DNA from: Microbacterium sp.
GTDB taxonomy: Bacteria; Actinomycetota; Actinomycetes; Actinomycetales; Microbacteriaceae
Assembly (NCBI GenBank): GCA_031177765.1
Contig: JAPSKH010000001.1
Span: 45,917 to 109,916, forward strand
Direction: 5' to 3'
DNA length: 64,000 nucleotides
Shown: one piece after another, positions 1-64,000 of the stretch
How positions within the stretch are numbered: position 1 is the first letter of the stretch
How the letters are laid out: each line of letters opens with the position of its first letter
The notes under the pieces: model-generated
The model's database searches: none
Told to the model about the DNA's origin: nothing
What the model saw: the letters and a program-made list of their open reading frames with translations, nothing else
Position numbers and translations under genes: made by a program

Positions 1-476
1 TGCTCGCCGGCCCCGGGAGCCTGGATGGCGACGTCGCCGGTACGGCTGTAGGCCGGCGCGACGGACCCCGCCTGTGTGGGAAGAAGCGGCGGCTCGTCGC
101 TCACGGACGCGGCCGTGGCGGCATCGACCGAGCGGGGAGCGGGAACAGTCCCCGCGGAGGTGTCGACCGGGATGCTGTGCGAGGTGACGGACGCCTGCTC
201 CGCCGGCGCCGGAGAAGACGGCGCTGCGGGCGTTCCCGCCGTTCCTGCCGACGTGACCGGCGCCTCGCCCGAGGTGACCGGCGTCTCGCCCGTGGCGGCG
301 CGCCGGGCGGCCTCACGAGCCTCGCGGCGCGACTTCGGGGCGGCGTCGACGCCTCCCGGCGCAGGAGGCGTCACCTGCCCGGAGCTGCTCCGGACCGGAC
401 GGATGTCCCGGGAGCGCGGATCGGGGAGTTTTCCGTACAGATCCGCGAAGGGATCATCGGACGTTGATTCGGGCAT
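1..476 (-). CDS. mltG: Endolytic transglycosylase MltG, N-terminal part (truncated by window edge)
   Basis: Open minus-strand frame from ATG at 476 (MPESTSDDPFADLYGKLPDP...KSRREAREAARRAA...), immediately downstream of ruvX; low-complexity cytoplasmic N-terminus; call rests mainly on alaS-ruvX-mltG synteny. Confidence 0.6.
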   Translation of the reverse strand, partial: MPESTSDDPFADLYGKLPDPRSRDIRPVRSSSGQVTPPAPGGVDAAPKSRREAREAARRAATGETPVTSGEAPVTSAGTAGTPAAPSSPAPAEQASVTSHSIPVDTSAGTVPAPRSVDAATAASVSDEPPLLPTQAGSVAPAYSRTGDVAIQAPGAGE

Positions 477-477
477 G

Positions 478-945
478 TCAGGCGGGCTCCTGAGGGACGG
501 GGGTTCCGGGCGGGCGGCCGGTGCTCTTCTCGACGTCGAGGGCTTGCTGGAGGAGGACGACCGCGGCGACCTGGTCAATGATGCTACGGGAAGTGCGCTG
601 TGATCTGCCCGAAGTGCGAAGAGCAGCGTGTGCGGACACCGTCGAGAGTCGCTCGTCGACCAGCCGGACGGGAAGTCCGGAGGCGGCCGCGAGCGCGGCG
701 GCGAAGCCGCGCGCATCGGTCGTCGACGCCGTGTCCTCGCCGCGCAGATTCAGCGGCAGGCCGACCAGAAGCTCGATCGCGGCGTGCTCCTCGGCGAGCG
801 AGACGATCCGTGCGACGGCGGCGTCGTCCCGCGGCACCGTCTCGACGGGCGTGGCCAGGAGTCCGTCGGGGTCGCACCGCGCGACGCCGACGCGGGCCTT
901 GCCCACGTCGATGCCGAGCCGCACCCCGCGGCGGAAGCCGCTCAC
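478..945 (-). CDS. ruvX: Holliday junction resolvase RuvX (YqgF family)
   Basis: RLGIDVGKARVGVARCDPDG and VGLPLNLRG, DERLST motifs; GTGA overlap with the alaS stop. Confidence 0.93.
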   Translation of the reverse strand: MSGFRRGVRLGIDVGKARVGVARCDPDGLLATPVETVPRDDAAVARIVSLAEEHAAIELLVGLPLNLRGEDTASTTDARGFAAALAAASGLPVRLVDERLSTVSAHAALRTSGRSQRTSRSIIDQVAAVVLLQQALDVEKSTGRPPGTPVPQEPA

Positions 946-3599
946 GCGCCGAAAGCGTCCTGCACCGCGGCGAGGGCTGCCGGCAGCGCCGAGGCATCCG
1001 TCCCGCCGCCCTGTGCCACGTCGTCGCGACCGCCGCCCCCGCCTCCGAGGATCGAGGCGGCGGTCTTCGCGAGCACCCCCGCCTTGGCGCCGGCCGAGCG
1101 GGCCGGCTCGTTGGTGACCACGATGACGACCGGACGACCGTTGGCCTCCGCGCCGAGGGCGACGACCGCCGGCTCGGAGCCCAAGCGCTCACGCACCTGC
1201 AGCGCGAGCGATCGGACGTCGTCGGGCGAGGCCACGGTACCGAGCGACTGCGCCACCACCAGCGTGGAGCCGCGACGGGTCGCGGACTGCGCGAGGGCGG
1301 GGATGCGCTCGGCGAGGGCCTTGGACTCCAGTGCCGCGATCTTCTTCTCGGCCGCCTTGAGGCTGGCCTGCAGCTCCGCGATGCGGGCGGGCAGCTGGTC
1401 GCGCGGCGCCTTCAGAGTCGACGTCAGCTGCGACACGATGGCACGCTCGGCGGCGAGGGAGCGGAACGCGTCCAGTCCCACGAGGGCTTCGACGCGGCGG
1501 TTCGAGGCACCGACGGACGACTCCCCCACGAGGCTGATCAGGCCGATCTCGGCGCTCGCGGACACGTGGGTTCCGCCGCACAGCTCGCGAGACCACGGTC
1601 CCCCGATGTCGACCATGCGGACGGTGTCGCCGTACTTCTCGCCGAACAGCGCCATCGCGCCCAGTGACTTCGCCTCCTCGAGCGGCAGCACGCGCGTGGT
1701 GACCTCGAGGTTGTCGCGGACGGCGTTGTTGGCGATCTCCTCGATCTCGGACTTCGTCGCGTCCGACAGCGCCTGCCCCCAGGTGAAGTCGAAGCGCATG
1801 TACCCGGCGCGGTTCAGCGAGCCCGCCTGCGTCGCGGTCTTCCCGAGGGTGTCGCGCAGCGCCGCGTGGACGAGATGCGTGGCCGAATGCGCCTGGCGCG
1901 CGGCGCGCCGGTTCGCGGCATCCACGATGGATGTCGCCGACTGCCCCACGGCCACCTCGCCGGTGGTGACCTCGACGGTGTGGCTCACCAGGCCGGGGAC
2001 GGGCTTCTGCACATCGAGGACGTCGAGCTCGTAGCCGGGGCCGACGATCACGCCCTTGTCGGCGACCTGGCCGCCGGACTCGGCGTACAGTGCGGTCTCG
2101 GCCAGGATGACCTCGGCGATCTGGCCTGTTCCCGCGCGGTCGACAGAGGCGCCGTCGACCAGGATCCCGAGCACGGTCGACTCCGTCTCGAGGTCGGTGA
2201 ATCCGGTGAAGACCGTCTCGCCCTTCGCGCGGAGGTCGCGGTACACGCTCGTGTCGGCGAGCTGGCGCTTGCGCGCCCGCGCGTCGGCCTTCGCCCGCGT
2301 GCGCTGCTCCTGCATGAGGCTGTCGAACGCCGCACGGTCGACGCTGAGCCCGGCCTCCTCCGCGATTTCGAGCGTGAGGTCGATCGGGAAGCCGTACGTG
2401 TCGTGCAGCAGGAACGCCTCGGAGCCGGGGATCGTCGTTCCGCCGCTCGCCTTGGTCTGCGACAGGGACTCGTCGAGGATGCTCTCCCCCGCCGCCAGTG
2501 TGCGCAGGAACGTCGCCTCCTCGGCGAGGGCGTACTGCGAGATGCGGGGCCAGTCCGCCTCGACGATCGGGTACGCCTCCTTCATGGCGTCCCGCGAAGC
2601 CGCGAACAGCTCGGCGAAGGTCGGCCCCTCGACGCCGAGCAGGCGCATCGAGCGGATGGCGCGGCGCATGAGACGGCGCAGGATGTAGCCGCGGCCGTCG
2701 TTCGACGGCGTCACGCCGTCGGACATCAGCATCAGCGACGAGCGGATGTGGTCGGCCACGACGCGGAAGCGCACGTCGTCCTCGTGGTTCGCACCGTAGG
2801 TGCGTCCCGACAGCGCGACAGCCTTGTCGAGGACCGGGCGCACCTGATCGGTCTCGTACATGTTGTCGACGCCCTGCTTGATGAACGCGATGCGCTCCAG
2901 GCCCATGCCGGTGTCGATGTTCTTCGCGGGCAGCTCGCCGACGATGTCGAAGTCGTACTTCGACTTCACGTTGGTGATCTCGTACTGCATGAACACGAGA
3001 TTCCAGATCTCGACGTAGCGGTCGTCGTCGGTCGCCGGTCCCCCGTCGATCCCGTACGCCGGCCCCCGGTCGAAGAAGATCTCCGAGCACGGGCCGGCGG
3101 GGCCGGGCAGGCCGGTGCTCCAGTAGTTCGTGTCCTTGCCCAGGCGCTGGATGCGCTCCTCCGGGAAGCCCGCGATGCGCTGCCACAGCTCGTGCGCCTC
3201 GTCGTCCTCCTCGTAGACGGTGACCCAGAGGTCCTTCGGGTCGAAGCCGAGCCCGCCGTCCGCCTCGGACGTCGTCAGCAGCTCCCACGCGAAGCGGATC
3301 GCGCCTTCCTTGAAGTAGTCGCCGAAGGACCAGTTGCCGAGCATCTGGAAGAAGGTGCCGTGACGCGGCGTCTTCCCGACCTCTTCGATGTCGTTGGTGC
3401 GGATGCACTTCTGGTTGTCGGCGGCCCGCGGGTACGGAGCGGGCACGTCGCCGCTGAGATACGGGATGAACGGCACCATCCCGGCCACGGTGAACAGCAG
3501 CGCCGGGTCGTCGGTGACCAGGGATGCCGACGGCACGATCGTGTGCCCGTTCTTCTCGAAGTAGTCGAGGAAGCGCTGTGCGATCTCGGCGGTCTTCAT
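942..3599 (-). CDS. alaS: Alanine--tRNA ligase
   Basis: MKTAEIAQRFLDYFEKNGHTIVPSASLV..., class II aaRS motifs, ELCGGTHV motif, C-terminal DHHA1-like region. Confidence 0.97.
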   Translation of the reverse strand: MKTAEIAQRFLDYFEKNGHTIVPSASLVTDDPALLFTVAGMVPFIPYLSGDVPAPYPRAADNQKCIRTNDIEEVGKTPRHGTFFQMLGNWSFGDYFKEGAIRFAWELLTTSEADGGLGFDPKDLWVTVYEEDDEAHELWQRIAGFPEERIQRLGKDTNYWSTGLPGPAGPCSEIFFDRGPAYGIDGGPATDDDRYVEIWNLVFMQYEITNVKSKYDFDIVGELPAKNIDTGMGLERIAFIKQGVDNMYETDQVRPVLDKAVALSGRTYGANHEDDVRFRVVADHIRSSLMLMSDGVTPSNDGRGYILRRLMRRAIRSMRLLGVEGPTFAELFAASRDAMKEAYPIVEADWPRISQYALAEEATFLRTLAAGESILDESLSQTKASGGTTIPGSEAFLLHDTYGFPIDLTLEIAEEAGLSVDRAAFDSLMQEQRTRAKADARARKRQLADTSVYRDLRAKGETVFTGFTDLETESTVLGILVDGASVDRAGTGQIAEVILAETALYAESGGQVADKGVIVGPGYELDVLDVQKPVPGLVSHTVEVTTGEVAVGQSATSIVDAANRRAARQAHSATHLVHAALRDTLGKTATQAGSLNRAGYMRFDFTWGQALSDATKSEIEEIANNAVRDNLEVTTRVLPLEEAKSLGAMALFGEKYGDTVRMVDIGGPWSRELCGGTHVSASAEIGLISLVGESSVGASNRRVEALVGLDAFRSLAAERAIVSQLTSTLKAPRDQLPARIAELQASLKAAEKKIAALESKALAERIPALAQSATRRGSTLVVAQSLGTVASPDDVRSLALQVRERLGSEPAVVALGAEANGRPVVIVVTNEPARSAGAKAGVLAKTAASILGGGGGGRDDVAQGGGTDASALPAALAAVQDAFGA

Positions 3600-3661
3600 T
3601 CGGGTCCTCGCAATGGCACGATCCTCCGTCCCGGGGCATCCCGGGCCGGTCGGTCGTTGGG

Positions 3662-3946
3662 TCAATCGGTGAGCTTGCGGGCGACGTCGCCGGCGGAGTC
3701 GACGGCTTCGGTGACCGCGTCGTGGACGGCGGCAGCGCCCCCGGCCGCGGCATCGCGCACCTCGTCCACGATCCCGGTGAACCGGGCCTCCTGCTCGCGG
3801 TAGGCGTCGGCGATGCGGTCGGTGAACTGGGTGATGCGGGCGTCGACGTCGGCCAGGATCTCCTGTCCGCGCGGGTCCTTGTTCACGAGGTGCGCCAGCA
3901 CGAAACCACCGGCGATACCGAACAGGAACCACACCAGCTTCTTCAT
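3662..3946 (-). CDS. Small conserved membrane-anchored protein between alaS and rpsD
   Basis: MKKLVWFLFGIAGGFVLAHLVNKDPRG... single N-terminal TM plus predicted helical tail; same orientation as neighbours. Confidence 0.75.
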   Translation of the reverse strand: MKKLVWFLFGIAGGFVLAHLVNKDPRGQEILADVDARITQFTDRIADAYREQEARFTGIVDEVRDAAAGGAAAVHDAVTEAVDSAGDVARKLTD

Positions 3947-4080
3947 GACCACTCCTCGGTTGTCGAGCAGGTCGCGGCGCGACCGTATCGAGACACGGCT
4001 GTCAGGATGTGTGCGCGGCCGCATCCGGGCGCGCGGGCCGCGGACGCGGCATCCTCCCCATCGTAGGGTGAAACGACGAA

Positions 4081-4102
4081 GGGCGCCGGTTGCCCGGCGC
4101 CC
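4081..4102 (-). terminator. Rho-independent-type hairpin downstream of rpsD
   Basis: GGGCGCCGG-TTGC-CCGGCGCCC, 9-bp perfect stem, followed on the minus strand by CTTCGTCGTTT. Confidence 0.7.
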
Positions 4103-4124
4103 TCCTCGCTCGCCCGCTGAGCGG

Positions 4125-4754
4125 TTATCGAGCGGCGTAGTACTCGACGACGAGCTGGACGTCACAGACGACCGGGACCTCGGCGCGCTTGGGACGACGC
4201 ACGAGACGGGCCTGCAGCTTGTCGAGCTCGACCTCGAGGTAGCCGGGAACCGGGGGCAGCACCTCGGCGTGACCGCCGGCCGCCGCCACCTGGAACGGCT
4301 CGAGGGCCTCGCTCTTGGGCTTGACGTGGATGAGCTGACCCGGCTTCACACGGAACGACGGGCGGTCGACCAGCTGGCCGTCGACGAGGATGTGACGGTG
4401 CACCACGAGCTGGCGCGCCTGCGCCGTGGTGCGGGCGAAACCGGCGCGGAGCACGAGCGCGTCCAGGCGCATCTCGAGCTGCTCGACCAGGTTCTCACCG
4501 GTCAGACCCTGCGTGCGGCGGGCCTCGTTGAACTGGATGCGCAGCTGCTTCTCGCGGATGCCGTACTGCTCGCGCAGACGCTGCTTCTCGCGCAGGCGGA
4601 CGGCGTAGTCGCTGTCGGCCTTGCGCTTGGTGCGGCCGTGCTCACCGGGAGCGTAGGGACGCTTCTCCAGGTAGCGGGCGGCCTTCGGGGTGAGCGCGAC
4701 GCCGAGGGCGCGCGAGAGGCGGACCTTGCGGCGGTCCTGGGACTTCGTTGCCAC
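4125..4754 (-). CDS. rpsD: 30S ribosomal protein S4
   Basis: MATKSQDRRKVRLSRALGVALTPKAARYLEKRPYAPGEHGR..., S4 RNA-binding domain. Confidence 0.97.
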   Translation of the reverse strand: MATKSQDRRKVRLSRALGVALTPKAARYLEKRPYAPGEHGRTKRKADSDYAVRLREKQRLREQYGIREKQLRIQFNEARRTQGLTGENLVEQLEMRLDALVLRAGFARTTAQARQLVVHRHILVDGQLVDRPSFRVKPGQLIHVKPKSEALEPFQVAAAGGHAEVLPPVPGYLEVELDKLQARLVRRPKRAEVPVVCDVQLVVEYYAAR

Positions 4755-4948
4755 GAAGTGTTCCTTCCGTTGACGTGGACGTGTCTTTCACGACTCACGG
4801 GCGTATCTCCCCCGCTCCACCCTGTCCGGACTGCACGCCGGGGCATGCCGGAAGGTCGTTCAAGAAGGGAGGGGATGCCCGAAAACTCGGTTTCGAGCCG
4901 GTCAAGGCTACCAGATCCCGCCTTCGGGCGAGCTGGACGCGCTCGCGG

Positions 4949-6310
4949 TCACCGTCCGTCGAGGATCCGGCGGATCTTCTCCAGCCGCGCCTGCACGTCG
5001 CGCTCGGCGCCCAGCGCCTTCGGCTCGTAGTAGCGGCGGCCGCGCAGCTCGTCCGGAAGATACTGCTGCGGCGACACGCCGACCTCCGAGTCGTGCGGAT
5101 ACACGTACCCCTTCCCGTGCCCGAGCCGCTTGGCCCCGGGATAGTGGGCGTCGCGGAGGTGGATCGGCACGCGACCGAACCCGCCGTTGCGCACATCGGC
5201 GATCGCGGCGTCGATGGCGAGGTATGCCGCATTGGACTTGGCCGTGGTCGCCAGATACGCCGTCGCCTCCGCGAGCGGGATGCGGCCTTCGGGCATCCCG
5301 ATGAACTGCACCGCCTCGGCCGCGGCGACAGCGAGGGGCAGCGCCTGAGGATCTGCCAGCCCGATGTCCTCTGCGGCCGAGATGATGAGGCGCCGCGCGA
5401 TGAACCGCGGGTCCTCGCCCGCCTCGATCATCCGCGCGAGGTAGTGCATCGCCGCATCCACGTCCGAGCCGCGGATCGACTTGATGAAGGCGCTGATGAC
5501 GTCGTAGTGCTCGTCACCCTGCCGGTCGTATCGCAGCAGCGCGCGATCGACCGCCTGGGCGACCTGCTCGGAGGTGACGACGGGAACGGTCGAGGCATCC
5601 GTCTCCCCCTCGTCCTCGTGCTGCTCGTCGTCGGTGGGGGCAGCGAGGGATGCCGCCGCTTCGAGCGCCGTGAGCGCTCGCCGGGCGTCGCCGGACGAGA
5701 GGCGCACCAGGGCATCGCGTGCGTCGTCGCCCAGCGAGACCGCCCCGCCGAGGCCGCGAGGATCGGTGACGGCGCGATCGATCAGCATCCGCAGGTCGTC
5801 GTCGGAGAGGGGCTTCAGCGTCAGCAGGAGCGATCGCGACAGCAGTGGCGAGATCACCGAGAACGACGGATTCTCGGTCGTGGCGGCGATGAGCACCACC
5901 CAGCCGTTCTCGACGCCCGGCAGCAGCGCGTCCTGCTGCGCCTTGGTGAAGCGGTGGATCTCATCGAGGAAGAGGATCGTCGACTGCCCGTACAGATCGC
6001 GCTGGGTGAGGGCCTCCTGCATCACCTCGCGGACATCGCGCACACCGGCCGTGACGGCCGACAGCTCGACGAAGCGCCGCCCCGAGGATCGGGCGATCGC
6101 CTGGGCCAGCGTCGTCTTCCCGGTGCCGGGCGGGCCCCACAGGATGACCGAGGTGGCGGCGCGCGTCGACGCGTCGGGATCGGCGAGGGTCACCAGCGGA
6201 GATCCCGGGCGCAGCAGGTGCGACTGACCGGCGACCTCGGCGAGCGATGTGGGCCGCATGCGCACCGCCAGGGGCGTCTGCCCCTGGAACAGCGCGGTGG
6301 GGATCGTCAC
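4949..6310 (-). CDS. rarA: Replication-associated recombination protein A (RarA/MgsA AAA+ ATPase)
   Basis: WGPPGTGKTTLAQ Walker A, LFLDEIHRF Walker B, C-terminal DPRFIARRLIISAAEDIGLADPQAL. Confidence 0.95.
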   Translation of the reverse strand: MTIPTALFQGQTPLAVRMRPTSLAEVAGQSHLLRPGSPLVTLADPDASTRAATSVILWGPPGTGKTTLAQAIARSSGRRFVELSAVTAGVRDVREVMQEALTQRDLYGQSTILFLDEIHRFTKAQQDALLPGVENGWVVLIAATTENPSFSVISPLLSRSLLLTLKPLSDDDLRMLIDRAVTDPRGLGGAVSLGDDARDALVRLSSGDARRALTALEAAASLAAPTDDEQHEDEGETDASTVPVVTSEQVAQAVDRALLRYDRQGDEHYDVISAFIKSIRGSDVDAAMHYLARMIEAGEDPRFIARRLIISAAEDIGLADPQALPLAVAAAEAVQFIGMPEGRIPLAEATAYLATTAKSNAAYLAIDAAIADVRNGGFGRVPIHLRDAHYPGAKRLGHGKGYVYPHDSEVGVSPQQYLPDELRGRRYYEPKALGAERDVQARLEKIRRILDGR

Positions 6311-6424
6311 GATCCCAGGCTATCCCGGGGCTGCGACGCCGGGTCGGAGCGGGTTTGGTCGCCGTCGATCCCGCCCCATAGGATCATCCCGGCCCGGGCG
6401 CCGACCCGGATTCGAGGAGGTCCC

Positions 6425-6739
6425 GTGGCGACCGGTGGCAAGGATCGCGATGCGCGCGCAGCGCGAGAGCGTGCTCGGCTCTATCAGGCGCGGCGCCAGT
6501 TCCATCAGGATCAGGCCCGCCGCCGTCGCCGCGACAACCTGATCGGAGGGATCGCCGGAGGCCTTCTCATCCTGGGGCTCGCCGCTGTCCAGACCGCCTA
6601 CTTCGTCGCCGGGCCGGGCGCGCCCGAGCCCACGCCCACCTCGACGCCGTCGCCCTCGCCGTCGGGCATGACCCCCGCCCCGACCGACTCATCCACGCCT
6701 GTCCCCGACACGACCGGGACGCCGACGCCGACGCCGTGA
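6425..6739 (+). CDS. Single-TM protein with Pro/Thr/Ser-rich extracellular tail
   Basis: GTG start; RRRRRDNLIGGIAGGLLILGLAAVQTAYFVAG TM segment then PEPTPTSTPSPSPSGMTPAPTDSSTPVPDTTGTPTPTP. Confidence 0.7.
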   Translation: MATGGKDRDARAARERARLYQARRQFHQDQARRRRRDNLIGGIAGGLLILGLAAVQTAYFVAGPGAPEPTPTSTPSPSPSGMTPAPTDSSTPVPDTTGTPTPTP

Positions 6740-6838
6740 AACCGGCCGCCGAGGCATCGGAGCGGACGGCCCCGCCGTACTAGGCTTGGGATCCGTCCAT
6801 CCCCCACAGGCGGCCCAAGCCGCGATGAGGTGCATCCC

Positions 6839-8278
6839 GTGACTGCCGCAGCAGAGTCGAACTCCGACACCACCGTGCCCGAGAGCCACGACGACCAGTC
6901 CCCCGAGTCGCTCGACGTCGAGCCCACCGACTCCACCGCCGACGCCGTCGACGCCGACGCCGTCGACGCCGTCGACGGCGCCGACACGTCCGGCGGCGAA
7001 GCGACGGAGCCCGAGCCGGCCACGGAGACCGCTGAGACGAGCGCCGTCGGCGGCGATGAGCCGTGGGGTCGTGTCGACGCCGACGGAACCGTGTCCGTGC
7101 GCGAGGCGACCGGCTGGCGGGTGGTCGGCCAGTTCCCCGACGGCCCTCCTGCCGAGGCGCTGGCCTACTTCGAGCGCAAGTACGCAGACCTGGCCGGCGA
7201 GGTCACGCTCCTCGAGGTGCGTCACCGCCGCGGCGGCGCGTCGGCCGCGGATCTGCGCTCCACGGCCCGCACCATCCGCGGGAAGCTGGAGAACGCCGCA
7301 GCCGTCGGCGATCTCGCCGCGCTCGAGACCCGCATCACGACGCTGCTCGAGGCGCTCGAGGCGGCGTCCGAGACCGAGGCGGCAGCCGCCCGCCAGGCCG
7401 TGGACGACGCCGTGCGCGCGAGGACGGAACTGGTCGAGAAGGCAGAGGCGCTCGCCGCGCGCGACCCCCGGACCGTTCAGTGGAAGCAGGCGACGGCGGA
7501 GATGACCTCTCTGTTCGACCAGTGGCAGGCTCAGCAGCAGAACGGCCCGCGCCTGCCCAAGTCCACCGCGCAGCAGCTGTGGAAGCGGTTCCGCGACGCC
7601 CGAGCGACCGTCGACAAGCACCGTCGCGCGTTCTACGCCGAGCTGGACGAAGCCCACAAGGCCGTGCGGGATCGCAAGACGCGCCTGGTCGAGAAGGCGG
7701 AGTCGCTCGCGGCGAAGGGCGAGGACGCGATCCCCGCCTACCGCGAGCTGCTCGACCAGTGGAAGGGCGCCGGACGCGCCGGCAAGAAGGTCGACGACGC
7801 CCTGTGGGCCCGCTTCAAGGCCGCCGGCGACGCGCTGTACAGCGCCCGCTCCGAGCGGGAGGCGGCGGATGCCGAGGCATCCCGCGAGAAGATCGAGGCC
7901 AAGCGCGCGCTCCTCGAAGAGGCGAAGGCCGTCGCCGACGAGCGCGACCTCGGCAAGGCGCGGTCGCTCCTGACCGGCATCCAGCGCCGGTGGGACGAGG
8001 TCGGCCGGATCTTCCCGCGCGACGCGGAGCGGTCCCTGGACGACGAGCTGCGCAAGATCGAGCAGGCGCTTCGCACCCGCGAGGAGGCCGACTGGAAGCG
8101 CAACGATCCCGAGACGAAGGCGCGCGCCAACGACATGACGCGCCAGCTCACGGAGGCGATCCAGAAGCTCGAGGACGAGCTGGAGACCGCCAGGAAGTCC
8201 GGCGACGCTCGCGCGATCGCGCAGGCGTCCGAGGCGCTCGAGGCACGTCGGTCGTGGCTGAAGGCGCTCGGCGGCTGA
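6839..8278 (+). CDS. DUF349 domain-containing protein
   Basis: Repeated W-rich helical modules (FRDARATVDKHRRAFYAELDEAHKAVRDRKTRLVEKAESL; ...LLDQWKGAGRAGKKVDDALWARFKAAGDALY) typical of DUF349; acidic N-terminus. Confidence 0.88.
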   Translation: MTAAAESNSDTTVPESHDDQSPESLDVEPTDSTADAVDADAVDAVDGADTSGGEATEPEPATETAETSAVGGDEPWGRVDADGTVSVREATGWRVVGQFPDGPPAEALAYFERKYADLAGEVTLLEVRHRRGGASAADLRSTARTIRGKLENAAAVGDLAALETRITTLLEALEAASETEAAAARQAVDDAVRARTELVEKAEALAARDPRTVQWKQATAEMTSLFDQWQAQQQNGPRLPKSTAQQLWKRFRDARATVDKHRRAFYAELDEAHKAVRDRKTRLVEKAESLAAKGEDAIPAYRELLDQWKGAGRAGKKVDDALWARFKAAGDALYSARSEREAADAEASREKIEAKRALLEEAKAVADERDLGKARSLLTGIQRRWDEVGRIFPRDAERSLDDELRKIEQALRTREEADWKRNDPETKARANDMTRQLTEAIQKLEDELETARKSGDARAIAQASEALEARRSWLKALGG

Positions 8279-8418
8279 CCGACGGTCCTCACAGCGTCGC
8301 GGGCCTCTCGCGCGACGTGACCGGGTGACGCCCCGGAGCCGTGATGTCCTGCGGCCGGTTCTCCACAGCGACGCCGGACGGCTCCGCGGCGGAAGACCGG
8401 GTGCGGCACACTGCCTCC

Positions 8419-8973
8419 ATGAGATCGGTGTTCCTGTACTTCGTCGATGACCGGCTGTCGCGGGCGGAGCTGTCCGCGGCGCGGCTGGACGGGGACATCG
8501 TCGAACTCGGGGACGCGTACATCCCCGCTGACGCGGTCGAGACGGCCGCGCTCCGCGCCGGATCGCTCGCGCGCCTCCTGGGCGACTCCCTCGCCGCCAC
8601 CCACCTCTCGGCCGCCTGGATCCACGGCACCTCTCCCTTCCCGCCTGCGCGGCACACCGTTCAGCGCGCGGTGCCGCGCCGCGTGCACATGGCGCCGGAG
8701 CGCCAGGTCGTCTACCGCGACCTCGCGGTGGCCCAGAGCGATCTGCTCATCCTCGGCGGCGTGCGAGTGACCTCGCACGCGCGGACGCTGATGGATCTGG
8801 CGCGCGTGCCGGATGCCGAGCACGAGCTGGCTGCCCGCCGACTCGCCGCGGCATCCCCGGAGGCGCGCGACGCCGCGATCGAGCGACTGGAGCGCGGGGC
8901 GCTGCCGCACAAGCGGCGGGCGCTGTCGTTCCTGCGCGGGCTCGCGCCGGATCAGCTCGACGTGACCCGGTAG
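8419..8973 (+). CDS. AbiEi-antitoxin-like family protein, orphan
   Basis: 185 aa; [25 protein letters not shown] pattern seen in AbiEi-like proteins of Actinobacteria; no toxin gene adjacent. Confidence 0.55.
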
Positions 8974-11201
8974 ACGTCGTAGACGGCGTCGATCCGCCGC
9001 ACCGCGTTGAGGACCCGGTCCAGGTGCACGATGTCCCCCATCTCGAACACGAACCGGCTGAGCGCCAGGCGGTCGTTCGTGGTGGACACGGTGGCCGACA
9101 GGATGTTCACGTGGTGCTCGCTGAGCACCCGGGTGACATCGCTGAGCAGACCCGACCGGTCGAGCGCCTCGATCTGGATCTGCACGAGGAAGACGCTCTT
9201 CGTCGTCGGCGCCCACTCGACGTCGATCAGCCGGTCGGAGTCCTCCATGAGGGACTTCACGTTCGTGCAGTCGGCGCGGTGGACAGAGACGCCGCTGCCG
9301 CGCGTGACGAAGCCGACGATCTGATCACCCGGCACGGGCGTGCAGCACTTGGCGAGCTTCACCAGGATGTCGGGCGCACCGCGGACGAGGATGCCGGAGT
9401 CGCCGCCGCGCGGCGTCCGGGACCGTCCGACGGCGGGCAGGTCGATCGGCCCGGTCGCGGTGTCGCTGGAGGCGACGAGCGCCGTCACCTTCTCGATCAC
9501 CGACTGCGTCGAGACGTGCCCCTCGCCCACCGCGGCGTACAGGGCCGAGACGTCCTCGTAACGGAGCTGATGGGCGACCTCGGCGAACGAATCCTGGTTC
9601 ATCAGGCGCTGCAGGGGCAGATTCTGACGGCGCATCGCTCGTGCGATGGATTCCTTGCCCTGCTCGATCGCCTCTTCGCGACGCTCCTTGGTGAACCAGC
9701 CGCGGATCTTGTTGCGCGCGCGCGTGCTCTTGACGAAGCCGAGCCAGTCCTGGCTGGGACCTGCGTCGGGGTTCTTCGACGTGAAGACCTCGACCACGTC
9801 GCCGCTCTTGAGCTCGGACTCCAGCGGCACGAGCCGGCCGTTGACCTTCGCGCCCATGGTGCGGTGGCCCACCTCCGTGTGCACCGCGTATGCGAAGTCG
9901 ACCGGGGTCGCGCCGGCGGGAAGGCCGATCACGCGGCCCTTCGGCGTGAAGACGTAGACCTCCTTGGCGCCGATCTCGAAGCGCAGAGAGTCCAGGAACT
10001 CACCCGGGTCGGCCGTCTCCGCCTGCCAGTCGGAGATGTGGGCGAGCCACGCCATGTCGGTGTCGGTCGCGCGGGCGTCGGCCTTGCCGCCGTTCATCCG
10101 CTCCTTGTACTTCCAATGCGCCGCGACGCCGTACTCGGCCTGCTGGTGCATCTCATGGGTGCGGATCTGGATCTCGACCGTACGCCCGCCGGGCCCGATC
10201 ACCGTCGTGTGCAGCGACTGGTAGAGGTTGAACTTCGGCGTGGCGATGTAGTCCTTGAACCGGCCGGGAAGGGGCGTCCAGCGCGCGTGGATCGCGCCGA
10301 GCACGGCGTAGCAGTCCCGCACGCTGCCGACGAGGATGCGGATGCCGATGAGGTCGTAGATGTCGTCGAACTCGCGTCCCCGGACGACCATCTTCTGGTA
10401 CACGGAGTACAGCTGCTTGGGCCGGCCCATGACGCGGCCGCGGATCCGCAGCTCCCGCAGGTCGCTGTCGACCGCTTCGATGACGTTCTGCACGTACTGC
10501 TCGCGCTGCGGCGTGCGCTGCTTGACGAGGCTGTCGATCTCGGCGTAAAGCTTGGGATGCAGCACCGCGAAAGACAGGTCTTCGAGCTCGGACTTGATGG
10601 CCTGGATGCCGAGCCGGTGGGCCAGCGGCGCGTAGATCTCGAGCGTCTCGGTGGCCTTCTTGCGGGCCTTCTCCGGGGGGACGAAGCCCCACGTGCGCGC
10701 GTTGTGCAGGCGGTCGGCGAGCTTGATGAGCAGGACGCGGATGTCGCGCGACATCGCGACGATCATCTTGCGGACCGTCTCGGCCTGGGCGCTCTCGCCG
10801 TACTTGACCTTGTCGAGCTTGGTGACCCCGTCCACCAGCATCGCGACCTCGTCGCCGAAGTCGGCCGTGAGCGCCTCGAGGGAGTACTCGGTGTCCTCGA
10901 CGGTGTCGTGCAGCAGCGCCGCGGCGATGGCGCGGGGACCGAGGCCCAGGTCGGCGAGGATCTGCGCGACAGCGAGGGGATGCGTGATGTACGGCTCGCC
11001 GCTCTGTCGGGCCTGCCCCGAGTGAGCGCGTTCGGCGACGGAGTACGCCCGCTCGATGATCGACAGGTCGCCCTTCGGATGATGCGTGCGCACCGTGCGA
11101 AGAAGCTGCGCGACGTCGTCGCGTCGTGCCGCGCGCGAGAAGATGCGCGGAACGAGGCGCCGCAGCGACGATGTCTGGGCGGGCGGGACGATCTCGGTCA
11201 T
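8952..11201 (-). CDS. rel: Bifunctional (p)ppGpp synthetase/hydrolase (RelA/SpoT family)
   Basis: HD domain ([11 protein letters not shown]), synthetase domain, TGS ([32 protein letters not shown]), C-terminal ACT. Confidence 0.97.
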
Positions 11202-11255
11202 CCGATCGCCTCCCCTCCGCTGGACCTCACAATCCTACGCCCGCGCTCCCAGGCC

Positions 11256-12245
11256 TCAGGCCGGGGTGCCGGCCAGTTCGCGGGCCGCGAGCACGCGGGC
11301 GTCGCGGGTCTTGATGGCCGGCTCGTTCTCACGCAGCAGCGAGTACAGCGGCGCGGCCACGAAGATCGTCGAGTACGCGGCCACGATGGTGCCCACGAAG
11401 ATCGACAGCGAGAGGTCCGTGAGGGTCTGAGCGCCCAGCCACAGCGCGCCGATGAACAGGATCGCGCCGGTGGGCAGGATCGCCACGACGGTCGTGTTGA
11501 TCGAGCGCACGAGGGTCTGGTTCACGGCGAGGTTCACCGACTCGCCGAACGTGCGACCCGACACCTCGCCGTCCTCGCTGGTGTTCTCGCGGATCTTGTC
11601 GAAGACGACGGTGGTGTCGTACAGCGCGTACGAGAGGATCGTCAGGAAGCCGATGACCGCAGCCGGCGAGATCTCGAAGCCGAACAGCGCGTAGACGCCG
11701 ATCGTGATCACGAGCACGTCCACGAGGCCGATGATCGCCGACACCGACATCTTCCAGGTGCGGAAGTACAGCGCGAGGATCAGGAAGGTCAGCGCGAGGA
11801 AGATGGCCAGGCCCCACAGCGACTGGCGCGTGACGTCCGCTCCCCAGCTGGGTCCGATGAAGGAGTAGCTGACCTCCGACTCGGGAACGTCGTAGGCCTG
11901 AGCGAGGGCTGCGGACACTTCCCGGCTCTCGGCATCCGTCATCTGATCGGTCTGCACGCGCACGGCGTCCTCGCCGATCGTCACGACCTTCGTCGCCGCG
12001 TCGGGGACGACCGACTGCACCGCGTCGGTCGCGATCAGCTGGTCGGTGGTCGCCACGCCGTTGACGGTGAACTGCGATCCGCCGGTGAACTCGATCGAGA
12101 ACTGGATCGGGCGGAACAGCGGCACGAGCGCCGACCCGATCACGAGGATCAGTGCGATCAGGAACCACAGCCGCCGCCGCCCGACGAACGGGAACGAGGT
12201 CTTGCCGGTGTAGAGGTCGTTGCCGAGCTGGCTCATGGAGCGCAT
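11256..12245 (-). CDS. secF: Protein translocase subunit SecF
   Basis: FSIEFTGGSQF motif, TM segments, DTTVVFDKIREN; adjacent to secD. Confidence 0.96.
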   Translation of the reverse strand: MRSMSQLGNDLYTGKTSFPFVGRRRLWFLIALILVIGSALVPLFRPIQFSIEFTGGSQFTVNGVATTDQLIATDAVQSVVPDAATKVVTIGEDAVRVQTDQMTDAESREVSAALAQAYDVPESEVSYSFIGPSWGADVTRQSLWGLAIFLALTFLILALYFRTWKMSVSAIIGLVDVLVITIGVYALFGFEISPAAVIGFLTILSYALYDTTVVFDKIRENTSEDGEVSGRTFGESVNLAVNQTLVRSINTTVVAILPTGAILFIGALWLGAQTLTDLSLSIFVGTIVAAYSTIFVAAPLYSLLRENEPAIKTRDARVLAARELAGTPA

Positions 12246-13984
12246 CAGTCGTCTCCCTCCTTGCCGGGCGTGCCGGGTCTGCTCTGGTCACCGGTGGTCG
12301 CCGCCGCGAGCTCGGCCTGCTTGCGCTCGGCGATCGTCTGCCGCCGCTCCGCCTCGCCGCGCGACCTGGCCGCGCGGCGCGCCGCGGCGGTGCCACCGGC
12401 CGCGCCGACGGGCGCGCGGAACTGCGCACGGCCGCGATAGACCGCCCCGAGCGCCGTGGGGTCGAGCCCCGACAGCGCGTGCCCGGAGCCGAAGAACTTC
12501 GTGCGCGCGAGCAGCTGGAGCATCGGGTGGGTGAACAGGATGAAGATGAGGACGTCGATCGCGGTCGTGAGGCCCAGCGTGAAGGCGAAGCCCTTGACCG
12601 TCGAGTCGGCGAGGATGTAGAGCACGACGGCCGCGAGGATGTTGATCGACTTCGAGATGTAGATCGTCCGCTTGGCGCGGCCCCAGCCGTCCTCGACGGC
12701 GCCGGTGATCGACTTGCCGTCGCGCAGCTCGTCGCGGATGCGCTCGAAATAGACGATGAACGAGTCGGCGGTGAAGCCGATCGTCACGATGAGGCCGGCG
12801 ACACCGGCCAGCGACAGGCGGAAGCCCATGCGCCACGCGAGGATGCACAGCGTGATGTAGGTCAGCACGGCCATCACCGCGAGCGACGCGATGATGATGA
12901 ATCCGAGCGCGCGGTAGACGATGAGCGAGTACACCGCGACGAGCGCGAGGCCGATCAGACCCGCGATCAGGCCGATCTGCAGCTGCTGCGATCCGAGGGT
13001 CGCCGAGATGGAGTTCGAGCTCTCGACCGTGAAGCTCAGCGGCAGCGCGCCGTACTTCAGCTGGTCGGCGAGGATCTTCGCGGTCTCCTGCGTGAAGCTG
13101 CCGGTGATGCTCGGCTTGCCGTCGACGATGACGCCGTTCATCGACGGCGCGGACAGCACGTAGCCGTCCAGCACGAAGGCGAACTGGTTCAGCGGCGGGT
13201 TCGCTCCGAACAGGCGCTGGCTGATGTCGCCGAAGATCTCGGTGCCCTCGGCGTCGAACTGCAGGTTGACGGCCCACTGGCCGTTGTTCTGCTGCAGGCC
13301 GAAGGTCGCGTCGTCGATGGACGAGCCGTCGAGCTCGACGGGACCGAGGATGTACTTGACGGTGTTGTCGGGGTCGCACGTGATCAGCGGCTCGTCCGCC
13401 GGCGCATTGGCCGGGTCGTTCGCCGGGTTCGCGCAGTCGTACGCGAGGAACTCCGCCTGGAGCGCCGGCGTGATCCACGACGTGTCGCTGCCGTTGGTGG
13501 GCGACGCCGTCGGCGTGGCCTGAAGCGACGGGTCGGGCGTGGGGTACGGCGTTCTGCTGCCGTCCTCGCCGACGAACGTGTTGGCGGGCTCGCCGGCCAG
13601 GAGCACCGCGCGCAGCTGCAGCTGGGCCGAGGCCTCGATGCGGTTCCGCGTCTCCTCGTCGGCCTGACCGGGGATCTGGACGACGATCTGGTTGCCGCCC
13701 TGCGTCGTGACGTCGGCCTCGCCGACACCCGAGGCGTCCACGCGCTGGCGGATGATGGTGACCGCCTGCTGCATCTGCTCGGTGGACGGGCTCGCGCCCC
13801 CCTCGGTCTGCGCTTCGAGGACGATCTGCGTGCCGCCCTGGAGGTCGAGGGCGAGCTCGGGCAGCCACGAGCTGCCCTTGAACACGTACACGCCCAGGGC
13901 GTTGATGCCGAACAGCACGGCGGTGATGGCGAGGAGGCCGATCAGCGCACGCCACGCATGCCGGACAGGAGTGGATGTCGCCAC
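12245..13984 (-). CDS. secD: Protein translocase subunit SecD
   Basis: ALDLQGGTQIVLEAQT, conserved TM domain GFTADSFIVYFERIRDELRDGKS; GTG start. Confidence 0.95.
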   Translation of the reverse strand: MATSTPVRHAWRALIGLLAITAVLFGINALGVYVFKGSSWLPELALDLQGGTQIVLEAQTEGGASPSTEQMQQAVTIIRQRVDASGVGEADVTTQGGNQIVVQIPGQADEETRNRIEASAQLQLRAVLLAGEPANTFVGEDGSRTPYPTPDPSLQATPTASPTNGSDTSWITPALQAEFLAYDCANPANDPANAPADEPLITCDPDNTVKYILGPVELDGSSIDDATFGLQQNNGQWAVNLQFDAEGTEIFGDISQRLFGANPPLNQFAFVLDGYVLSAPSMNGVIVDGKPSITGSFTQETAKILADQLKYGALPLSFTVESSNSISATLGSQQLQIGLIAGLIGLALVAVYSLIVYRALGFIIIASLAVMAVLTYITLCILAWRMGFRLSLAGVAGLIVTIGFTADSFIVYFERIRDELRDGKSITGAVEDGWGRAKRTIYISKSINILAAVVLYILADSTVKGFAFTLGLTTAIDVLIFILFTHPMLQLLARTKFFGSGHALSGLDPTALGAVYRGRAQFRAPVGAAGGTAAARRAARSRGEAERRQTIAERKQAELAAATTGDQSRPGTPGKEGDD

Positions 13985-14021
13985 TTCTTCGCTTTCTCGA
14001 AGTGCCCGTGAGGGCGGACGG

Positions 14022-14474
14022 TCAGGCCTTGGGCTTGTTGTCGGCGTCGGGGTCGCGCTCGCCGCTCTCGGCGGCACGGCGGTCGTCGCTGATCGAGGTG
14101 ATGTCGCCGCCGGCGACGCCGTCGACGTACTCGGCGCGGCTCTCCTCGGCCTCGATGAACTCGTCCTCGCTCACGGCGCCGGTCACGGGGTTCACGATGC
14201 GCAGGATCGCCTGGCTGTGCACCTTGATCTCGACGCCCGGGGCGAGCTCCACGATGGCCGGCTGGTCGAGGTTGTCGGGGTCGTACCGAACGATGGTGCC
14301 GTAGAGGCCGCCCTGCAGCAGCACCTCCGCACCGGGCACGGTCTGACGGGCGCGCTCCTCCTGCTCGAGCTTCTGCTTCTGCATGCGCCGACGGGAGCTC
14401 CAGAACATGAAGACGAGCAGGATGACCAGCAGCAGGATGAGACCGTACTGCTGGAGGAACAGGGCGAAGTCCAT
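14022..14474 (-). CDS. yajC: Preprotein translocase subunit YajC
   Basis: MDFALFLQQYGLILLLVILLVFMFWSSRRRMQKQKLEQEERARQTVPGAEVLLQGGLYGTI. Confidence 0.93.
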   Translation of the reverse strand: MDFALFLQQYGLILLLVILLVFMFWSSRRRMQKQKLEQEERARQTVPGAEVLLQGGLYGTIVRYDPDNLDQPAIVELAPGVEIKVHSQAILRIVNPVTGAVSEDEFIEAEESRAEYVDGVAGGDITSISDDRRAAESGERDPDADNKPKA

Positions 14475-14560
14475 GGGAGCTGAGCGCACCTTTCAGGTGT
14501 GGCGTGCGCCCATGCGGCGCTGCCTTGGAGGTGGGAGGGGAGGCGTGAAGCCTTCAGCGA

Positions 14561-15589
14561 TTATAGGTCATCGAATCCGAGCACCGATTCGGCGGCCGGC
14601 ACGCCGAGGTGCCCGTACGCGGCAGGCGTGGCGACGCGACCTCGAGGCGTGCGGCCCATGAAGCCGATGCGCACCAGGTAGGGCTCGACGACCGACTCGA
14701 TGGTGTCGGGCTCCTCGCCGACGGCGACCGCCAGCGTGCTGAGGCCGACCGGGCCCCCGCGGAACCGTCGCACCAGCGCGTCGAGGACGGCGCGATCGAG
14801 GCGGTCGAGTCCGATCGCGTCGACGTCGTAGAGGTCCAGCGCCGCGTCGACGGTCACCTCGTCCGCGCCGACCCCGTCGCCGTGCACCACGAGGTAGTCG
14901 CGCACGCGTCGCAGCAGCCGGTTGGCGATGCGCGGCGTGCCGCGGGACCGTCGCGCGATCTCGGCGCGCGCGGCAGGCGGCAGGGAGACGCCCAGCATGG
15001 CGGCGGAGCGCTCGACGACGCGCTCGAGCTCCTCCGGCTCGTAGTACTCCAGATGCGCCGTGAAGCCGAAGCGGTCGCGCAGCGGGTTGGGAAGGAGTCC
15101 CGAGCGGGTGGTCGCCCCGACGAGGGTGAAGGGCGCGAGATCCAGCGGGATGCTCGTCGCGCCGGCGCCCTTGCCGACCATGATGTCGATGCGGAAGTCC
15201 TCCATCGCGAGGTAGAGCATCTCCTCCGCCGAGCGGGCCATGCGGTGCACCTCGTCGATGAAGAGCACCTCACCCGGTGTGAGACTCGACAGCAGGGCAG
15301 CCAGGTCGCCGGCGTGCTGGATGGCCGGACCGCTGGAGAGCCGCAGCGGTCTGCCGCTCTCGTGCGCGACGATCATCGCGAGCGTGGTCTTGCCCAGTCC
15401 CGGAGGCCCCGACAGCAGGATGTGGTCGGGCGGGCGCTGCTGGATCCGCGCGGCATCCAGCAGCAGCTGCATCTGACCGCGCACCTTCTGCTGGCCGACG
15501 AACTCCGCCAGCGACGTCGGGCGCAACGCGCCCTCGATCGCGAGCTCGGTCTCGTCGACGGGCTCGCCCGTCTCTCGCAGGTCATCCAC
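14561..15589 (-). CDS. ruvB: Holliday junction branch migration helicase RuvB
   Basis: [74 protein letters not shown]. Confidence 0.97.
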
Positions 15590-16205
15590 CGACGGGCTCC
15601 TTCCGCGCCGGGCCGAGGGCGGCGAGCGTGAGCCGCAGCAGGGCCGGCACCGAGCGGCGATCGGCGTCACCGGCGTCGGCGACGACCGTCTCGACGGCAT
15701 CCGCGGCCACCCGTTCGGACCACCCGAGCCCCACGAGCGCCTGCACGACCTGTGCCGGCACCGCGGCCGGGGCCTCTCCGCCGGCGCCGCCTGCGGCGGG
15801 GCGCGCAGCGGCGATCTTGCCGGTCAGCTGCACCACGATCAGCTTCGCCGTCTTCGGTCCGATCCCCGAGACGCGGCGGAACGGGGCGTCGTCGTCCGCG
15901 GCGACGGCATCGGCGATCTGCGCCACGGTGAGGGTCGCGAGCACCCCCAGGGCGGACTTGGGGCCGACCCCGGTGACACTCAGCAGATGGAGGAAGACCG
16001 ACAGCTCTTCGCGGGTCTCGAACCCGTACAGCGACAGGGCGTCCTCACGGACGATGAGCGTCGTGTGGAGGGTCACCGCGTCGCCGACGTGCACGACCCG
16101 TGCCACCTGCGGCGTCACGGCGACGTGGAGACCCACCCCGCCCACCTCGACGACGACGGAATCCGCCTCGACGTGGACCGCCGTGCCGCGAACTGACGAG
16201 ATCAT
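15582..16205 (-). CDS. ruvA: Holliday junction branch migration protein RuvA
   Basis: [45 protein letters not shown] and [16 protein letters not shown] HhH motifs. Confidence 0.96.
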
Positions 16206-16266
16206 GGCTCGAGCCTACGTCGGGCTTCGGACCTTTGTTCGACCGACACGCGAGGGTGGTCGCCGA

Positions 16267-16842
16267 TCAGCGGCGCGCGAGCCTCTCGGCATCCCGCCAC
16301 AGACGCTGCGCGGGTGTCAGTGACGAGGATGCCGCGACGGCGGCTCCGCCTCGCCACGCGTGGCACAGCGCGAGCGCGAGCGCGTCGGCGGCATCGGCGG
16401 GCTTGGGCAGGTCGTCCAGGCGCAGCACGCGGGCGACCATCGTCTGCACCTGGCGCTTGTCGGCCGACCCGTAGCCGGTGACCGCCGCCTTCACCTCCGA
16501 CGGCGTGTGCGTCGCAGCGGGAAGCCCACGCTCCCCCGCGACCAGCAGCGCGATGCCGCTGGCCTGCGCGGTCCCCATCACCGTGTGCCGGTTGTGCTGT
16601 GCGAAGACCCGCTCGACGGCCACCACATCGGGACGGTGCGCGTCGACCACGGCGCGCAGGCCCGCCGCGATGACGGCCAGTCGCGCCTCGATCGGGTCGG
16701 ACGGATCCGAGCGCACGACATCCACGTGGACCAGGGTCGCCGAGCGGTCGGATGCGACGTCGACGATTCCCACGCCGCACCGCGTCAGACCGGGGTCCAC
16801 CCCCAGGACGCGAAGTGTGCCGCGGGTGCTTCGGGATGCCAC
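16267..16842 (-). CDS. ruvC: Crossover junction endodeoxyribonuclease RuvC
   Basis: LRVLGVDPGLTRCGVGIVD, AVERVFAQHNRHTVMGTAQASGIALL, DAADALALALCHAW. Confidence 0.96.
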   Translation of the reverse strand: MASRSTRGTLRVLGVDPGLTRCGVGIVDVASDRSATLVHVDVVRSDPSDPIEARLAVIAAGLRAVVDAHRPDVVAVERVFAQHNRHTVMGTAQASGIALLVAGERGLPAATHTPSEVKAAVTGYGSADKRQVQTMVARVLRLDDLPKPADAADALALALCHAWRGGAAVAASSSLTPAQRLWRDAERLARR

Positions 16843-16909
16843 TCCCCCACGCTAGGCGTGCCGCGCCCGGCGGCGGCGCAGGCGCGCCCGCACGCGGCAT
16901 CCGTCGCGA

Positions 16910-17671
16910 TCAGTCCTCGTCGTTCTCGAGCTCCGCCTGCACCTCGGGGGTCAGGTCGAAGTTGCTGAAGACGTTCTGCACGTCGTCGCTGTCCTCGAGC
17001 GCGTCGATGAGCCGGAACACCTTGCGCGCCGTCTCGGCGTCGACTTCGACCTTGAGGTTGGGGACGAACTCGACGTCGGCCGACTCGTACTCGATGCCGG
17101 CGTCCTGCAGGGCCGTACGCACCGCCACCAGGTCGGAGGCCTCCGTGATGACCTCGAAGCCCTGCGCGTGCGGCTCGACCTCCTCGGCACCCGCCTCGAG
17201 AACGGCCAGCATGACGTCGTCCTCGGTGGTGTTCTCGCCCGAGACGACGATGACGCCCTTGCGCGTGAAGTTGTAGGCGACGCTTCCGGGATCGGCGAGC
17301 GTGCCGCCGTTGCGTGAGAGCGCGGTGCGCACCTCCGCCGCCGCCCGGTTCTTGTTGTCGGTCAGACACTCGATCATGAGGGCGACGCCGTTCGGGCCGT
17401 AGCCCTCGTACATGATGGACGAGTACTCGACGGACTCGCCGCCGATGCCGGCGCCCCGCTTGATGGCACGGTCGATGTTGTCCTTGGGGACCGACGTCTT
17501 CTTCGCCTTGAGCACCGCGTCGAACAGGGTCGGGTTGCCCTGGAGGTCGGGTCCGCCGAGCTTCGCGGCGACCTCGATGTTCTTGATGAGCTTGGCCCAC
17601 GACTTGGCACGGCGCGCGTCGATGACGGCCTTCTTGTGCTTGGTCGTAGCCCACTTGGAATGCCCGGACAT
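16910..17671 (-). CDS. YebC/PmpR family DNA-binding regulatory protein
   Basis: [40 protein letters not shown]. Confidence 0.97.
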
Positions 17672-17788
17672 GGTCCTCCTGTGATCGTGGTGGCTGGGCG
17701 CCCGGGTCGAGGGCCGCTATCGGCTCGGCCGCGGCGTCTGCGCCGACAGACCATTCTAAGCGCAGGCCTCCCGCCCGTCCCGAGACGG

Positions 17789-18409
17789 TCAGGCCACGCG
17801 CGCTGTCCCCCGCGCGGCCACGACCATGTCGAGGAAGAGCCGGTGGAACCGGTGCTCTCCGGTGACCTCGGGATGGAACGCCGTGCCGAGCAGTGCCCCC
17901 TGGCGGACGGCGACGATGCGCCCGTCCGGCAGCGTCGCCATGACCTCGACCCCGGCGCCGGCGTGCTCCACGAGCGGCGCACGGATGAAGACGGCGTGCA
18001 CGGGGGGACCTCCCAGCGCGGGGACGTCCAGGTCGGTCTCGAAGGAGTCCGACTGCGTGCCGAACGCGTTGCGCCGGACGGTCACGTCCAGTCCGCCGAA
18101 GGTCAGCTGACCCTGGATGCCGTCGGTGATGCGGTCGGCGAGGAGGATGAGTCCGGCGCAGGTGCCGTACGCCGGCATCCCGGCGGCGATCGCGTCGCGG
18201 ATGGGCTCCCGCACGCCGAACGCACGAGCCAGCTTGTCGATGACGCTCGACTCGCCCCCGGGGATCACGAGGCCGTCGACGCCGTCGAGGTCCGCCGGAC
18301 GCCGCACCGACAGCACGTCCGCGCCCAGCTCCGTCAGCATGCGGGCATGCTCGCGGACATCGCCCTGCAGCGCCAGGATGCCCACGCGCGGGCGCCCGGT
18401 GGTCACCAT
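17789..18409 (-). CDS. pdxT: Pyridoxal 5'-phosphate synthase glutaminase subunit PdxT
   Basis: [57 protein letters not shown]. Confidence 0.97.
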
Positions 18410-19293
18410 CCGCGCTCCGCCAGGCGGTGCGGCGCGGCGAGGTCGGCGACGTTGATGCCCACCATGGCCTCACCGAGCCCCCGTGACACGTCGGCGATGA
18501 CCTTCGGGTCGTCGTAGAACGTCGTCGCCTTGACGATCGCCGCTGCGCGCTGGGCGGGATTGCCGGACTTGAAGATCCCCGACCCGACGAACACGCCGTC
18601 TGCGCCCAGCTGCATCATCATGGCCGCATCCGCCGGTGTCGCGACCCCTCCGGCGACGAACAGCACGACGGGCAGGGTGCCGGTCGCCGCCACCTCGGCC
18701 ACGAGGTCGTACGGCGCCTGCAGCTCCTTCGCGGCCACGTACAGCTCGTCCTTCGACATCGCCCGCAGCGCGTTGATCTCCCCCTTGATCTTGCGGATGT
18801 GCCTGGTCGCCTCGGAGACGTCGCCGGTGCCCGCCTCCCCCTTGGACCGGATCATCGCCGCGCCCTCGTTGATCCGTCGCAGCGCCTCACCGAGGTTCGT
18901 CGCGCCGCACACGAACGGCACCGTGAACGACCGCTTGTCGATGTGGTTGACGTAGTCCGCCGGCGAGAGCACCTCCGACTCGTCGATGTAGTCCACTCCG
19001 AGCTCCTGGAGGACCTGCGCTTCGACGAAGTGCCCGATGCGGGCCTTGGCCATCACGGGGATGGAGACCGACGCGACGATCTGGTCGATCAGATCCGGGT
19101 CGCTCATGCGCGCGACGCCGCCCTGCGCGCGGATGTCGGCCGGAACGCGCTCCAGCGCCATCACCGCGACCGCCCCCGCGTCCTCGGCGATCTTCGCCTG
19201 ATCCGCGGTGACGACGTCCATGATGACGCCGCCTTTGAGCATCTCCGCCAGGCCTCGCTTGACGCGGCTGGTTCCGGTGTCGGTCATGGTCAT
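18403..19293 (-). CDS. pdxS: Pyridoxal 5'-phosphate synthase lyase subunit PdxS
   Basis: [55 protein letters not shown]. Confidence 0.98.
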
Positions 19294-19343
19294 GAGCGGG
19301 TCCCTTCGACGGGCACGTGGAGGCGTGCAGACAGGCTTCGATA

Positions 19344-19357
19344 TTGGCCTAGGCCAA
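19344..19357. promoter_or_regulatory. 14-bp perfect palindrome TTGGCCTAGGCCAA in the pdxS/pdxR divergent intergenic region (candidate PdxR operator)
   Basis: Self-complementary sequence read directly; additional GGCCTA half-site at 19374-19379. Confidence 0.6.
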
Positions 19358-19391
19358 ACGGTAGCATGTGTCCGGCCTACACTCGGGAGCA

Positions 19392-20750
19392 ATGGACGCG
19401 CATATGGACCTGGCGATCGCGGGACGCTCGGCATCGGAGATCGCCGACAGCCTCCGAGCGTCCATCGAGCGCGGTGCCGTGCGTCCGGGGGCCGCGCTGC
19501 CGCCGGTGCGGACGCTCGCCGATCAGCTGGGGGTCAACCGCAACACCGTCGTCGCCGCCTACCGGCAGCTGACGCACGCCGGCATCGTCGTCACCCGCGG
19601 CCGCGGGGGCACACGCGTCGCCGACCGGGGCACGGTCCCTCAGGAGGGCTTCGCGCCCGACAGCGTGCTTCGCGACATCGCCACCGGCAACCCCGATCCG
19701 ACCCTCATCCCCGACCCCTCGTGGGCGCTCGGCAGCATGGCGGGTCGCCCCGTGCTCTACGGCGAACCCGTCGTCGATCCGGCCCTCGAGCGATGGGCGC
19801 GCGCATGGATGAGCGACGGCCTCGCCACGGCGGACTCGATGCGGGTGACGGTCACCAGCGGCGCCGCGGACGCCGTCGAGCGGCTGCTCGCGCAGGCGCT
19901 CGCCCGCGACGACGCCGTCGCGCTGGAGGACCCGTGCTTCCTGGCCAGCATCCACACCGTCCGCCTCGCCGGCTACCGGCCGGTGCCCGTCCCCGTCGAC
20001 GATGAGGGCATGACCGTCGAGGGCCTCCGTGCCGCACTGGAGCAGGGGGTCCGCGCCGTGGTCTGCACGCCGCGGGCGCAGAACCCGACCGGCGCGAGCC
20101 TGTCGGCCGGGCGCGCCGCGGAGCTGCGCGCGGTGCTGCGGGATCATCCGTACGTCCTCGTCATCGAGGACGATCACTTCTCGATGCTGTCGCGGCAGCC
20201 GTATCACTCGCTCATCGACGCCGGACACCGCCGCTGGGCGCTCGTGCGCTCGGTGTCGAAGTTCCTGGGGCCGGACATGTGCCTCGCCGTCACCGCGAGC
20301 GACCCGGAGACGGCCGAGCGGCTCGCGATGCGCCTGACTCCGGGGACCACATGGGTCAGCCACCTGCTGCAGCGGCTCACCTACGCGCTGGTCACCGACC
20401 CCCGCGTCATGGCGGACATCGAAGCGGCAGGCGAGCACTACCGCGCCCGCAATTCCGCCTTCGCGGCGCGGCTGACCGCACACGGCGTGCCGGCCGCGGC
20501 TCGTGACGGGCTCAATCTGTGGGTCGCCCTCCCGGTGCCGGCGCATCTGGTCTCCGAACGCCTCATGCGCCGCGGATGGCTGGCGCGCACCGGCGACGAG
20601 TTCTCGCTGAGCCGCGCGCCGTCGCACCGGCTGCGCCTGACCGTTCACGAGCTGGACGATGGCGACGCCGAGCAGCTCGCCTCAGACATCGCCGCAGCGG
20701 TGCGCGACGCCGAGAACCTCGTCGCGGGAAGTGGGAAGATCGGACGGTGA
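19392..20750 (+). CDS. pdxR: MocR-family (GntR-wHTH/aminotransferase fusion) regulator, PdxR/PtsJ-like
   Basis: GntR wHTH ([49 protein letters not shown]) plus class I aminotransferase fold ([47 protein letters not shown]); divergent from pdxST, upstream of pdxY. Confidence 0.88.
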
Positions 20751-21598
20751 AGATCCTCTCGATCCAGTCCGCGGTCGCCTACGGTCACGTCGGCAACTCC
20801 GCCGCCGTCTTCCCTCTGCAGCGCATCGGCGTCGAGGTGATGCCGGTGTACACCGTCAACTTCTCGAACCACACCGGCTACGGCGCCTGGCGGGGGCCCC
20901 TGATCGATCCGGCCGACGTGCGGGAGGTCATCACGGGCATCGAGGAGCGCGGCGCGTTCCCGCGCACCGACGTGGTGCTCTCCGGCTACCAGGGCGGCGA
21001 GGGCATCGCCGATGTCATCCTGGACGCCGTGGCCCGGGTCAAGGCCGCCAACCCGGATGCCGTCTACGCGTGCGATCCCGTCATGGGCAACGCCAAGTCG
21101 GGCTGCTTCGTCGCGCCGGCGATCCCCGATCTTCTGCGCGACCGGGTCGTGCCGGCGGCCGACATCATCACCCCGAACCAGTTCGAGCTGGGCTATCTGA
21201 CCGACACCGAGCCGTACACCCTCGAGGACACGCTCGCGTCGGCCGACCTCGCCCGCGACATGGGACCGCGCACCGTGCTCGTCACGAGCGTGGAGCGTCC
21301 CGACCGGCCGGAGGGGACGATCGAGATGCTCGCGGTCACGGACGACGGAGCATGGATCGTGCAGACGCCGATGCTCCCGATGAAGGCGAACGGATCGGGT
21401 GACGTCACGGCGGCGCTGTTCACCGCGCACTACCGCGCCACCGGCGACGCGGCGCTCGCGCTGGCCCGTACGACATCGAGCGTGTTCGACCTGCTCACCC
21501 TCACCCACGATTCCGGCGAGCGAGAGCTCCAGCTGGTCGAGGCGCAGGAGTTCTACGCGCACCCGCGCATGCAGTTCGAGGTGCGTCAGGTGCGCTGA
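20747..21598 (+). CDS. pdxY: Pyridoxal kinase PdxY
   Basis: [45 protein letters not shown]...; GTGA overlap with pdxR. Confidence 0.94.
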   Translation: MKILSIQSAVAYGHVGNSAAVFPLQRIGVEVMPVYTVNFSNHTGYGAWRGPLIDPADVREVITGIEERGAFPRTDVVLSGYQGGEGIADVILDAVARVKAANPDAVYACDPVMGNAKSGCFVAPAIPDLLRDRVVPAADIITPNQFELGYLTDTEPYTLEDTLASADLARDMGPRTVLVTSVERPDRPEGTIEMLAVTDDGAWIVQTPMLPMKANGSGDVTAALFTAHYRATGDAALALARTTSSVFDLLTLTHDSGERELQLVEAQEFYAHPRMQFEVRQVR

Positions 21599-21644
21599 CG
21601 CCGGCGATCCCGGGATGACCGCGTCGCGGCATCCCGGGACCGGC

Positions 21645-22205
21645 TCAGGCCGGCCACGCGTCGGCGACGGCGCGGCGCACGTCGCCCAGAAGCTGCGGCA
21701 GCGCCTTGGTGCGCGCGATGATCGGGAAGAAGTTCGCGTCGGACGCCCATCGCGGCACGACGTGCTGATGCAGGTGCTCATCGACGCCCGCCCCGGCGAC
21801 ACTGCCCTGATTCATGCCGATGTTGAACCCGTCGCAGCGCGACACCGATCGCAGCACCCGCATCGCCTGCTGCGTGAGCTCGCCGATCTCGGCGATCTCC
21901 TCCGCCGTGGCCTGATCGTAGGTCGGGATGTGCCGATACGGGCAGATCAGCAGGTGACCGGAGTTGTACGGGAAGAGGTTCAGGAGGGCGTACGCCGTGC
22001 GACCTCGCGCCACGATGAGGCCGTCCTCGTCGGACTTGTGCGGCGCCTCGCAGAACGGGCACTCCCGGCGCAGCGCTTCCGGACCGGTCTGGATGTAGGC
22101 CATGCGATGCGGCGTCCACAGTCGCTGGAACCCGTCGGGCACGCCGGGCAGCGTGGCGGCGTCGACGAGCGCTCCGTCGGCGCCATCCGATCGGTCCTCG
22201 CTCAC
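21645..22205 (-). CDS. HIT domain-containing protein
   Basis: [45 protein letters not shown]...; [15 protein letters not shown] motif. Confidence 0.93.
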
Positions 22206-24211
22206 GCGAAGTCCGACGCCGAGTTCACGAGGGCGTGAGCGGCGATCGCCTCGCGGACGCGACGGACGGCATCCTCGATGGGCACCCCGTTCTCCTGCGA
22301 GCCGTCGCGGAAGCGGAACGACACCGTTCCCGCGGCGCGGTCCTGCTCCCCCGCGATCAGCAGCAGCGGCACCTTCTGCGTGGTGTGCGTGCGGATCTTC
22401 TTCTGCATGCGATCGTCGCTGTGGTCGAGCTCCGCTCGCACCCCCTGCCCGCGCAGCCGCGCGATGACATCGCCGAGGTAGTCGGCGTACTCCTCCGCCA
22501 CCGGGATGCCGACGACCTGGACCGGCGAGAGCCAGACGGGGAACGCACCGGCGTAGTGCTCGAGCAGGATCGCGAAGAACCGCTCGATCGAACCGAACAG
22601 GGCGCGGTGGATCATGATCGGCCGCTTCTTCTGCCCGTCGCGGTCGGTGTACTCCAGCTCGAACCGCTCGGGAAGGTTGGGGTCGACCTGCACGGTGGAC
22701 AGCTGCCACGTGCGCCCGATCGCGTCGCGGGTCTTCAGGTCGATCTTCGGGCCGTAGAAGGCCGCCTCGCCGGGAACCTCGGTGAGCTTGAGGCCGCTGG
22801 CCATCGCCACGTTGCGCAGGGCGTCGGTGGAGTACTCCCAGAACTCGTCCGAGCCGATCCACTTGTCCTTCTCGTCGTCGCGCATCGACAGCTCCAGCTC
22901 GAAGTCGTCGAGGCCGAAGTCGCGCAGCATCGAGATGACGAACTCGAGGACGCGAGTGGCCTCCTCCTCGAGCTGCTCGGGGGTCACGAACAGGTGCGAG
23001 TCGTCCTGGGTGAAGCCGCGCACGCGAGTGAGGCCGTGCAGCGCGCCGGACAGCTCGTTGCGGTACACCGTGCCGTTCTCGGCGAACCGCAGCGGCAGAT
23101 CGCGGTAGCTGCGCGCACGCTCCTTGTAGATCAGGATGTGCATCGGGCAGTTCATCGGCTTGAGGTAGTAGTCGACGCCCGCCTTGGTGATCTCGCCCGC
23201 GTCGTTGCGCTCCTCGTCGAGGTGGATGGGAGGGAACATGCCCTCCCTGTAGGTGACGAGGTGGTTGGACTGAAGGAACAGATCCTGCTTGGAGATGTGG
23301 GGCGTGTAGACGTAGGTGTATCCGCCCTCGATGTGACGGCGCCGCGCGTGCTGCTCCATCTCGCCGCGGACCACTCCCCCGCGCGGATGCCACACCGACA
23401 GGCCAGAGCCGATCTCGTCCGGGAAGGAGAACAGGTCGAGCTCCTTGCCGAGCTTGCGGTGGTCGCGCTTGGCGGCCTCCTCGAGGCGGGTCTGGTACGC
23501 CCGCAGCTCGTCCTTGGTCGGCCACGCGGTGCCGTAGATGCGCTGGAGCTGCGGGTTCTTCTCGCTGCCTCTCCAGTAGGCGCCCGCGACGCGCTGCAGC
23601 GCCCAGCCGTTGCCGATCAGGCGCGTGTTGGGAACGTGCGGTCCGCGGCAGAGGTCCTTCCAGGCGGTCTCGCCGTCGCGGGTGACGTTGTCGTAGATGG
23701 TCAGCTCGCCCGCGCCGACCTCGACCGAAGCCCCCTCGGTCTTCTCGGCGCCGCCGCCCTTGAGCCCGATGAGCTCGAGCTTGAACGGCTCGTCGGCGAG
23801 CTCCGCACGCGCCTCCTCGTCGCTGACCACGCGGCGGACGAAGCGCTGGCCCTCTCGGACGATGCGCTGCATCTCCTTCTCGATCGCCTTCAGATCCTCG
23901 GGAGTGAAGGGATGCTCCACGCCGAAGTCGTAGTAGAAGCCGTCGGTGATGGGCGGACCGATCCCGAGGTTGGCCTGCGGATTGATCCGCTGCACCGCCT
24001 GGGCCAGGACGTGCGCCGTCGAATGACGGAGGATGCTCAGCCCGTCCGGGCTGTCGATCGTGACAGGTTCGACGGCATCGGTCGCGCTCACGGTGGTCGC
24101 GAGGTCTCTCAGCTCGCCGTTGACGCGGAGGGCGACCACGGAGCGGTCGGGGAACAGGGCGAAGCCGTCGGAGGGATAGGACACGTCCGACGGAAGGGCG
24201 AGGTCAGTCAA
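22202..24211 (-). CDS. thrS: Threonine--tRNA ligase
   Basis: TTG start; TGS domain, [16 protein letters not shown], class II core, [18 protein letters not shown], anticodon-binding domain. Confidence 0.97.
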
Positions 24212-24278
24212 GGGAACTCTCCAGAGGTGGCTCGGTTCAAGGCTACTCAGCTTCGGGCGCTGTCCGCGCCCCGCCCGC

Positions 24279-24347
24279 TCAGGCGCCGAACGTTCGCGTG
24301 CCGGTGACAGCGACGACCCCCGCGTGCGTCATCCGAGCGAGTTCCAT
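24279..24347 (-). other. Candidate 22-aa leader ORF upstream of thrS ([22 protein letters not shown])
   Basis: ATG...TGA mini-ORF on the thrS strand with 4 Thr codons, 3 of them within the last 8 codons; below the size limit of the ORF track. Confidence 0.25.
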
Positions 24348-24510
24348 GTCGCCGAGTCTACGCCGGACGCCACCGCGCCTGCTCAGGGCCGGGTGCGGGG
24401 GCGTGGCTCGGAAGGGACAGTGCCGGCGACGGCGAGCGGCCGCTTACCCGGAGAGGGGTCCTTTCCACAACCCCCATCCGTGCACGGCCGATCCGGACTC
24501 ATGCTTCGGC

Positions 24511-27285
24511 ATGACCTTGTTCGAGTTCAGGGCCGATGCCGGTCCTCGGCGGACCGACGCCATCCTCCAGGACACCGCCTCCGGGACCCGGGAGGAGGCC
24601 GCCTCCACGTTGCGCAGCACGGTGCAGCGCCCCTTCATCGGCGCCTTCGAGAGCACCTTCCTTCCGGCCGCGGGCGTGGACGTCGGCGAGACGACCGGCG
24701 TGTACCGGCACTGGCCCGAGCACCTCGATCGCCTGCAGGCCGCGGGCGTCACGCGGCTGCGGTACGCGCTCCGGTGGCATCACATCGCCCGCGATCCCGG
24801 GGTCTTCGACTGGGAGCAGACCGACGCCGAACTGGCTGAGATCCGGCAGCGTGGCCTCGAGCCGATCGTCGATCTCGTCCATCACACGAGCTATCCGAAG
24901 CGTCTGGAGGGCGGCTTCGCTGACCGGCGCTTCGCGGCGGAGTACGTGAGCTTCGCGGAGGCTGTCGCGCGGCGCTACCCGTGGCTGACGTCGTACACAC
25001 TCTTCAACGAGCCGTTCGCGACGCTGTTCCTGGCGGGCCACGAGGCGCTGTGGCCTCCGTACCAGGCCGGCATGGAGGGCTTCGTCCGGCTCGTCTCGTC
25101 GGTCCTTCCCGCCGTCAACGCGGCAGGGGCCGTCTTCGCCGAACTGCTCCCGGATGCCGAACACGTCTGGATCGACACCTGCGAGGCGCATTCGGGGACG
25201 TCGGGAAGACCCGCCGAGTACGCGGCCTTCGCCAACGACCGCCGCCACCTGCTGCTGGATCTGGCACTCGGTCGGCACCTCGACCGCGAGCGTCCGGCCC
25301 TGGCCGCCTTCCTGGCAGCGGGGGGCGAGCCACTGCTGGAGCTCGCGCCGATGCGCGTCGACGTGCTCGGCCTCGACTACTACCCCCATTCGGAGTGGTG
25401 GTACAGCGATGCCGGCAGCGTGTCGCCCTCGCCCGCGCCGCGCGGCTTCGCCGCGATCGCGGCGGAGTACCACGACCGGTACGGCTTGCCCGTCCTTCTG
25501 TCCGAGACCAACATCCGCGGGCTCGCGTCGGACCGTGCGACCTGGCTGCGCTACATGATCGACCAGTACGACCGGGCCGTCGCCTCCGGAGTTCCTCTGC
25601 GGGGCTTCTCATGGTTCCCCCTCGTCGACTCCGCCGACTGGGACTCGCTTCTGGCCGTGTCCGCCGGGCACCGCGACCCCGTCGGCGTCTACGACCTGGC
25701 ACCCAGTGGACACTGCATCCGCACCGAGTTCACCGAGGCGTGGGAACGCGCGGCCCGGGGCGCCCCTCTGGACGAGCTGCCGGCGTACCGGCTGCAGGCG
25801 CCCAACGACGAACTTCTGCACGGGTTCTTCCGCGACCTCGAGTGGCCGTGGCAGGACGCGCCCAACCCGGAGCCGCCCATCCCCGTGTACCCGCAGGCCC
25901 ACGATCTCGTGGTGCTCTCGCACCTGCGCTGGGATTGGGTGTGGCAGCGGCCGCAGCATCTCGTCACGCGCTTCGCCGAGGACCGCGGCGGCCGCGGAGC
26001 CCGCACGTGGTTCGTGGAGGAGCCCATCCCCGGCGGTGTGCCCGAGCCGGAGCTGTGGACGGAGCAGGTCGGCAGGATCACGCGCGTGCGCCTGGTCGTG
26101 CCGATGGAGCCCGGACAGGGAACCAGGCTGAGCTTCGACGACCCGGCAGCGGCCCCGTACCGGAGGCTGCTGGGGGAACTGCTGGCCGACGAGGGCGTGC
26201 CGCATCCGGACGTGCTCATCTACACGCCGATGGCGCTCGACATCGCCCGCAGCCTGGACCCGCACCGCATCGCCTATGACGTCATGGACGACCTGGCCTC
26301 CTTCGCGCAGGCGCCGCCCGGGATGCGGGAGCGCCAGCGGGAGCTCCTGGAGACCGCGCATGTGGTCTACGCAGGCGGTCGCTCCCTGCACCGCGGCGTG
26401 GTGGGCCTTCGACCCGACTGCCACCTGTTCCCGAGCGGCGTGGACGTCGAGCACTACGCGGCCGCGCGCCTTCTGCGCGCGGCGGATCCGGCACCCCGCC
26501 AGGTGCTGGGGTATGTCGGCGTGCTCGATGAGAGGCTCGACCTGGACCTCGTCGCGGCGGTGGCTGCCGCCCTCCCCGACTGGACCATCCGCATGGTCGG
26601 CCCCGTCGCCAAGATCGATCCGGCCACGCTGCCCACCGGGCCGAACATCGAGTATCCCGGCATGGCCGACTATGCGGACCTCCCCGCCGTCATGGCCGGC
26701 TTCGACGTGGCGATGATGCCCTTCGCGCTGAACGAGGCGACCCGTTCGATCAGCCCGACGAAGACGCTCGAGTACCTCGCGGCCGGACTGCCGGTCGTCT
26801 CGACCCGCGTCACCGACGTGGTCACGGACTACGCCGACGTCGTCTGCTTCGCCGACGACGCCGCCTCGCTCGCCGAGGCGTGCCGCCGGGTCGTCGACGA
26901 CGCCCAGGAGGATCGGGACCGCCTGGTCCGCGTGATCCAGGATCACCAGAGCTGGGATGCCATCGCGGAGTCGATGATGGGACTGTTCGAAGCACCGGCC
27001 GCCCGCCTGGACGCCATGCGGACCGACCCTGTCCACCGCGCCGCGACGCGAGCCGCTGCGGCCGGGCTGTCGGACGCGGCTCTGGGCTCGGCGCGCCTGC
27101 AGGGACCTCTGGTCACGACGCTCGCCGAGGCTGCGGTGGCGTCGGCGACGCCGTTCCTGCGAGCGCCGCTGCTGGCTCGGCTCTCCGCCGTCGAGCGGCT
27201 CCACCCGATGTCCGGCGACGCCTCCGGCGACTGTCCGAGCTGTGGCGTGCCTGCGCCGTGCAGCACGGCCGTCGCCTGTGCGTGA
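24511..27285 (+). CDS. Fusion protein: GH1-like (clan GH-A) glycoside hydrolase domain plus GT-B (GT4-like) glycosyltransferase domain
   Basis: N-terminal half has TLFNEPF and PVLLSETNIRG catalytic-Glu motifs; C-terminal half has HLRWDWVWQRPQHLVTRFAE and ISPTKTLEYLAAGLPVVSTRV GT4-like signature; one uninterrupted frame. Confidence 0.85.
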   Translation: MTLFEFRADAGPRRTDAILQDTASGTREEAASTLRSTVQRPFIGAFESTFLPAAGVDVGETTGVYRHWPEHLDRLQAAGVTRLRYALRWHHIARDPGVFDWEQTDAELAEIRQRGLEPIVDLVHHTSYPKRLEGGFADRRFAAEYVSFAEAVARRYPWLTSYTLFNEPFATLFLAGHEALWPPYQAGMEGFVRLVSSVLPAVNAAGAVFAELLPDAEHVWIDTCEAHSGTSGRPAEYAAFANDRRHLLLDLALGRHLDRERPALAAFLAAGGEPLLELAPMRVDVLGLDYYPHSEWWYSDAGSVSPSPAPRGFAAIAAEYHDRYGLPVLLSETNIRGLASDRATWLRYMIDQYDRAVASGVPLRGFSWFPLVDSADWDSLLAVSAGHRDPVGVYDLAPSGHCIRTEFTEAWERAARGAPLDELPAYRLQAPNDELLHGFFRDLEWPWQDAPNPEPPIPVYPQAHDLVVLSHLRWDWVWQRPQHLVTRFAEDRGGRGARTWFVEEPIPGGVPEPELWTEQVGRITRVRLVVPMEPGQGTRLSFDDPAAAPYRRLLGELLADEGVPHPDVLIYTPMALDIARSLDPHRIAYDVMDDLASFAQAPPGMRERQRELLETAHVVYAGGRSLHRGVVGLRPDCHLFPSGVDVEHYAAARLLRAADPAPRQVLGYVGVLDERLDLDLVAAVAAALPDWTIRMVGPVAKIDPATLPTGPNIEYPGMADYADLPAVMAGFDVAMMPFALNEATRSISPTKTLEYLAAGLPVVSTRVTDVVTDYADVVCFADDAASLAEACRRVVDDAQEDRDRLVRVIQDHQSWDAIAESMMGLFEAPAARLDAMRTDPVHRAATRAAAAGLSDAALGSARLQGPLVTTLAEAAVASATPFLRAPLLARLSAVERLHPMSGDASGDCPSCGVPAPCSTAVACA

Positions 27286-27320
27286 GGCCGTGGGCCACCG
27301 CCTGGTCCGAGCGCGGACAT

Positions 27321-27356
27321 GAGAAAGCCCCCGGGGGCAACCCCGGGGGCTTTCTC
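27321..27356. terminator. Strong symmetric hairpin between the GH-GT fusion gene and the tRNA cluster
   Basis: GAGAAAGCCCCCGGGG-GCAA-CCCCGGGGGCTTTCTC: 16-bp perfect stem, 4-nt loop, flanking A/T tracts in both directions. Confidence 0.85.
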
Positions 27357-27361
27357 GATGG

Positions 27362-27433
27362 TGGGCGATACTGGGATCGAACCAGTGACCTCTTCCGTGT
27401 CAGGGAAGCGCGCTACCGCTGCGCCAATCGCCC
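27362..27433 (-). tRNA. tRNA-Val (anticodon GAC)
   Basis: GGGCGATTGGCGCAGCGGTAGCGCGCTTCCCTGACACGGAAGAGGTCACTGGTTCGATCCCAGTATCGCCCA folds as a cloverleaf; anticodon loop CTGACAC. Confidence 0.95.
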
Positions 27434-27463
27434 GAGTCGAACTCCGGTCGGGACCGGGAGTGG

Positions 27464-27534
27464 AGGTGGCGACGGGATTCGAACCCGTGTAAACGGCTTT
27501 GCAGGCCGGTGCCTAGCCGCTCGGCCACGCCACC
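27464..27534 (-). tRNA. tRNA-Cys (anticodon GCA)
   Basis: GGTGGCGTGGCCGAGCGGCTAGGCACCGGCCTGCAAAGCCGTTTACACGGGTTCGAATCCCGTCGCCACCT, encoded CCA follows; anticodon loop CTGCAAA. Confidence 0.95.
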
Positions 27535-27590
27535 GCGTGTGGTTTGACCCCACGTGCCGTGGTCTCCTCGGAAGAAGACCCCCGCACTCG

Positions 27591-27663
27591 AGCGGATGAC
27601 GAGACTCGAACTCGCGACCCTCACCTTGGCAAGGTGATGCGCTACCAACTGCGCTACATCCGC
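27591..27663 (-). tRNA. tRNA-Gly (anticodon GCC)
   Basis: GCGGATGTAGCGCAGTTGGTAGCGCATCACCTTGCCAAGGTGAGGGTCGCGAGTTCGAGTCTCGTCATCCGCT; anticodon loop TTGCCAA. Confidence 0.95.
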
Positions 27664-27818
27664 ATTTCGTTCCCGGGATTCGCACCCCGGGCACGTCATC
27701 GACTTTAGCCGATCCTCGGCGTCTTGCAAAACCGACACCGGCTCGCGCGTGTCTCACACGCGTGGTTCGAGGACGGCTCCGCCATCCGGTAGGATCAATA
27801 CTCGTCCCCCACGGGAAC

Positions 27819-27891
27819 GGGCGATTGGCGCAGTTGGTAGCGCGCTTCCTTCACACGGAAGAGGTCATCAGTTCGAGTCTGGTATCGCCCA
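27819..27891 (+). tRNA. tRNA-Val (anticodon CAC)
   Basis: GGGCGATTGGCGCAGTTGGTAGCGCGCTTCCTTCACACGGAAGAGGTCATCAGTTCGAGTCTGGTATCGCCCA with encoded CCA; anticodon loop TTCACAC. Confidence 0.95.
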
Positions 27892-27896
27892 CCACG

Positions 27897-27927
27897 AAGG
27901 CCCGGCATCACATCGATGCCGGGCCTT
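27897..27927 (+). terminator. Terminator downstream of tRNA-Val(CAC)
   Basis: AAGGCCCGGCATC-ACATC-GATGCCGGGCCTT, 13-bp perfect stem. Confidence 0.8.
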
Positions 27928-27938
27928 TCGATTCCGGC

Positions 27939-28463
27939 TCACATCGTCACGGCCCAGCCGTAGCGACGGTGCAGCGCTTCAGCGACACGCGCGAACCGGG
28001 CGGGATCGAGGGCGGATGCCTCGCGTCGCATGCCCTCACGGTGCACGCTGTAGATCTGCTCGATGTCGACCCAGGAGGGGCGTCCGCGAGCGTCCCACTC
28101 CCCCGCGCCGAGCGGGAGGAAGTCGCGGTCTCCGTCGCGCGTCCTGCTGGTGAGCCGGACCGCGTAGACCCGCTCGTCATCGCGCCGGGCGATGACCAGC
28201 ACCGGCCGGTCCTTCCCGCGACCGTCGTTCTCGTCGTACGGCACCCACGTCCATACGATCTCACCCGCATCCGGCTCGCCGTCGCGATCGGGCCCGTACC
28301 GGATCCGCAGCTGCCGCGGCGCCGGAGGCGGCACCTCGACCGTCGCCGTCGACCCGGCACGATCGCGCAAGCCGGCTGCGCCGGATCGACGCCCGGCTGA
28401 CCCGCTCCGTCGCCGTCGCAGAAGATCGGCGATGCTCGCCAGCAGGCTCGGTCGCGGTGTCAC
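27939..28463 (-). CDS. PemK/MazF-fold family protein (orphan, no antitoxin partner seen)
   Basis: RIRYGPDRDGEPDAGEIVWTWVPYDENDGRGKDRPVLVIARRDDERVYAVRLTSRTRD...GRPSWVDIEQIYSVHREGMRRE. Confidence 0.8.
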   Translation of the reverse strand: MTPRPSLLASIADLLRRRRSGSAGRRSGAAGLRDRAGSTATVEVPPPAPRQLRIRYGPDRDGEPDAGEIVWTWVPYDENDGRGKDRPVLVIARRDDERVYAVRLTSRTRDGDRDFLPLGAGEWDARGRPSWVDIEQIYSVHREGMRREASALDPARFARVAEALHRRYGWAVTM

Positions 28464-28491
28464 ACGGTCACCCTAGCCCGGGCAGAGGACG

Positions 28492-28521
28492 GGGGCGCCG
28501 CAGCATCCGCTGCGGCGCCCC
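28492..28521 (-). terminator. Terminator downstream of amtB
   Basis: GGGGCGCCGCAGC-ATCC-GCTGCGGCGCCCC, 13-bp perfect stem. Confidence 0.75.
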
Positions 28522-28536
28522 TGTCGATGCCTGTCG

Positions 28537-29805
28537 TCAGGCGCGCGAGTTCTCCAGCACGTAGCCCTCCTCGCCGTGCACGACGGTGTCGATCCCGGCG
28601 ACTTCGTCCTCGTTCTTCACGCGGAAGCCGATGGTCTTCTCGATGACCAGCCCGATGACGAAGGCCAGCACGAAGGAGTACACCAGGACCGCGATGGCCG
28701 CGATCGCCTGAACGAGCAGCTGAGCGCCGTTTCCGCCCATGAACAGGCCGGTGCCGTTGGCGAAGAAGCCGAGGTACAGGGTGCCGATGAGGCCGCCGAC
28801 GAGGTGGATCCCGACCACGTCGAGCGAGTCGTCGAAGCCCCACTTGTACTTCAGCTCGATCGCGAGCGCACAGACGGCGCCGGCGACGATGCCGAGGACG
28901 ATCGCCCAGATCGGGTCCAGCGACGCGCAGGCCGGCGTGATGGCGACCAGACCGGCGACCGCTCCCGACGCGGCGCCGACCGAGGTCGGCTTGCCGTCCT
29001 TGATCTTCTCCACGATGAGCCAGGCGAGCAGAGCCGCGGCGGGCGCTGCGATCGTGTTGATGAACGCCAGGGCGGCGACGCCGTCGGCGGCGAGCTCGGA
29101 GCCGGCGTTGAAGCCGAACCAACCGAACCACAGCAGTCCGGCGCCGAGGAGGACGAACGGCGGGTTGTGCGGGACGTGGACGCCCTTCTGGAATCCGAGG
29201 CGCTTGCCCAGGACGAGCGCCAGGGCGAGGGCCGCGGCACCGGCGTTGATGTGGACGGCGGTGCCACCGGCGAAGTCGATCGCGCCGACGCCGAACATCT
29301 CCTGCATGCCGTAGGTGATCCAGCCGCCATAGGCGAAGCTGCCGTCCTCGGCCAGACCGAAGTTGAAGACCCAGCTGGCGACGGGGAAGTAGACGATCGT
29401 GGCCCAGAGGCCCGCGAAGATCATCCAGGAGCCGAACTTCGCCCGGTCCGCGATGGCACCGGAGACCAGCGCGACGGTCAGGATGGCGAACGTGGCCTGG
29501 AAGCACACGAAGGCCATGGGCGGGAACGCGGCGTCCTCGGGCACCTCGAGGAGGCTCGACAGCCCGATCGCCGACCAGTCGATCGACCACGGGGCGACGA
29601 GCCCGTCAGCGCCGGGGAAGGCGATGGCGTAGCCGTAGACGACCCACAGCACGCCGATCAGTCCGAGCGCCCCGAAGCTGAGCATCATCATGCTGATGAC
29701 GCTCTTGGCCTTCACCAGGCCGCCGTAGAAGAACGCGAGCCCTGGCGTCATCAACAGGACGAGTGCTGCCGCTATGAGCATGAATGCGGTGTTGCCTTGA
29801 TCCAT
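28537..29805 (-). CDS. amtB: Ammonium transporter
   Basis: MDQGNTAFMLIAAALVLLMTPGLAFFYGGLVKAKSVISMMM..., VDFAGGTAVHINAGAAALALAL, conserved Amt TM pattern. Confidence 0.97.
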   Translation of the reverse strand: MDQGNTAFMLIAAALVLLMTPGLAFFYGGLVKAKSVISMMMLSFGALGLIGVLWVVYGYAIAFPGADGLVAPWSIDWSAIGLSSLLEVPEDAAFPPMAFVCFQATFAILTVALVSGAIADRAKFGSWMIFAGLWATIVYFPVASWVFNFGLAEDGSFAYGGWITYGMQEMFGVGAIDFAGGTAVHINAGAAALALALVLGKRLGFQKGVHVPHNPPFVLLGAGLLWFGWFGFNAGSELAADGVAALAFINTIAAPAAALLAWLIVEKIKDGKPTSVGAASGAVAGLVAITPACASLDPIWAIVLGIVAGAVCALAIELKYKWGFDDSLDVVGIHLVGGLIGTLYLGFFANGTGLFMGGNGAQLLVQAIAAIAVLVYSFVLAFVIGLVIEKTIGFRVKNEDEVAGIDTVVHGEEGYVLENSRA

Positions 29806-29872
29806 CTCGGTGGAGAACCTCTCTGCGGGGACGCAGGTGTAGCGTCGGGTCCCCCCAGTGTGATCAGGGCCC

Positions 29873-29911
29873 GTTTCAGCCGCGGGACACCCTGTGTTTC
29901 CTTCGCGTTAC
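29873..29911 (-). promoter_or_regulatory. Candidate GlnR box upstream of amtB
   Basis: On the minus strand: GTAAC-N6-GAAAC-N7-GTCCC-N6-GAAAC, close to the actinobacterial GlnR consensus gTnAC-n6-GaAAC-n6-GtnAC-n6-GaAAC. Confidence 0.6.
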
Positions 29912-29966
29912 GCGTGCCGCCCGCCCGTAAACAACGTGTTTCGTGCCGCCGCGGGCTCGCTTCGGA

Positions 29967-30998
29967 TCAGGCGAGCGTCGAGGCCACGAGCCGGGAGATG
30001 GCGCGGAGGTACTTCTTGCGATAGCCGCCTGCCAGCATCTCCTCGGGGAAGACGAGGTCAAGCGAAGTGCCTGTGGCGCGGATCGGGAGCTCGGCGTCGT
30101 AGACGCGGTCGATGAAGGCGACGAAGCGCAGCGCGGCGGACTGGTCGGTGAAGGGCTCGACGTCCCGCATGCCGATGAGGTCCACGCCGTCGATGAGCTT
30201 GATGTATCGCGAGGGATGCACGCGCGCGAGGTGTGCGACGAGGTCGGTGAACCGGTCGTCCGAGGCGACGCCGCGCGCGGCGGCATCGGCGATGGCGGTC
30301 TCGTACGCCTCCGTCGCCAGCACGTCGGCGTGGCCGTCCAGTGCACGGTGGCGGTAGTCCGTGCCGTCGATGCGGATCGTTCGGAAGCTCGACGCCATGG
30401 CGTGGATCTCGCGCAGGAAGTCCTGTGCGGCGAAGCGGCCCTCGCCCAGCGCGTTCGGCGGGGTGTTGGATGTCGCGGCCAATCGCGTGCCCGAGGCCAC
30501 CAGCTCACCGAGCAGGCGGGTCATCACCATCGTGTCACCGGGGTCGTCGAGTTCGAACTCGTCGATGCACAGCAGATCCGACCCTCGGAACAGCTCCACG
30601 GTGTTCTGATAGCCGAGAGCGCCGACCAGCGCCGTGTACTCGATGAACGAGCCGAAATACTTCCGGCGCGCAGGCATGGCGTGGTACACGGCCGCGAGCA
30701 GATGCGTCTTGCCGACACCGAACCCGCCATCGAGGTAGACGCCCGGCTTGACCTCGGGGCGCTTCGCCCGGCGGAAGAAGCCGCCCTTCGCCGGCGCGGC
30801 CGCTCCCCCGGCGAACACCGTCAGCAGGTCCTTCGCCTCCTGCTGCGACGGGTAGGCGGCATCGGCCCGATACGTCTCGAACGTCGCGTCCGCGAACTGG
30901 GGCGGCGGCACGAGGGCCGCGACCATCTCGGCGCCGGCGAGCTGCGGCGTGCGCTCGGCGAGGTGGATGACGCCGGAGCGGGTCTCGGGGACGGTCAT
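29967..30998 (-). CDS. zapE: AFG1/ZapE family ATPase
   Basis: GVYLDGGFGVGKTHLLAAVYHA, LLCIDEFELDDPGDTMVMTRLLGEL, TSNTPPNALGEGRFAAQDFLREI. Confidence 0.92.
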   Translation of the reverse strand: MTVPETRSGVIHLAERTPQLAGAEMVAALVPPPQFADATFETYRADAAYPSQQEAKDLLTVFAGGAAAPAKGGFFRRAKRPEVKPGVYLDGGFGVGKTHLLAAVYHAMPARRKYFGSFIEYTALVGALGYQNTVELFRGSDLLCIDEFELDDPGDTMVMTRLLGELVASGTRLAATSNTPPNALGEGRFAAQDFLREIHAMASSFRTIRIDGTDYRHRALDGHADVLATEAYETAIADAAARGVASDDRFTDLVAHLARVHPSRYIKLIDGVDLIGMRDVEPFTDQSAALRFVAFIDRVYDAELPIRATGTSLDLVFPEEMLAGGYRKKYLRAISRLVASTLA

Positions 30999-31115
30999 GC
31001 GGATCCTGTGTCGGAGTCTTACGGGATGGCTGTGCCGCCGGCGCCGGGAATCTAATGTCGGAGGCGACGGTTCAACCCTAACCGTCACCGTCACCCGCCC
31101 CGACCGAGGAGCACC

Positions 31116-32021
31116 ATGGCCGTCGAGACCGACACGTCGTCCGAGAAGTTCGCCGAGTACGCCGAGCCGGGGCGTCTCGTCACGGGACAGTGGCTCCAGG
31201 AGCGACTGGGCCGGCCGGGCCTGGTCGTGGTCGAGTCCGACGAGGACGTCCTCCTGTACGAGACGGGGCACATCCCCGGCGCCGTCAAAGTCGACTGGCA
31301 CACCGAGCTCAACGACCCGGTCGTCCGCGACTACGTCGACGGCGAGGGCTTCGCCGAGCTGATGTCGCGCAAGGGCATCTCGCGCGAGGACACCGTGGTG
31401 ATCTACGGCGACAAGAACAACTGGTGGGCCGCCTACGCGCTGTGGGTGTTCTCGCTGTTCGGCCACGAGGATGTCCGGCTGCTCGACGGCGGCCGCGACA
31501 AGTGGATCGCAGAAGGCCGGCCCATCACGACCGAGGCGCCGTCGCGTCGCCCCACCGACTACCCCGTCGTCGAGCGGGACGACAGGCTGCTGAGGGCCTA
31601 CAAGGAGGACGTCCTCGCGCATCTGGGGAAGCCCCTGATCGATGTGCGGTCGCCCGAGGAGTACGACGGCACCCGGACCTCCGCGCCGGCGTACCCGGAG
31701 GAGGGCGCGCTGCGGGCCGGGCACATCCCGACGGCTCGCAGTGTGCCGTGGGCGCGCGCGGTCGCCGACGACGGCGGATTCAAGACGCGGGCCGAGCTGG
31801 ACGCGATCTACCGCGACGAGGTGGGCCTGCAGGAGGGCGAGCCGATCGTGGCCTACTGCCGCATCGGGGAGCGCTCGAGCCACACCTGGTTCGTCCTGAA
31901 GCACCTGCTCGGATTCGAGGACGTCCGCAACTACGACGGCTCCTGGACCGAGTGGGGCAGCGCGGTGCGGGTGCCGATCGCGACCGGGCCCGAGCCCGGT
32001 GAGGCGCCCGCCCGGCGCTGA
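31116..32021 (+). CDS. sseA: Thiosulfate/3-mercaptopyruvate sulfurtransferase (tandem rhodanese)
   Basis: Two rhodanese domains; active-site loop [20 protein letters not shown]. Confidence 0.9.
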
Positions 32022-32050
32022 CGCGGTCGCGCGGTGGGACAATGGGACGG

Positions 32051-32500
32051 ATGACTGATACCGCCGTTCCCGAGCGCCTGGCCGAGATCCGGGACGAGTT
32101 CCTCGAGCTGCCCGAGGCCGAGCGCCTCCAGCTGCTCCTGGAGTACTCGCAGGAGCTGCCGCCGGTGCCTCCCGCGTACGACGGCCACCCTGAGCTGTGC
32201 GAGCGTGTGGTCGAGTGCCAGTCGCCGGTCTACATCGTCATCGACGTCGACGCCGACGGTGTGGTCGCCATGCATGCCACCGCCCCGCCCGAGGCGCCGA
32301 CCACGCGCGGTTTCGCGAGCATCCTCGTCCAGGGCCTCACGGGGCTGCGCGCCGAGGAGGTGCTGGCGATCCCCGCGGACTTCCCGCAGAGCATCGGCCT
32401 GACGCGCGCGGTGTCGCCGCTGCGCATCGCGGGCATGACCGGGATGCTGATGCGCGCGAAGCGCCAGGTGCTCGCCAGATCGGCGGCGGCGCCGGCCTAG
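32051..32500 (+). CDS. SufE family protein
   Basis: LPEAERLQLLLEYSQELPPVPPAYDGHPELCERVVECQSPVYIVIDVD: conserved SufE Cys loop. Confidence 0.9.
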   Translation: MTDTAVPERLAEIRDEFLELPEAERLQLLLEYSQELPPVPPAYDGHPELCERVVECQSPVYIVIDVDADGVVAMHATAPPEAPTTRGFASILVQGLTGLRAEEVLAIPADFPQSIGLTRAVSPLRIAGMTGMLMRAKRQVLARSAAAPA

Positions 32501-33699
32501 TCGCCGATCAGTCCGCGCGAGGCGAGCCACGTGCGGATGCTCTCGCTCCAGCGCTCTTCGTCGTAGTTCCACAGCTTCGTGTGACGGGCCACCTCGAACA
32601 CCTTCATCTCCACGAGATCCGGACGCGCGACGACGAGGTCGTGCGACGCGTCGGACGGCACGAACCCGTCATCGTCGCTGTGAAGGATGAGGATCGGATG
32701 CCGCAGCTCGGCGGCGCGGGCGACGACGTCGAGCTCGTCGAAGCGGATCGGAGCGCCCGCGCGCGTCAGCGGCGCCGCCCAGCCGGTCTGCAGGGCTTCG
32801 ATCGCGAGCCCGCTCACGGCCGTCGGCACGCGCAGAGCACGCGCCTGGTACTCCAGCACCACGCGCCAGTCCACGACGGGAGACTCCAGCACGAGACCGG
32901 AGATGAGATCGCGATGCGCCGAGTTCAGCGACAGCTGCAGGGCGATCGCACCTCCCATGGACCAGCCCATCACGATCACCCGTCGGGCGCCACGGCGACG
33001 GGCGAAGCCGACGGCGGCATCCACATCCCGCCACTCGGTCGCCCCGAGCGCGTAGGTGCCGGTGCGGCTCCGTGGTGCCTCGCCGTCGTTGCGGTACGAC
33101 ACCACGAGCGAGGTGACGCCCAGCGCGTGGAACACCGGGACTGCGCGCAGGCACTCCGCACGCGTCGTGCCTCGACCGTGGACCTGGATCACCCACGTCT
33201 CGCCGTTCCCCGCGGGGAAGAGCCAGGCCGGGCACGGCCCGGCGGGCGAGCCGATCAGCTCGGGCGTGAAGTCCAGGTGCAGCTGCTCGGGACGGTCGTA
33301 GTACCAGCCGCTGAAGGCCGCCTCGGGCGACAGGCGCGCATCGTGGCCGATATGGGTGAGGAGCTTGCGCTTGACGCTCACGTCGTCCTCGGACAGCACC
33401 GATCCGAGCTTGAGGTAGTCGGCGCTGCCGCTGGTGAACAGCCCGTACCGGCCGGGAAGGCGCGTGTCCGGCGTGCGGGCGAGCGTGATCGTCTGCGCCG
33501 CCGTGTCCAGCGACAGGATGCGGGTGTCCGGCACACGCTGGGCGGGCGTGACGACGCGGCGCGCCATGCGCACCGAGCCGCCGGCAAGGGCGGCGAGCAC
33601 GCCGATCAGGGCGACGCTCAGCATGGTGACGGCTGTCCTCACCGCGGCGAGGACAGCGGGAGATGCGCCGCCCATCGCGGCGCGCCTGGAGGCGACCAT
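32497..33699 (-). CDS. Alpha/beta hydrolase, N-terminal membrane-anchored
   Basis: N-terminal TM (VRTAVTMLSVALIGVLAALAGG), GWSMGGAIALQL nucleophile elbow, LILHSDDDGFVPSDAS. Confidence 0.88.
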   Translation of the reverse strand: MVASRRAAMGGASPAVLAAVRTAVTMLSVALIGVLAALAGGSVRMARRVVTPAQRVPDTRILSLDTAAQTITLARTPDTRLPGRYGLFTSGSADYLKLGSVLSEDDVSVKRKLLTHIGHDARLSPEAAFSGWYYDRPEQLHLDFTPELIGSPAGPCPAWLFPAGNGETWVIQVHGRGTTRAECLRAVPVFHALGVTSLVVSYRNDGEAPRSRTGTYALGATEWRDVDAAVGFARRRGARRVIVMGWSMGGAIALQLSLNSAHRDLISGLVLESPVVDWRVVLEYQARALRVPTAVSGLAIEALQTGWAAPLTRAGAPIRFDELDVVARAAELRHPILILHSDDDGFVPSDASHDLVVARPDLVEMKVFEVARHTKLWNYDEERWSESIRTWLASRGLIGD

Positions 33700-33724
33700 C
33701 GAGGCCTCAGCCTAGTCTGTCCGC

Positions 33725-34315
33725 GTGGCTGAGCATCGTCCTCCGGCGGCACCGACCTCGTTCGAGCAGGCGGCCGAAGCCGTGCGCGCGATGACGTTCC
33801 GCGAGGATCTGACCGTGCGCGAGATCACAGCGCCGGCCAATCTGGCACCGCACGCCATGGCGATCGCCGGGGACGTGCGCGCAGAGGAGCACGGCGTCGA
33901 CTCGCCCTACGGCACCGGCCGGCTGGTTCTGCTGCACGACCCCGACGAACCGGCCCCGTGGGACGGCCCCTGGCGGATCGTGTGCTTCGCGCAGGCGCCC
34001 CTCGAGCCCGACATCGGCGTCGACCCGCTTCTGGCGGACGTGGCCTGGTCATGGCTCACCGACGCGCTGGCTTCGCGTCACGCCGGCTTCCACTCCGCGT
34101 CCGGAACGGCGACGAAGACGCTGTCCAAGGGCTTCGGGTCCCTCGCGGCCGAGGGCGACGGCGCGCAGATCGAGCTTCGCGCCTCGTGGTCGCCGGAAGG
34201 CGCGATCGCTCCGCACGTGGAAGCATGGGCAGAGTTGGTATGCATGCTGGCGGGGCTCCCGCCGGGGTCGGAGGGGATCGCGATGCTGGGTTCGCGGAGG
34301 ATGGCGCGTGACTGA
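33725..34315 (+). CDS. DUF3000 family protein
   Basis: FEQAAEAVRAMTFREDLTVREITAPANLAPHAMAIAGDV...; located directly upstream of rnd as in other Actinobacteria. Confidence 0.85.
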   Translation: MAEHRPPAAPTSFEQAAEAVRAMTFREDLTVREITAPANLAPHAMAIAGDVRAEEHGVDSPYGTGRLVLLHDPDEPAPWDGPWRIVCFAQAPLEPDIGVDPLLADVAWSWLTDALASRHAGFHSASGTATKTLSKGFGSLAAEGDGAQIELRASWSPEGAIAPHVEAWAELVCMLAGLPPGSEGIAMLGSRRMARD

Positions 34316-35507
34316 ATACATCGTCATCGACGATGCGGCGGGACTGGCCGAAGCAGCGCGCCTGCTGCGCGCCGGCGAAGGCCCGGTCGCCGTCGACGTG
34401 GAGCGCGCCTCGGGGTTCCGCTACTCGCAGCGGGCGTACCTGGTGCAGGTCTACCGCCGCGGAGCCGGCGTGTTCCTGTTCGATCCCCCGCCGATCGAGG
34501 ACTTCGCCCCGCTGCAGGAGGCGATCGGCGGAGAGGAATGGGTGCTCCACGCGGCGAGCCAGGATCTGCCCTCCCTGCGTGAGCTGTCGCTGGAACCGGC
34601 ATCGCTGTTCGACACCGAGCTGGCAGCGCGCCTGCTCGGTCACGAGCGTGTCGGTCTCGGCGCCGTCGTCGAAGACACCCTGGGGATCACGCTGGCGAAG
34701 GCGCATTCCGCCTCGGACTGGTCGACGCGCCCGCTCCCGCAGGCGTGGCTGGAATACGCCGCGCTGGATGTCGTGCACCTGGTCGATGTGCGCGACGCCC
34801 TCGTCGCCGAGCTGGCCGAGCAGGGCAAGACCGACTTCGCCGCGCAGGAGTTCCAGGCGGTGCTCGAGCGCGAGCCGAAGCCCGCGCGAGAGGAGCCGTG
34901 GCGGCGGCTGAGCGGCCTGCACACGGTGCGTGGGCGCAAGAATCTGGCGGTCGCGCGCGAACTGTGGACCGCCCGCGAGGACTATGCCCGCGAGCAGGAT
35001 GTCGCCCCCGGCCGACTCGTCCCGGACCGCGCCCTCATCGCCGCCGTGCTGGCCGATCCGAAGTCGAAGAGCGCGCTCGCCGCCGTCAAGGAGTTCACGG
35101 GCCGGGCGAGCAGGTCCCAGCTCGACCGGTGGTGGGCGGCCATCGAAGCGGGTCGCGCGACGACGCAGCTCCCCCTCGAGCGCGCCACCGGCGGCGACAC
35201 GCTTCCCCCGCCGCGCGCCTGGGCGGACCGGAATCCGGAAGCGGACGCGAGGCTCAAGGCAGCCAGGCCCCGCATCGAGCAGCGCGCGGGCGAGCTCGGC
35301 ATGCCGACGGAGAATCTGCTGACGCCCGACGTGCTGAGACGGGTCGCGTGGGCCCCGCCGGAGCCGATCACCACAGCCGCCATCGCCGAGGCGCTGCAGG
35401 ATCTCGGCGCACGCACCTGGCAGATTGGGCAGACTGCACAGGTGATCGCCGATGCGTTTGTCGAATCCATGCAACCGGCCGTGACACCCTCGGAAGCCGC
35501 TTCGTAG
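34308..35507 (+). CDS. rnd: Ribonuclease D (3'-5' exonuclease with HRDC domain)
   Basis: VAVDVERASGFRYSQRAYLVQVYRRG, WVLHAASQDLPSLRELSLEPASLFDTELAARLLG, HRDC region. Confidence 0.92.
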   Translation: MTEYIVIDDAAGLAEAARLLRAGEGPVAVDVERASGFRYSQRAYLVQVYRRGAGVFLFDPPPIEDFAPLQEAIGGEEWVLHAASQDLPSLRELSLEPASLFDTELAARLLGHERVGLGAVVEDTLGITLAKAHSASDWSTRPLPQAWLEYAALDVVHLVDVRDALVAELAEQGKTDFAAQEFQAVLEREPKPAREEPWRRLSGLHTVRGRKNLAVARELWTAREDYAREQDVAPGRLVPDRALIAAVLADPKSKSALAAVKEFTGRASRSQLDRWWAAIEAGRATTQLPLERATGGDTLPPPRAWADRNPEADARLKAARPRIEQRAGELGMPTENLLTPDVLRRVAWAPPEPITTAAIAEALQDLGARTWQIGQTAQVIADAFVESMQPAVTPSEAAS

Positions 35508-35580
35508 GAATCCGCCACCCGATTCCCGACGCCTCCGAGCGCCCTCCTAGGCTGGCCGCATCCCTAGTTTTGGAGGCAGA

Positions 35581-36786
35581 GTGGCCGAGATTTCGGACGT
35601 CTTCTTCGTCGACGGCATGCGCACCCCGTTCGGGCGCGCCGGCGAGAAGGGCATGTACTGGAACACCCGCGCGGATGATCTGGCAGTGAAGGCCACGATC
35701 GGTCTGATGGAACGCAACCCCGCGGTGCCGAAGGACCGTGTCGACGACGTCGCGATCGCCGCGACCTCGCAGACCGGGGACCAGGGCCTCACCCTCGGTC
35801 GCAGCGTCGCCATCCTCGCGGGCCTGCCGCAGACCGTCCCCGGGTTCGCCATCGATCGCATGTGCGCCGGCGCGATGACCAGCGTCACGACCATGGCGGC
35901 CTCGATCGGCGTGGGCATGTACGACGTCGCCCTCGCAGGCGGCGTGGAGCACATGGGCCACCACCCGATCGGCGGCAACGCCGACCCGAACCCGCGCTTC
36001 GTCGCCGAGAAGATGGTCGACCCCGGCGCTCTCAACATGGGCGTGACGGCCGAGCGGATCTTCGACCGCTTCCCGCACCTGACCAAGGAGCGCTCCGACC
36101 GCTACGGCATGCTCTCGCAGCAGAAGGTCCAGGCCGCGTACGAGGCCGGCAGGATCCAGCCCGACCTGGTGCCGGTGGCCATCAAGGGCTCGGACGGCGC
36201 GTGGGGCCTGGCGACCGAGGACGAGGGGCGCCGCCCGCAGACCACGATGGAGGACCTGGCCGGTCTGAAGACGCCGTTCCGTCCGCACGGGCGCGTGACC
36301 GCCGGAACATCGTCGCCGCTGACCGACGGGGCGACCATGTCGCTGCTGGCCGGCGGCCGGGCGGTGAAGGAGCTGGGCCTGCAGCCCAAGATGCGGCTGG
36401 TGTCCTTCGCCTTCGCGGGCGTGCAGCCCGAGATCATGGGCATCGGGCCGATCCCGTCGACCGAGAAGGCCCTCAAGAAGGCCGGTCTCACCATCGCCGA
36501 CATCGGCCTGTTCGAGCTCAACGAGGCGTTCGCCATCCAGGTGATCTCGCTGCTGGACCACTTCGGCATCGCCGACGACGACCCGCGTGTGAACCCGTGG
36601 GGCGGCGCGATCGCATTCGGGCATCCGCTGGCGGCGTCCGGCGTGCGCCTCATGATCCAGCTCGCGGCTCAGTTCGCCGAGCGTCCCGACGTCCGCTACG
36701 GCCTCACCGCGATGTGCGTCGGCCTCGGCCAAGGCGGCTCGGTGATCTGGGAGAACCCGCACTACGACGGCAAGAAGAAGAAGTGA
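35581..36786 (+). CDS. fadA: Thiolase family protein (acetyl-CoA C-acyltransferase)
   Basis: FFVDGMRTPFGRAG, IDRMCAGAMTSVTTMA, NEAFAIQ, NPWGGAIAFGHPLAASG, MCVGLGQG. Confidence 0.93.
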   Translation: MAEISDVFFVDGMRTPFGRAGEKGMYWNTRADDLAVKATIGLMERNPAVPKDRVDDVAIAATSQTGDQGLTLGRSVAILAGLPQTVPGFAIDRMCAGAMTSVTTMAASIGVGMYDVALAGGVEHMGHHPIGGNADPNPRFVAEKMVDPGALNMGVTAERIFDRFPHLTKERSDRYGMLSQQKVQAAYEAGRIQPDLVPVAIKGSDGAWGLATEDEGRRPQTTMEDLAGLKTPFRPHGRVTAGTSSPLTDGATMSLLAGGRAVKELGLQPKMRLVSFAFAGVQPEIMGIGPIPSTEKALKKAGLTIADIGLFELNEAFAIQVISLLDHFGIADDDPRVNPWGGAIAFGHPLAASGVRLMIQLAAQFAERPDVRYGLTAMCVGLGQGGSVIWENPHYDGKKKK

Positions 36787-36797
36787 GACCGGGCTCG

Positions 36798-38942
36798 ATG
36801 ACGAACTACGACGAGATCGACTTCTCCCCCATCCAGGCCCTCGCCGGCGACGAGATCGTCACGCACTCGCGGGCGCGGGACATTCCCCTCCCCTCCGGCA
36901 GGGTGCTCGCCCTCATCACCCTCGACAACGGCCGGGACCACACCCGGCCGAACACGCTCGGCCCCGCGACCCTGACCGAGCTCGGCGAGACCCTCCAGAC
37001 CCTCAAGAGGCGTGCGGCGGCGGGCGAGATCCAGGCGGTCGGCATCACGGGCAAGCAGTACATCCTCGCCGCCGGCGCCGACCTGTCCGACATCTCACGG
37101 CTGGGCTCGAAGGACAACGCCCGCCTCATCGCCCAGCTGGGGCACCAGGTGCTGGGCTCGCTGTCGGAGCTGGGCGTGCCCTCGTTCGCGTTCGTCAACG
37201 GCCTCGCGCTCGGCGGTGGACTGGAGATCGCGCTGAACTCGACGTATCGCACCGTCGATGCCTCGGCAGCGGCCATCGCGCTCCCCGAGGTCTTCCTCGG
37301 GATCATCCCGGGATGGGGCGGCGCCTACCTTCTGCCGAACCTCATCGGGATCGAGAACGCGCTCGAGGTGGTCATCTCGAATCCGCTCAAGCAGAACCGA
37401 ATGCTCAAACCCCAGCAGGCCTTCGACTACGGCATCTTCGACGCGATCTTCCCCGCGTCGAACTATCTGGAGGACTCCCTCCGGTGGGCCGACGGCGTGC
37501 TGACCGGCGCGACCAAGGTCGTGCGGAAGAACGAGCCGGGCAAGCTGGAGCGGCTGACCAAGTGGCCGATCGCCGTCAAGATGGCCCGCGGGATGCTCGA
37601 ATCCAAGATCGGCACGGTCCCGCGCTCGCCGTACGTGGCACTGGAGCTGCTCGACAAGGCCAGGAGCGGCACGAAGGCCGAGGGCTTCGCGCGCGAGGAC
37701 GAGGCCCTGGCAGAGCTCGTCACCGGCGATCAGTTCGCGGCTTCGATGTACGCCTTCGATCTCGTGCAGAAGCGCGCCAAGCGGCCGGTCGGCGCGCCCG
37801 ACAAAGACCTCGCCAAGAAGGTCACGAAGGTCGGCATCATCGGCGCCGGGCTCATGGCGAGCCAGTTCGCCCTGCTGTTCGTGCGCAAGCTGCAGGTGCC
37901 GGTGCTCATCACCGACCTGGACCAGACCCGCGTCGACAAGGGGCTGGCGTACATCCACGAGGAGATCGGAAAGCTGGAGGCCAAGGGGCGCCTGGACGGC
38001 GACACCGCCAACAAGCTGCGCGCCCTCGTCACCGGCACGACCGACAAGACCCTGTACGCCGACTGCGACTTCGTCATCGAGGCGGTGTTCGAGGAGGTCG
38101 GCGTCAAGCAGCAGGTCTTCGGGGAGATCGAGCAGATCGTCGCCGAGGACACCGTCCTCGCCACCAACACGTCCTCGCTCTCGGTCGAGGAGATCGGCGC
38201 GAAGCTGGCCCATCCGGAGCGACTGGTCGGCTTCCACTTCTTCAACCCGGTCGCGGTCATGCCGCTGATCGAGATCGTGCGGACGCCGCAGACTTCGGAC
38301 GCCGCCCTGTCCACGGCCTTCGTCGTGGCCAAGAGCCTGGGCAAGAACGCGGTGCTCACCGCCGATGCACCCGGGTTCGTGGTGAACCGCCTGCTGGCGA
38401 AGGTCATGGGCGAAGCGGCGCGCGCGGTGTACGAGGGCACTCCCCTCCTCACGGTCGAGAAGGCGTTCGCTCCCCTCGGACTGCCGATGACGCCGTTCCA
38501 GCTCATCGACCTCGTGGGGTGGAAGGTCGCCGCGCACGTGCAGGACACCATGGCGACGGCGTTCCCCGACAGGTTCTACGCGAACGAGAACTTCCACCGG
38601 CTGGCGGAGCTGTCCGAGGTCGTCGAGAAGGACAAGAGCGGTCGTGTCACCGGCTGGAGCAAGGCGGCCGAGAAGGTGCTCAAGGGCGCCACAGGCTCGT
38701 CCCCGGCATCCGACGCGGAGATCCTCCGCCGCGTGCAGGACGGGCTGGCCTCCGAGATCCGCATCATGCTCGACGAGGGTGTGGTCCCTGAGGTCGAGGA
38801 CATCGATCTGTGCCTCATCCTCGGCGCCGGCTGGCCCTTCATCGACGGCGGCGCGTCCCCCTACCTCGATCGCGAGGGAGCCTCGGAGCGCGTGTTCGGC
38901 GATACGTTCCATCACCCGCCGATCCGCGGCATCGGCGGCTGA
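36798..38942 (+). CDS. fadB: 3-hydroxyacyl-CoA dehydrogenase/enoyl-CoA hydratase (FadB/FadJ type)
   Basis: N-terminal crotonase domain, KVGIIGAGLMASQFALLF Rossmann motif, C-terminal 3HCDH domain. Confidence 0.93.
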   Translation: MTNYDEIDFSPIQALAGDEIVTHSRARDIPLPSGRVLALITLDNGRDHTRPNTLGPATLTELGETLQTLKRRAAAGEIQAVGITGKQYILAAGADLSDISRLGSKDNARLIAQLGHQVLGSLSELGVPSFAFVNGLALGGGLEIALNSTYRTVDASAAAIALPEVFLGIIPGWGGAYLLPNLIGIENALEVVISNPLKQNRMLKPQQAFDYGIFDAIFPASNYLEDSLRWADGVLTGATKVVRKNEPGKLERLTKWPIAVKMARGMLESKIGTVPRSPYVALELLDKARSGTKAEGFAREDEALAELVTGDQFAASMYAFDLVQKRAKRPVGAPDKDLAKKVTKVGIIGAGLMASQFALLFVRKLQVPVLITDLDQTRVDKGLAYIHEEIGKLEAKGRLDGDTANKLRALVTGTTDKTLYADCDFVIEAVFEEVGVKQQVFGEIEQIVAEDTVLATNTSSLSVEEIGAKLAHPERLVGFHFFNPVAVMPLIEIVRTPQTSDAALSTAFVVAKSLGKNAVLTADAPGFVVNRLLAKVMGEAARAVYEGTPLLTVEKAFAPLGLPMTPFQLIDLVGWKVAAHVQDTMATAFPDRFYANENFHRLAELSEVVEKDKSGRVTGWSKAAEKVLKGATGSSPASDAEILRRVQDGLASEIRIMLDEGVVPEVEDIDLCLILGAGWPFIDGGASPYLDREGASERVFGDTFHHPPIRGIGG

Positions 38943-38966
38943 CGCAGGGTCGTCGACGGAGAGCGC

Positions 38967-39000
38967 CCCGGCGCGCGGCTCGCCGAGTCCGCGCCGGGGT
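38967..39000. terminator. Hairpin between convergent fadB and dxs
   Basis: CCCCGGCGCG ... CGCGCCGGGG inverted repeat, 10-bp stem, 14-nt loop. Confidence 0.5.
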
Positions 39001-39021
39001 GCCGTCGTTCCTGCCGGACGC

Positions 39022-40980
39022 CTAGTCGTGGGGCGGGCGGGCGCGCGCCAGGTCGCCGATCGTCGGGATCTCGCTCGTCTGCGCACCGCGTGCCACCGGG
39101 ATCCGCGTGCCGAGCACCTGCGCGACGACGTCCTGCGCGATGCGCGCCGGGGTGAGCCCGGCGTCCTGGAAGATCTCCTCGCGGCTGGCGTGGTCGATGA
39201 ACTCGTCGGGCACCCCCAGTTCGTCCACCGCGGTGTCGACGCCCGCCTCGCGGAGCACCTGGCGCACCCTCGTGCCGATGCCGCCCACGCGGATGCCGTC
39301 CTCGATCGTGATGACCAGGCGATGGGATGCCGCGAGTTCGACGATGGACGGCTGCACCGGGATGGCCCAGCGCGGGTCCACGACCGTCGCCCCGATCCCC
39401 TGCGCGCGGAGTCGCTGGGCGACGTCGACGGCGATGTGGGCCATGGGGCCGATCCCGACCAGCAGCACGTCCTGGGCCTCGGAGCGCACGAGCACGTCCA
39501 CGCCGTCGCGCAGCCGCTCGATCGCCGGCAGCTCGGGGCTCACGGCGCCCTTCGGGAAGCGCACGACCGTCGGCGCGTCCTCGATCGCGACGGCTTCGCG
39601 CAGCTCCTCGCGGAGGCGGACCTCGTCGCGGGGCACGGCGATGCGGATGTTCGGCACGATCTGGAGCATCGCGAGGTCCCAGATGCCGTGATGGCTGGGA
39701 CCGTCGGGGCCGGTCACCCCGGCACGGTCCAGCACGAAGGTGACCCCGGCACGGTGGAGGGCGACATCCATGAGCACCTGGTCGAACGCCCGATTCATGA
39801 AGGTGGCGTAGATGGCGACGACCGGATGCAGTCCGCCGAAGGCGAGCCCGGCGGCCGACGCGACCGCGTGCTGCTCGGCGATGCCGACGTCGTAGACCCG
39901 ATCCGGGAAGCGCTGCGCGAACGGCAGCAGGCCCGTGGGGCGCAGCATCGCCGCCGTCATCGCGATGACGTCGTCCCTGCTCTCACCGACGTGCACCAGC
40001 TCGTCCGCGAAGACGTCGGTCCAGGCGGTTCCCGCCGAGCCGCCCAGCGCCTCCCCGGTGAGCGGGTCGATCTTGCCGACGGCGTGGAACTGGTCGGCCT
40101 CGTCCGAGAGGGCCGGCGCGTACCCGCGCCCCTTCTCGGTGATCGTGTGGACGATGACCGGCGCCCCGTACTCCTTCGCCAGCTGGAGCGTCTCGATGAG
40201 CGCGGGGAGGTCGTGGCCGTCCACGGGGCCGAGGTACTTGATGTCCAGATTGGAGTAGAGCGCGGCGTTGTTCGTGAAGCGCGAGAGGAACCCGTGTGTG
40301 CCGCCGCGCACGCCCCGGTAGATCGCGCGCCCCACCGGACCCATCCGGCGGAAGAGCCGATCGGACGACCGGTGCAGGGTGCGGTACGAATCCGCGGTCC
40401 GCACGCGGTTGAGGTAGCGCGCCATACCGCCGATCGTGGGCGCGTACGAGCGGCCGTTGTCGTTGACGACGATGATCAGGTTGCGGTCGTTGTCGTCGGA
40501 GATGTTGTTGAGTGCCTCCCACGTCATCCCGCCGGTGAGAGCGCCGTCGCCGACGACGGCGACGACATGCCGGTCCTTGCGGCCCGTGCGCGTCAGCGCG
40601 CGCGACACGCCGTCGGCCCAGCTGAGCGAGCTGGACGCGTGCGACGATTCGACCACGTCATGCAGGCTCTCGGCGCGCTGAGGGTATCCCGCCAGTCCCC
40701 CGCGGGCGCGCAGACGCGTGAAGTCCTGCCGTCCGGTGAGCAGCTTGTGCACGTACGACTGGTGCCCCGTGTCGAAGATGATCGGATCCGACGGCGAGTC
40801 GAACACCCGATGCAGGGCGATCGTCAGCTCGACGACGCCGAGGTTGGGGCCGAGGTGCCCTCCCGTGCGTGCGACGTTCTCGACGAGGAAGTCGCGGATC
40901 TCCCCCGCGAGCTCCTCGAGCTGTTCGATGGTCAGTGCGTCGAGGTCTCGTGGACCGGTGATCGACCGAAGAAGAGGCAT
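39022..40980 (-). CDS. dxs: 1-deoxy-D-xylulose-5-phosphate synthase
   Basis: GGHLGPNLGVVELTIALHRVFDSPSDPIIFDTGHQSYVHK, VVAVVGDGALTGGMTWEALNNI. Confidence 0.97.
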   Translation of the reverse strand: MPLLRSITGPRDLDALTIEQLEELAGEIRDFLVENVARTGGHLGPNLGVVELTIALHRVFDSPSDPIIFDTGHQSYVHKLLTGRQDFTRLRARGGLAGYPQRAESLHDVVESSHASSSLSWADGVSRALTRTGRKDRHVVAVVGDGALTGGMTWEALNNISDDNDRNLIIVVNDNGRSYAPTIGGMARYLNRVRTADSYRTLHRSSDRLFRRMGPVGRAIYRGVRGGTHGFLSRFTNNAALYSNLDIKYLGPVDGHDLPALIETLQLAKEYGAPVIVHTITEKGRGYAPALSDEADQFHAVGKIDPLTGEALGGSAGTAWTDVFADELVHVGESRDDVIAMTAAMLRPTGLLPFAQRFPDRVYDVGIAEQHAVASAAGLAFGGLHPVVAIYATFMNRAFDQVLMDVALHRAGVTFVLDRAGVTGPDGPSHHGIWDLAMLQIVPNIRIAVPRDEVRLREELREAVAIEDAPTVVRFPKGAVSPELPAIERLRDGVDVLVRSEAQDVLLVGIGPMAHIAVDVAQRLRAQGIGATVVDPRWAIPVQPSIVELAASHRLVITIEDGIRVGGIGTRVRQVLREAGVDTAVDELGVPDEFIDHASREEIFQDAGLTPARIAQDVVAQVLGTRIPVARGAQTSEIPTIGDLARARPPHD

Positions 40981-41101
40981 CCGTCTCCCTTCGCCTCCCG
41001 ACTTCCCGGGGCGTCACCCGACGATCGGATGGCCCCTCAAGCTTAGACCGCGGGGCTGAATGACCTCCCAGAGTGGACGGCGCGGGCCCCGTGCGGTAAT
41101 G

Positions 41102-41138
41102 GGCGAGCCCCGGAACCGACGCGGTTCCGGGGCTCGCC
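41102..41138 (-). terminator. Terminator downstream of acnA
   Basis: GGCGAGCCCCGGAACC-GACGC-GGTTCCGGGGCTCGCC, 16-bp perfect stem. Confidence 0.8.
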
Positions 41139-41146
41139 GCGACTGC

Positions 41147-44002
<2,856 letters not shown>

Positions 44003-44110
44003 GTCTGTCTCCTTCGTCGGCGGCGGGATGGGGCCGAAGCCCGGCATTCCCCATCTTCCCCCGCCGCGAACCGGTCGGCTAGTGAGGCAGACCTAATCCG
44101 GCGGGGGCGA

Positions 44111-44134
44111 ATTTATCTCGATATCGAGATAAAT
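44111..44134. promoter_or_regulatory. 24-bp perfect palindrome ATTTATCTCGATATCGAGATAAAT upstream of acnA (candidate operator)
   Basis: Self-complementary over its full length; AT-rich island between the DUF3159 stop and the acnA start. Confidence 0.7.
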
Positions 44135-44137
44135 GTA

Positions 44138-44863
44138 TCACCTGGACGACGGTGGATAGAGCGCCCGCACGGCGAGCCACGTGACCGCGACGAGGGGCGC
44201 GAACAGCGGCAGCCCCATGACGAGCTTCAGCGTCCCGAGCGCTGTGACGTCGCCGGCGAAGTACAGCGGCAGCTGCACGAGCAGCCGCGCCGCGAACAGG
44301 GCGGCCCACGCGATCGACAGCCAGAAGAACACGCGGCGCTTGCGGCGGTCGCCTCGCCACGCCACCCCTTCGCCCATGAGGAAGCCCACGGCGAGGCCGA
44401 TCAGCGGCCAGCCGACGAGAGCGGAGATCAGGAACGCGCTGCCGTAGAGGCCGTTCGTGACGAACCCCCACAGGAAGTTGTCCTCGGCGCGTCCGGTCCA
44501 CAGGGCCAGAGCCGCGGCCGCCGCGGCGGCGATGAGGCCCCCGAGCGCGGCGCCCACCGCCTGCCTCTGCAGCAGACGCACGGCGGTGAAGATCGCCGCG
44601 ATGCCGACCGACACGCCGAGCGAGAGGACGAGGTGCTGCGTCACGGTGAACAGCACGACGAACGCCAGGCTCGGCAGGACCGATTCCAGGATGCCGCGCC
44701 ACCCGCCCATCGCGGCCCACACGACGTGGCCGGTGCCCTTGTTCTCGGCCGGGTCGAGCCCTGCCCGGCGGGCGGCGCCACCCAGGGCCGCTCCGAGGAT
44801 GTCGCTCGGCGCGGGCTGCTCGCGCTCCGGGTCCGGCGGCGTGAGGTCGGCCCGGTCGCTCAC
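44138..44863 (-). CDS. DUF3159 domain-containing membrane protein
   Basis: Multiple TM segments, FVTNGLYGSAFLISALVGWPLIGLAVGFL; synteny DUF3159-DUF3710-dut. Confidence 0.88.
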   Translation of the reverse strand: MSDRADLTPPDPEREQPAPSDILGAALGGAARRAGLDPAENKGTGHVVWAAMGGWRGILESVLPSLAFVVLFTVTQHLVLSLGVSVGIAAIFTAVRLLQRQAVGAALGGLIAAAAAAALALWTGRAEDNFLWGFVTNGLYGSAFLISALVGWPLIGLAVGFLMGEGVAWRGDRRKRRVFFWLSIAWAALFAARLLVQLPLYFAGDVTALGTLKLVMGLPLFAPLVAVTWLAVRALYPPSSR

Positions 44864-45459
44864 GCGGTTCCCGGGGTGGCAGGCATCCGGAGCGGGATGA
44901 GGTCTCGCGGCGGCATGGGGGCGCCGCCGCGCACGACGACGATGGAGCGGAAGAGGTCCTCCACGGCGGCGGCCGCCTCGACATCCGACGTCGCGGCCCC
45001 GCCGATCACACCGCGCAGGAACCAGCGCGGCCCGTCGACGCCGACGAAGCGCGCCAGGCGCTTGCCCGCGGCGCCATCCGGCCCGGCGACCACGGGGACC
45101 TCCGCGAGCAGTTCGGGGCCCAGCGGCCCCTCCCGCTCCTCGACGCGCCCGCCCTGCTGACGGATCTGCTGTCGGATCTGCTCGCGCGTCTCGTCCCACA
45201 GTCCGGCCGAGCGCGGAGCCGCGAACGGCTGGACCTGGAGGGTGGAATCGGCGTAGTCCAGGCCCACGGCCACGATGCGCTTGGTCTGCTCCTCGACCTC
45301 GAGGCGCAGGTTCAGTCCCTCGCGGGGCAGGATCTTGATGCCGCCGAGGTCGATGTAGGGCCGCACCGGGTTGGCCTCGGACTCGTCGAAAGGACCGGTC
45401 GTCGGCCGGTCATCGGGTGCGACCTTGCGCGGGACGTCGGGCGAGCTGGCGTCGCTCAT
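44860..45459 (-). CDS. DUF3710 domain-containing protein
   Basis: GPFDESEANPVRPYIDLGGIKILPREGLNLRLEVEEQTKRIVAVGLDYADSTLQVQPFAAPRS. Confidence 0.9.
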   Translation of the reverse strand: MSDASSPDVPRKVAPDDRPTTGPFDESEANPVRPYIDLGGIKILPREGLNLRLEVEEQTKRIVAVGLDYADSTLQVQPFAAPRSAGLWDETREQIRQQIRQQGGRVEEREGPLGPELLAEVPVVAGPDGAAGKRLARFVGVDGPRWFLRGVIGGAATSDVEAAAAVEDLFRSIVVVRGGAPMPPRDLIPLRMPATPGTA

Positions 45460-45908
45460 GCCGGGACTCCGTTCTTCTGGTAGCCGGTCGAGCCGAACCC
45501 GCCCTCCCCACGCGCGCTGTCGGGCAGGGATTCGACCGGGATGAAGCGGGCGCGAGGAACCGGCATCACGATCAGCTGTGCGATGCGGTCGCCGACCGCG
45601 ATGTCGTGGGCGTGCTGCGAATCGGTGTTGAGCAGGATCACCTTGATCTCGCCGCGGTAGCCGGCGTCGACGGTGCCGGGGGTGTTCACGACGGTGATGC
45701 CGTGCTTGGCTGCCAGGCCGCTGCGCGGGACGACGAACGCGACGTGCCCCTCGGGAAGGGCGATGCGGACGCCGGTGCCCACGACGGCGCGCTGTCCGGG
45801 CGCGAGGCGCACAGGCTCGGCGGCGACGAGGTCGGCGCCCGCGTCGCCGGGGTGGGCGTAGGCCGGCACGTCGGCAGCGATAATGGGGACGTCCACCGTT
45901 TCAGTCAC
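45456..45908 (-). CDS. dut: dUTP diphosphatase
   Basis: AYAHPGDAGADLVAAEPV, PRSGLAAKHGITVVNTPGTVDAGYRGEIKVILLN, GEGGFGSTGYQ. Confidence 0.96.
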   Translation of the reverse strand: MTETVDVPIIAADVPAYAHPGDAGADLVAAEPVRLAPGQRAVVGTGVRIALPEGHVAFVVPRSGLAAKHGITVVNTPGTVDAGYRGEIKVILLNTDSQHAHDIAVGDRIAQLIVMPVPRARFIPVESLPDSARGEGGFGSTGYQKNGVPA

Positions 45909-45911
45909 CCA

Positions 45912-46424
45912 ATGAGGGTAATGCAGAAGACACCGCGCAGTGCGAGCCCCCGAAGCCGTTCCGAGGGCTACCGGGAGCGGCTCAGCCCCTCACTGTGGAT
46001 CCTGTGCGCCGCGGCCGTCGCGGCTCCGATGGCCGCCCTCGTCTTCACCGCGATCGACACCACGGTGGCCCTCGTGATCGGCGCCGTCGTGGGGGTCGCC
46101 GTCATCGGCGCGATGGTCGCTGCCTCTCCGGTGATCCGGATCGAGGGAGGCGAGCTGCGGGCCGGCCGGGCGCACATCCCGGTGCGTCTCCTGGGAGCTC
46201 CCGAGGTGCACGAAGGCGATGACGCCCGTCACGCGCGGGGCGCGGGTCTGGATCCGCGCGCGTGGCATCTGATCCGCGGTGGCATCGACGGGATCGTGAC
46301 GATCCCCGTCATCGACCCCGCCGATCCGACGTCGGCGTGGGTCATCTCCTCGCGGACGCCCGACCGCCTCGCGGCGGCCGTGCGTCGCGCTCAGGCTGTC
46401 ACGCCGCGCACTCCGAGCAGATAG
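45912..46424 (+). CDS. DUF3093 domain-containing membrane protein
   Basis: YRERLSPSLWILCAAAVAAPMAALVFTAIDTTVALVIGAVVG...; divergent from dut. Confidence 0.85.
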   Translation: MRVMQKTPRSASPRSRSEGYRERLSPSLWILCAAAVAAPMAALVFTAIDTTVALVIGAVVGVAVIGAMVAASPVIRIEGGELRAGRAHIPVRLLGAPEVHEGDDARHARGAGLDPRAWHLIRGGIDGIVTIPVIDPADPTSAWVISSRTPDRLAAAVRRAQAVTPRTPSR

Positions 46425-46692
46425 GTCCGTCGGCGGTGTCGTGATCGAGCTGCGAGCGGTGCTTGACGAGGAAGCAGTTGGAGCAGGTGAACTCGTCCTC
46501 CTGCGGCGGCAGCACGACGACGTCGAGCTCGAGGTCGGAGAGGTCGGCACCGGGGAGCTCGAAGCCCGACGGGTTGTCGGCGTCCTCCACGTCGACCGAG
46601 CCGGAGAGCTTGTCGGGAACACGCTCCTTGAGCGCCTCGATCGACTCGCTGTCGTCCTCGGTCTTGCGGGGGGCGTCGTAATCGGTGGCCAT
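46399..46692 (-). CDS. DUF4193 domain-containing protein (zinc-ribbon-like)
   Basis: MATDYDAPRKTEDDSESIEALKERVPDKLSGSVDVEDADNPSGFELPGADLSDLELDVVVLPPQEDEFTCSNCFLVKHRSQLDHDTADGPICSECAA. Confidence 0.92.
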   Translation of the reverse strand: MATDYDAPRKTEDDSESIEALKERVPDKLSGSVDVEDADNPSGFELPGADLSDLELDVVVLPPQEDEFTCSNCFLVKHRSQLDHDTADGPICSECAA

Positions 46693-46904
46693 GCGTGGAG
46701 GTCTCTACTTCCGGGTGTTTCGGGTTGCGCTCGCCCAATCGGGCGGCGATAGTTTGCATGACGGCATCCCTTTTCGCAAATGCGATGCGTGATGCCTCGG
46801 ATCGTGCGTTCCCCTGAAACTCGCGCCACGCGCGCGATATTCCCGGCGGTGGCGATCGGCTGTGTCAGCATGGGCGGGACAGGCACGATCGGAGGGGCGT
46901 CCGC

Positions 46905-47930
46905 ATGGAACAGCTCAAGGTCATCGGAACCGAGGACGACAAGCTCGTCCTGGCCACCGAGTCTGGCGAGAGATTCTCGCTGTATCTCGACGACGTCCTG
47001 CGCGCCGAGCTTCGGAAGGCCCGCAAGGACCGGGATGCCGACGCGCACATTCCCCGGCCCAGCCCGCGCGAGATCCAGGCGCACATCCGCGCCGGCTTGT
47101 CCGCGCAGGAGGTCGCGACCCTGCTGGGTGCGCGCGTGGAGGATGTCGTCCGCTTCGAGCGGCCGGTGCTCGCCGAGCGCGAGCACATCGTCGGTCAGGC
47201 ACTGTCGGTGCCGGTGCTGCTGGGTGGCGACTTCGAAGGCGACGGACACGCCACCTTCGGCTCGGCCGTCCGCGGCAAGCTCGCCGAGGCCGGCGCCAGC
47301 GGTGAGCGGTGGACCAGCTGGAAGGAGCCGACCGGCTGGATCATCAAGCTCGAGTTCACGGCGAACCAGATCGATCACGACGCCCGCTGGGGGTTCGACC
47401 CGCGCCGCAGCACGCTGTCGCCGCTGAACGCCGACGCGATCCAGCTCTCGCGCCAGGGGTCGCTTCCCGAGGGGCTGATCCCCCGGCTGCGCGCCCTCGA
47501 CAATCCGCTGGGCAAGGACGACTCGCGGTTCGACAGCGGCGCCTTCGGCCCGCGCCGTCCCCCGGAGGCCGACCTCGAGTCCCCCGACCTTCCCGCACCG
47601 GCGGCACCGGCGGTGCAGCAGGCGGCGATCAAGCGCGCCGACGAGCCGGTCGTGACCAACGCCGAGACGGCCGACCTGCTCGAAGCGCTGCGGCGCCGGC
47701 GAGGCCAGCGCGAGCCGCTCCCCGGAGCCGATGAGGCAGAGGCGCCGCCGCGCGGCTCCTCCCCCGTCGCGCTGTTCGACGCGCTCGAGCCGGGGTACGA
47801 CGAGGCCCCTGCCGAGCCGGAGCCCGAGACGCCGTCGCCGCCGGCGGTCGCCGAGGCGGGTCGGCGCAAGGGCCGTCCCTCGATGCCGTCGTGGGACGAG
47901 ATCGTGTTCGGAGCGCGCTCGGACGACTGA
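46905..47930 (+). CDS. sepH: Septation protein SepH
   Basis: MEQLKVIGTEDDKLVLATESGERFSLYLDDVLRAELRKARKDR...PSPREIQAHIRAGLSAQEVATLLGARVEDVVRFERPVLAEREHI. Confidence 0.9.
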   Translation: MEQLKVIGTEDDKLVLATESGERFSLYLDDVLRAELRKARKDRDADAHIPRPSPREIQAHIRAGLSAQEVATLLGARVEDVVRFERPVLAEREHIVGQALSVPVLLGGDFEGDGHATFGSAVRGKLAEAGASGERWTSWKEPTGWIIKLEFTANQIDHDARWGFDPRRSTLSPLNADAIQLSRQGSLPEGLIPRLRALDNPLGKDDSRFDSGAFGPRRPPEADLESPDLPAPAAPAVQQAAIKRADEPVVTNAETADLLEALRRRRGQREPLPGADEAEAPPRGSSPVALFDALEPGYDEAPAEPEPETPSPPAVAEAGRRKGRPSMPSWDEIVFGARSDD

Positions 47931-47933
47931 CCG

Positions 47934-49058
47934 TCACGCGGGCGTCGCGAACGCTCCCAGGCGGATCAGGGGCACGATGCGCTCCTCGTCGGTCAGCGAC
48001 CCGTGCTGCCCGATCATCTTCTGCGGTCCCTTGTCGTCGAGGCGGTCGTCGTAATACACCACGCCCGCTCGTGCGGCCACGACGACGTCGCCGATCCGCT
48101 CGGCGACGTCGGGGGCGACCGCGCCGAGCAGCCCCGACGCCGCCAGCTCCTCGCGCGAGCAGACCCAGGAGCGGGATGCCTCGGCGTCACGCCAGCGGGC
48201 GAGGACCGCGTCGGCCTCCCCGGGCTCGGCGTACAGGTGCAGCATGCGCGGCTCCCCGCCGATGAGCCGGACGCCGTCGAGAAGGGGCGAGCCCTCCTCG
48301 AGGAGCACATGACGATGACGCGGGACATCGACCATGCCGTGGTCCGAGGTGACGATGACGCCGGTGTTCCGGTCGACGGCTGCGGCGAGGGCGCGCGCCG
48401 CGGCATCCACGCGCTCGAGGACGGCGACCCACTCGTCGGACTCCCACCCGTGCTTGTGCCCGGCGGAGTCGAGCTCCGGCGCGTACAGGTAGGTGAGCGA
48501 TCCCGGATGGTCGGCGGCGATCTCGGCCGCGGCACGCACCCGTGCGTCCAGATCGTCCTCCCCGCGGAAGTGCGCGCCGTCCAGGGTGACCGCCGTGAAT
48601 CCGGTCCCTTCGTACTCGTCGCGCGACACCGCGAAGAACGGCCGGCCGAGCGCGCGCGACAGCGGCGCCGCGCGCTGGAAGGAAGGCGGGAGGCCGTCGG
48701 TGTCCCAGCCGCGCAGCTGGTTCACGACGTCGTCGGTGCCCGGCACGCGCGCCCGGTAGCCGACGATGCCGTGCTCCCCCGGCGCCGTGCCGGTCAGCAG
48801 GCTCGTCAGCGCCGCCGCGGTCGTCGACGGGAAGACCGTGCGCGCGGCATCCTTCTTCCCCCTCGCCTCCGCGAGGAAGCGCGCGTGCCCCGCCCGCGCG
48901 GACAGGTTGTGGGCGCCCAGTCCGTCGATCACCCAGACGATCGCGCTGCGCGCGGGAGCGAACCACTCCGAGCGGCCCTCCAGTGCGGCCGACATCTCGC
49001 GCACGACACGGGTCACGCTCCGGGTCCGCGCAGGGTCCGCAGGTAGGCTGAAGGACAT
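47934..49058 (-). CDS. Alkaline phosphatase-superfamily (nucleotide pyrophosphatase/phosphodiesterase-like) protein
   Basis: [73 protein letters not shown]. Confidence 0.9.
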
Positions 49059-49127
49059 CGGGGCCAGTCTCGCACACCGCCGACCTGCGCCCGCCGCTCC
49101 CGCCGTCACCCGAGGCTTCATCGTCAC

Positions 49128-51602
49128 ATGCCCGCATCCCGCACCGACTCCGCTCCCGCCGATCACGGACGCATCGAGGACGTCGACGTCTCGTCCGAGA
49201 TGCAGACGTCGTTCCTCGAGTACGCGTACTCCGTGATCTACTCGCGGGCGCTTCCCGACGCTCGCGACGGGCTCAAGCCGGTGCAGCGGCGCATCCTCTT
49301 CCAGATGGCCGACATGGGGCTGCGCCCGGACCGCGGTCACGTCAAGAGCGCCCGCGTCGTCGGCGAGGTGATGGGCAAGCTGCACCCCCACGGGGACGCC
49401 CCCATCTACGACGCCCTCGTGAGGCTCGCACAGCCCTTCTCGCTGCGCGTTCCGCTCGTCGACGGCCACGGCAACTTCGGATCGCTCGACGACGGGCCCG
49501 CCGCCCCCCGGTACACCGAGGCGCGGCTGGCGGCGCCCGCGCTGGCGCTGACCGAGGACCTCGACGAGGACGTCGTCGACTTCATCCCCAACTACGACGG
49601 CCAGTTCCAGCAGCCCGAGGTGCTGCCGGCCGCGTTCCCCAACCTGCTGGTCAACGGCGCGACCGGCATCGCCGTCGGCATGGCGACCAACATGGCGCCG
49701 CACAATCTCATCGAAGTGGTCGCCGCCGCGACGCACCTGCTCGAGAACCCCGAGGCGACCGTCGAGGAGCTGATGGAGTTCGTGCCGGGGCCGGACCTTC
49801 CCGGCGGGGGCATCATCGTCGGCCTGGACGGCATCAAGGACGCGTACGCGACCGGACGCGGCAGCTTCCGGACGCGGGCGAAGGTCGCGATCGAGTCGCT
49901 CGGGCCGCGCCGTACGGGCCTGGTCGTCACCGAGCTGCCGTACCTCGTCGGTCCTGAGCGGGTGATCGAGAAGATCAAGGACGCGGTGAACGCCAAGAAG
50001 CTCCAGGGCATCGCCGACGTCACCGACCTGACCGATCGCCACAAGGGGCTGCGGCTGGTCATCGGGATCAAGACCGGCTTCGACCCGCAGGCGGTGCTCG
50101 AGCAGCTGTACCGGCTGACGCCGCTCGAGGACTCGTTCGGCATCAACAACGTCGCACTCGTGGACGGCCAGCCGCAGACCCTCGGCCTGCGCGACCTGCT
50201 GCGGGTGTATCTGGACCACCGCATCAGCGTCGTCACACGCCGCAGCCGCTACCGCCTCGGACGCCGCAAGGAACGGCTGCACCTGGTCGAAGGCCTCCTC
50301 ATCGCGATCCTCGACATCGACGAGGTCATCCAGGTCATCCGCACCTCGGACGACGGCGAGCAGGCGCGCACGCGTCTGATCGAGGTGTTCGACCTCTCGC
50401 AGCCGCAGGCCGAGTACATCCTCGAGCTGCGCCTGCGGCGCCTCACCAAGTTCTCGCGCATCGAGCTGGAGACCGAGCGCGACAACCTCAAGGCCGAGAT
50501 CGCCCAGCTGGAGGAGCTGCTCGCCAGCGACGTGCTCCTGCGTGGGCAGGTCGCCCGCGAGCTGGATGCCGCAGCGGAGGCGTTCGGAACGCCCCGGCGC
50601 ACGCTGCTGCTCAATGGCGGACCGGTCGCGCCGCGGTCGCGCGCGGCGGCTGCGGCGGCCGACCTGCAGATCGCGGACGAACCGTGCCGCGTGTTCCTCT
50701 CGGTCACCGGCCGCATGGTGCGCGCCGCACTGCGCACCGCGCAGGAGGGCGCAGGCGAGACGGTCATCGGCATCACACCGCCGGCGCGGCGCTCGAAGCA
50801 CGACGCGATCCGGTCCGCGGTGGATACCACCACGCGCGGAGACCTCGGGGCCGTCACGAGCGCGGGGCGTCTCATCCGCTTCTCGCCGGTGGACCTGCCA
50901 TCGGTTCCGGGCAACTCGGTGCAGCTGGGTGCCGGCACGCGCGCCGACCAGTACCTGGGCCTCAGCGGCGGCGAGCACGTCGTGGCGCTGGTGCCGCTCG
51001 TCGACGCGCCGCCCATCGCGCTGGGAACGCAGCAGGGCATCGTCAAGCGGGTCTCCGCCAGTGAGCTCGGCACCAAGCACGACATCGAGATCATCGCGCT
51101 CCGGGACGACGACCGGGTCGTCGGCGCGGCGCCTGCCTCCGACGGGGCCGAACTGGTCTTCGTCGCCGACGACGCCCAGCTGCTGCGCTTCGACGCGTCG
51201 TCGGTGCGTCCGCAGGGGCGCTCGGCGGGCGGCATGGCCGGCATCCGGCTGGCAGACGGCGCGCGCGTCATCGCTTTCGACGTGGTCGGTCCTTCCGACT
51301 TCGACGCCGTCGTGGTGACGGTCGCCGGCTCGACCACCGCCATCGCGGGAACGGATGCCGGCAGCGCGAAGGTGTCGCTGTTCAGCGAGTTCCCCGCGAA
51401 GGGCCGGGCGACCGGCGGCGTGCGCGCTCAGCGCTTCCTGAAGGGTGAGGATGCGCTCACGCTGGCGTGGGTGGGCACCGACCCGCGCGCCGTCGGTCCG
51501 GACGGTGCGACCCGCTCGCTGCCCGCCGCCGGAGCCAAGCGGGATGCGTCGGGCACGCCGCTGGATGGCGTCATCGGCGGACTGGGCGCGGGCATCCGCT
51601 GA
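49128..51602 (+). CDS. parC: DNA topoisomerase IV subunit A (ParC/GyrA family)
   Basis: [53 protein letters not shown]; paired with a convergent parE-type gene. Confidence 0.93.
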
Positions 51603-51656
51603 CCCGGCCGTCCCTCGGCCGCGCCGTGGCCCGCACCCGGCGCGCGCCCGACCTCG

Positions 51657-53741
51657 TCAGGCGTCGATGCGCTCGCGTGCGAGCCGGTCGCTGGAGTCGA
51701 TGATGAACTCCTTGCGCGGGGCGACGTCGTTGCCCATGAGCAGCTCGAAGACCGACGACGCCGCCTCGGCGTCCTGCATGCGGACCCGGCGCAGGGTGCG
51801 GCCGGCACGGTCCATCGTGGTCGTCGCCAGCTGGTCGGCATCCATCTCGCCCAGGCCCTTGTAGCGCTGCACCGGCTCCTGCCACCGCTTGCCGGCCTTG
51901 GAGAGCTTGGCCAGCAGTCCGTGCAGCTCCTGCTCGGAGTACGTGTAGATGGTGTCGTTGGGCTTGGACCCGGGGTTCATGACGACGACGCGATGCAGCG
52001 GCGGCACGGCGGCGAAGACGCGGCCTTCCTCGATGAGCGGGCGCATGTAGCGGAAGAACAGCGTGAGCAGCAGCGTGCGGATGTGCGCGCCGTCGACGTC
52101 GGCATCGCTCATCAGGATGATCTTGCCGTAGCGGGCTGCCTCGATGTCGAACGAGCGTCCGGATCCCGCTCCGATGACCTGGATGATGGCGGCGCACTCG
52201 GCGTTGGAGAGCATGTCGCTGATGGACGCCTTCTGGACGTTCAGGATCTTGCCGCGGATGGGAAGCAGCGCCTGATACTCGCTGTTGCGGGCGAGCTTGG
52301 CGGTCCCGAGGGCGGAGTCTCCCTCGACGATGAACAGCTCCGACTCCGCGACGTCGTTGGAGCGGCAGTCGGCGAGCTTGGCGGGGAGCGAGGACGACTC
52401 CAGTGCGTTCTTGCGGCGCTGGGTCTCCTTGTGCGTGCGCGCCGAGATGCGCGCCTTCATCTCGGAGACGACCTTGTCGAGCAGCAGTGCCGTCTGCGCC
52501 TTGTCGTCGCGCTTGGCGGAGGTGAACCGTGCGGTGAGCTCGCGCGTGACGACGTTCGCGACGATCTGGCGGACGGCCGGAGTGCCCAGCACCTCCTTCG
52601 TCTGCCCCTCGAACTGCGGCTCGGGCAGGCGCACCGTCAGGACGGCGGACAGCCCCGCGAGGATGTCGTCCTTCTCGAGCTTGTCGTTGCCGACCTTGAG
52701 CCTGCGGGCGTTCTGCTCGACCTGCGTGCGCAGCACCTTCATCAGGCCCTGCTCGAAGCCCTGCTGATGCGTGCCGCCCTTGGGCGTGGCGATGATGTTC
52801 ACGAACGAGCGCGTCATGGTCTCGTAGCCCGTGCCCCACCGCACCGCGATGTCGACGTGGCACTCGCGCTCGAGCTCGGTCGGGACCATGGCGCCCGAGG
52901 GCTGCAGCACGGGCACCGTCTCGGTGAAGGTGCCCGACCCGGTGAGTCGCCAGGTGTCGGTGATCGCCGCATCGGGCGCCAGGAAGTCGGCGAACTCCGA
53001 GATGCCGCCGTCATAGCGGAAGCTGGTCTCGACCGGACCTCCGCCATCGCCGTCGATGCCGCGCTCGTCGCGGATCACGATCTCGAGCCCGGGGACGAGG
53101 AACGCGGTCTGACGCGCGCGCTGCTCGAGCTCCTGGAGGTTGAACGCGGCGTCCTTGGTGAAGATCTGCCGGTCCGCCCAGTAGCGGATGCGGGTGCCCG
53201 TCACGCCCTTGGCGGTCCTGCCCGCCACGCGCAGCTCGGAGCTCTTCTCGAAGGGCGTGAACGGCGACGTGGGGTGCGGTCCGGCGAAGACGCCGGGCTC
53301 GCCCCGGTGGAACGACATCGCCCATGTCTTGCCGCCGCGGTCGACCTCGACGTCGAGCCGCTCCGACAGGGCGTTCACCACGGATGCGCCGACGCCGTGC
53401 AGGCCTCCCGAGGCCGCATACGAGCCGCCGCCGAACTTGCCGCCGGCGTGCAGCTTGGTGAAGACCACCTCGACGCCGGACAGCCCGGTCCGCGGTTCGA
53501 TGTCGACGGGGATGCCGCGCGCGCGGTCGCGCACCTCGACGCTGCCGTCGGCGTGCAGCACGATGTCGATGCGGGAGCCGTGGCCGGCGAGGGCCTCGTC
53601 GACGGAGTTGTCGATGATCTCCCAGAGGCAGTGCATCAGACCCCGCGAATCGGTGGATCCGATGTACATGCCGGGGCGCTTGCGGACCGCCTCGAGCCCC
53701 TCGAGCACCTGGAGATGATGGGCGGAGTACTCGGAGGTCAC
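51657..53741 (-). CDS. parE: DNA topoisomerase IV subunit B (ParE/GyrB family)
   Basis: VLEGLEAVRKRPGMYIGSTDSRGLMHCLWEIIDNSVDEALAGHG; FIVEGDSALGTAKLARN TOPRIM motif. Confidence 0.93.
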   Translation of the reverse strand: MTSEYSAHHLQVLEGLEAVRKRPGMYIGSTDSRGLMHCLWEIIDNSVDEALAGHGSRIDIVLHADGSVEVRDRARGIPVDIEPRTGLSGVEVVFTKLHAGGKFGGGSYAASGGLHGVGASVVNALSERLDVEVDRGGKTWAMSFHRGEPGVFAGPHPTSPFTPFEKSSELRVAGRTAKGVTGTRIRYWADRQIFTKDAAFNLQELEQRARQTAFLVPGLEIVIRDERGIDGDGGGPVETSFRYDGGISEFADFLAPDAAITDTWRLTGSGTFTETVPVLQPSGAMVPTELERECHVDIAVRWGTGYETMTRSFVNIIATPKGGTHQQGFEQGLMKVLRTQVEQNARRLKVGNDKLEKDDILAGLSAVLTVRLPEPQFEGQTKEVLGTPAVRQIVANVVTRELTARFTSAKRDDKAQTALLLDKVVSEMKARISARTHKETQRRKNALESSSLPAKLADCRSNDVAESELFIVEGDSALGTAKLARNSEYQALLPIRGKILNVQKASISDMLSNAECAAIIQVIGAGSGRSFDIEAARYGKIILMSDADVDGAHIRTLLLTLFFRYMRPLIEEGRVFAAVPPLHRVVVMNPGSKPNDTIYTYSEQELHGLLAKLSKAGKRWQEPVQRYKGLGEMDADQLATTTMDRAGRTLRRVRMQDAEAASSVFELLMGNDVAPRKEFIIDSSDRLARERIDA

Positions 53742-53910
53742 AATCTCCCATCGTAGGCGCGCCCGCCGACGGTCCCGCGCAGACACGCGTTCCCGGGCGC
53801 CGTCCGTACGCGCTGAGCGAAATCTTCCGGATCCCGGCATTCTCCCGCCTGGGGCGTGGTTGTATTTCATGACCCGAAACGGAGTTCTACGCATACGAGG
53901 AGGCACCGAG

Positions 53911-54135
53911 ATGAACACGCTTTCGACGCAGCAGGAGAACGGCGCCGTCCTCGAGTACCGGCTCACCGCGGCGGACCGGTGCGACTCGTGCGGCGCGCAG
54001 GCCTACATCGCGGCCGAGGTCAACGGCAGCGAGCTGCTCTTCTGCGCCCACCACGGTCGCAAGTACGAAGAGAAGCTGCGTGCCGTCGCGTCGTCATGGC
54101 ACGACGAGACCGCGCGTCTGACCGAGTCGGCCTGA
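53911..54135 (+). CDS. Small zinc-binding-like actinobacterial protein (DUF7455-type)
   Basis: MNTLSTQQENGAVLEYRLTAADRCDSCGAQAYIAAEVNGSELLFCAHHGRKYEEKLRA: CxxC...CxHH pattern; GAGGAGG RBS. Confidence 0.85.
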   Translation: MNTLSTQQENGAVLEYRLTAADRCDSCGAQAYIAAEVNGSELLFCAHHGRKYEEKLRAVASSWHDETARLTESA

Positions 54136-54141
54136 CACCGG

Positions 54142-55179
54142 TCACGCAGCCCCGTACACGCGCGGGAGGAGCGGCGAGACGCGCACCGCGATCTCCTCGC
54201 CGATCGTCCCGATGAGCTCGGCGAGGTCGGTCGGCGAGCCCGCTCCCCCGCCGTAGACGGTGACCGTGTCGCCCACGGCGGCACCGGACCACGCCTCGAC
54301 CGAGGTCCACTCGCCGATGGCGAGGACGCGGCGCGGGCCCGCCGGTGTGCCGACCCACGCGCGCCCTGCCAGCGTCGACGGCAGTCCCTCGAGTGCGCCG
54401 ATGCCCACGGTGACCTCTCGGTCGCCGACCGCGATGACGTCGGCCTCCAATCGCCCCGCGGGCGCGAGACCCAGGGCCGCGGCGTCCGGGCCTCCGGCGG
54501 AGCGGATGCCGTAGCAGAACGCACCGACCCGGACCATGTCGTAACGGAACTCGGGGCGCGCGAAGGACGCCGCGCTCGCCGCCAGGTGACGCATCGCCGG
54601 CCGCAGGCCCGCGGCGGAGGCCTCGGCCAGCGCACGCTCGTATGCGACCCGCGCCGCGTCGTCCTCGTCGTCGGACGCCTCGGCGATGTGGCTCCACACC
54701 CCTGCGACCTCGATCGATCCTTCGGCTTGGAGCTGCGCCGCCCGAGCGACGAACGCCGGCCAGTGCTCCGGGCGCACGCCGTTGCGGTGCAGACCGGTGT
54801 CGATCTTCAGGTGCACGCGCGGCGTGCCGCCGGCCGCGGAGGCCGCGCGCGCGACATCCTCGAGCAGTGCCGCATCCCCGACGCCGATGTCGAGGTCCGC
54901 TGCGATCGCGTCGTCGATGTCGCCGCCGGTCGCGGCGATCCACGTGAAGATGCGGGGGGCATCGCCCAGCGCATCCCGCACCGCCCGCCCGGTGCGCACG
55001 TCGAACGCGCCGAACCAGGTGACGCCCTCGCGTGAGGCCGTCCGCACGACCTCCCGCAGGCCGTGCCCGTACGCGTCGTCCTTCACCACGAGCATCAGCT
55101 CGGACGGCGCGACGGTCGCTCGCACCCGCTCGATGTTGGCCGCCAGCTGCGCCAGATCCACGTGCAGTCGCGCGGTCAC
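54142..55179 (-). CDS. Alanine racemase-like protein A: complete barrel with PLP-Lys motif, degenerate C-terminal domain
   Basis: LMLVVKDDAYGHGLREVV, KIDTGLHRNGV, GVWSHIAEASD, FRYDMVRVGAFCYGIR; no VSYG.TY / cMD motifs in the C-terminal half. Confidence 0.88.
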   Translation of the reverse strand: MTARLHVDLAQLAANIERVRATVAPSELMLVVKDDAYGHGLREVVRTASREGVTWFGAFDVRTGRAVRDALGDAPRIFTWIAATGGDIDDAIAADLDIGVGDAALLEDVARAASAAGGTPRVHLKIDTGLHRNGVRPEHWPAFVARAAQLQAEGSIEVAGVWSHIAEASDDEDDAARVAYERALAEASAAGLRPAMRHLAASAASFARPEFRYDMVRVGAFCYGIRSAGGPDAAALGLAPAGRLEADVIAVGDREVTVGIGALEGLPSTLAGRAWVGTPAGPRRVLAIGEWTSVEAWSGAAVGDTVTVYGGGAGSPTDLAELIGTIGEEIAVRVSPLLPRVYGAA

Positions 55180-55865
55180 GGCGCCACCTCCCGGATCGCC
55201 CTCAGGCCCACGGCGGCGACGAGCTCCGCCGGAAGCATCCCGGTCGCCGCGACCCACTCCGCCAAGGAGGGCTCCCCGCGACCGGCCTCTCCCAGGAACA
55301 CCGCCTGGTCGCCGCGCGCGACAGGGACGTCGGCGACGTCCACCACGCACACGTCCATCGCGACGCGTCCGACGATCCGCTGACGCGACCCGCGGATCGT
55401 CACGTCGGCGACGTTGCCCAGCGCGCGGACGACGCCCTGCGCGTAGCCGCCGGTCACGAGGGCGACGCGCGTGTCGCGCGGTGCCCGGTAGGAGTAGCCG
55501 TACGAGACGCCCTCGCCCGCCCGGAGCTCCTTGACCGAGAGCACCGTCCCGTGCAGGCGCAGCACCGGGCAGGCGTCCGCGGCGCCGCCGGGCAGCCCGA
55601 ACAGGGTGCGGGGGTCGACGTCGCGGACCGCACCGCCGCTGGGCGCGAAGGTGAAGCCTTCACCGTCGAGGACACCGCGCACCAGGTCCTCACCGTGCCC
55701 CCACGCGTCGGCGCGGAGCAGGCGCGCCGAGAACGAGCGACCCCCCGCGTGCCCGGCGATGCGGGCGTTGCGAATGAGGGCGCTCCGCGAGACCCGGGCG
55801 ACGGGGGCGCTGCGCGGAACGGATCGGTCCGCCGGCGTATCGCACCCAGAGATCGCCGAACCCAC
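55176..55865 (-). CDS. Alanine racemase-like protein B: truncated N-terminal part, intact C-terminal domain
   Basis: VSRSALIRNARIAGHAGGRSFSARLLRADAWGHGEDLVRGVL (Arg in place of PLP-Lys), then GEGVSYGYSYRAPRDTRVALVTGGYAQG...IVGRVAMDVCVVDV; GTGA overlap with the downstream racemase gene. Confidence 0.85.
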   Translation of the reverse strand: MGSAISGCDTPADRSVPRSAPVARVSRSALIRNARIAGHAGGRSFSARLLRADAWGHGEDLVRGVLDGEGFTFAPSGGAVRDVDPRTLFGLPGGAADACPVLRLHGTVLSVKELRAGEGVSYGYSYRAPRDTRVALVTGGYAQGVVRALGNVADVTIRGSRQRIVGRVAMDVCVVDVADVPVARGDQAVFLGEAGRGEPSLAEWVAATGMLPAELVAAVGLRAIREVAP

Positions 55866-55910
55866 GCCTCTAGACTAACGGGGTCCCCCGATCCCGACCC
55901 CGGAGAACGC

Positions 55911-56933
55911 ATGCCATCCTCAGGCCTGGGCCTCGCGCCTCGCCTCCGCTACCTCGCCGGCCGAGCACGCCGCATCGACGTCGGCTCCGTCCTCGAGCGC
56001 GCCAGGGAGACCTCGCGCCAGCACGGCAAGTGGATGCCGGCGATCCTGGTGGACATGCTGTGGTCGGCGGGATTCCGTCAGGTCGGATTCCAGGACTACG
56101 TCGACTACGACTTCGCGATCCTCAGCCGCGCCGAGCGCGAGACGTTCATGACGCATCCGGTGTCCAACCAGCTCTCGCAGAAGTACGACCACCCCGACCA
56201 CCGCCATCTCTTCCAGGACAAGGTGGAGTTCGACCGGGTCTTCAGCGCGTTCCTGCGCCGCGAGTGGATGGTGGTCGAGGAGGACAACGCGGACGCCGTC
56301 CGCGCCTTCGCCGAGCGACACGGAACGATCGTGACGAAGGAGCCCGTCGGCCAGGCCGGCACCGGCGTCCATCGGTATCACGCCGCCGACGTCGAGGACT
56401 GGGATGCCTTCCACCGGGGGCTGCGTCAGCGCGGGGAACTGCTCATCGAGGAGGTCATCCGCCAGCACGACGACCTCGCCGCGGTGTGCCCTGGGACGGT
56501 CAATACGACGCGGGTGACGGCGTTCTTCGATGGTCAGCAGACCCACATCCTGGCGATGGCGCAGAAGTTCGGCCGCGGCGCGGTGAGCGACCAGATGACC
56601 TTCGGCGGCTTCTACACGATGCTCGACGACGACGGGCACGCCGTCGGGCCCGGCTACGACTCGCACGGCCACGTGCACGAGCGCCATCCCGATTCCGGCT
56701 TCGTGATCGCCGACTTCCAGCTGCCGATGGTGGAGCAGGTCAAGGCGTTCGTGGACCAGGTGGCGCGCGTCGTTCCGCAGGTGCAGTACGTCGGGTGGGA
56801 CATCGTCGTCACTGCGGACGGGCCCGTCCTGGTCGAAGGCAACTGGGGGGCGGGCGTGTACGAGAACAAGCCGAGCGTGACGGGCATCCGCACGGGCCAC
56901 AAGCCGCGGTATCGCGCAGCCATCGGATTCTGA
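55911..56933 (+). CDS. ATP-grasp domain protein (sugar-transfer-associated ATP-grasp type)
   Basis: IVTKEPVGQAGTGVHRY, LLIEEVIRQHDDLAAVCPGTVNTTRVTAFF, YVGWDIVVTADGPVLVEGNWGAG. Confidence 0.85.
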   Translation: MPSSGLGLAPRLRYLAGRARRIDVGSVLERARETSRQHGKWMPAILVDMLWSAGFRQVGFQDYVDYDFAILSRAERETFMTHPVSNQLSQKYDHPDHRHLFQDKVEFDRVFSAFLRREWMVVEEDNADAVRAFAERHGTIVTKEPVGQAGTGVHRYHAADVEDWDAFHRGLRQRGELLIEEVIRQHDDLAAVCPGTVNTTRVTAFFDGQQTHILAMAQKFGRGAVSDQMTFGGFYTMLDDDGHAVGPGYDSHGHVHERHPDSGFVIADFQLPMVEQVKAFVDQVARVVPQVQYVGWDIVVTADGPVLVEGNWGAGVYENKPSVTGIRTGHKPRYRAAIGF

Positions 56934-56939
56934 CAGCGA

Positions 56940-56979
56940 CGAAGGGGCGGGGCCGGCGTGTGCCGGACCGGCCCCTTCG
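56940..56979. terminator. Bidirectional hairpin between convergent ATP-grasp and CofE-like genes
   Basis: CGAAGGGGC ... CCGGC-GTGT-GCCGG ... GCCCCTTCG nested inverted repeats. Confidence 0.7.
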
Positions 56980-56986
56980 TGCGACG

Positions 56987-57678
56987 TCAGATCTCGCGGA
57001 CGATGCCCAGCGGCGTCGACTCGTGACCCTGCCCCAACGGATTGTCTCTGAGGATCGTCACGAGGCGGCGCTCGCCGGCCTTGTCGAGCGTGGAACCGAG
57101 GATGTTGCCGCCGATGTCGTTGATGTCGACCACGGCGACCTCGGCCCGCACCGGAAGCAGGCGCTGCACGCGCTGGGCGACCTCGCGCGGCTTCTCGGGA
57201 CCGAGGACGACCGCCGTGTTGTACGGCGGGATCGTGTGCGACGTCGGCCCGTCGATCGAGCGCGCCTTGTAGCCGGCGACGCGGTAGAAGTCGCCGCGGC
57301 GGCCGAACAGCTTGGTGACGGCCGAGACGGCGGCGGCGAGAAGGATCCGCGGCGTGCCGCACTCCCGCAGAGCCATCTCCATCGTCTCGGGCATGCCCAG
57401 CCCGATGCCGTAGCTGGTGCGCGTGACGTATCTCGAGAGGAAGCGCGCCAGGCGCCGCGGCCGGATCTCGTCGAGCTGGTACGACCTGCCCTGGGTGATC
57501 GCCACGATCTTCTCGGTGACGAAGAGCAGGTCGCCCTCGCGCACCACGTCGGCGGCGTACTCGCGCACGATGCCGTCGAGGTCATCACCGGGCATCACGA
57601 CACGGGTGCGGATCGGGATGCGGGCGTACGACGAGCCGTCGACGTGGACGGTGAGCGCCTTGCCGGCGTTCGCCTCGC

Positions 57679-57682
<4 letters not shown>
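56987..57682 (-). CDS. CofE-like (coenzyme F420-0:L-glutamate ligase domain) protein
   Basis: [66 protein letters not shown] overlap with rpoD. Confidence 0.8.
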
Positions 57683-59073
<1,391 letters not shown>

Positions 59074-59154
59074 GTTTCGCCTTTCACCGACGCCGCGGGT
59101 CCCGCGCTGTCGGTCGATTTCGGACACTAGTAAGACCCTTGTCAAGTCCACGGG

Positions 59155-59172
59155 CGTTCGCGTACGCGAACG
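59155..59172. promoter_or_regulatory. 18-bp perfect palindrome CGTTCGCGTACGCGAACG upstream of rpoD
   Basis: Self-complementary; flanked on both sides by outward-facing TTGACA hexamers (59145-59140 minus, 59179-59184 plus). Confidence 0.5.
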
Positions 59173-59303
59173 AAGTGGTTGACAACGGGTCAGGGCATCC
59201 AGTATCTCATACTCGTCGTGCGCCGCCAGCATCCCCTGAACCGGCGTGGGCGCACCATACCTTCCGAATGTTGCAACGCGCCACCCGGCCGCGGAATTCC
59301 GCG

Positions 59304-60224
59304 TCAGCCGATGCGTTTGTCGTCGTCTCCCGGGCGCGTCGCGAGGAAGCGCTCGAGCTCCGCGGCGAGCTCGTCGGCGCTGGGCAGGTCGCCGGTGTGG
59401 ATCATCGGCGTGGCCGACGTGGAACCGGCCATATAGGCGTCATAGCGCTCCTCGAGCCCCTGGACCATGCGAGCGAGCTCCTCGCTGCCTTCGATCTGCT
59501 CGGTGACCTTGGCGAGGTATTCGCGGTTCTCGTCCCGCAGCGTGTCGCCCGAGAACACCAGACCGGTGGCGACGGTGAGGCTGTCCAGCGCCGCGAGGGC
59601 GGCGGCCGGGTACTCGGTGTCTCCCAGATAGTGGGGCACCAGCAGCACGAAGCCGGCGATCGCGGCGCCCGCCTCCGCCAGACGGTACTCGAGCAGGTGA
59701 CCGGCGGTCGCCGGCACCTGCGTGTGCGGCTGCCACACCGAGTGCGCCTCGGTCAGCTCCGAGCGCGTCCCGCTGACCGTCGTCCCGATGGGCCGCGTGT
59801 GCGGCACCGGCATGGGGATGGCGTGGACCCACGTCACCGTCGAGACCGCGAAGATGTCGGCGAAGTCGACGACCGCCTCGGCGAAGGCATCCCAGCCGAA
59901 GTCCGGCTCGTATCCTGCCAGCAGCAGGAAAGGCTGCCCGAGCGCGTCGTGCGCGAAGGACAGCTCGAGCCGCGGCGGACGGTAGTCCGTCAGGTGATCG
60001 CGCTCGAACGCGACGATCGGACGGCGCGCGCGGTAGTCCAGCAGCGAGTCGTTGGAGAAGACGGCCAGCGGCGTGGGCGCCAGCTCATCGCGGAAGTACT
60101 CGATCAGACGCGTGACCGCTCCGCCAGCGTCGGTGAACCCGGTGAGGGCGATGACGAGCGGCAGACCGCGGGGCACCGGCGGGGCCGATGCCGAGCGCTC
60201 GAACAGCGGGCCTGGGAAGGGCAT
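59304..60224 (-). CDS. PAC2 family protein
   Basis: [29 protein letters not shown]...[23 protein letters not shown]2 (proteasome assembly chaperone-like) family. Confidence 0.88.
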
Positions 60225-60308
60225 GCCTCCATGCTACGAGTCGGGCCGGTGGTCGGACGCGCGACGGTGGCGCTCAGAGCGAACAGCGGCGTCTCTAGGA
60301 TGGACAGC

Positions 60309-61787
60309 ATGTCGTTCCCCGACCTCGAATACCGCACCGCACCGATCCGAGAGTCCGACGCCGACGCGATCCTCCTGGCGCTTCCGCCGCTGGAGGGGGA
60401 CGACATCCCCGCCCTCGCCGATTGGCCGGGCCTTCGCGAGTCCCTGCTGGCTGTCGGGTTCACCGGCTCACCGGGGAGCGTCTCGCGCGTGTACGCGCCG
60501 GAGAGCACCTCGCTGCCGCTCGCCGTCGTGGGCACCGGTGCGACGCCGGATGAGGCGGCCCTGCGGGACGCCGTGGGCGCTGCGGTGCGCACCCTCACCG
60601 GTTTCGGGACGATCTCCGTGGCCGCACCGGCGGCCGACCCGAGCCTGTGGGTCGCGGCGGCCGAAGGCGCCGCCCTGGGCGGCTACCGGTTCGAGGGCTA
60701 CAAACGCGAGCCGGGCAAGTCCCGGGCCGCGCGCGTCGTGGTGCACGGCTCTGCCGAGCCTGATGAGGAGGCGCTGCGCCTGGTCATCGAGACGGCGTCG
60801 GCGGTCGCACTGGTGAAGGACCTCGTCGCCACTCCGGCCCAGTGGCTCGGGCCCGACGACTTCGCGCGCGCGGCGACGGAGGCCGTCAGCGGTCTCCCCG
60901 TGACCGCCGAGGTCCTCGACGAGGCGGCGCTGCAGGAACAGGGATTCGGTGGGATCCTGGGCGTCGGTCAAGGCTCCGAGCGCCCGCCGCGGCTCGTGCG
61001 ACTGGACTACGCGCCCGATGGTGCGACGCGGCACGTCGCACTCGTCGGCAAGGGCATCACCTTCGACACCGGCGGGCTTTCGCTGAAGCCTGCCGCGTCG
61101 ATGGTCGGCATGAAGTACGACATGGCGGGCGCCGCGACGGTCCTGGCGGTGCTGCGCGCCGTCGCGGCGGTCGGCGCCCCTGTGCACGTGACCGCGTGGC
61201 TGTGCATGGCCGACAACATGCCGTCCGGTCGCGCGCTCCGTCCGGGCGACGTGGTCCGCACGGTCGACGGCACCACCGTCGAGGTTCTCAACACCGACGC
61301 CGAAGGGCGCCTCGTCCTCGCCGACGGCATCGCGGCGGCGAGCCGGGAGCGTCCGGATGTCCTGGTCGATGTCGCCACGCTGACCGGCGCCATCATCATC
61401 GCGCTGGGCACGCGGCACGTCGGCGTGATGGGCGACGACGAAGCCGTCGCCGCCTATCTCGCGGCGGCCGAGCAGGCAGGTGAGCCCGCATGGCGCCTGC
61501 CGCTGCCGGCTCACATGGCGGAGGAGCTCGACTCCCCCATCGCCGATCTGCAGAACGCCAAGATCGGCGACCCCGCGGGCGGGTCGCTGTTCGCCGGGCT
61601 GTTCCTGCGTCACTTCGTCGGCCGTGTGGGCGACGAGCCCGACGCTGCGCGGATCCCCTGGGTGCACCTGGACATCGCCGGCGCCGGCATGAACAAGGGC
61701 GGCGCGTACGGCTACACCGACAAGGGCCCCACCGCCGCGACCGTCCGCAGCCTCATCCGCTTCGTTCTGACAGAGGAGTCAGCATGA
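60309..61787 (+). CDS. pepA: Leucyl aminopeptidase (M17)
   Basis: LVGKGITFDTGGLSLKPAASMVGMKYDMAGAATVLAVLRA, NTDAEGRLVLADGI. Confidence 0.96.
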   Translation: MSFPDLEYRTAPIRESDADAILLALPPLEGDDIPALADWPGLRESLLAVGFTGSPGSVSRVYAPESTSLPLAVVGTGATPDEAALRDAVGAAVRTLTGFGTISVAAPAADPSLWVAAAEGAALGGYRFEGYKREPGKSRAARVVVHGSAEPDEEALRLVIETASAVALVKDLVATPAQWLGPDDFARAATEAVSGLPVTAEVLDEAALQEQGFGGILGVGQGSERPPRLVRLDYAPDGATRHVALVGKGITFDTGGLSLKPAASMVGMKYDMAGAATVLAVLRAVAAVGAPVHVTAWLCMADNMPSGRALRPGDVVRTVDGTTVEVLNTDAEGRLVLADGIAAASRERPDVLVDVATLTGAIIIALGTRHVGVMGDDEAVAAYLAAAEQAGEPAWRLPLPAHMAEELDSPIADLQNAKIGDPAGGSLFAGLFLRHFVGRVGDEPDAARIPWVHLDIAGAGMNKGGAYGYTDKGPTAATVRSLIRFVLTEESA

Positions 61788-63157
61788 CAGAGCACACCTT
61801 CGACCTCGTCGTCCTGGGCGGCGGCAGCGGCGGCTACGCTGCGGCACTGCGCGCTGCGGAGCTGGGCAAGTCCGTCGCGCTCGTGGAGAAGGACAAGGTC
61901 GGAGGCACGTGCCTGCACCGCGGCTGCATCCCCACCAAGGCGCTGCTGCACGCCGCAGAGGTCGCCGATTCGGCGCGGGATGCCTCTGCGATCGGCATCC
62001 GCGCGACCCTCGACGGCATCGATCCGGCGGGCGTGCGCGCGTATCGCGAAGGCATCGTCGCGAAGAAGTACAAGGGTCTCGAGGGGCTCGTGAAGGCGCG
62101 CGGCATCACGGTCGTGCCCGGCGCCGGGCGCCTGGAAGCCGGTCCCGCCGTGCGCGTCGGCGAGGACCTCTACCGTGGCGCGGACGTGGTGCTCGCGACC
62201 GGGTCGTACAGTCGCACGCTCCCGGGCCTCGAGGTCGGGGGGCGGATCCTCACGAGCGAGCAGGCGCTCGAGCTGGACGAGATCCCTCGGCACGTCGTGA
62301 TCCTCGGCGGCGGCGTCATCGGCGTCGAGTTCGCGAGCGTCTGGCGCTCCTTCGGTGCGGACGTGACGATCGTCGAGGCGCTGGACCACCTCGTCCCCAA
62401 CGAGGACGTCGCGCTCAGCAAGGGGCTCGAGCGCGCCTTCCGCCGCCGCGGCATCCAGTACTCGCTGGGCGTGCGCTTCCAGAGCGCCTCGCAGACCGCC
62501 GACGGCGTCACGGTGACGCTCGAGGACGGGCGGGCTCTCGAAGCGGACTACCTGCTCGTCGCCGTCGGGCGCGGCCCGGCGACGGCGGGACTGGGCTTCG
62601 AGGAGGCGGGCGTCACCATCGATCGGGGATTCGTCGTCACCGACGAACGACTGCGCACCAGCGTGGCGCACGTCTGGGCCGTGGGCGACATCGTTCCCGG
62701 TCTGCAGCTGGCGCATCGCGGATTCCAGCAGGGGATCTTCGTCGCCGAGGAGATCGCCGGGCTGAACCCCGTCGTGGTCCCCGACACGCAGGTCCCCCGC
62801 GTCACCTACAGCCACCCCGAGGTGGCATCGGTCGGTCTCACCGAAGCCCAGGCCGTCGACGTCCACGGCGCCGACGGGGTCGTCTCGTACGAGTACAACC
62901 TCGCCGGGAACGGCCGGAGCGAGATCCTGGGCACGAGCGGCATCGTCAAGGTGATCCGTGGGAAGGGCGGCCCGGTCCTCGGCGTCCACCTCATCGGCGC
63001 GCGTGTGGGCGAACTGATCACCGAGGGTCAGCTCGCGGTGGGCTGGGAGGCGCACCCGGAGGACATCGCACCGTTCGTCCATGCCCACCCGACACAGAGC
63101 GAGGCGCTCGGGGAGGCGTTCCTCGCCCTGGCCGGCAAACCGCTCCACGCGCTGTGA
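61784..63157 (+). CDS. lpdA: Dihydrolipoyl dehydrogenase
   Basis: FDLVVLGGGSGGYAAALRAAELGKSVALVEKDKVGGTCLHRGCIPTKALLH; ATGA overlap with pepA. Confidence 0.96.
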   Translation: MTEHTFDLVVLGGGSGGYAAALRAAELGKSVALVEKDKVGGTCLHRGCIPTKALLHAAEVADSARDASAIGIRATLDGIDPAGVRAYREGIVAKKYKGLEGLVKARGITVVPGAGRLEAGPAVRVGEDLYRGADVVLATGSYSRTLPGLEVGGRILTSEQALELDEIPRHVVILGGGVIGVEFASVWRSFGADVTIVEALDHLVPNEDVALSKGLERAFRRRGIQYSLGVRFQSASQTADGVTVTLEDGRALEADYLLVAVGRGPATAGLGFEEAGVTIDRGFVVTDERLRTSVAHVWAVGDIVPGLQLAHRGFQQGIFVAEEIAGLNPVVVPDTQVPRVTYSHPEVASVGLTEAQAVDVHGADGVVSYEYNLAGNGRSEILGTSGIVKVIRGKGGPVLGVHLIGARVGELITEGQLAVGWEAHPEDIAPFVHAHPTQSEALGEAFLALAGKPLHAL

Positions 63158-63218
63158 CGCCTCGCGCACGGGCCATCACTAAGCTAGATCCGATATCCAT
63201 TCCGAAGGAGACATCGTC

Positions 63219-64000
63219 ATGAGCACTTCCGTGGTCCTCCCCGCTCTCGGTGAGAGCGTCACCGAGGGAACGGTCACCCGCTGGCTCAAGAAGGTCGGGG
63301 ACACGATCCAGGCGGATGAGGGTCTGCTCGAGATCTCCACGGACAAGGTCGACACGGAGATCCCCTCGCCGGTGAGCGGTGTCATCGAGGAGATCCTGGT
63401 CCAGGAGGACGAGACCGTCGAGGTCGGCGCGATCCTCGCGAAGATCGGCGACGGCTCTGGCGCCGCCGCGGGCGACGCGGCGCAGGAGGCGGCACCGGAG
63501 GCGCCGGCACAGCCGCAGGCGACCGAGGCCGCACCCGCCGAGGCGTCGGCTCCCGCCGAGGCACCCGCCCCGGCCGCACAGGCACCCGCGGCGGAGGCAG
63601 CCGCTCCGGCCGCTGCACCCGCCGCCGGCGGCAAGGACGTCGTACTCCCAGAGCTCGGCGAAAGCGTCACCGAGGGCACGGTCACCCGCTGGCTCAAGCA
63701 GGTCGGCGACGACGTCGCGGTGGACGAGCCGCTCCTGGAGATCTCCACGGACAAGGTCGACACCGAGATCCCGTCGCCGTTCGCCGGCGTGCTGCAGGAG
63801 ATCCTCGTCCAGGAGGACGAGACGGTCGCGGTCGGCTCGCCCCTGGCGCGCATCGGAGAAGCAGGATCGGCTCCCGCCGCCCCTGCTGAGGCTCCCGCTG
63901 CGCAGCCCGCCGCGCCCGCCCCTGCCGAGGCTCCCGCCGCGCAGCCCGCGGCGCCGGCTCCGGCCCCCGCGCCCGCCGCTGCCCCGGCACCGGCTCCGGC
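63219..64000 (+). CDS. sucB: 2-oxoglutarate dehydrogenase E2 (dihydrolipoyllysine-residue succinyltransferase), N-terminal part; truncated at window end
   Basis: Two lipoyl domains ([24 protein letters not shown]...[14 protein letters not shown]), Ala/Pro-rich linkers. Confidence 0.93.
63231..63455 (+). repeat. Lipoyl-domain repeat copy 1 (copy 2 at about 63641-63865)
   Basis: Near-identical nucleotide blocks, e.g. GAGATCTCCACGGACAAGGTCGACACGGAGATCCC vs GAGATCTCCACGGACAAGGTCGACACCGAGATCCC. Confidence 0.85.
63882..63959 (+). repeat. 39-bp tandem repeat (2 copies) encoding [13 protein letters not shown] in the sucB linker
   Basis: Direct reading of repeated CCTGCYGAGGCTCCCGCYGCGCAGCCCGC... 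Confidence 0.8.

Follow-up and report, generated by a model that had tools for sequence, protein, structure and literature searches.

Two overlapping genes resemble different parts of an alanine racemase

Can two adjacent genes, each encoding an incomplete alanine racemase (Alr), make one enzyme between them? The question is raised by a locus in a Microbacterium sp. genome (a 2.2-Mb draft, 73% complete), from which we analysed a window of 64,000 nucleotides. The two genes, alrB and alrA, have the features listed below; BsAlr is the B. stearothermophilus enzyme, and counts refer to the family-wide set described in the next section.

55176..55865, (-): AlrB, 229 aa; a remnant of the first part of the barrel, followed by a complete C-terminal domain that carries the Tyr face
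54142..55179, (-): AlrA, 345 aa; complete fold-III barrel that carries the PLP-Lys face, followed by a degenerate C-terminal domain
55176..55179, (-): GTGA overlap of the AlrB stop (TGA) and the AlrA start (GTG), read from the sequence
55713..55715, (-): AlrB Arg51, at the position of the PLP lysine (K39 in 0/103 AlrB)
55500..55502, (-): AlrB Tyr122, BsAlr Y265', the second catalytic base (103/103 AlrB)
55356..55358, (-): AlrB Met170, BsAlr M312' (103/103 AlrB)
55081..55083, (-): AlrA Lys33, BsAlr K39, the PLP lysine (103/103 AlrA)
54679..54681, (-): AlrA Glu167, three residues after BsAlr H166 (acidic in 102/103 AlrA; N, S or H in 21 canonical Alr)
54196..54198, (-): AlrA Glu328, at BsAlr Tyr354, a specificity residue (E/D in 100/101 AlrA; PMC3485190)

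The original prediction had the coordinates, lengths, motifs and overlap right. AlrA matched only the Pfam family Ala_racemase_N and AlrB only Ala_racemase_C, and neither chain reached the equivalog cut-off of 168 bits of TIGR00492 (NCBIfam; 132.7 bits for AlrA and 95.4 bits for AlrB). AlrB keeps the VSYG and AMD motifs and has Arg51 in place of the PLP lysine; AlrA has Lys33 and lacks both VSYG and the MD motif. In this pair the PLP lysine and the catalytic tyrosine are in separate chains, AlrA being without Tyr265 and AlrB without Lys39. Both chains have the Alr fold. Folded singly with AF2, AlrA gave a pLDDT of 95.3 and a Foldseek TM score of 0.94 to the alanine racemase 1vfs, and AlrB a pLDDT of 88.6 and a TM score of 0.77 to 1xfc; the top Foldseek matches of both were alanine racemases. 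A search for a separate canonical alr, which had been proposed as a check, found an intact gene of 377 aa in the same genome, away from the pair (C58:107357-108427).

Complementary loss of active-site residues in 103 pairs

To compare the two chains across the family, we collected from Microbacteriaceae 103 distinct pairs of neighbouring AlrB and AlrA, whose sequences are related and do not represent 103 independent events. Active-site positions were taken from a profile of the canonical Alr of the family, and BsAlr numbering was set by motif. The Lys face of AlrA was invariant at K39, Y43, K129, R136, H166 and R219 (103/103) and nearly so at S204 (102/103), and Tyr265 occurred in a single AlrA (L094). 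AlrB showed the reverse. Y265, R290 and M312 of the Tyr face were present in 103/103 and K39 in none; position 284 was Tyr in 95 and Phe in 8, and position 313 was Asp or Asn. Save for conservative changes, the catalytic set was complete in the 103 pairs when AlrA and AlrB were combined. Complementary loss could thus be shown residue by residue in the alignments, and the pattern is far beyond chance.

The genes were on the same strand in 103/103 pairs and, in 102, lay in the order AlrB then AlrA, abutting or nearly so; the remaining pair is the mirror pair described below, with the reverse order. A second short Ala_racemase_C reading frame adjoined AlrA in many of 150 family genomes, and AlrA was detected at E <= 1e-50 in 166 of the 198 genomes of a Microbacterium sample. 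Named genomes with AlrA were mostly Microbacterium, including M. oxydans, M. trichothecenolyticum, M. yannicii and M. galbinum. Among the matches listed from a sample of about 147 genomes that belong to the order's other families, we found no split pair outside Microbacteriaceae. A description of a split alanine racemase was not found in the open-access literature.

The original prediction had named assembly or frameshift error and decay in relatives among the ways in which it could be wrong. Homologues in named isolates are about 40-74% identical, and the pair is therefore not an assembly error. Between close Microbacterium pairs, ω was 0.14 for the barrel of AlrA and 0.28 for its C-domain, and 0.17 for the C-domain of AlrB and 0.22 for its N-terminal remnant, the AlrB values coming from few pairs. 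Median values of 0.14-0.28 over all parts indicate purifying selection, tightest on the retained half of each chain, and thus exclude a pseudogene. That the pair is a frameshift, an assembly error or a decaying remnant has a negligible probability: the broken AlrA of M. elymi (L117/G239) would fit such an origin, and 103 distinct pairs in a fixed arrangement and under purifying selection stand against it.

Some single loci deserve mention. In M. elymi (L117/L221), AlrA is broken into several frames, by either a sequencing error in this one genome or real decay. A metagenome bin (L116:5446-7092) has an apparent in-frame AlrB-AlrA fusion, which is real or due to a one-base error at the overlap; we dropped it as a proxy for the AB complex when alignments placed AlrB rows on the AlrA half. 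One Microbacterium genome (G307) has two AlrA copies (L225, G307:C1:2018000-2029000, and G307:C1:2964972-2965979). Two assemblies titled Planococcus sp. APC 4015 (L103) and Frigoribacterium sp. JB110 (L104) carry Microbacterium-like AlrB-AlrA loci and are possibly misnamed or contaminated.

Probable precursors of the pair and a second, mirror-image split

Related lineages contain two adjacent intact alr copies at 15 loci. In a tree of the barrel, AlrA clustered with the downstream-type copy of these tandem pairs, which belong to other genera (support 0.98); AlrB fell with the upstream copy and was less well supported. Several AlrB (L011, L108, L144-L148 and L151) keep a long stretch of the barrel without Lys39 and look like full-length intermediates. 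Both results agree with the duplication that had been predicted as the origin of the pair. Split AlrA were interleaved with intact copies in the tree, which makes repeated origins of the split probable.

The tandem copies also bear on whether AlrA might act alone, with altered chemistry such as another fold-III PLP reaction, AlrB being a regulator or chaperone. Other fold-III PLP enzymes function without Tyr265, and AlrA folds confidently by itself. Yet intact AlrA-type copies have the whole Tyr face within their own chain, and AlrB retains exactly the residues that AlrA has lost (265, 284, 290 and 312), as a regulator need not. We consider action of AlrA alone very unlikely.

A mirror-image split was found at a second locus in two genomes of one genus (L227, G141:C1:1762657-1764452; L228, G077:C2:172012-173822). 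Its upstream chain A', of canonical type, has retained Lys39 and Tyr354, and its residues 265, 290 and 312 are Ser or Ala, Pro and Ser, respectively; the downstream chain B' has retained the Tyr face, and its residue 39 is Thr. Searches of both genomes with both Pfam domains found no intact alr. A split enzyme would therefore make the D-Ala of these cells if an Alr is its source. D-Ala supply in G141 and G077 thus probably needs a split enzyme, though another source is conceivable.

Near-perfect complementarity, tandem precursors and intermediates, and the mirror split together make it very likely that AlrA and AlrB form a composite heterodimer. The original prediction had gone further: the heterodimer was to be obligate, with Lys(A) and Tyr(B) in its one site. 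Complementarity over 103 pairs and selection on the retained halves support this site; that the association is obligate is what we infer. The intact tandems, full-length intermediates, split pairs and mirror split offer a natural series in which the evolution of a homomer into an obligate heteromer can be tested.

Acidic residues in the putative substrate pocket

The substrate may also have changed, as the original prediction had allowed. The residue at 354 determines which substrates Alr, Lyr and Bar accept, and lysine racemases and broad-specificity racemases carry a different one there (PMC3485190); the layers of the Alr entryway have been described (PMC3146814). We located position 354 in the 'TINYE' motif. 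It was Glu in 75 and Asp in 25 of 101 AlrA, and Tyr in 18 and His in 3 of 21 canonical Alr. The Tyr that marks alanine-specific racemases is thus missing from 100 of 101 AlrA, and the sole Tyr354 of the AlrA class is that of the mirror pair. At the third residue after His166, Glu or Asp was present in 102/103 AlrA and in 0/21 canonical Alr; we found no role described for this second acidic position in the literature consulted. Acidic residues account for two of the differences that most clearly set AlrA apart from canonical Alr. Intact AlrA-type tandem copies likewise have Glu or Asp at 354 and an acidic residue at His166+3; at L166 the acidic residue is in the opposite member of the tandem, in accord with the tree. 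Lyr and Bar are without Lys129 and have an Asn beside the PLP Arg instead; AlrA differs from them, with Lys129 present in 103/103.

Together, Glu or Asp at 354 and the acidic residue near His166 point to a substrate with a cationic side chain, and a diamino acid (giving D-Orn, D-Dab or D-Lys) is the probable one. The predicted change of substrate has in this way gained evidence from sequence comparison. The composite site might instead have kept alanine (or serine) as its substrate, which would make the pair a second alanine racemase or one for particular conditions. The fold and the catalytic residues are those of Alr, and the mirror pair of G141/G077, with its Tyr354, is probably an alanine enzyme. 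Against this reading, 100 of 101 AlrA have E or D at 354 and a second acid is fixed, neither being found in canonical Alr, and a canonical alr is already present in the genome. We regard it as unlikely, and a cationic diamino acid remains the preferred substrate.

A proposed composite enzyme

In the model that we propose, the ancestors of AlrA and AlrB were full-length alanine racemase paralogues arranged in tandem, and the two chains would pair head-to-tail as is usual in Alr. AlrA would contribute PLP, Lys39, Arg136, His166, Ser204 and Arg219, and the C-domain of AlrB Tyr265', Tyr284', Arg290' and Met312'. The heterodimer would keep one complete site, the reciprocal site being dead. Conserved acids in or beside the AlrA pocket (354 and His166+3) would select a cationic diamino acid and not alanine, which would be left to the separate canonical Alr. 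The reaction would be L- to D-ornithine in Microbacterium and would yield D-Dab or D-Lys in relatives. The D-diamino acid would enter a B2-type interpeptide bridge, with the neighbouring ligases joining it to the α-carboxyl of D-Glu. This explanation as a whole, an obligate heterodimer with a diamino substrate that is used in the bridge, seems to us likely.

The model has its closest relatives among homodimeric Alr (1sft, 1vfs, 1xfc), which share the fold, the PLP lysine, the Lys-face residues (with AlrA) and the Tyr-face residues (with AlrB), and in which the C-domain of one chain completes the site of the other, as we propose for the pair. In contrast to the homodimers, the residues of AlrA and AlrB are divided over two non-identical chains, there would be one site and not two, and Tyr354 is replaced by Glu or Asp. 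Lyr, Bar and BsrV (4dza, 4dyj, 4beu) have the same fold as AlrA and a residue other than Tyr at 354, which has been tied to large or basic substrates (PMC3485190). They differ from the pair in being homodimers, in lacking the Lys129 that AlrA keeps and in having Thr or Ala at 354 where AlrA has Glu or Asp. Deoxyhypusine synthase and the AdoMetDC 'prozyme' of trypanosomatids are likewise reported to have arisen by duplication and to form heteromers with a catalytically dead paralogue (PMC3663545, PMC5201418). Unlike these eukaryotic enzymes of unrelated folds, AlrA and AlrB are both degenerate, hold reciprocal halves of one site and have a mirror-image second case. With a heterodimer of this kind, the two faces of an Alr-type site could be mutated independently of one another.

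Genes next to the pair and the type of cell wall

The pair is sited between parE and the gene for the primary sigma factor, with the following neighbours.

51657..53750, (-): ParE/GyrB-type topoisomerase subunit, syntenic flank
53860-54135, (+): small conserved ORF of 91 aa in the gap between parE and alrA, found in almost all family loci examined
55911..56933, (+): ATP-grasp ligase (Pfam ATPgrasp_ST, PF14397), divergent neighbour and candidate peptide-bond ligase; conserved beside the pair, with MurT-GatD instead in other lineages
56990..57682, (-): F420-0:gamma-glutamyl-ligase-like protein (PF01996), under the CofE equivalog cut-off
57679..59232, (-): primary sigma factor, syntenic flank

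For the three genes, no match to defence-system families was found. Among 95 pair loci with enough sequence, 89 had some ligase-type neighbour: 38 had MurT/GatD relatives (named by NCBIfam models at scores under their cut-offs), 50 CofE-like and ATP-grasp genes and 1 both; 6 had neither. The orientation of the alr genes with respect to MurT-GatD is reversed in several genera. We also inspected 30 syntenic loci without the pair, drawn from 32 AlrA-negative genomes after leaving out G299 (incomplete, with an AlrA fragment) and G239 (M. elymi, with its broken AlrA). CofE-like genes were accompanied by one or two ATP-grasp genes at 29 of these and stood alone at 1, and MurT/GatD was found at none. 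The interval is likely a cell-wall bridge cassette.

B-type peptidoglycan bridges begin at the α-carboxyl of D-Glu, which MurT-GatD (lipid II isoglutaminyl synthase) amidates in the lipid II of other bacteria. MurT-GatD, a neighbour of the pair in much of the family, is possibly adapted here to bridge attachment. Lactic acid bacteria and enterococci build a D-amino acid wall bridge with aspartate racemase and D-aspartate ligase, an ATP-grasp enzyme. That system shares with our locus the placing of a racemase by an ATP-grasp gene; the racemase family, the amino acid and the attachment point differ.

We favour, with some reserve, a D-diamino acid of the B-type bridge as the product. The D-amino acid could also serve elsewhere, in another wall polymer, as a free signal or in catabolism. 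The family of the ATP-grasp neighbour is named 'sugar-transfer associated', and we found no enzymes for the D-diamino bridge of B-type walls described in the open-access literature. Use outside the bridge is nevertheless unlikely, because MurT-GatD stands beside the pair in much of the family and is swapped for ATP-grasp and CofE-like genes at one syntenic locus, which points to the D-Glu α-carboxyl. With use in the bridge, the pair and its neighbours would be candidate genes for a taxonomic character that is decades old.

Walls of Microbacteriaceae contain D-Orn, D-Dab or D-Lys (PMC10757982, PMC9603630, PMC7033078). The pair is present in the D-Orn species M. galbinum and M. oxydans. Two genomes (G207 and G294) that are nearest to M. 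arborescens by their Dps, judged against PDB 2yjj, which we take to be the Dps of that species, have no pair at the corresponding syntenic locus. L-Lys is given for M. arborescens (PMC10757982), and this correlation with wall type is one of a single marker and a few named species. M. enclense, reported to have L-Lys (PMC10757982), carries the pair (L093), which is evidence against a strict link between the pair and a D-diamino wall. For the widest form of the proposal, we see the balance as only slightly favourable: a family-wide and repeatedly evolved reciprocal degeneration that turned a homodimeric PLP racemase into an obligate heterodimer, which has one composite site, acts on a new diamino substrate and supplies the B-type bridge, with a mirror split taking over essential D-alanine in one genus.

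Across loci L187-L222, the contents of the parE-sigA interval alternate between the pair with MurT-GatD, the pair with ATP-grasp and CofE-like genes, one ATP-grasp gene and two ATP-grasp genes.
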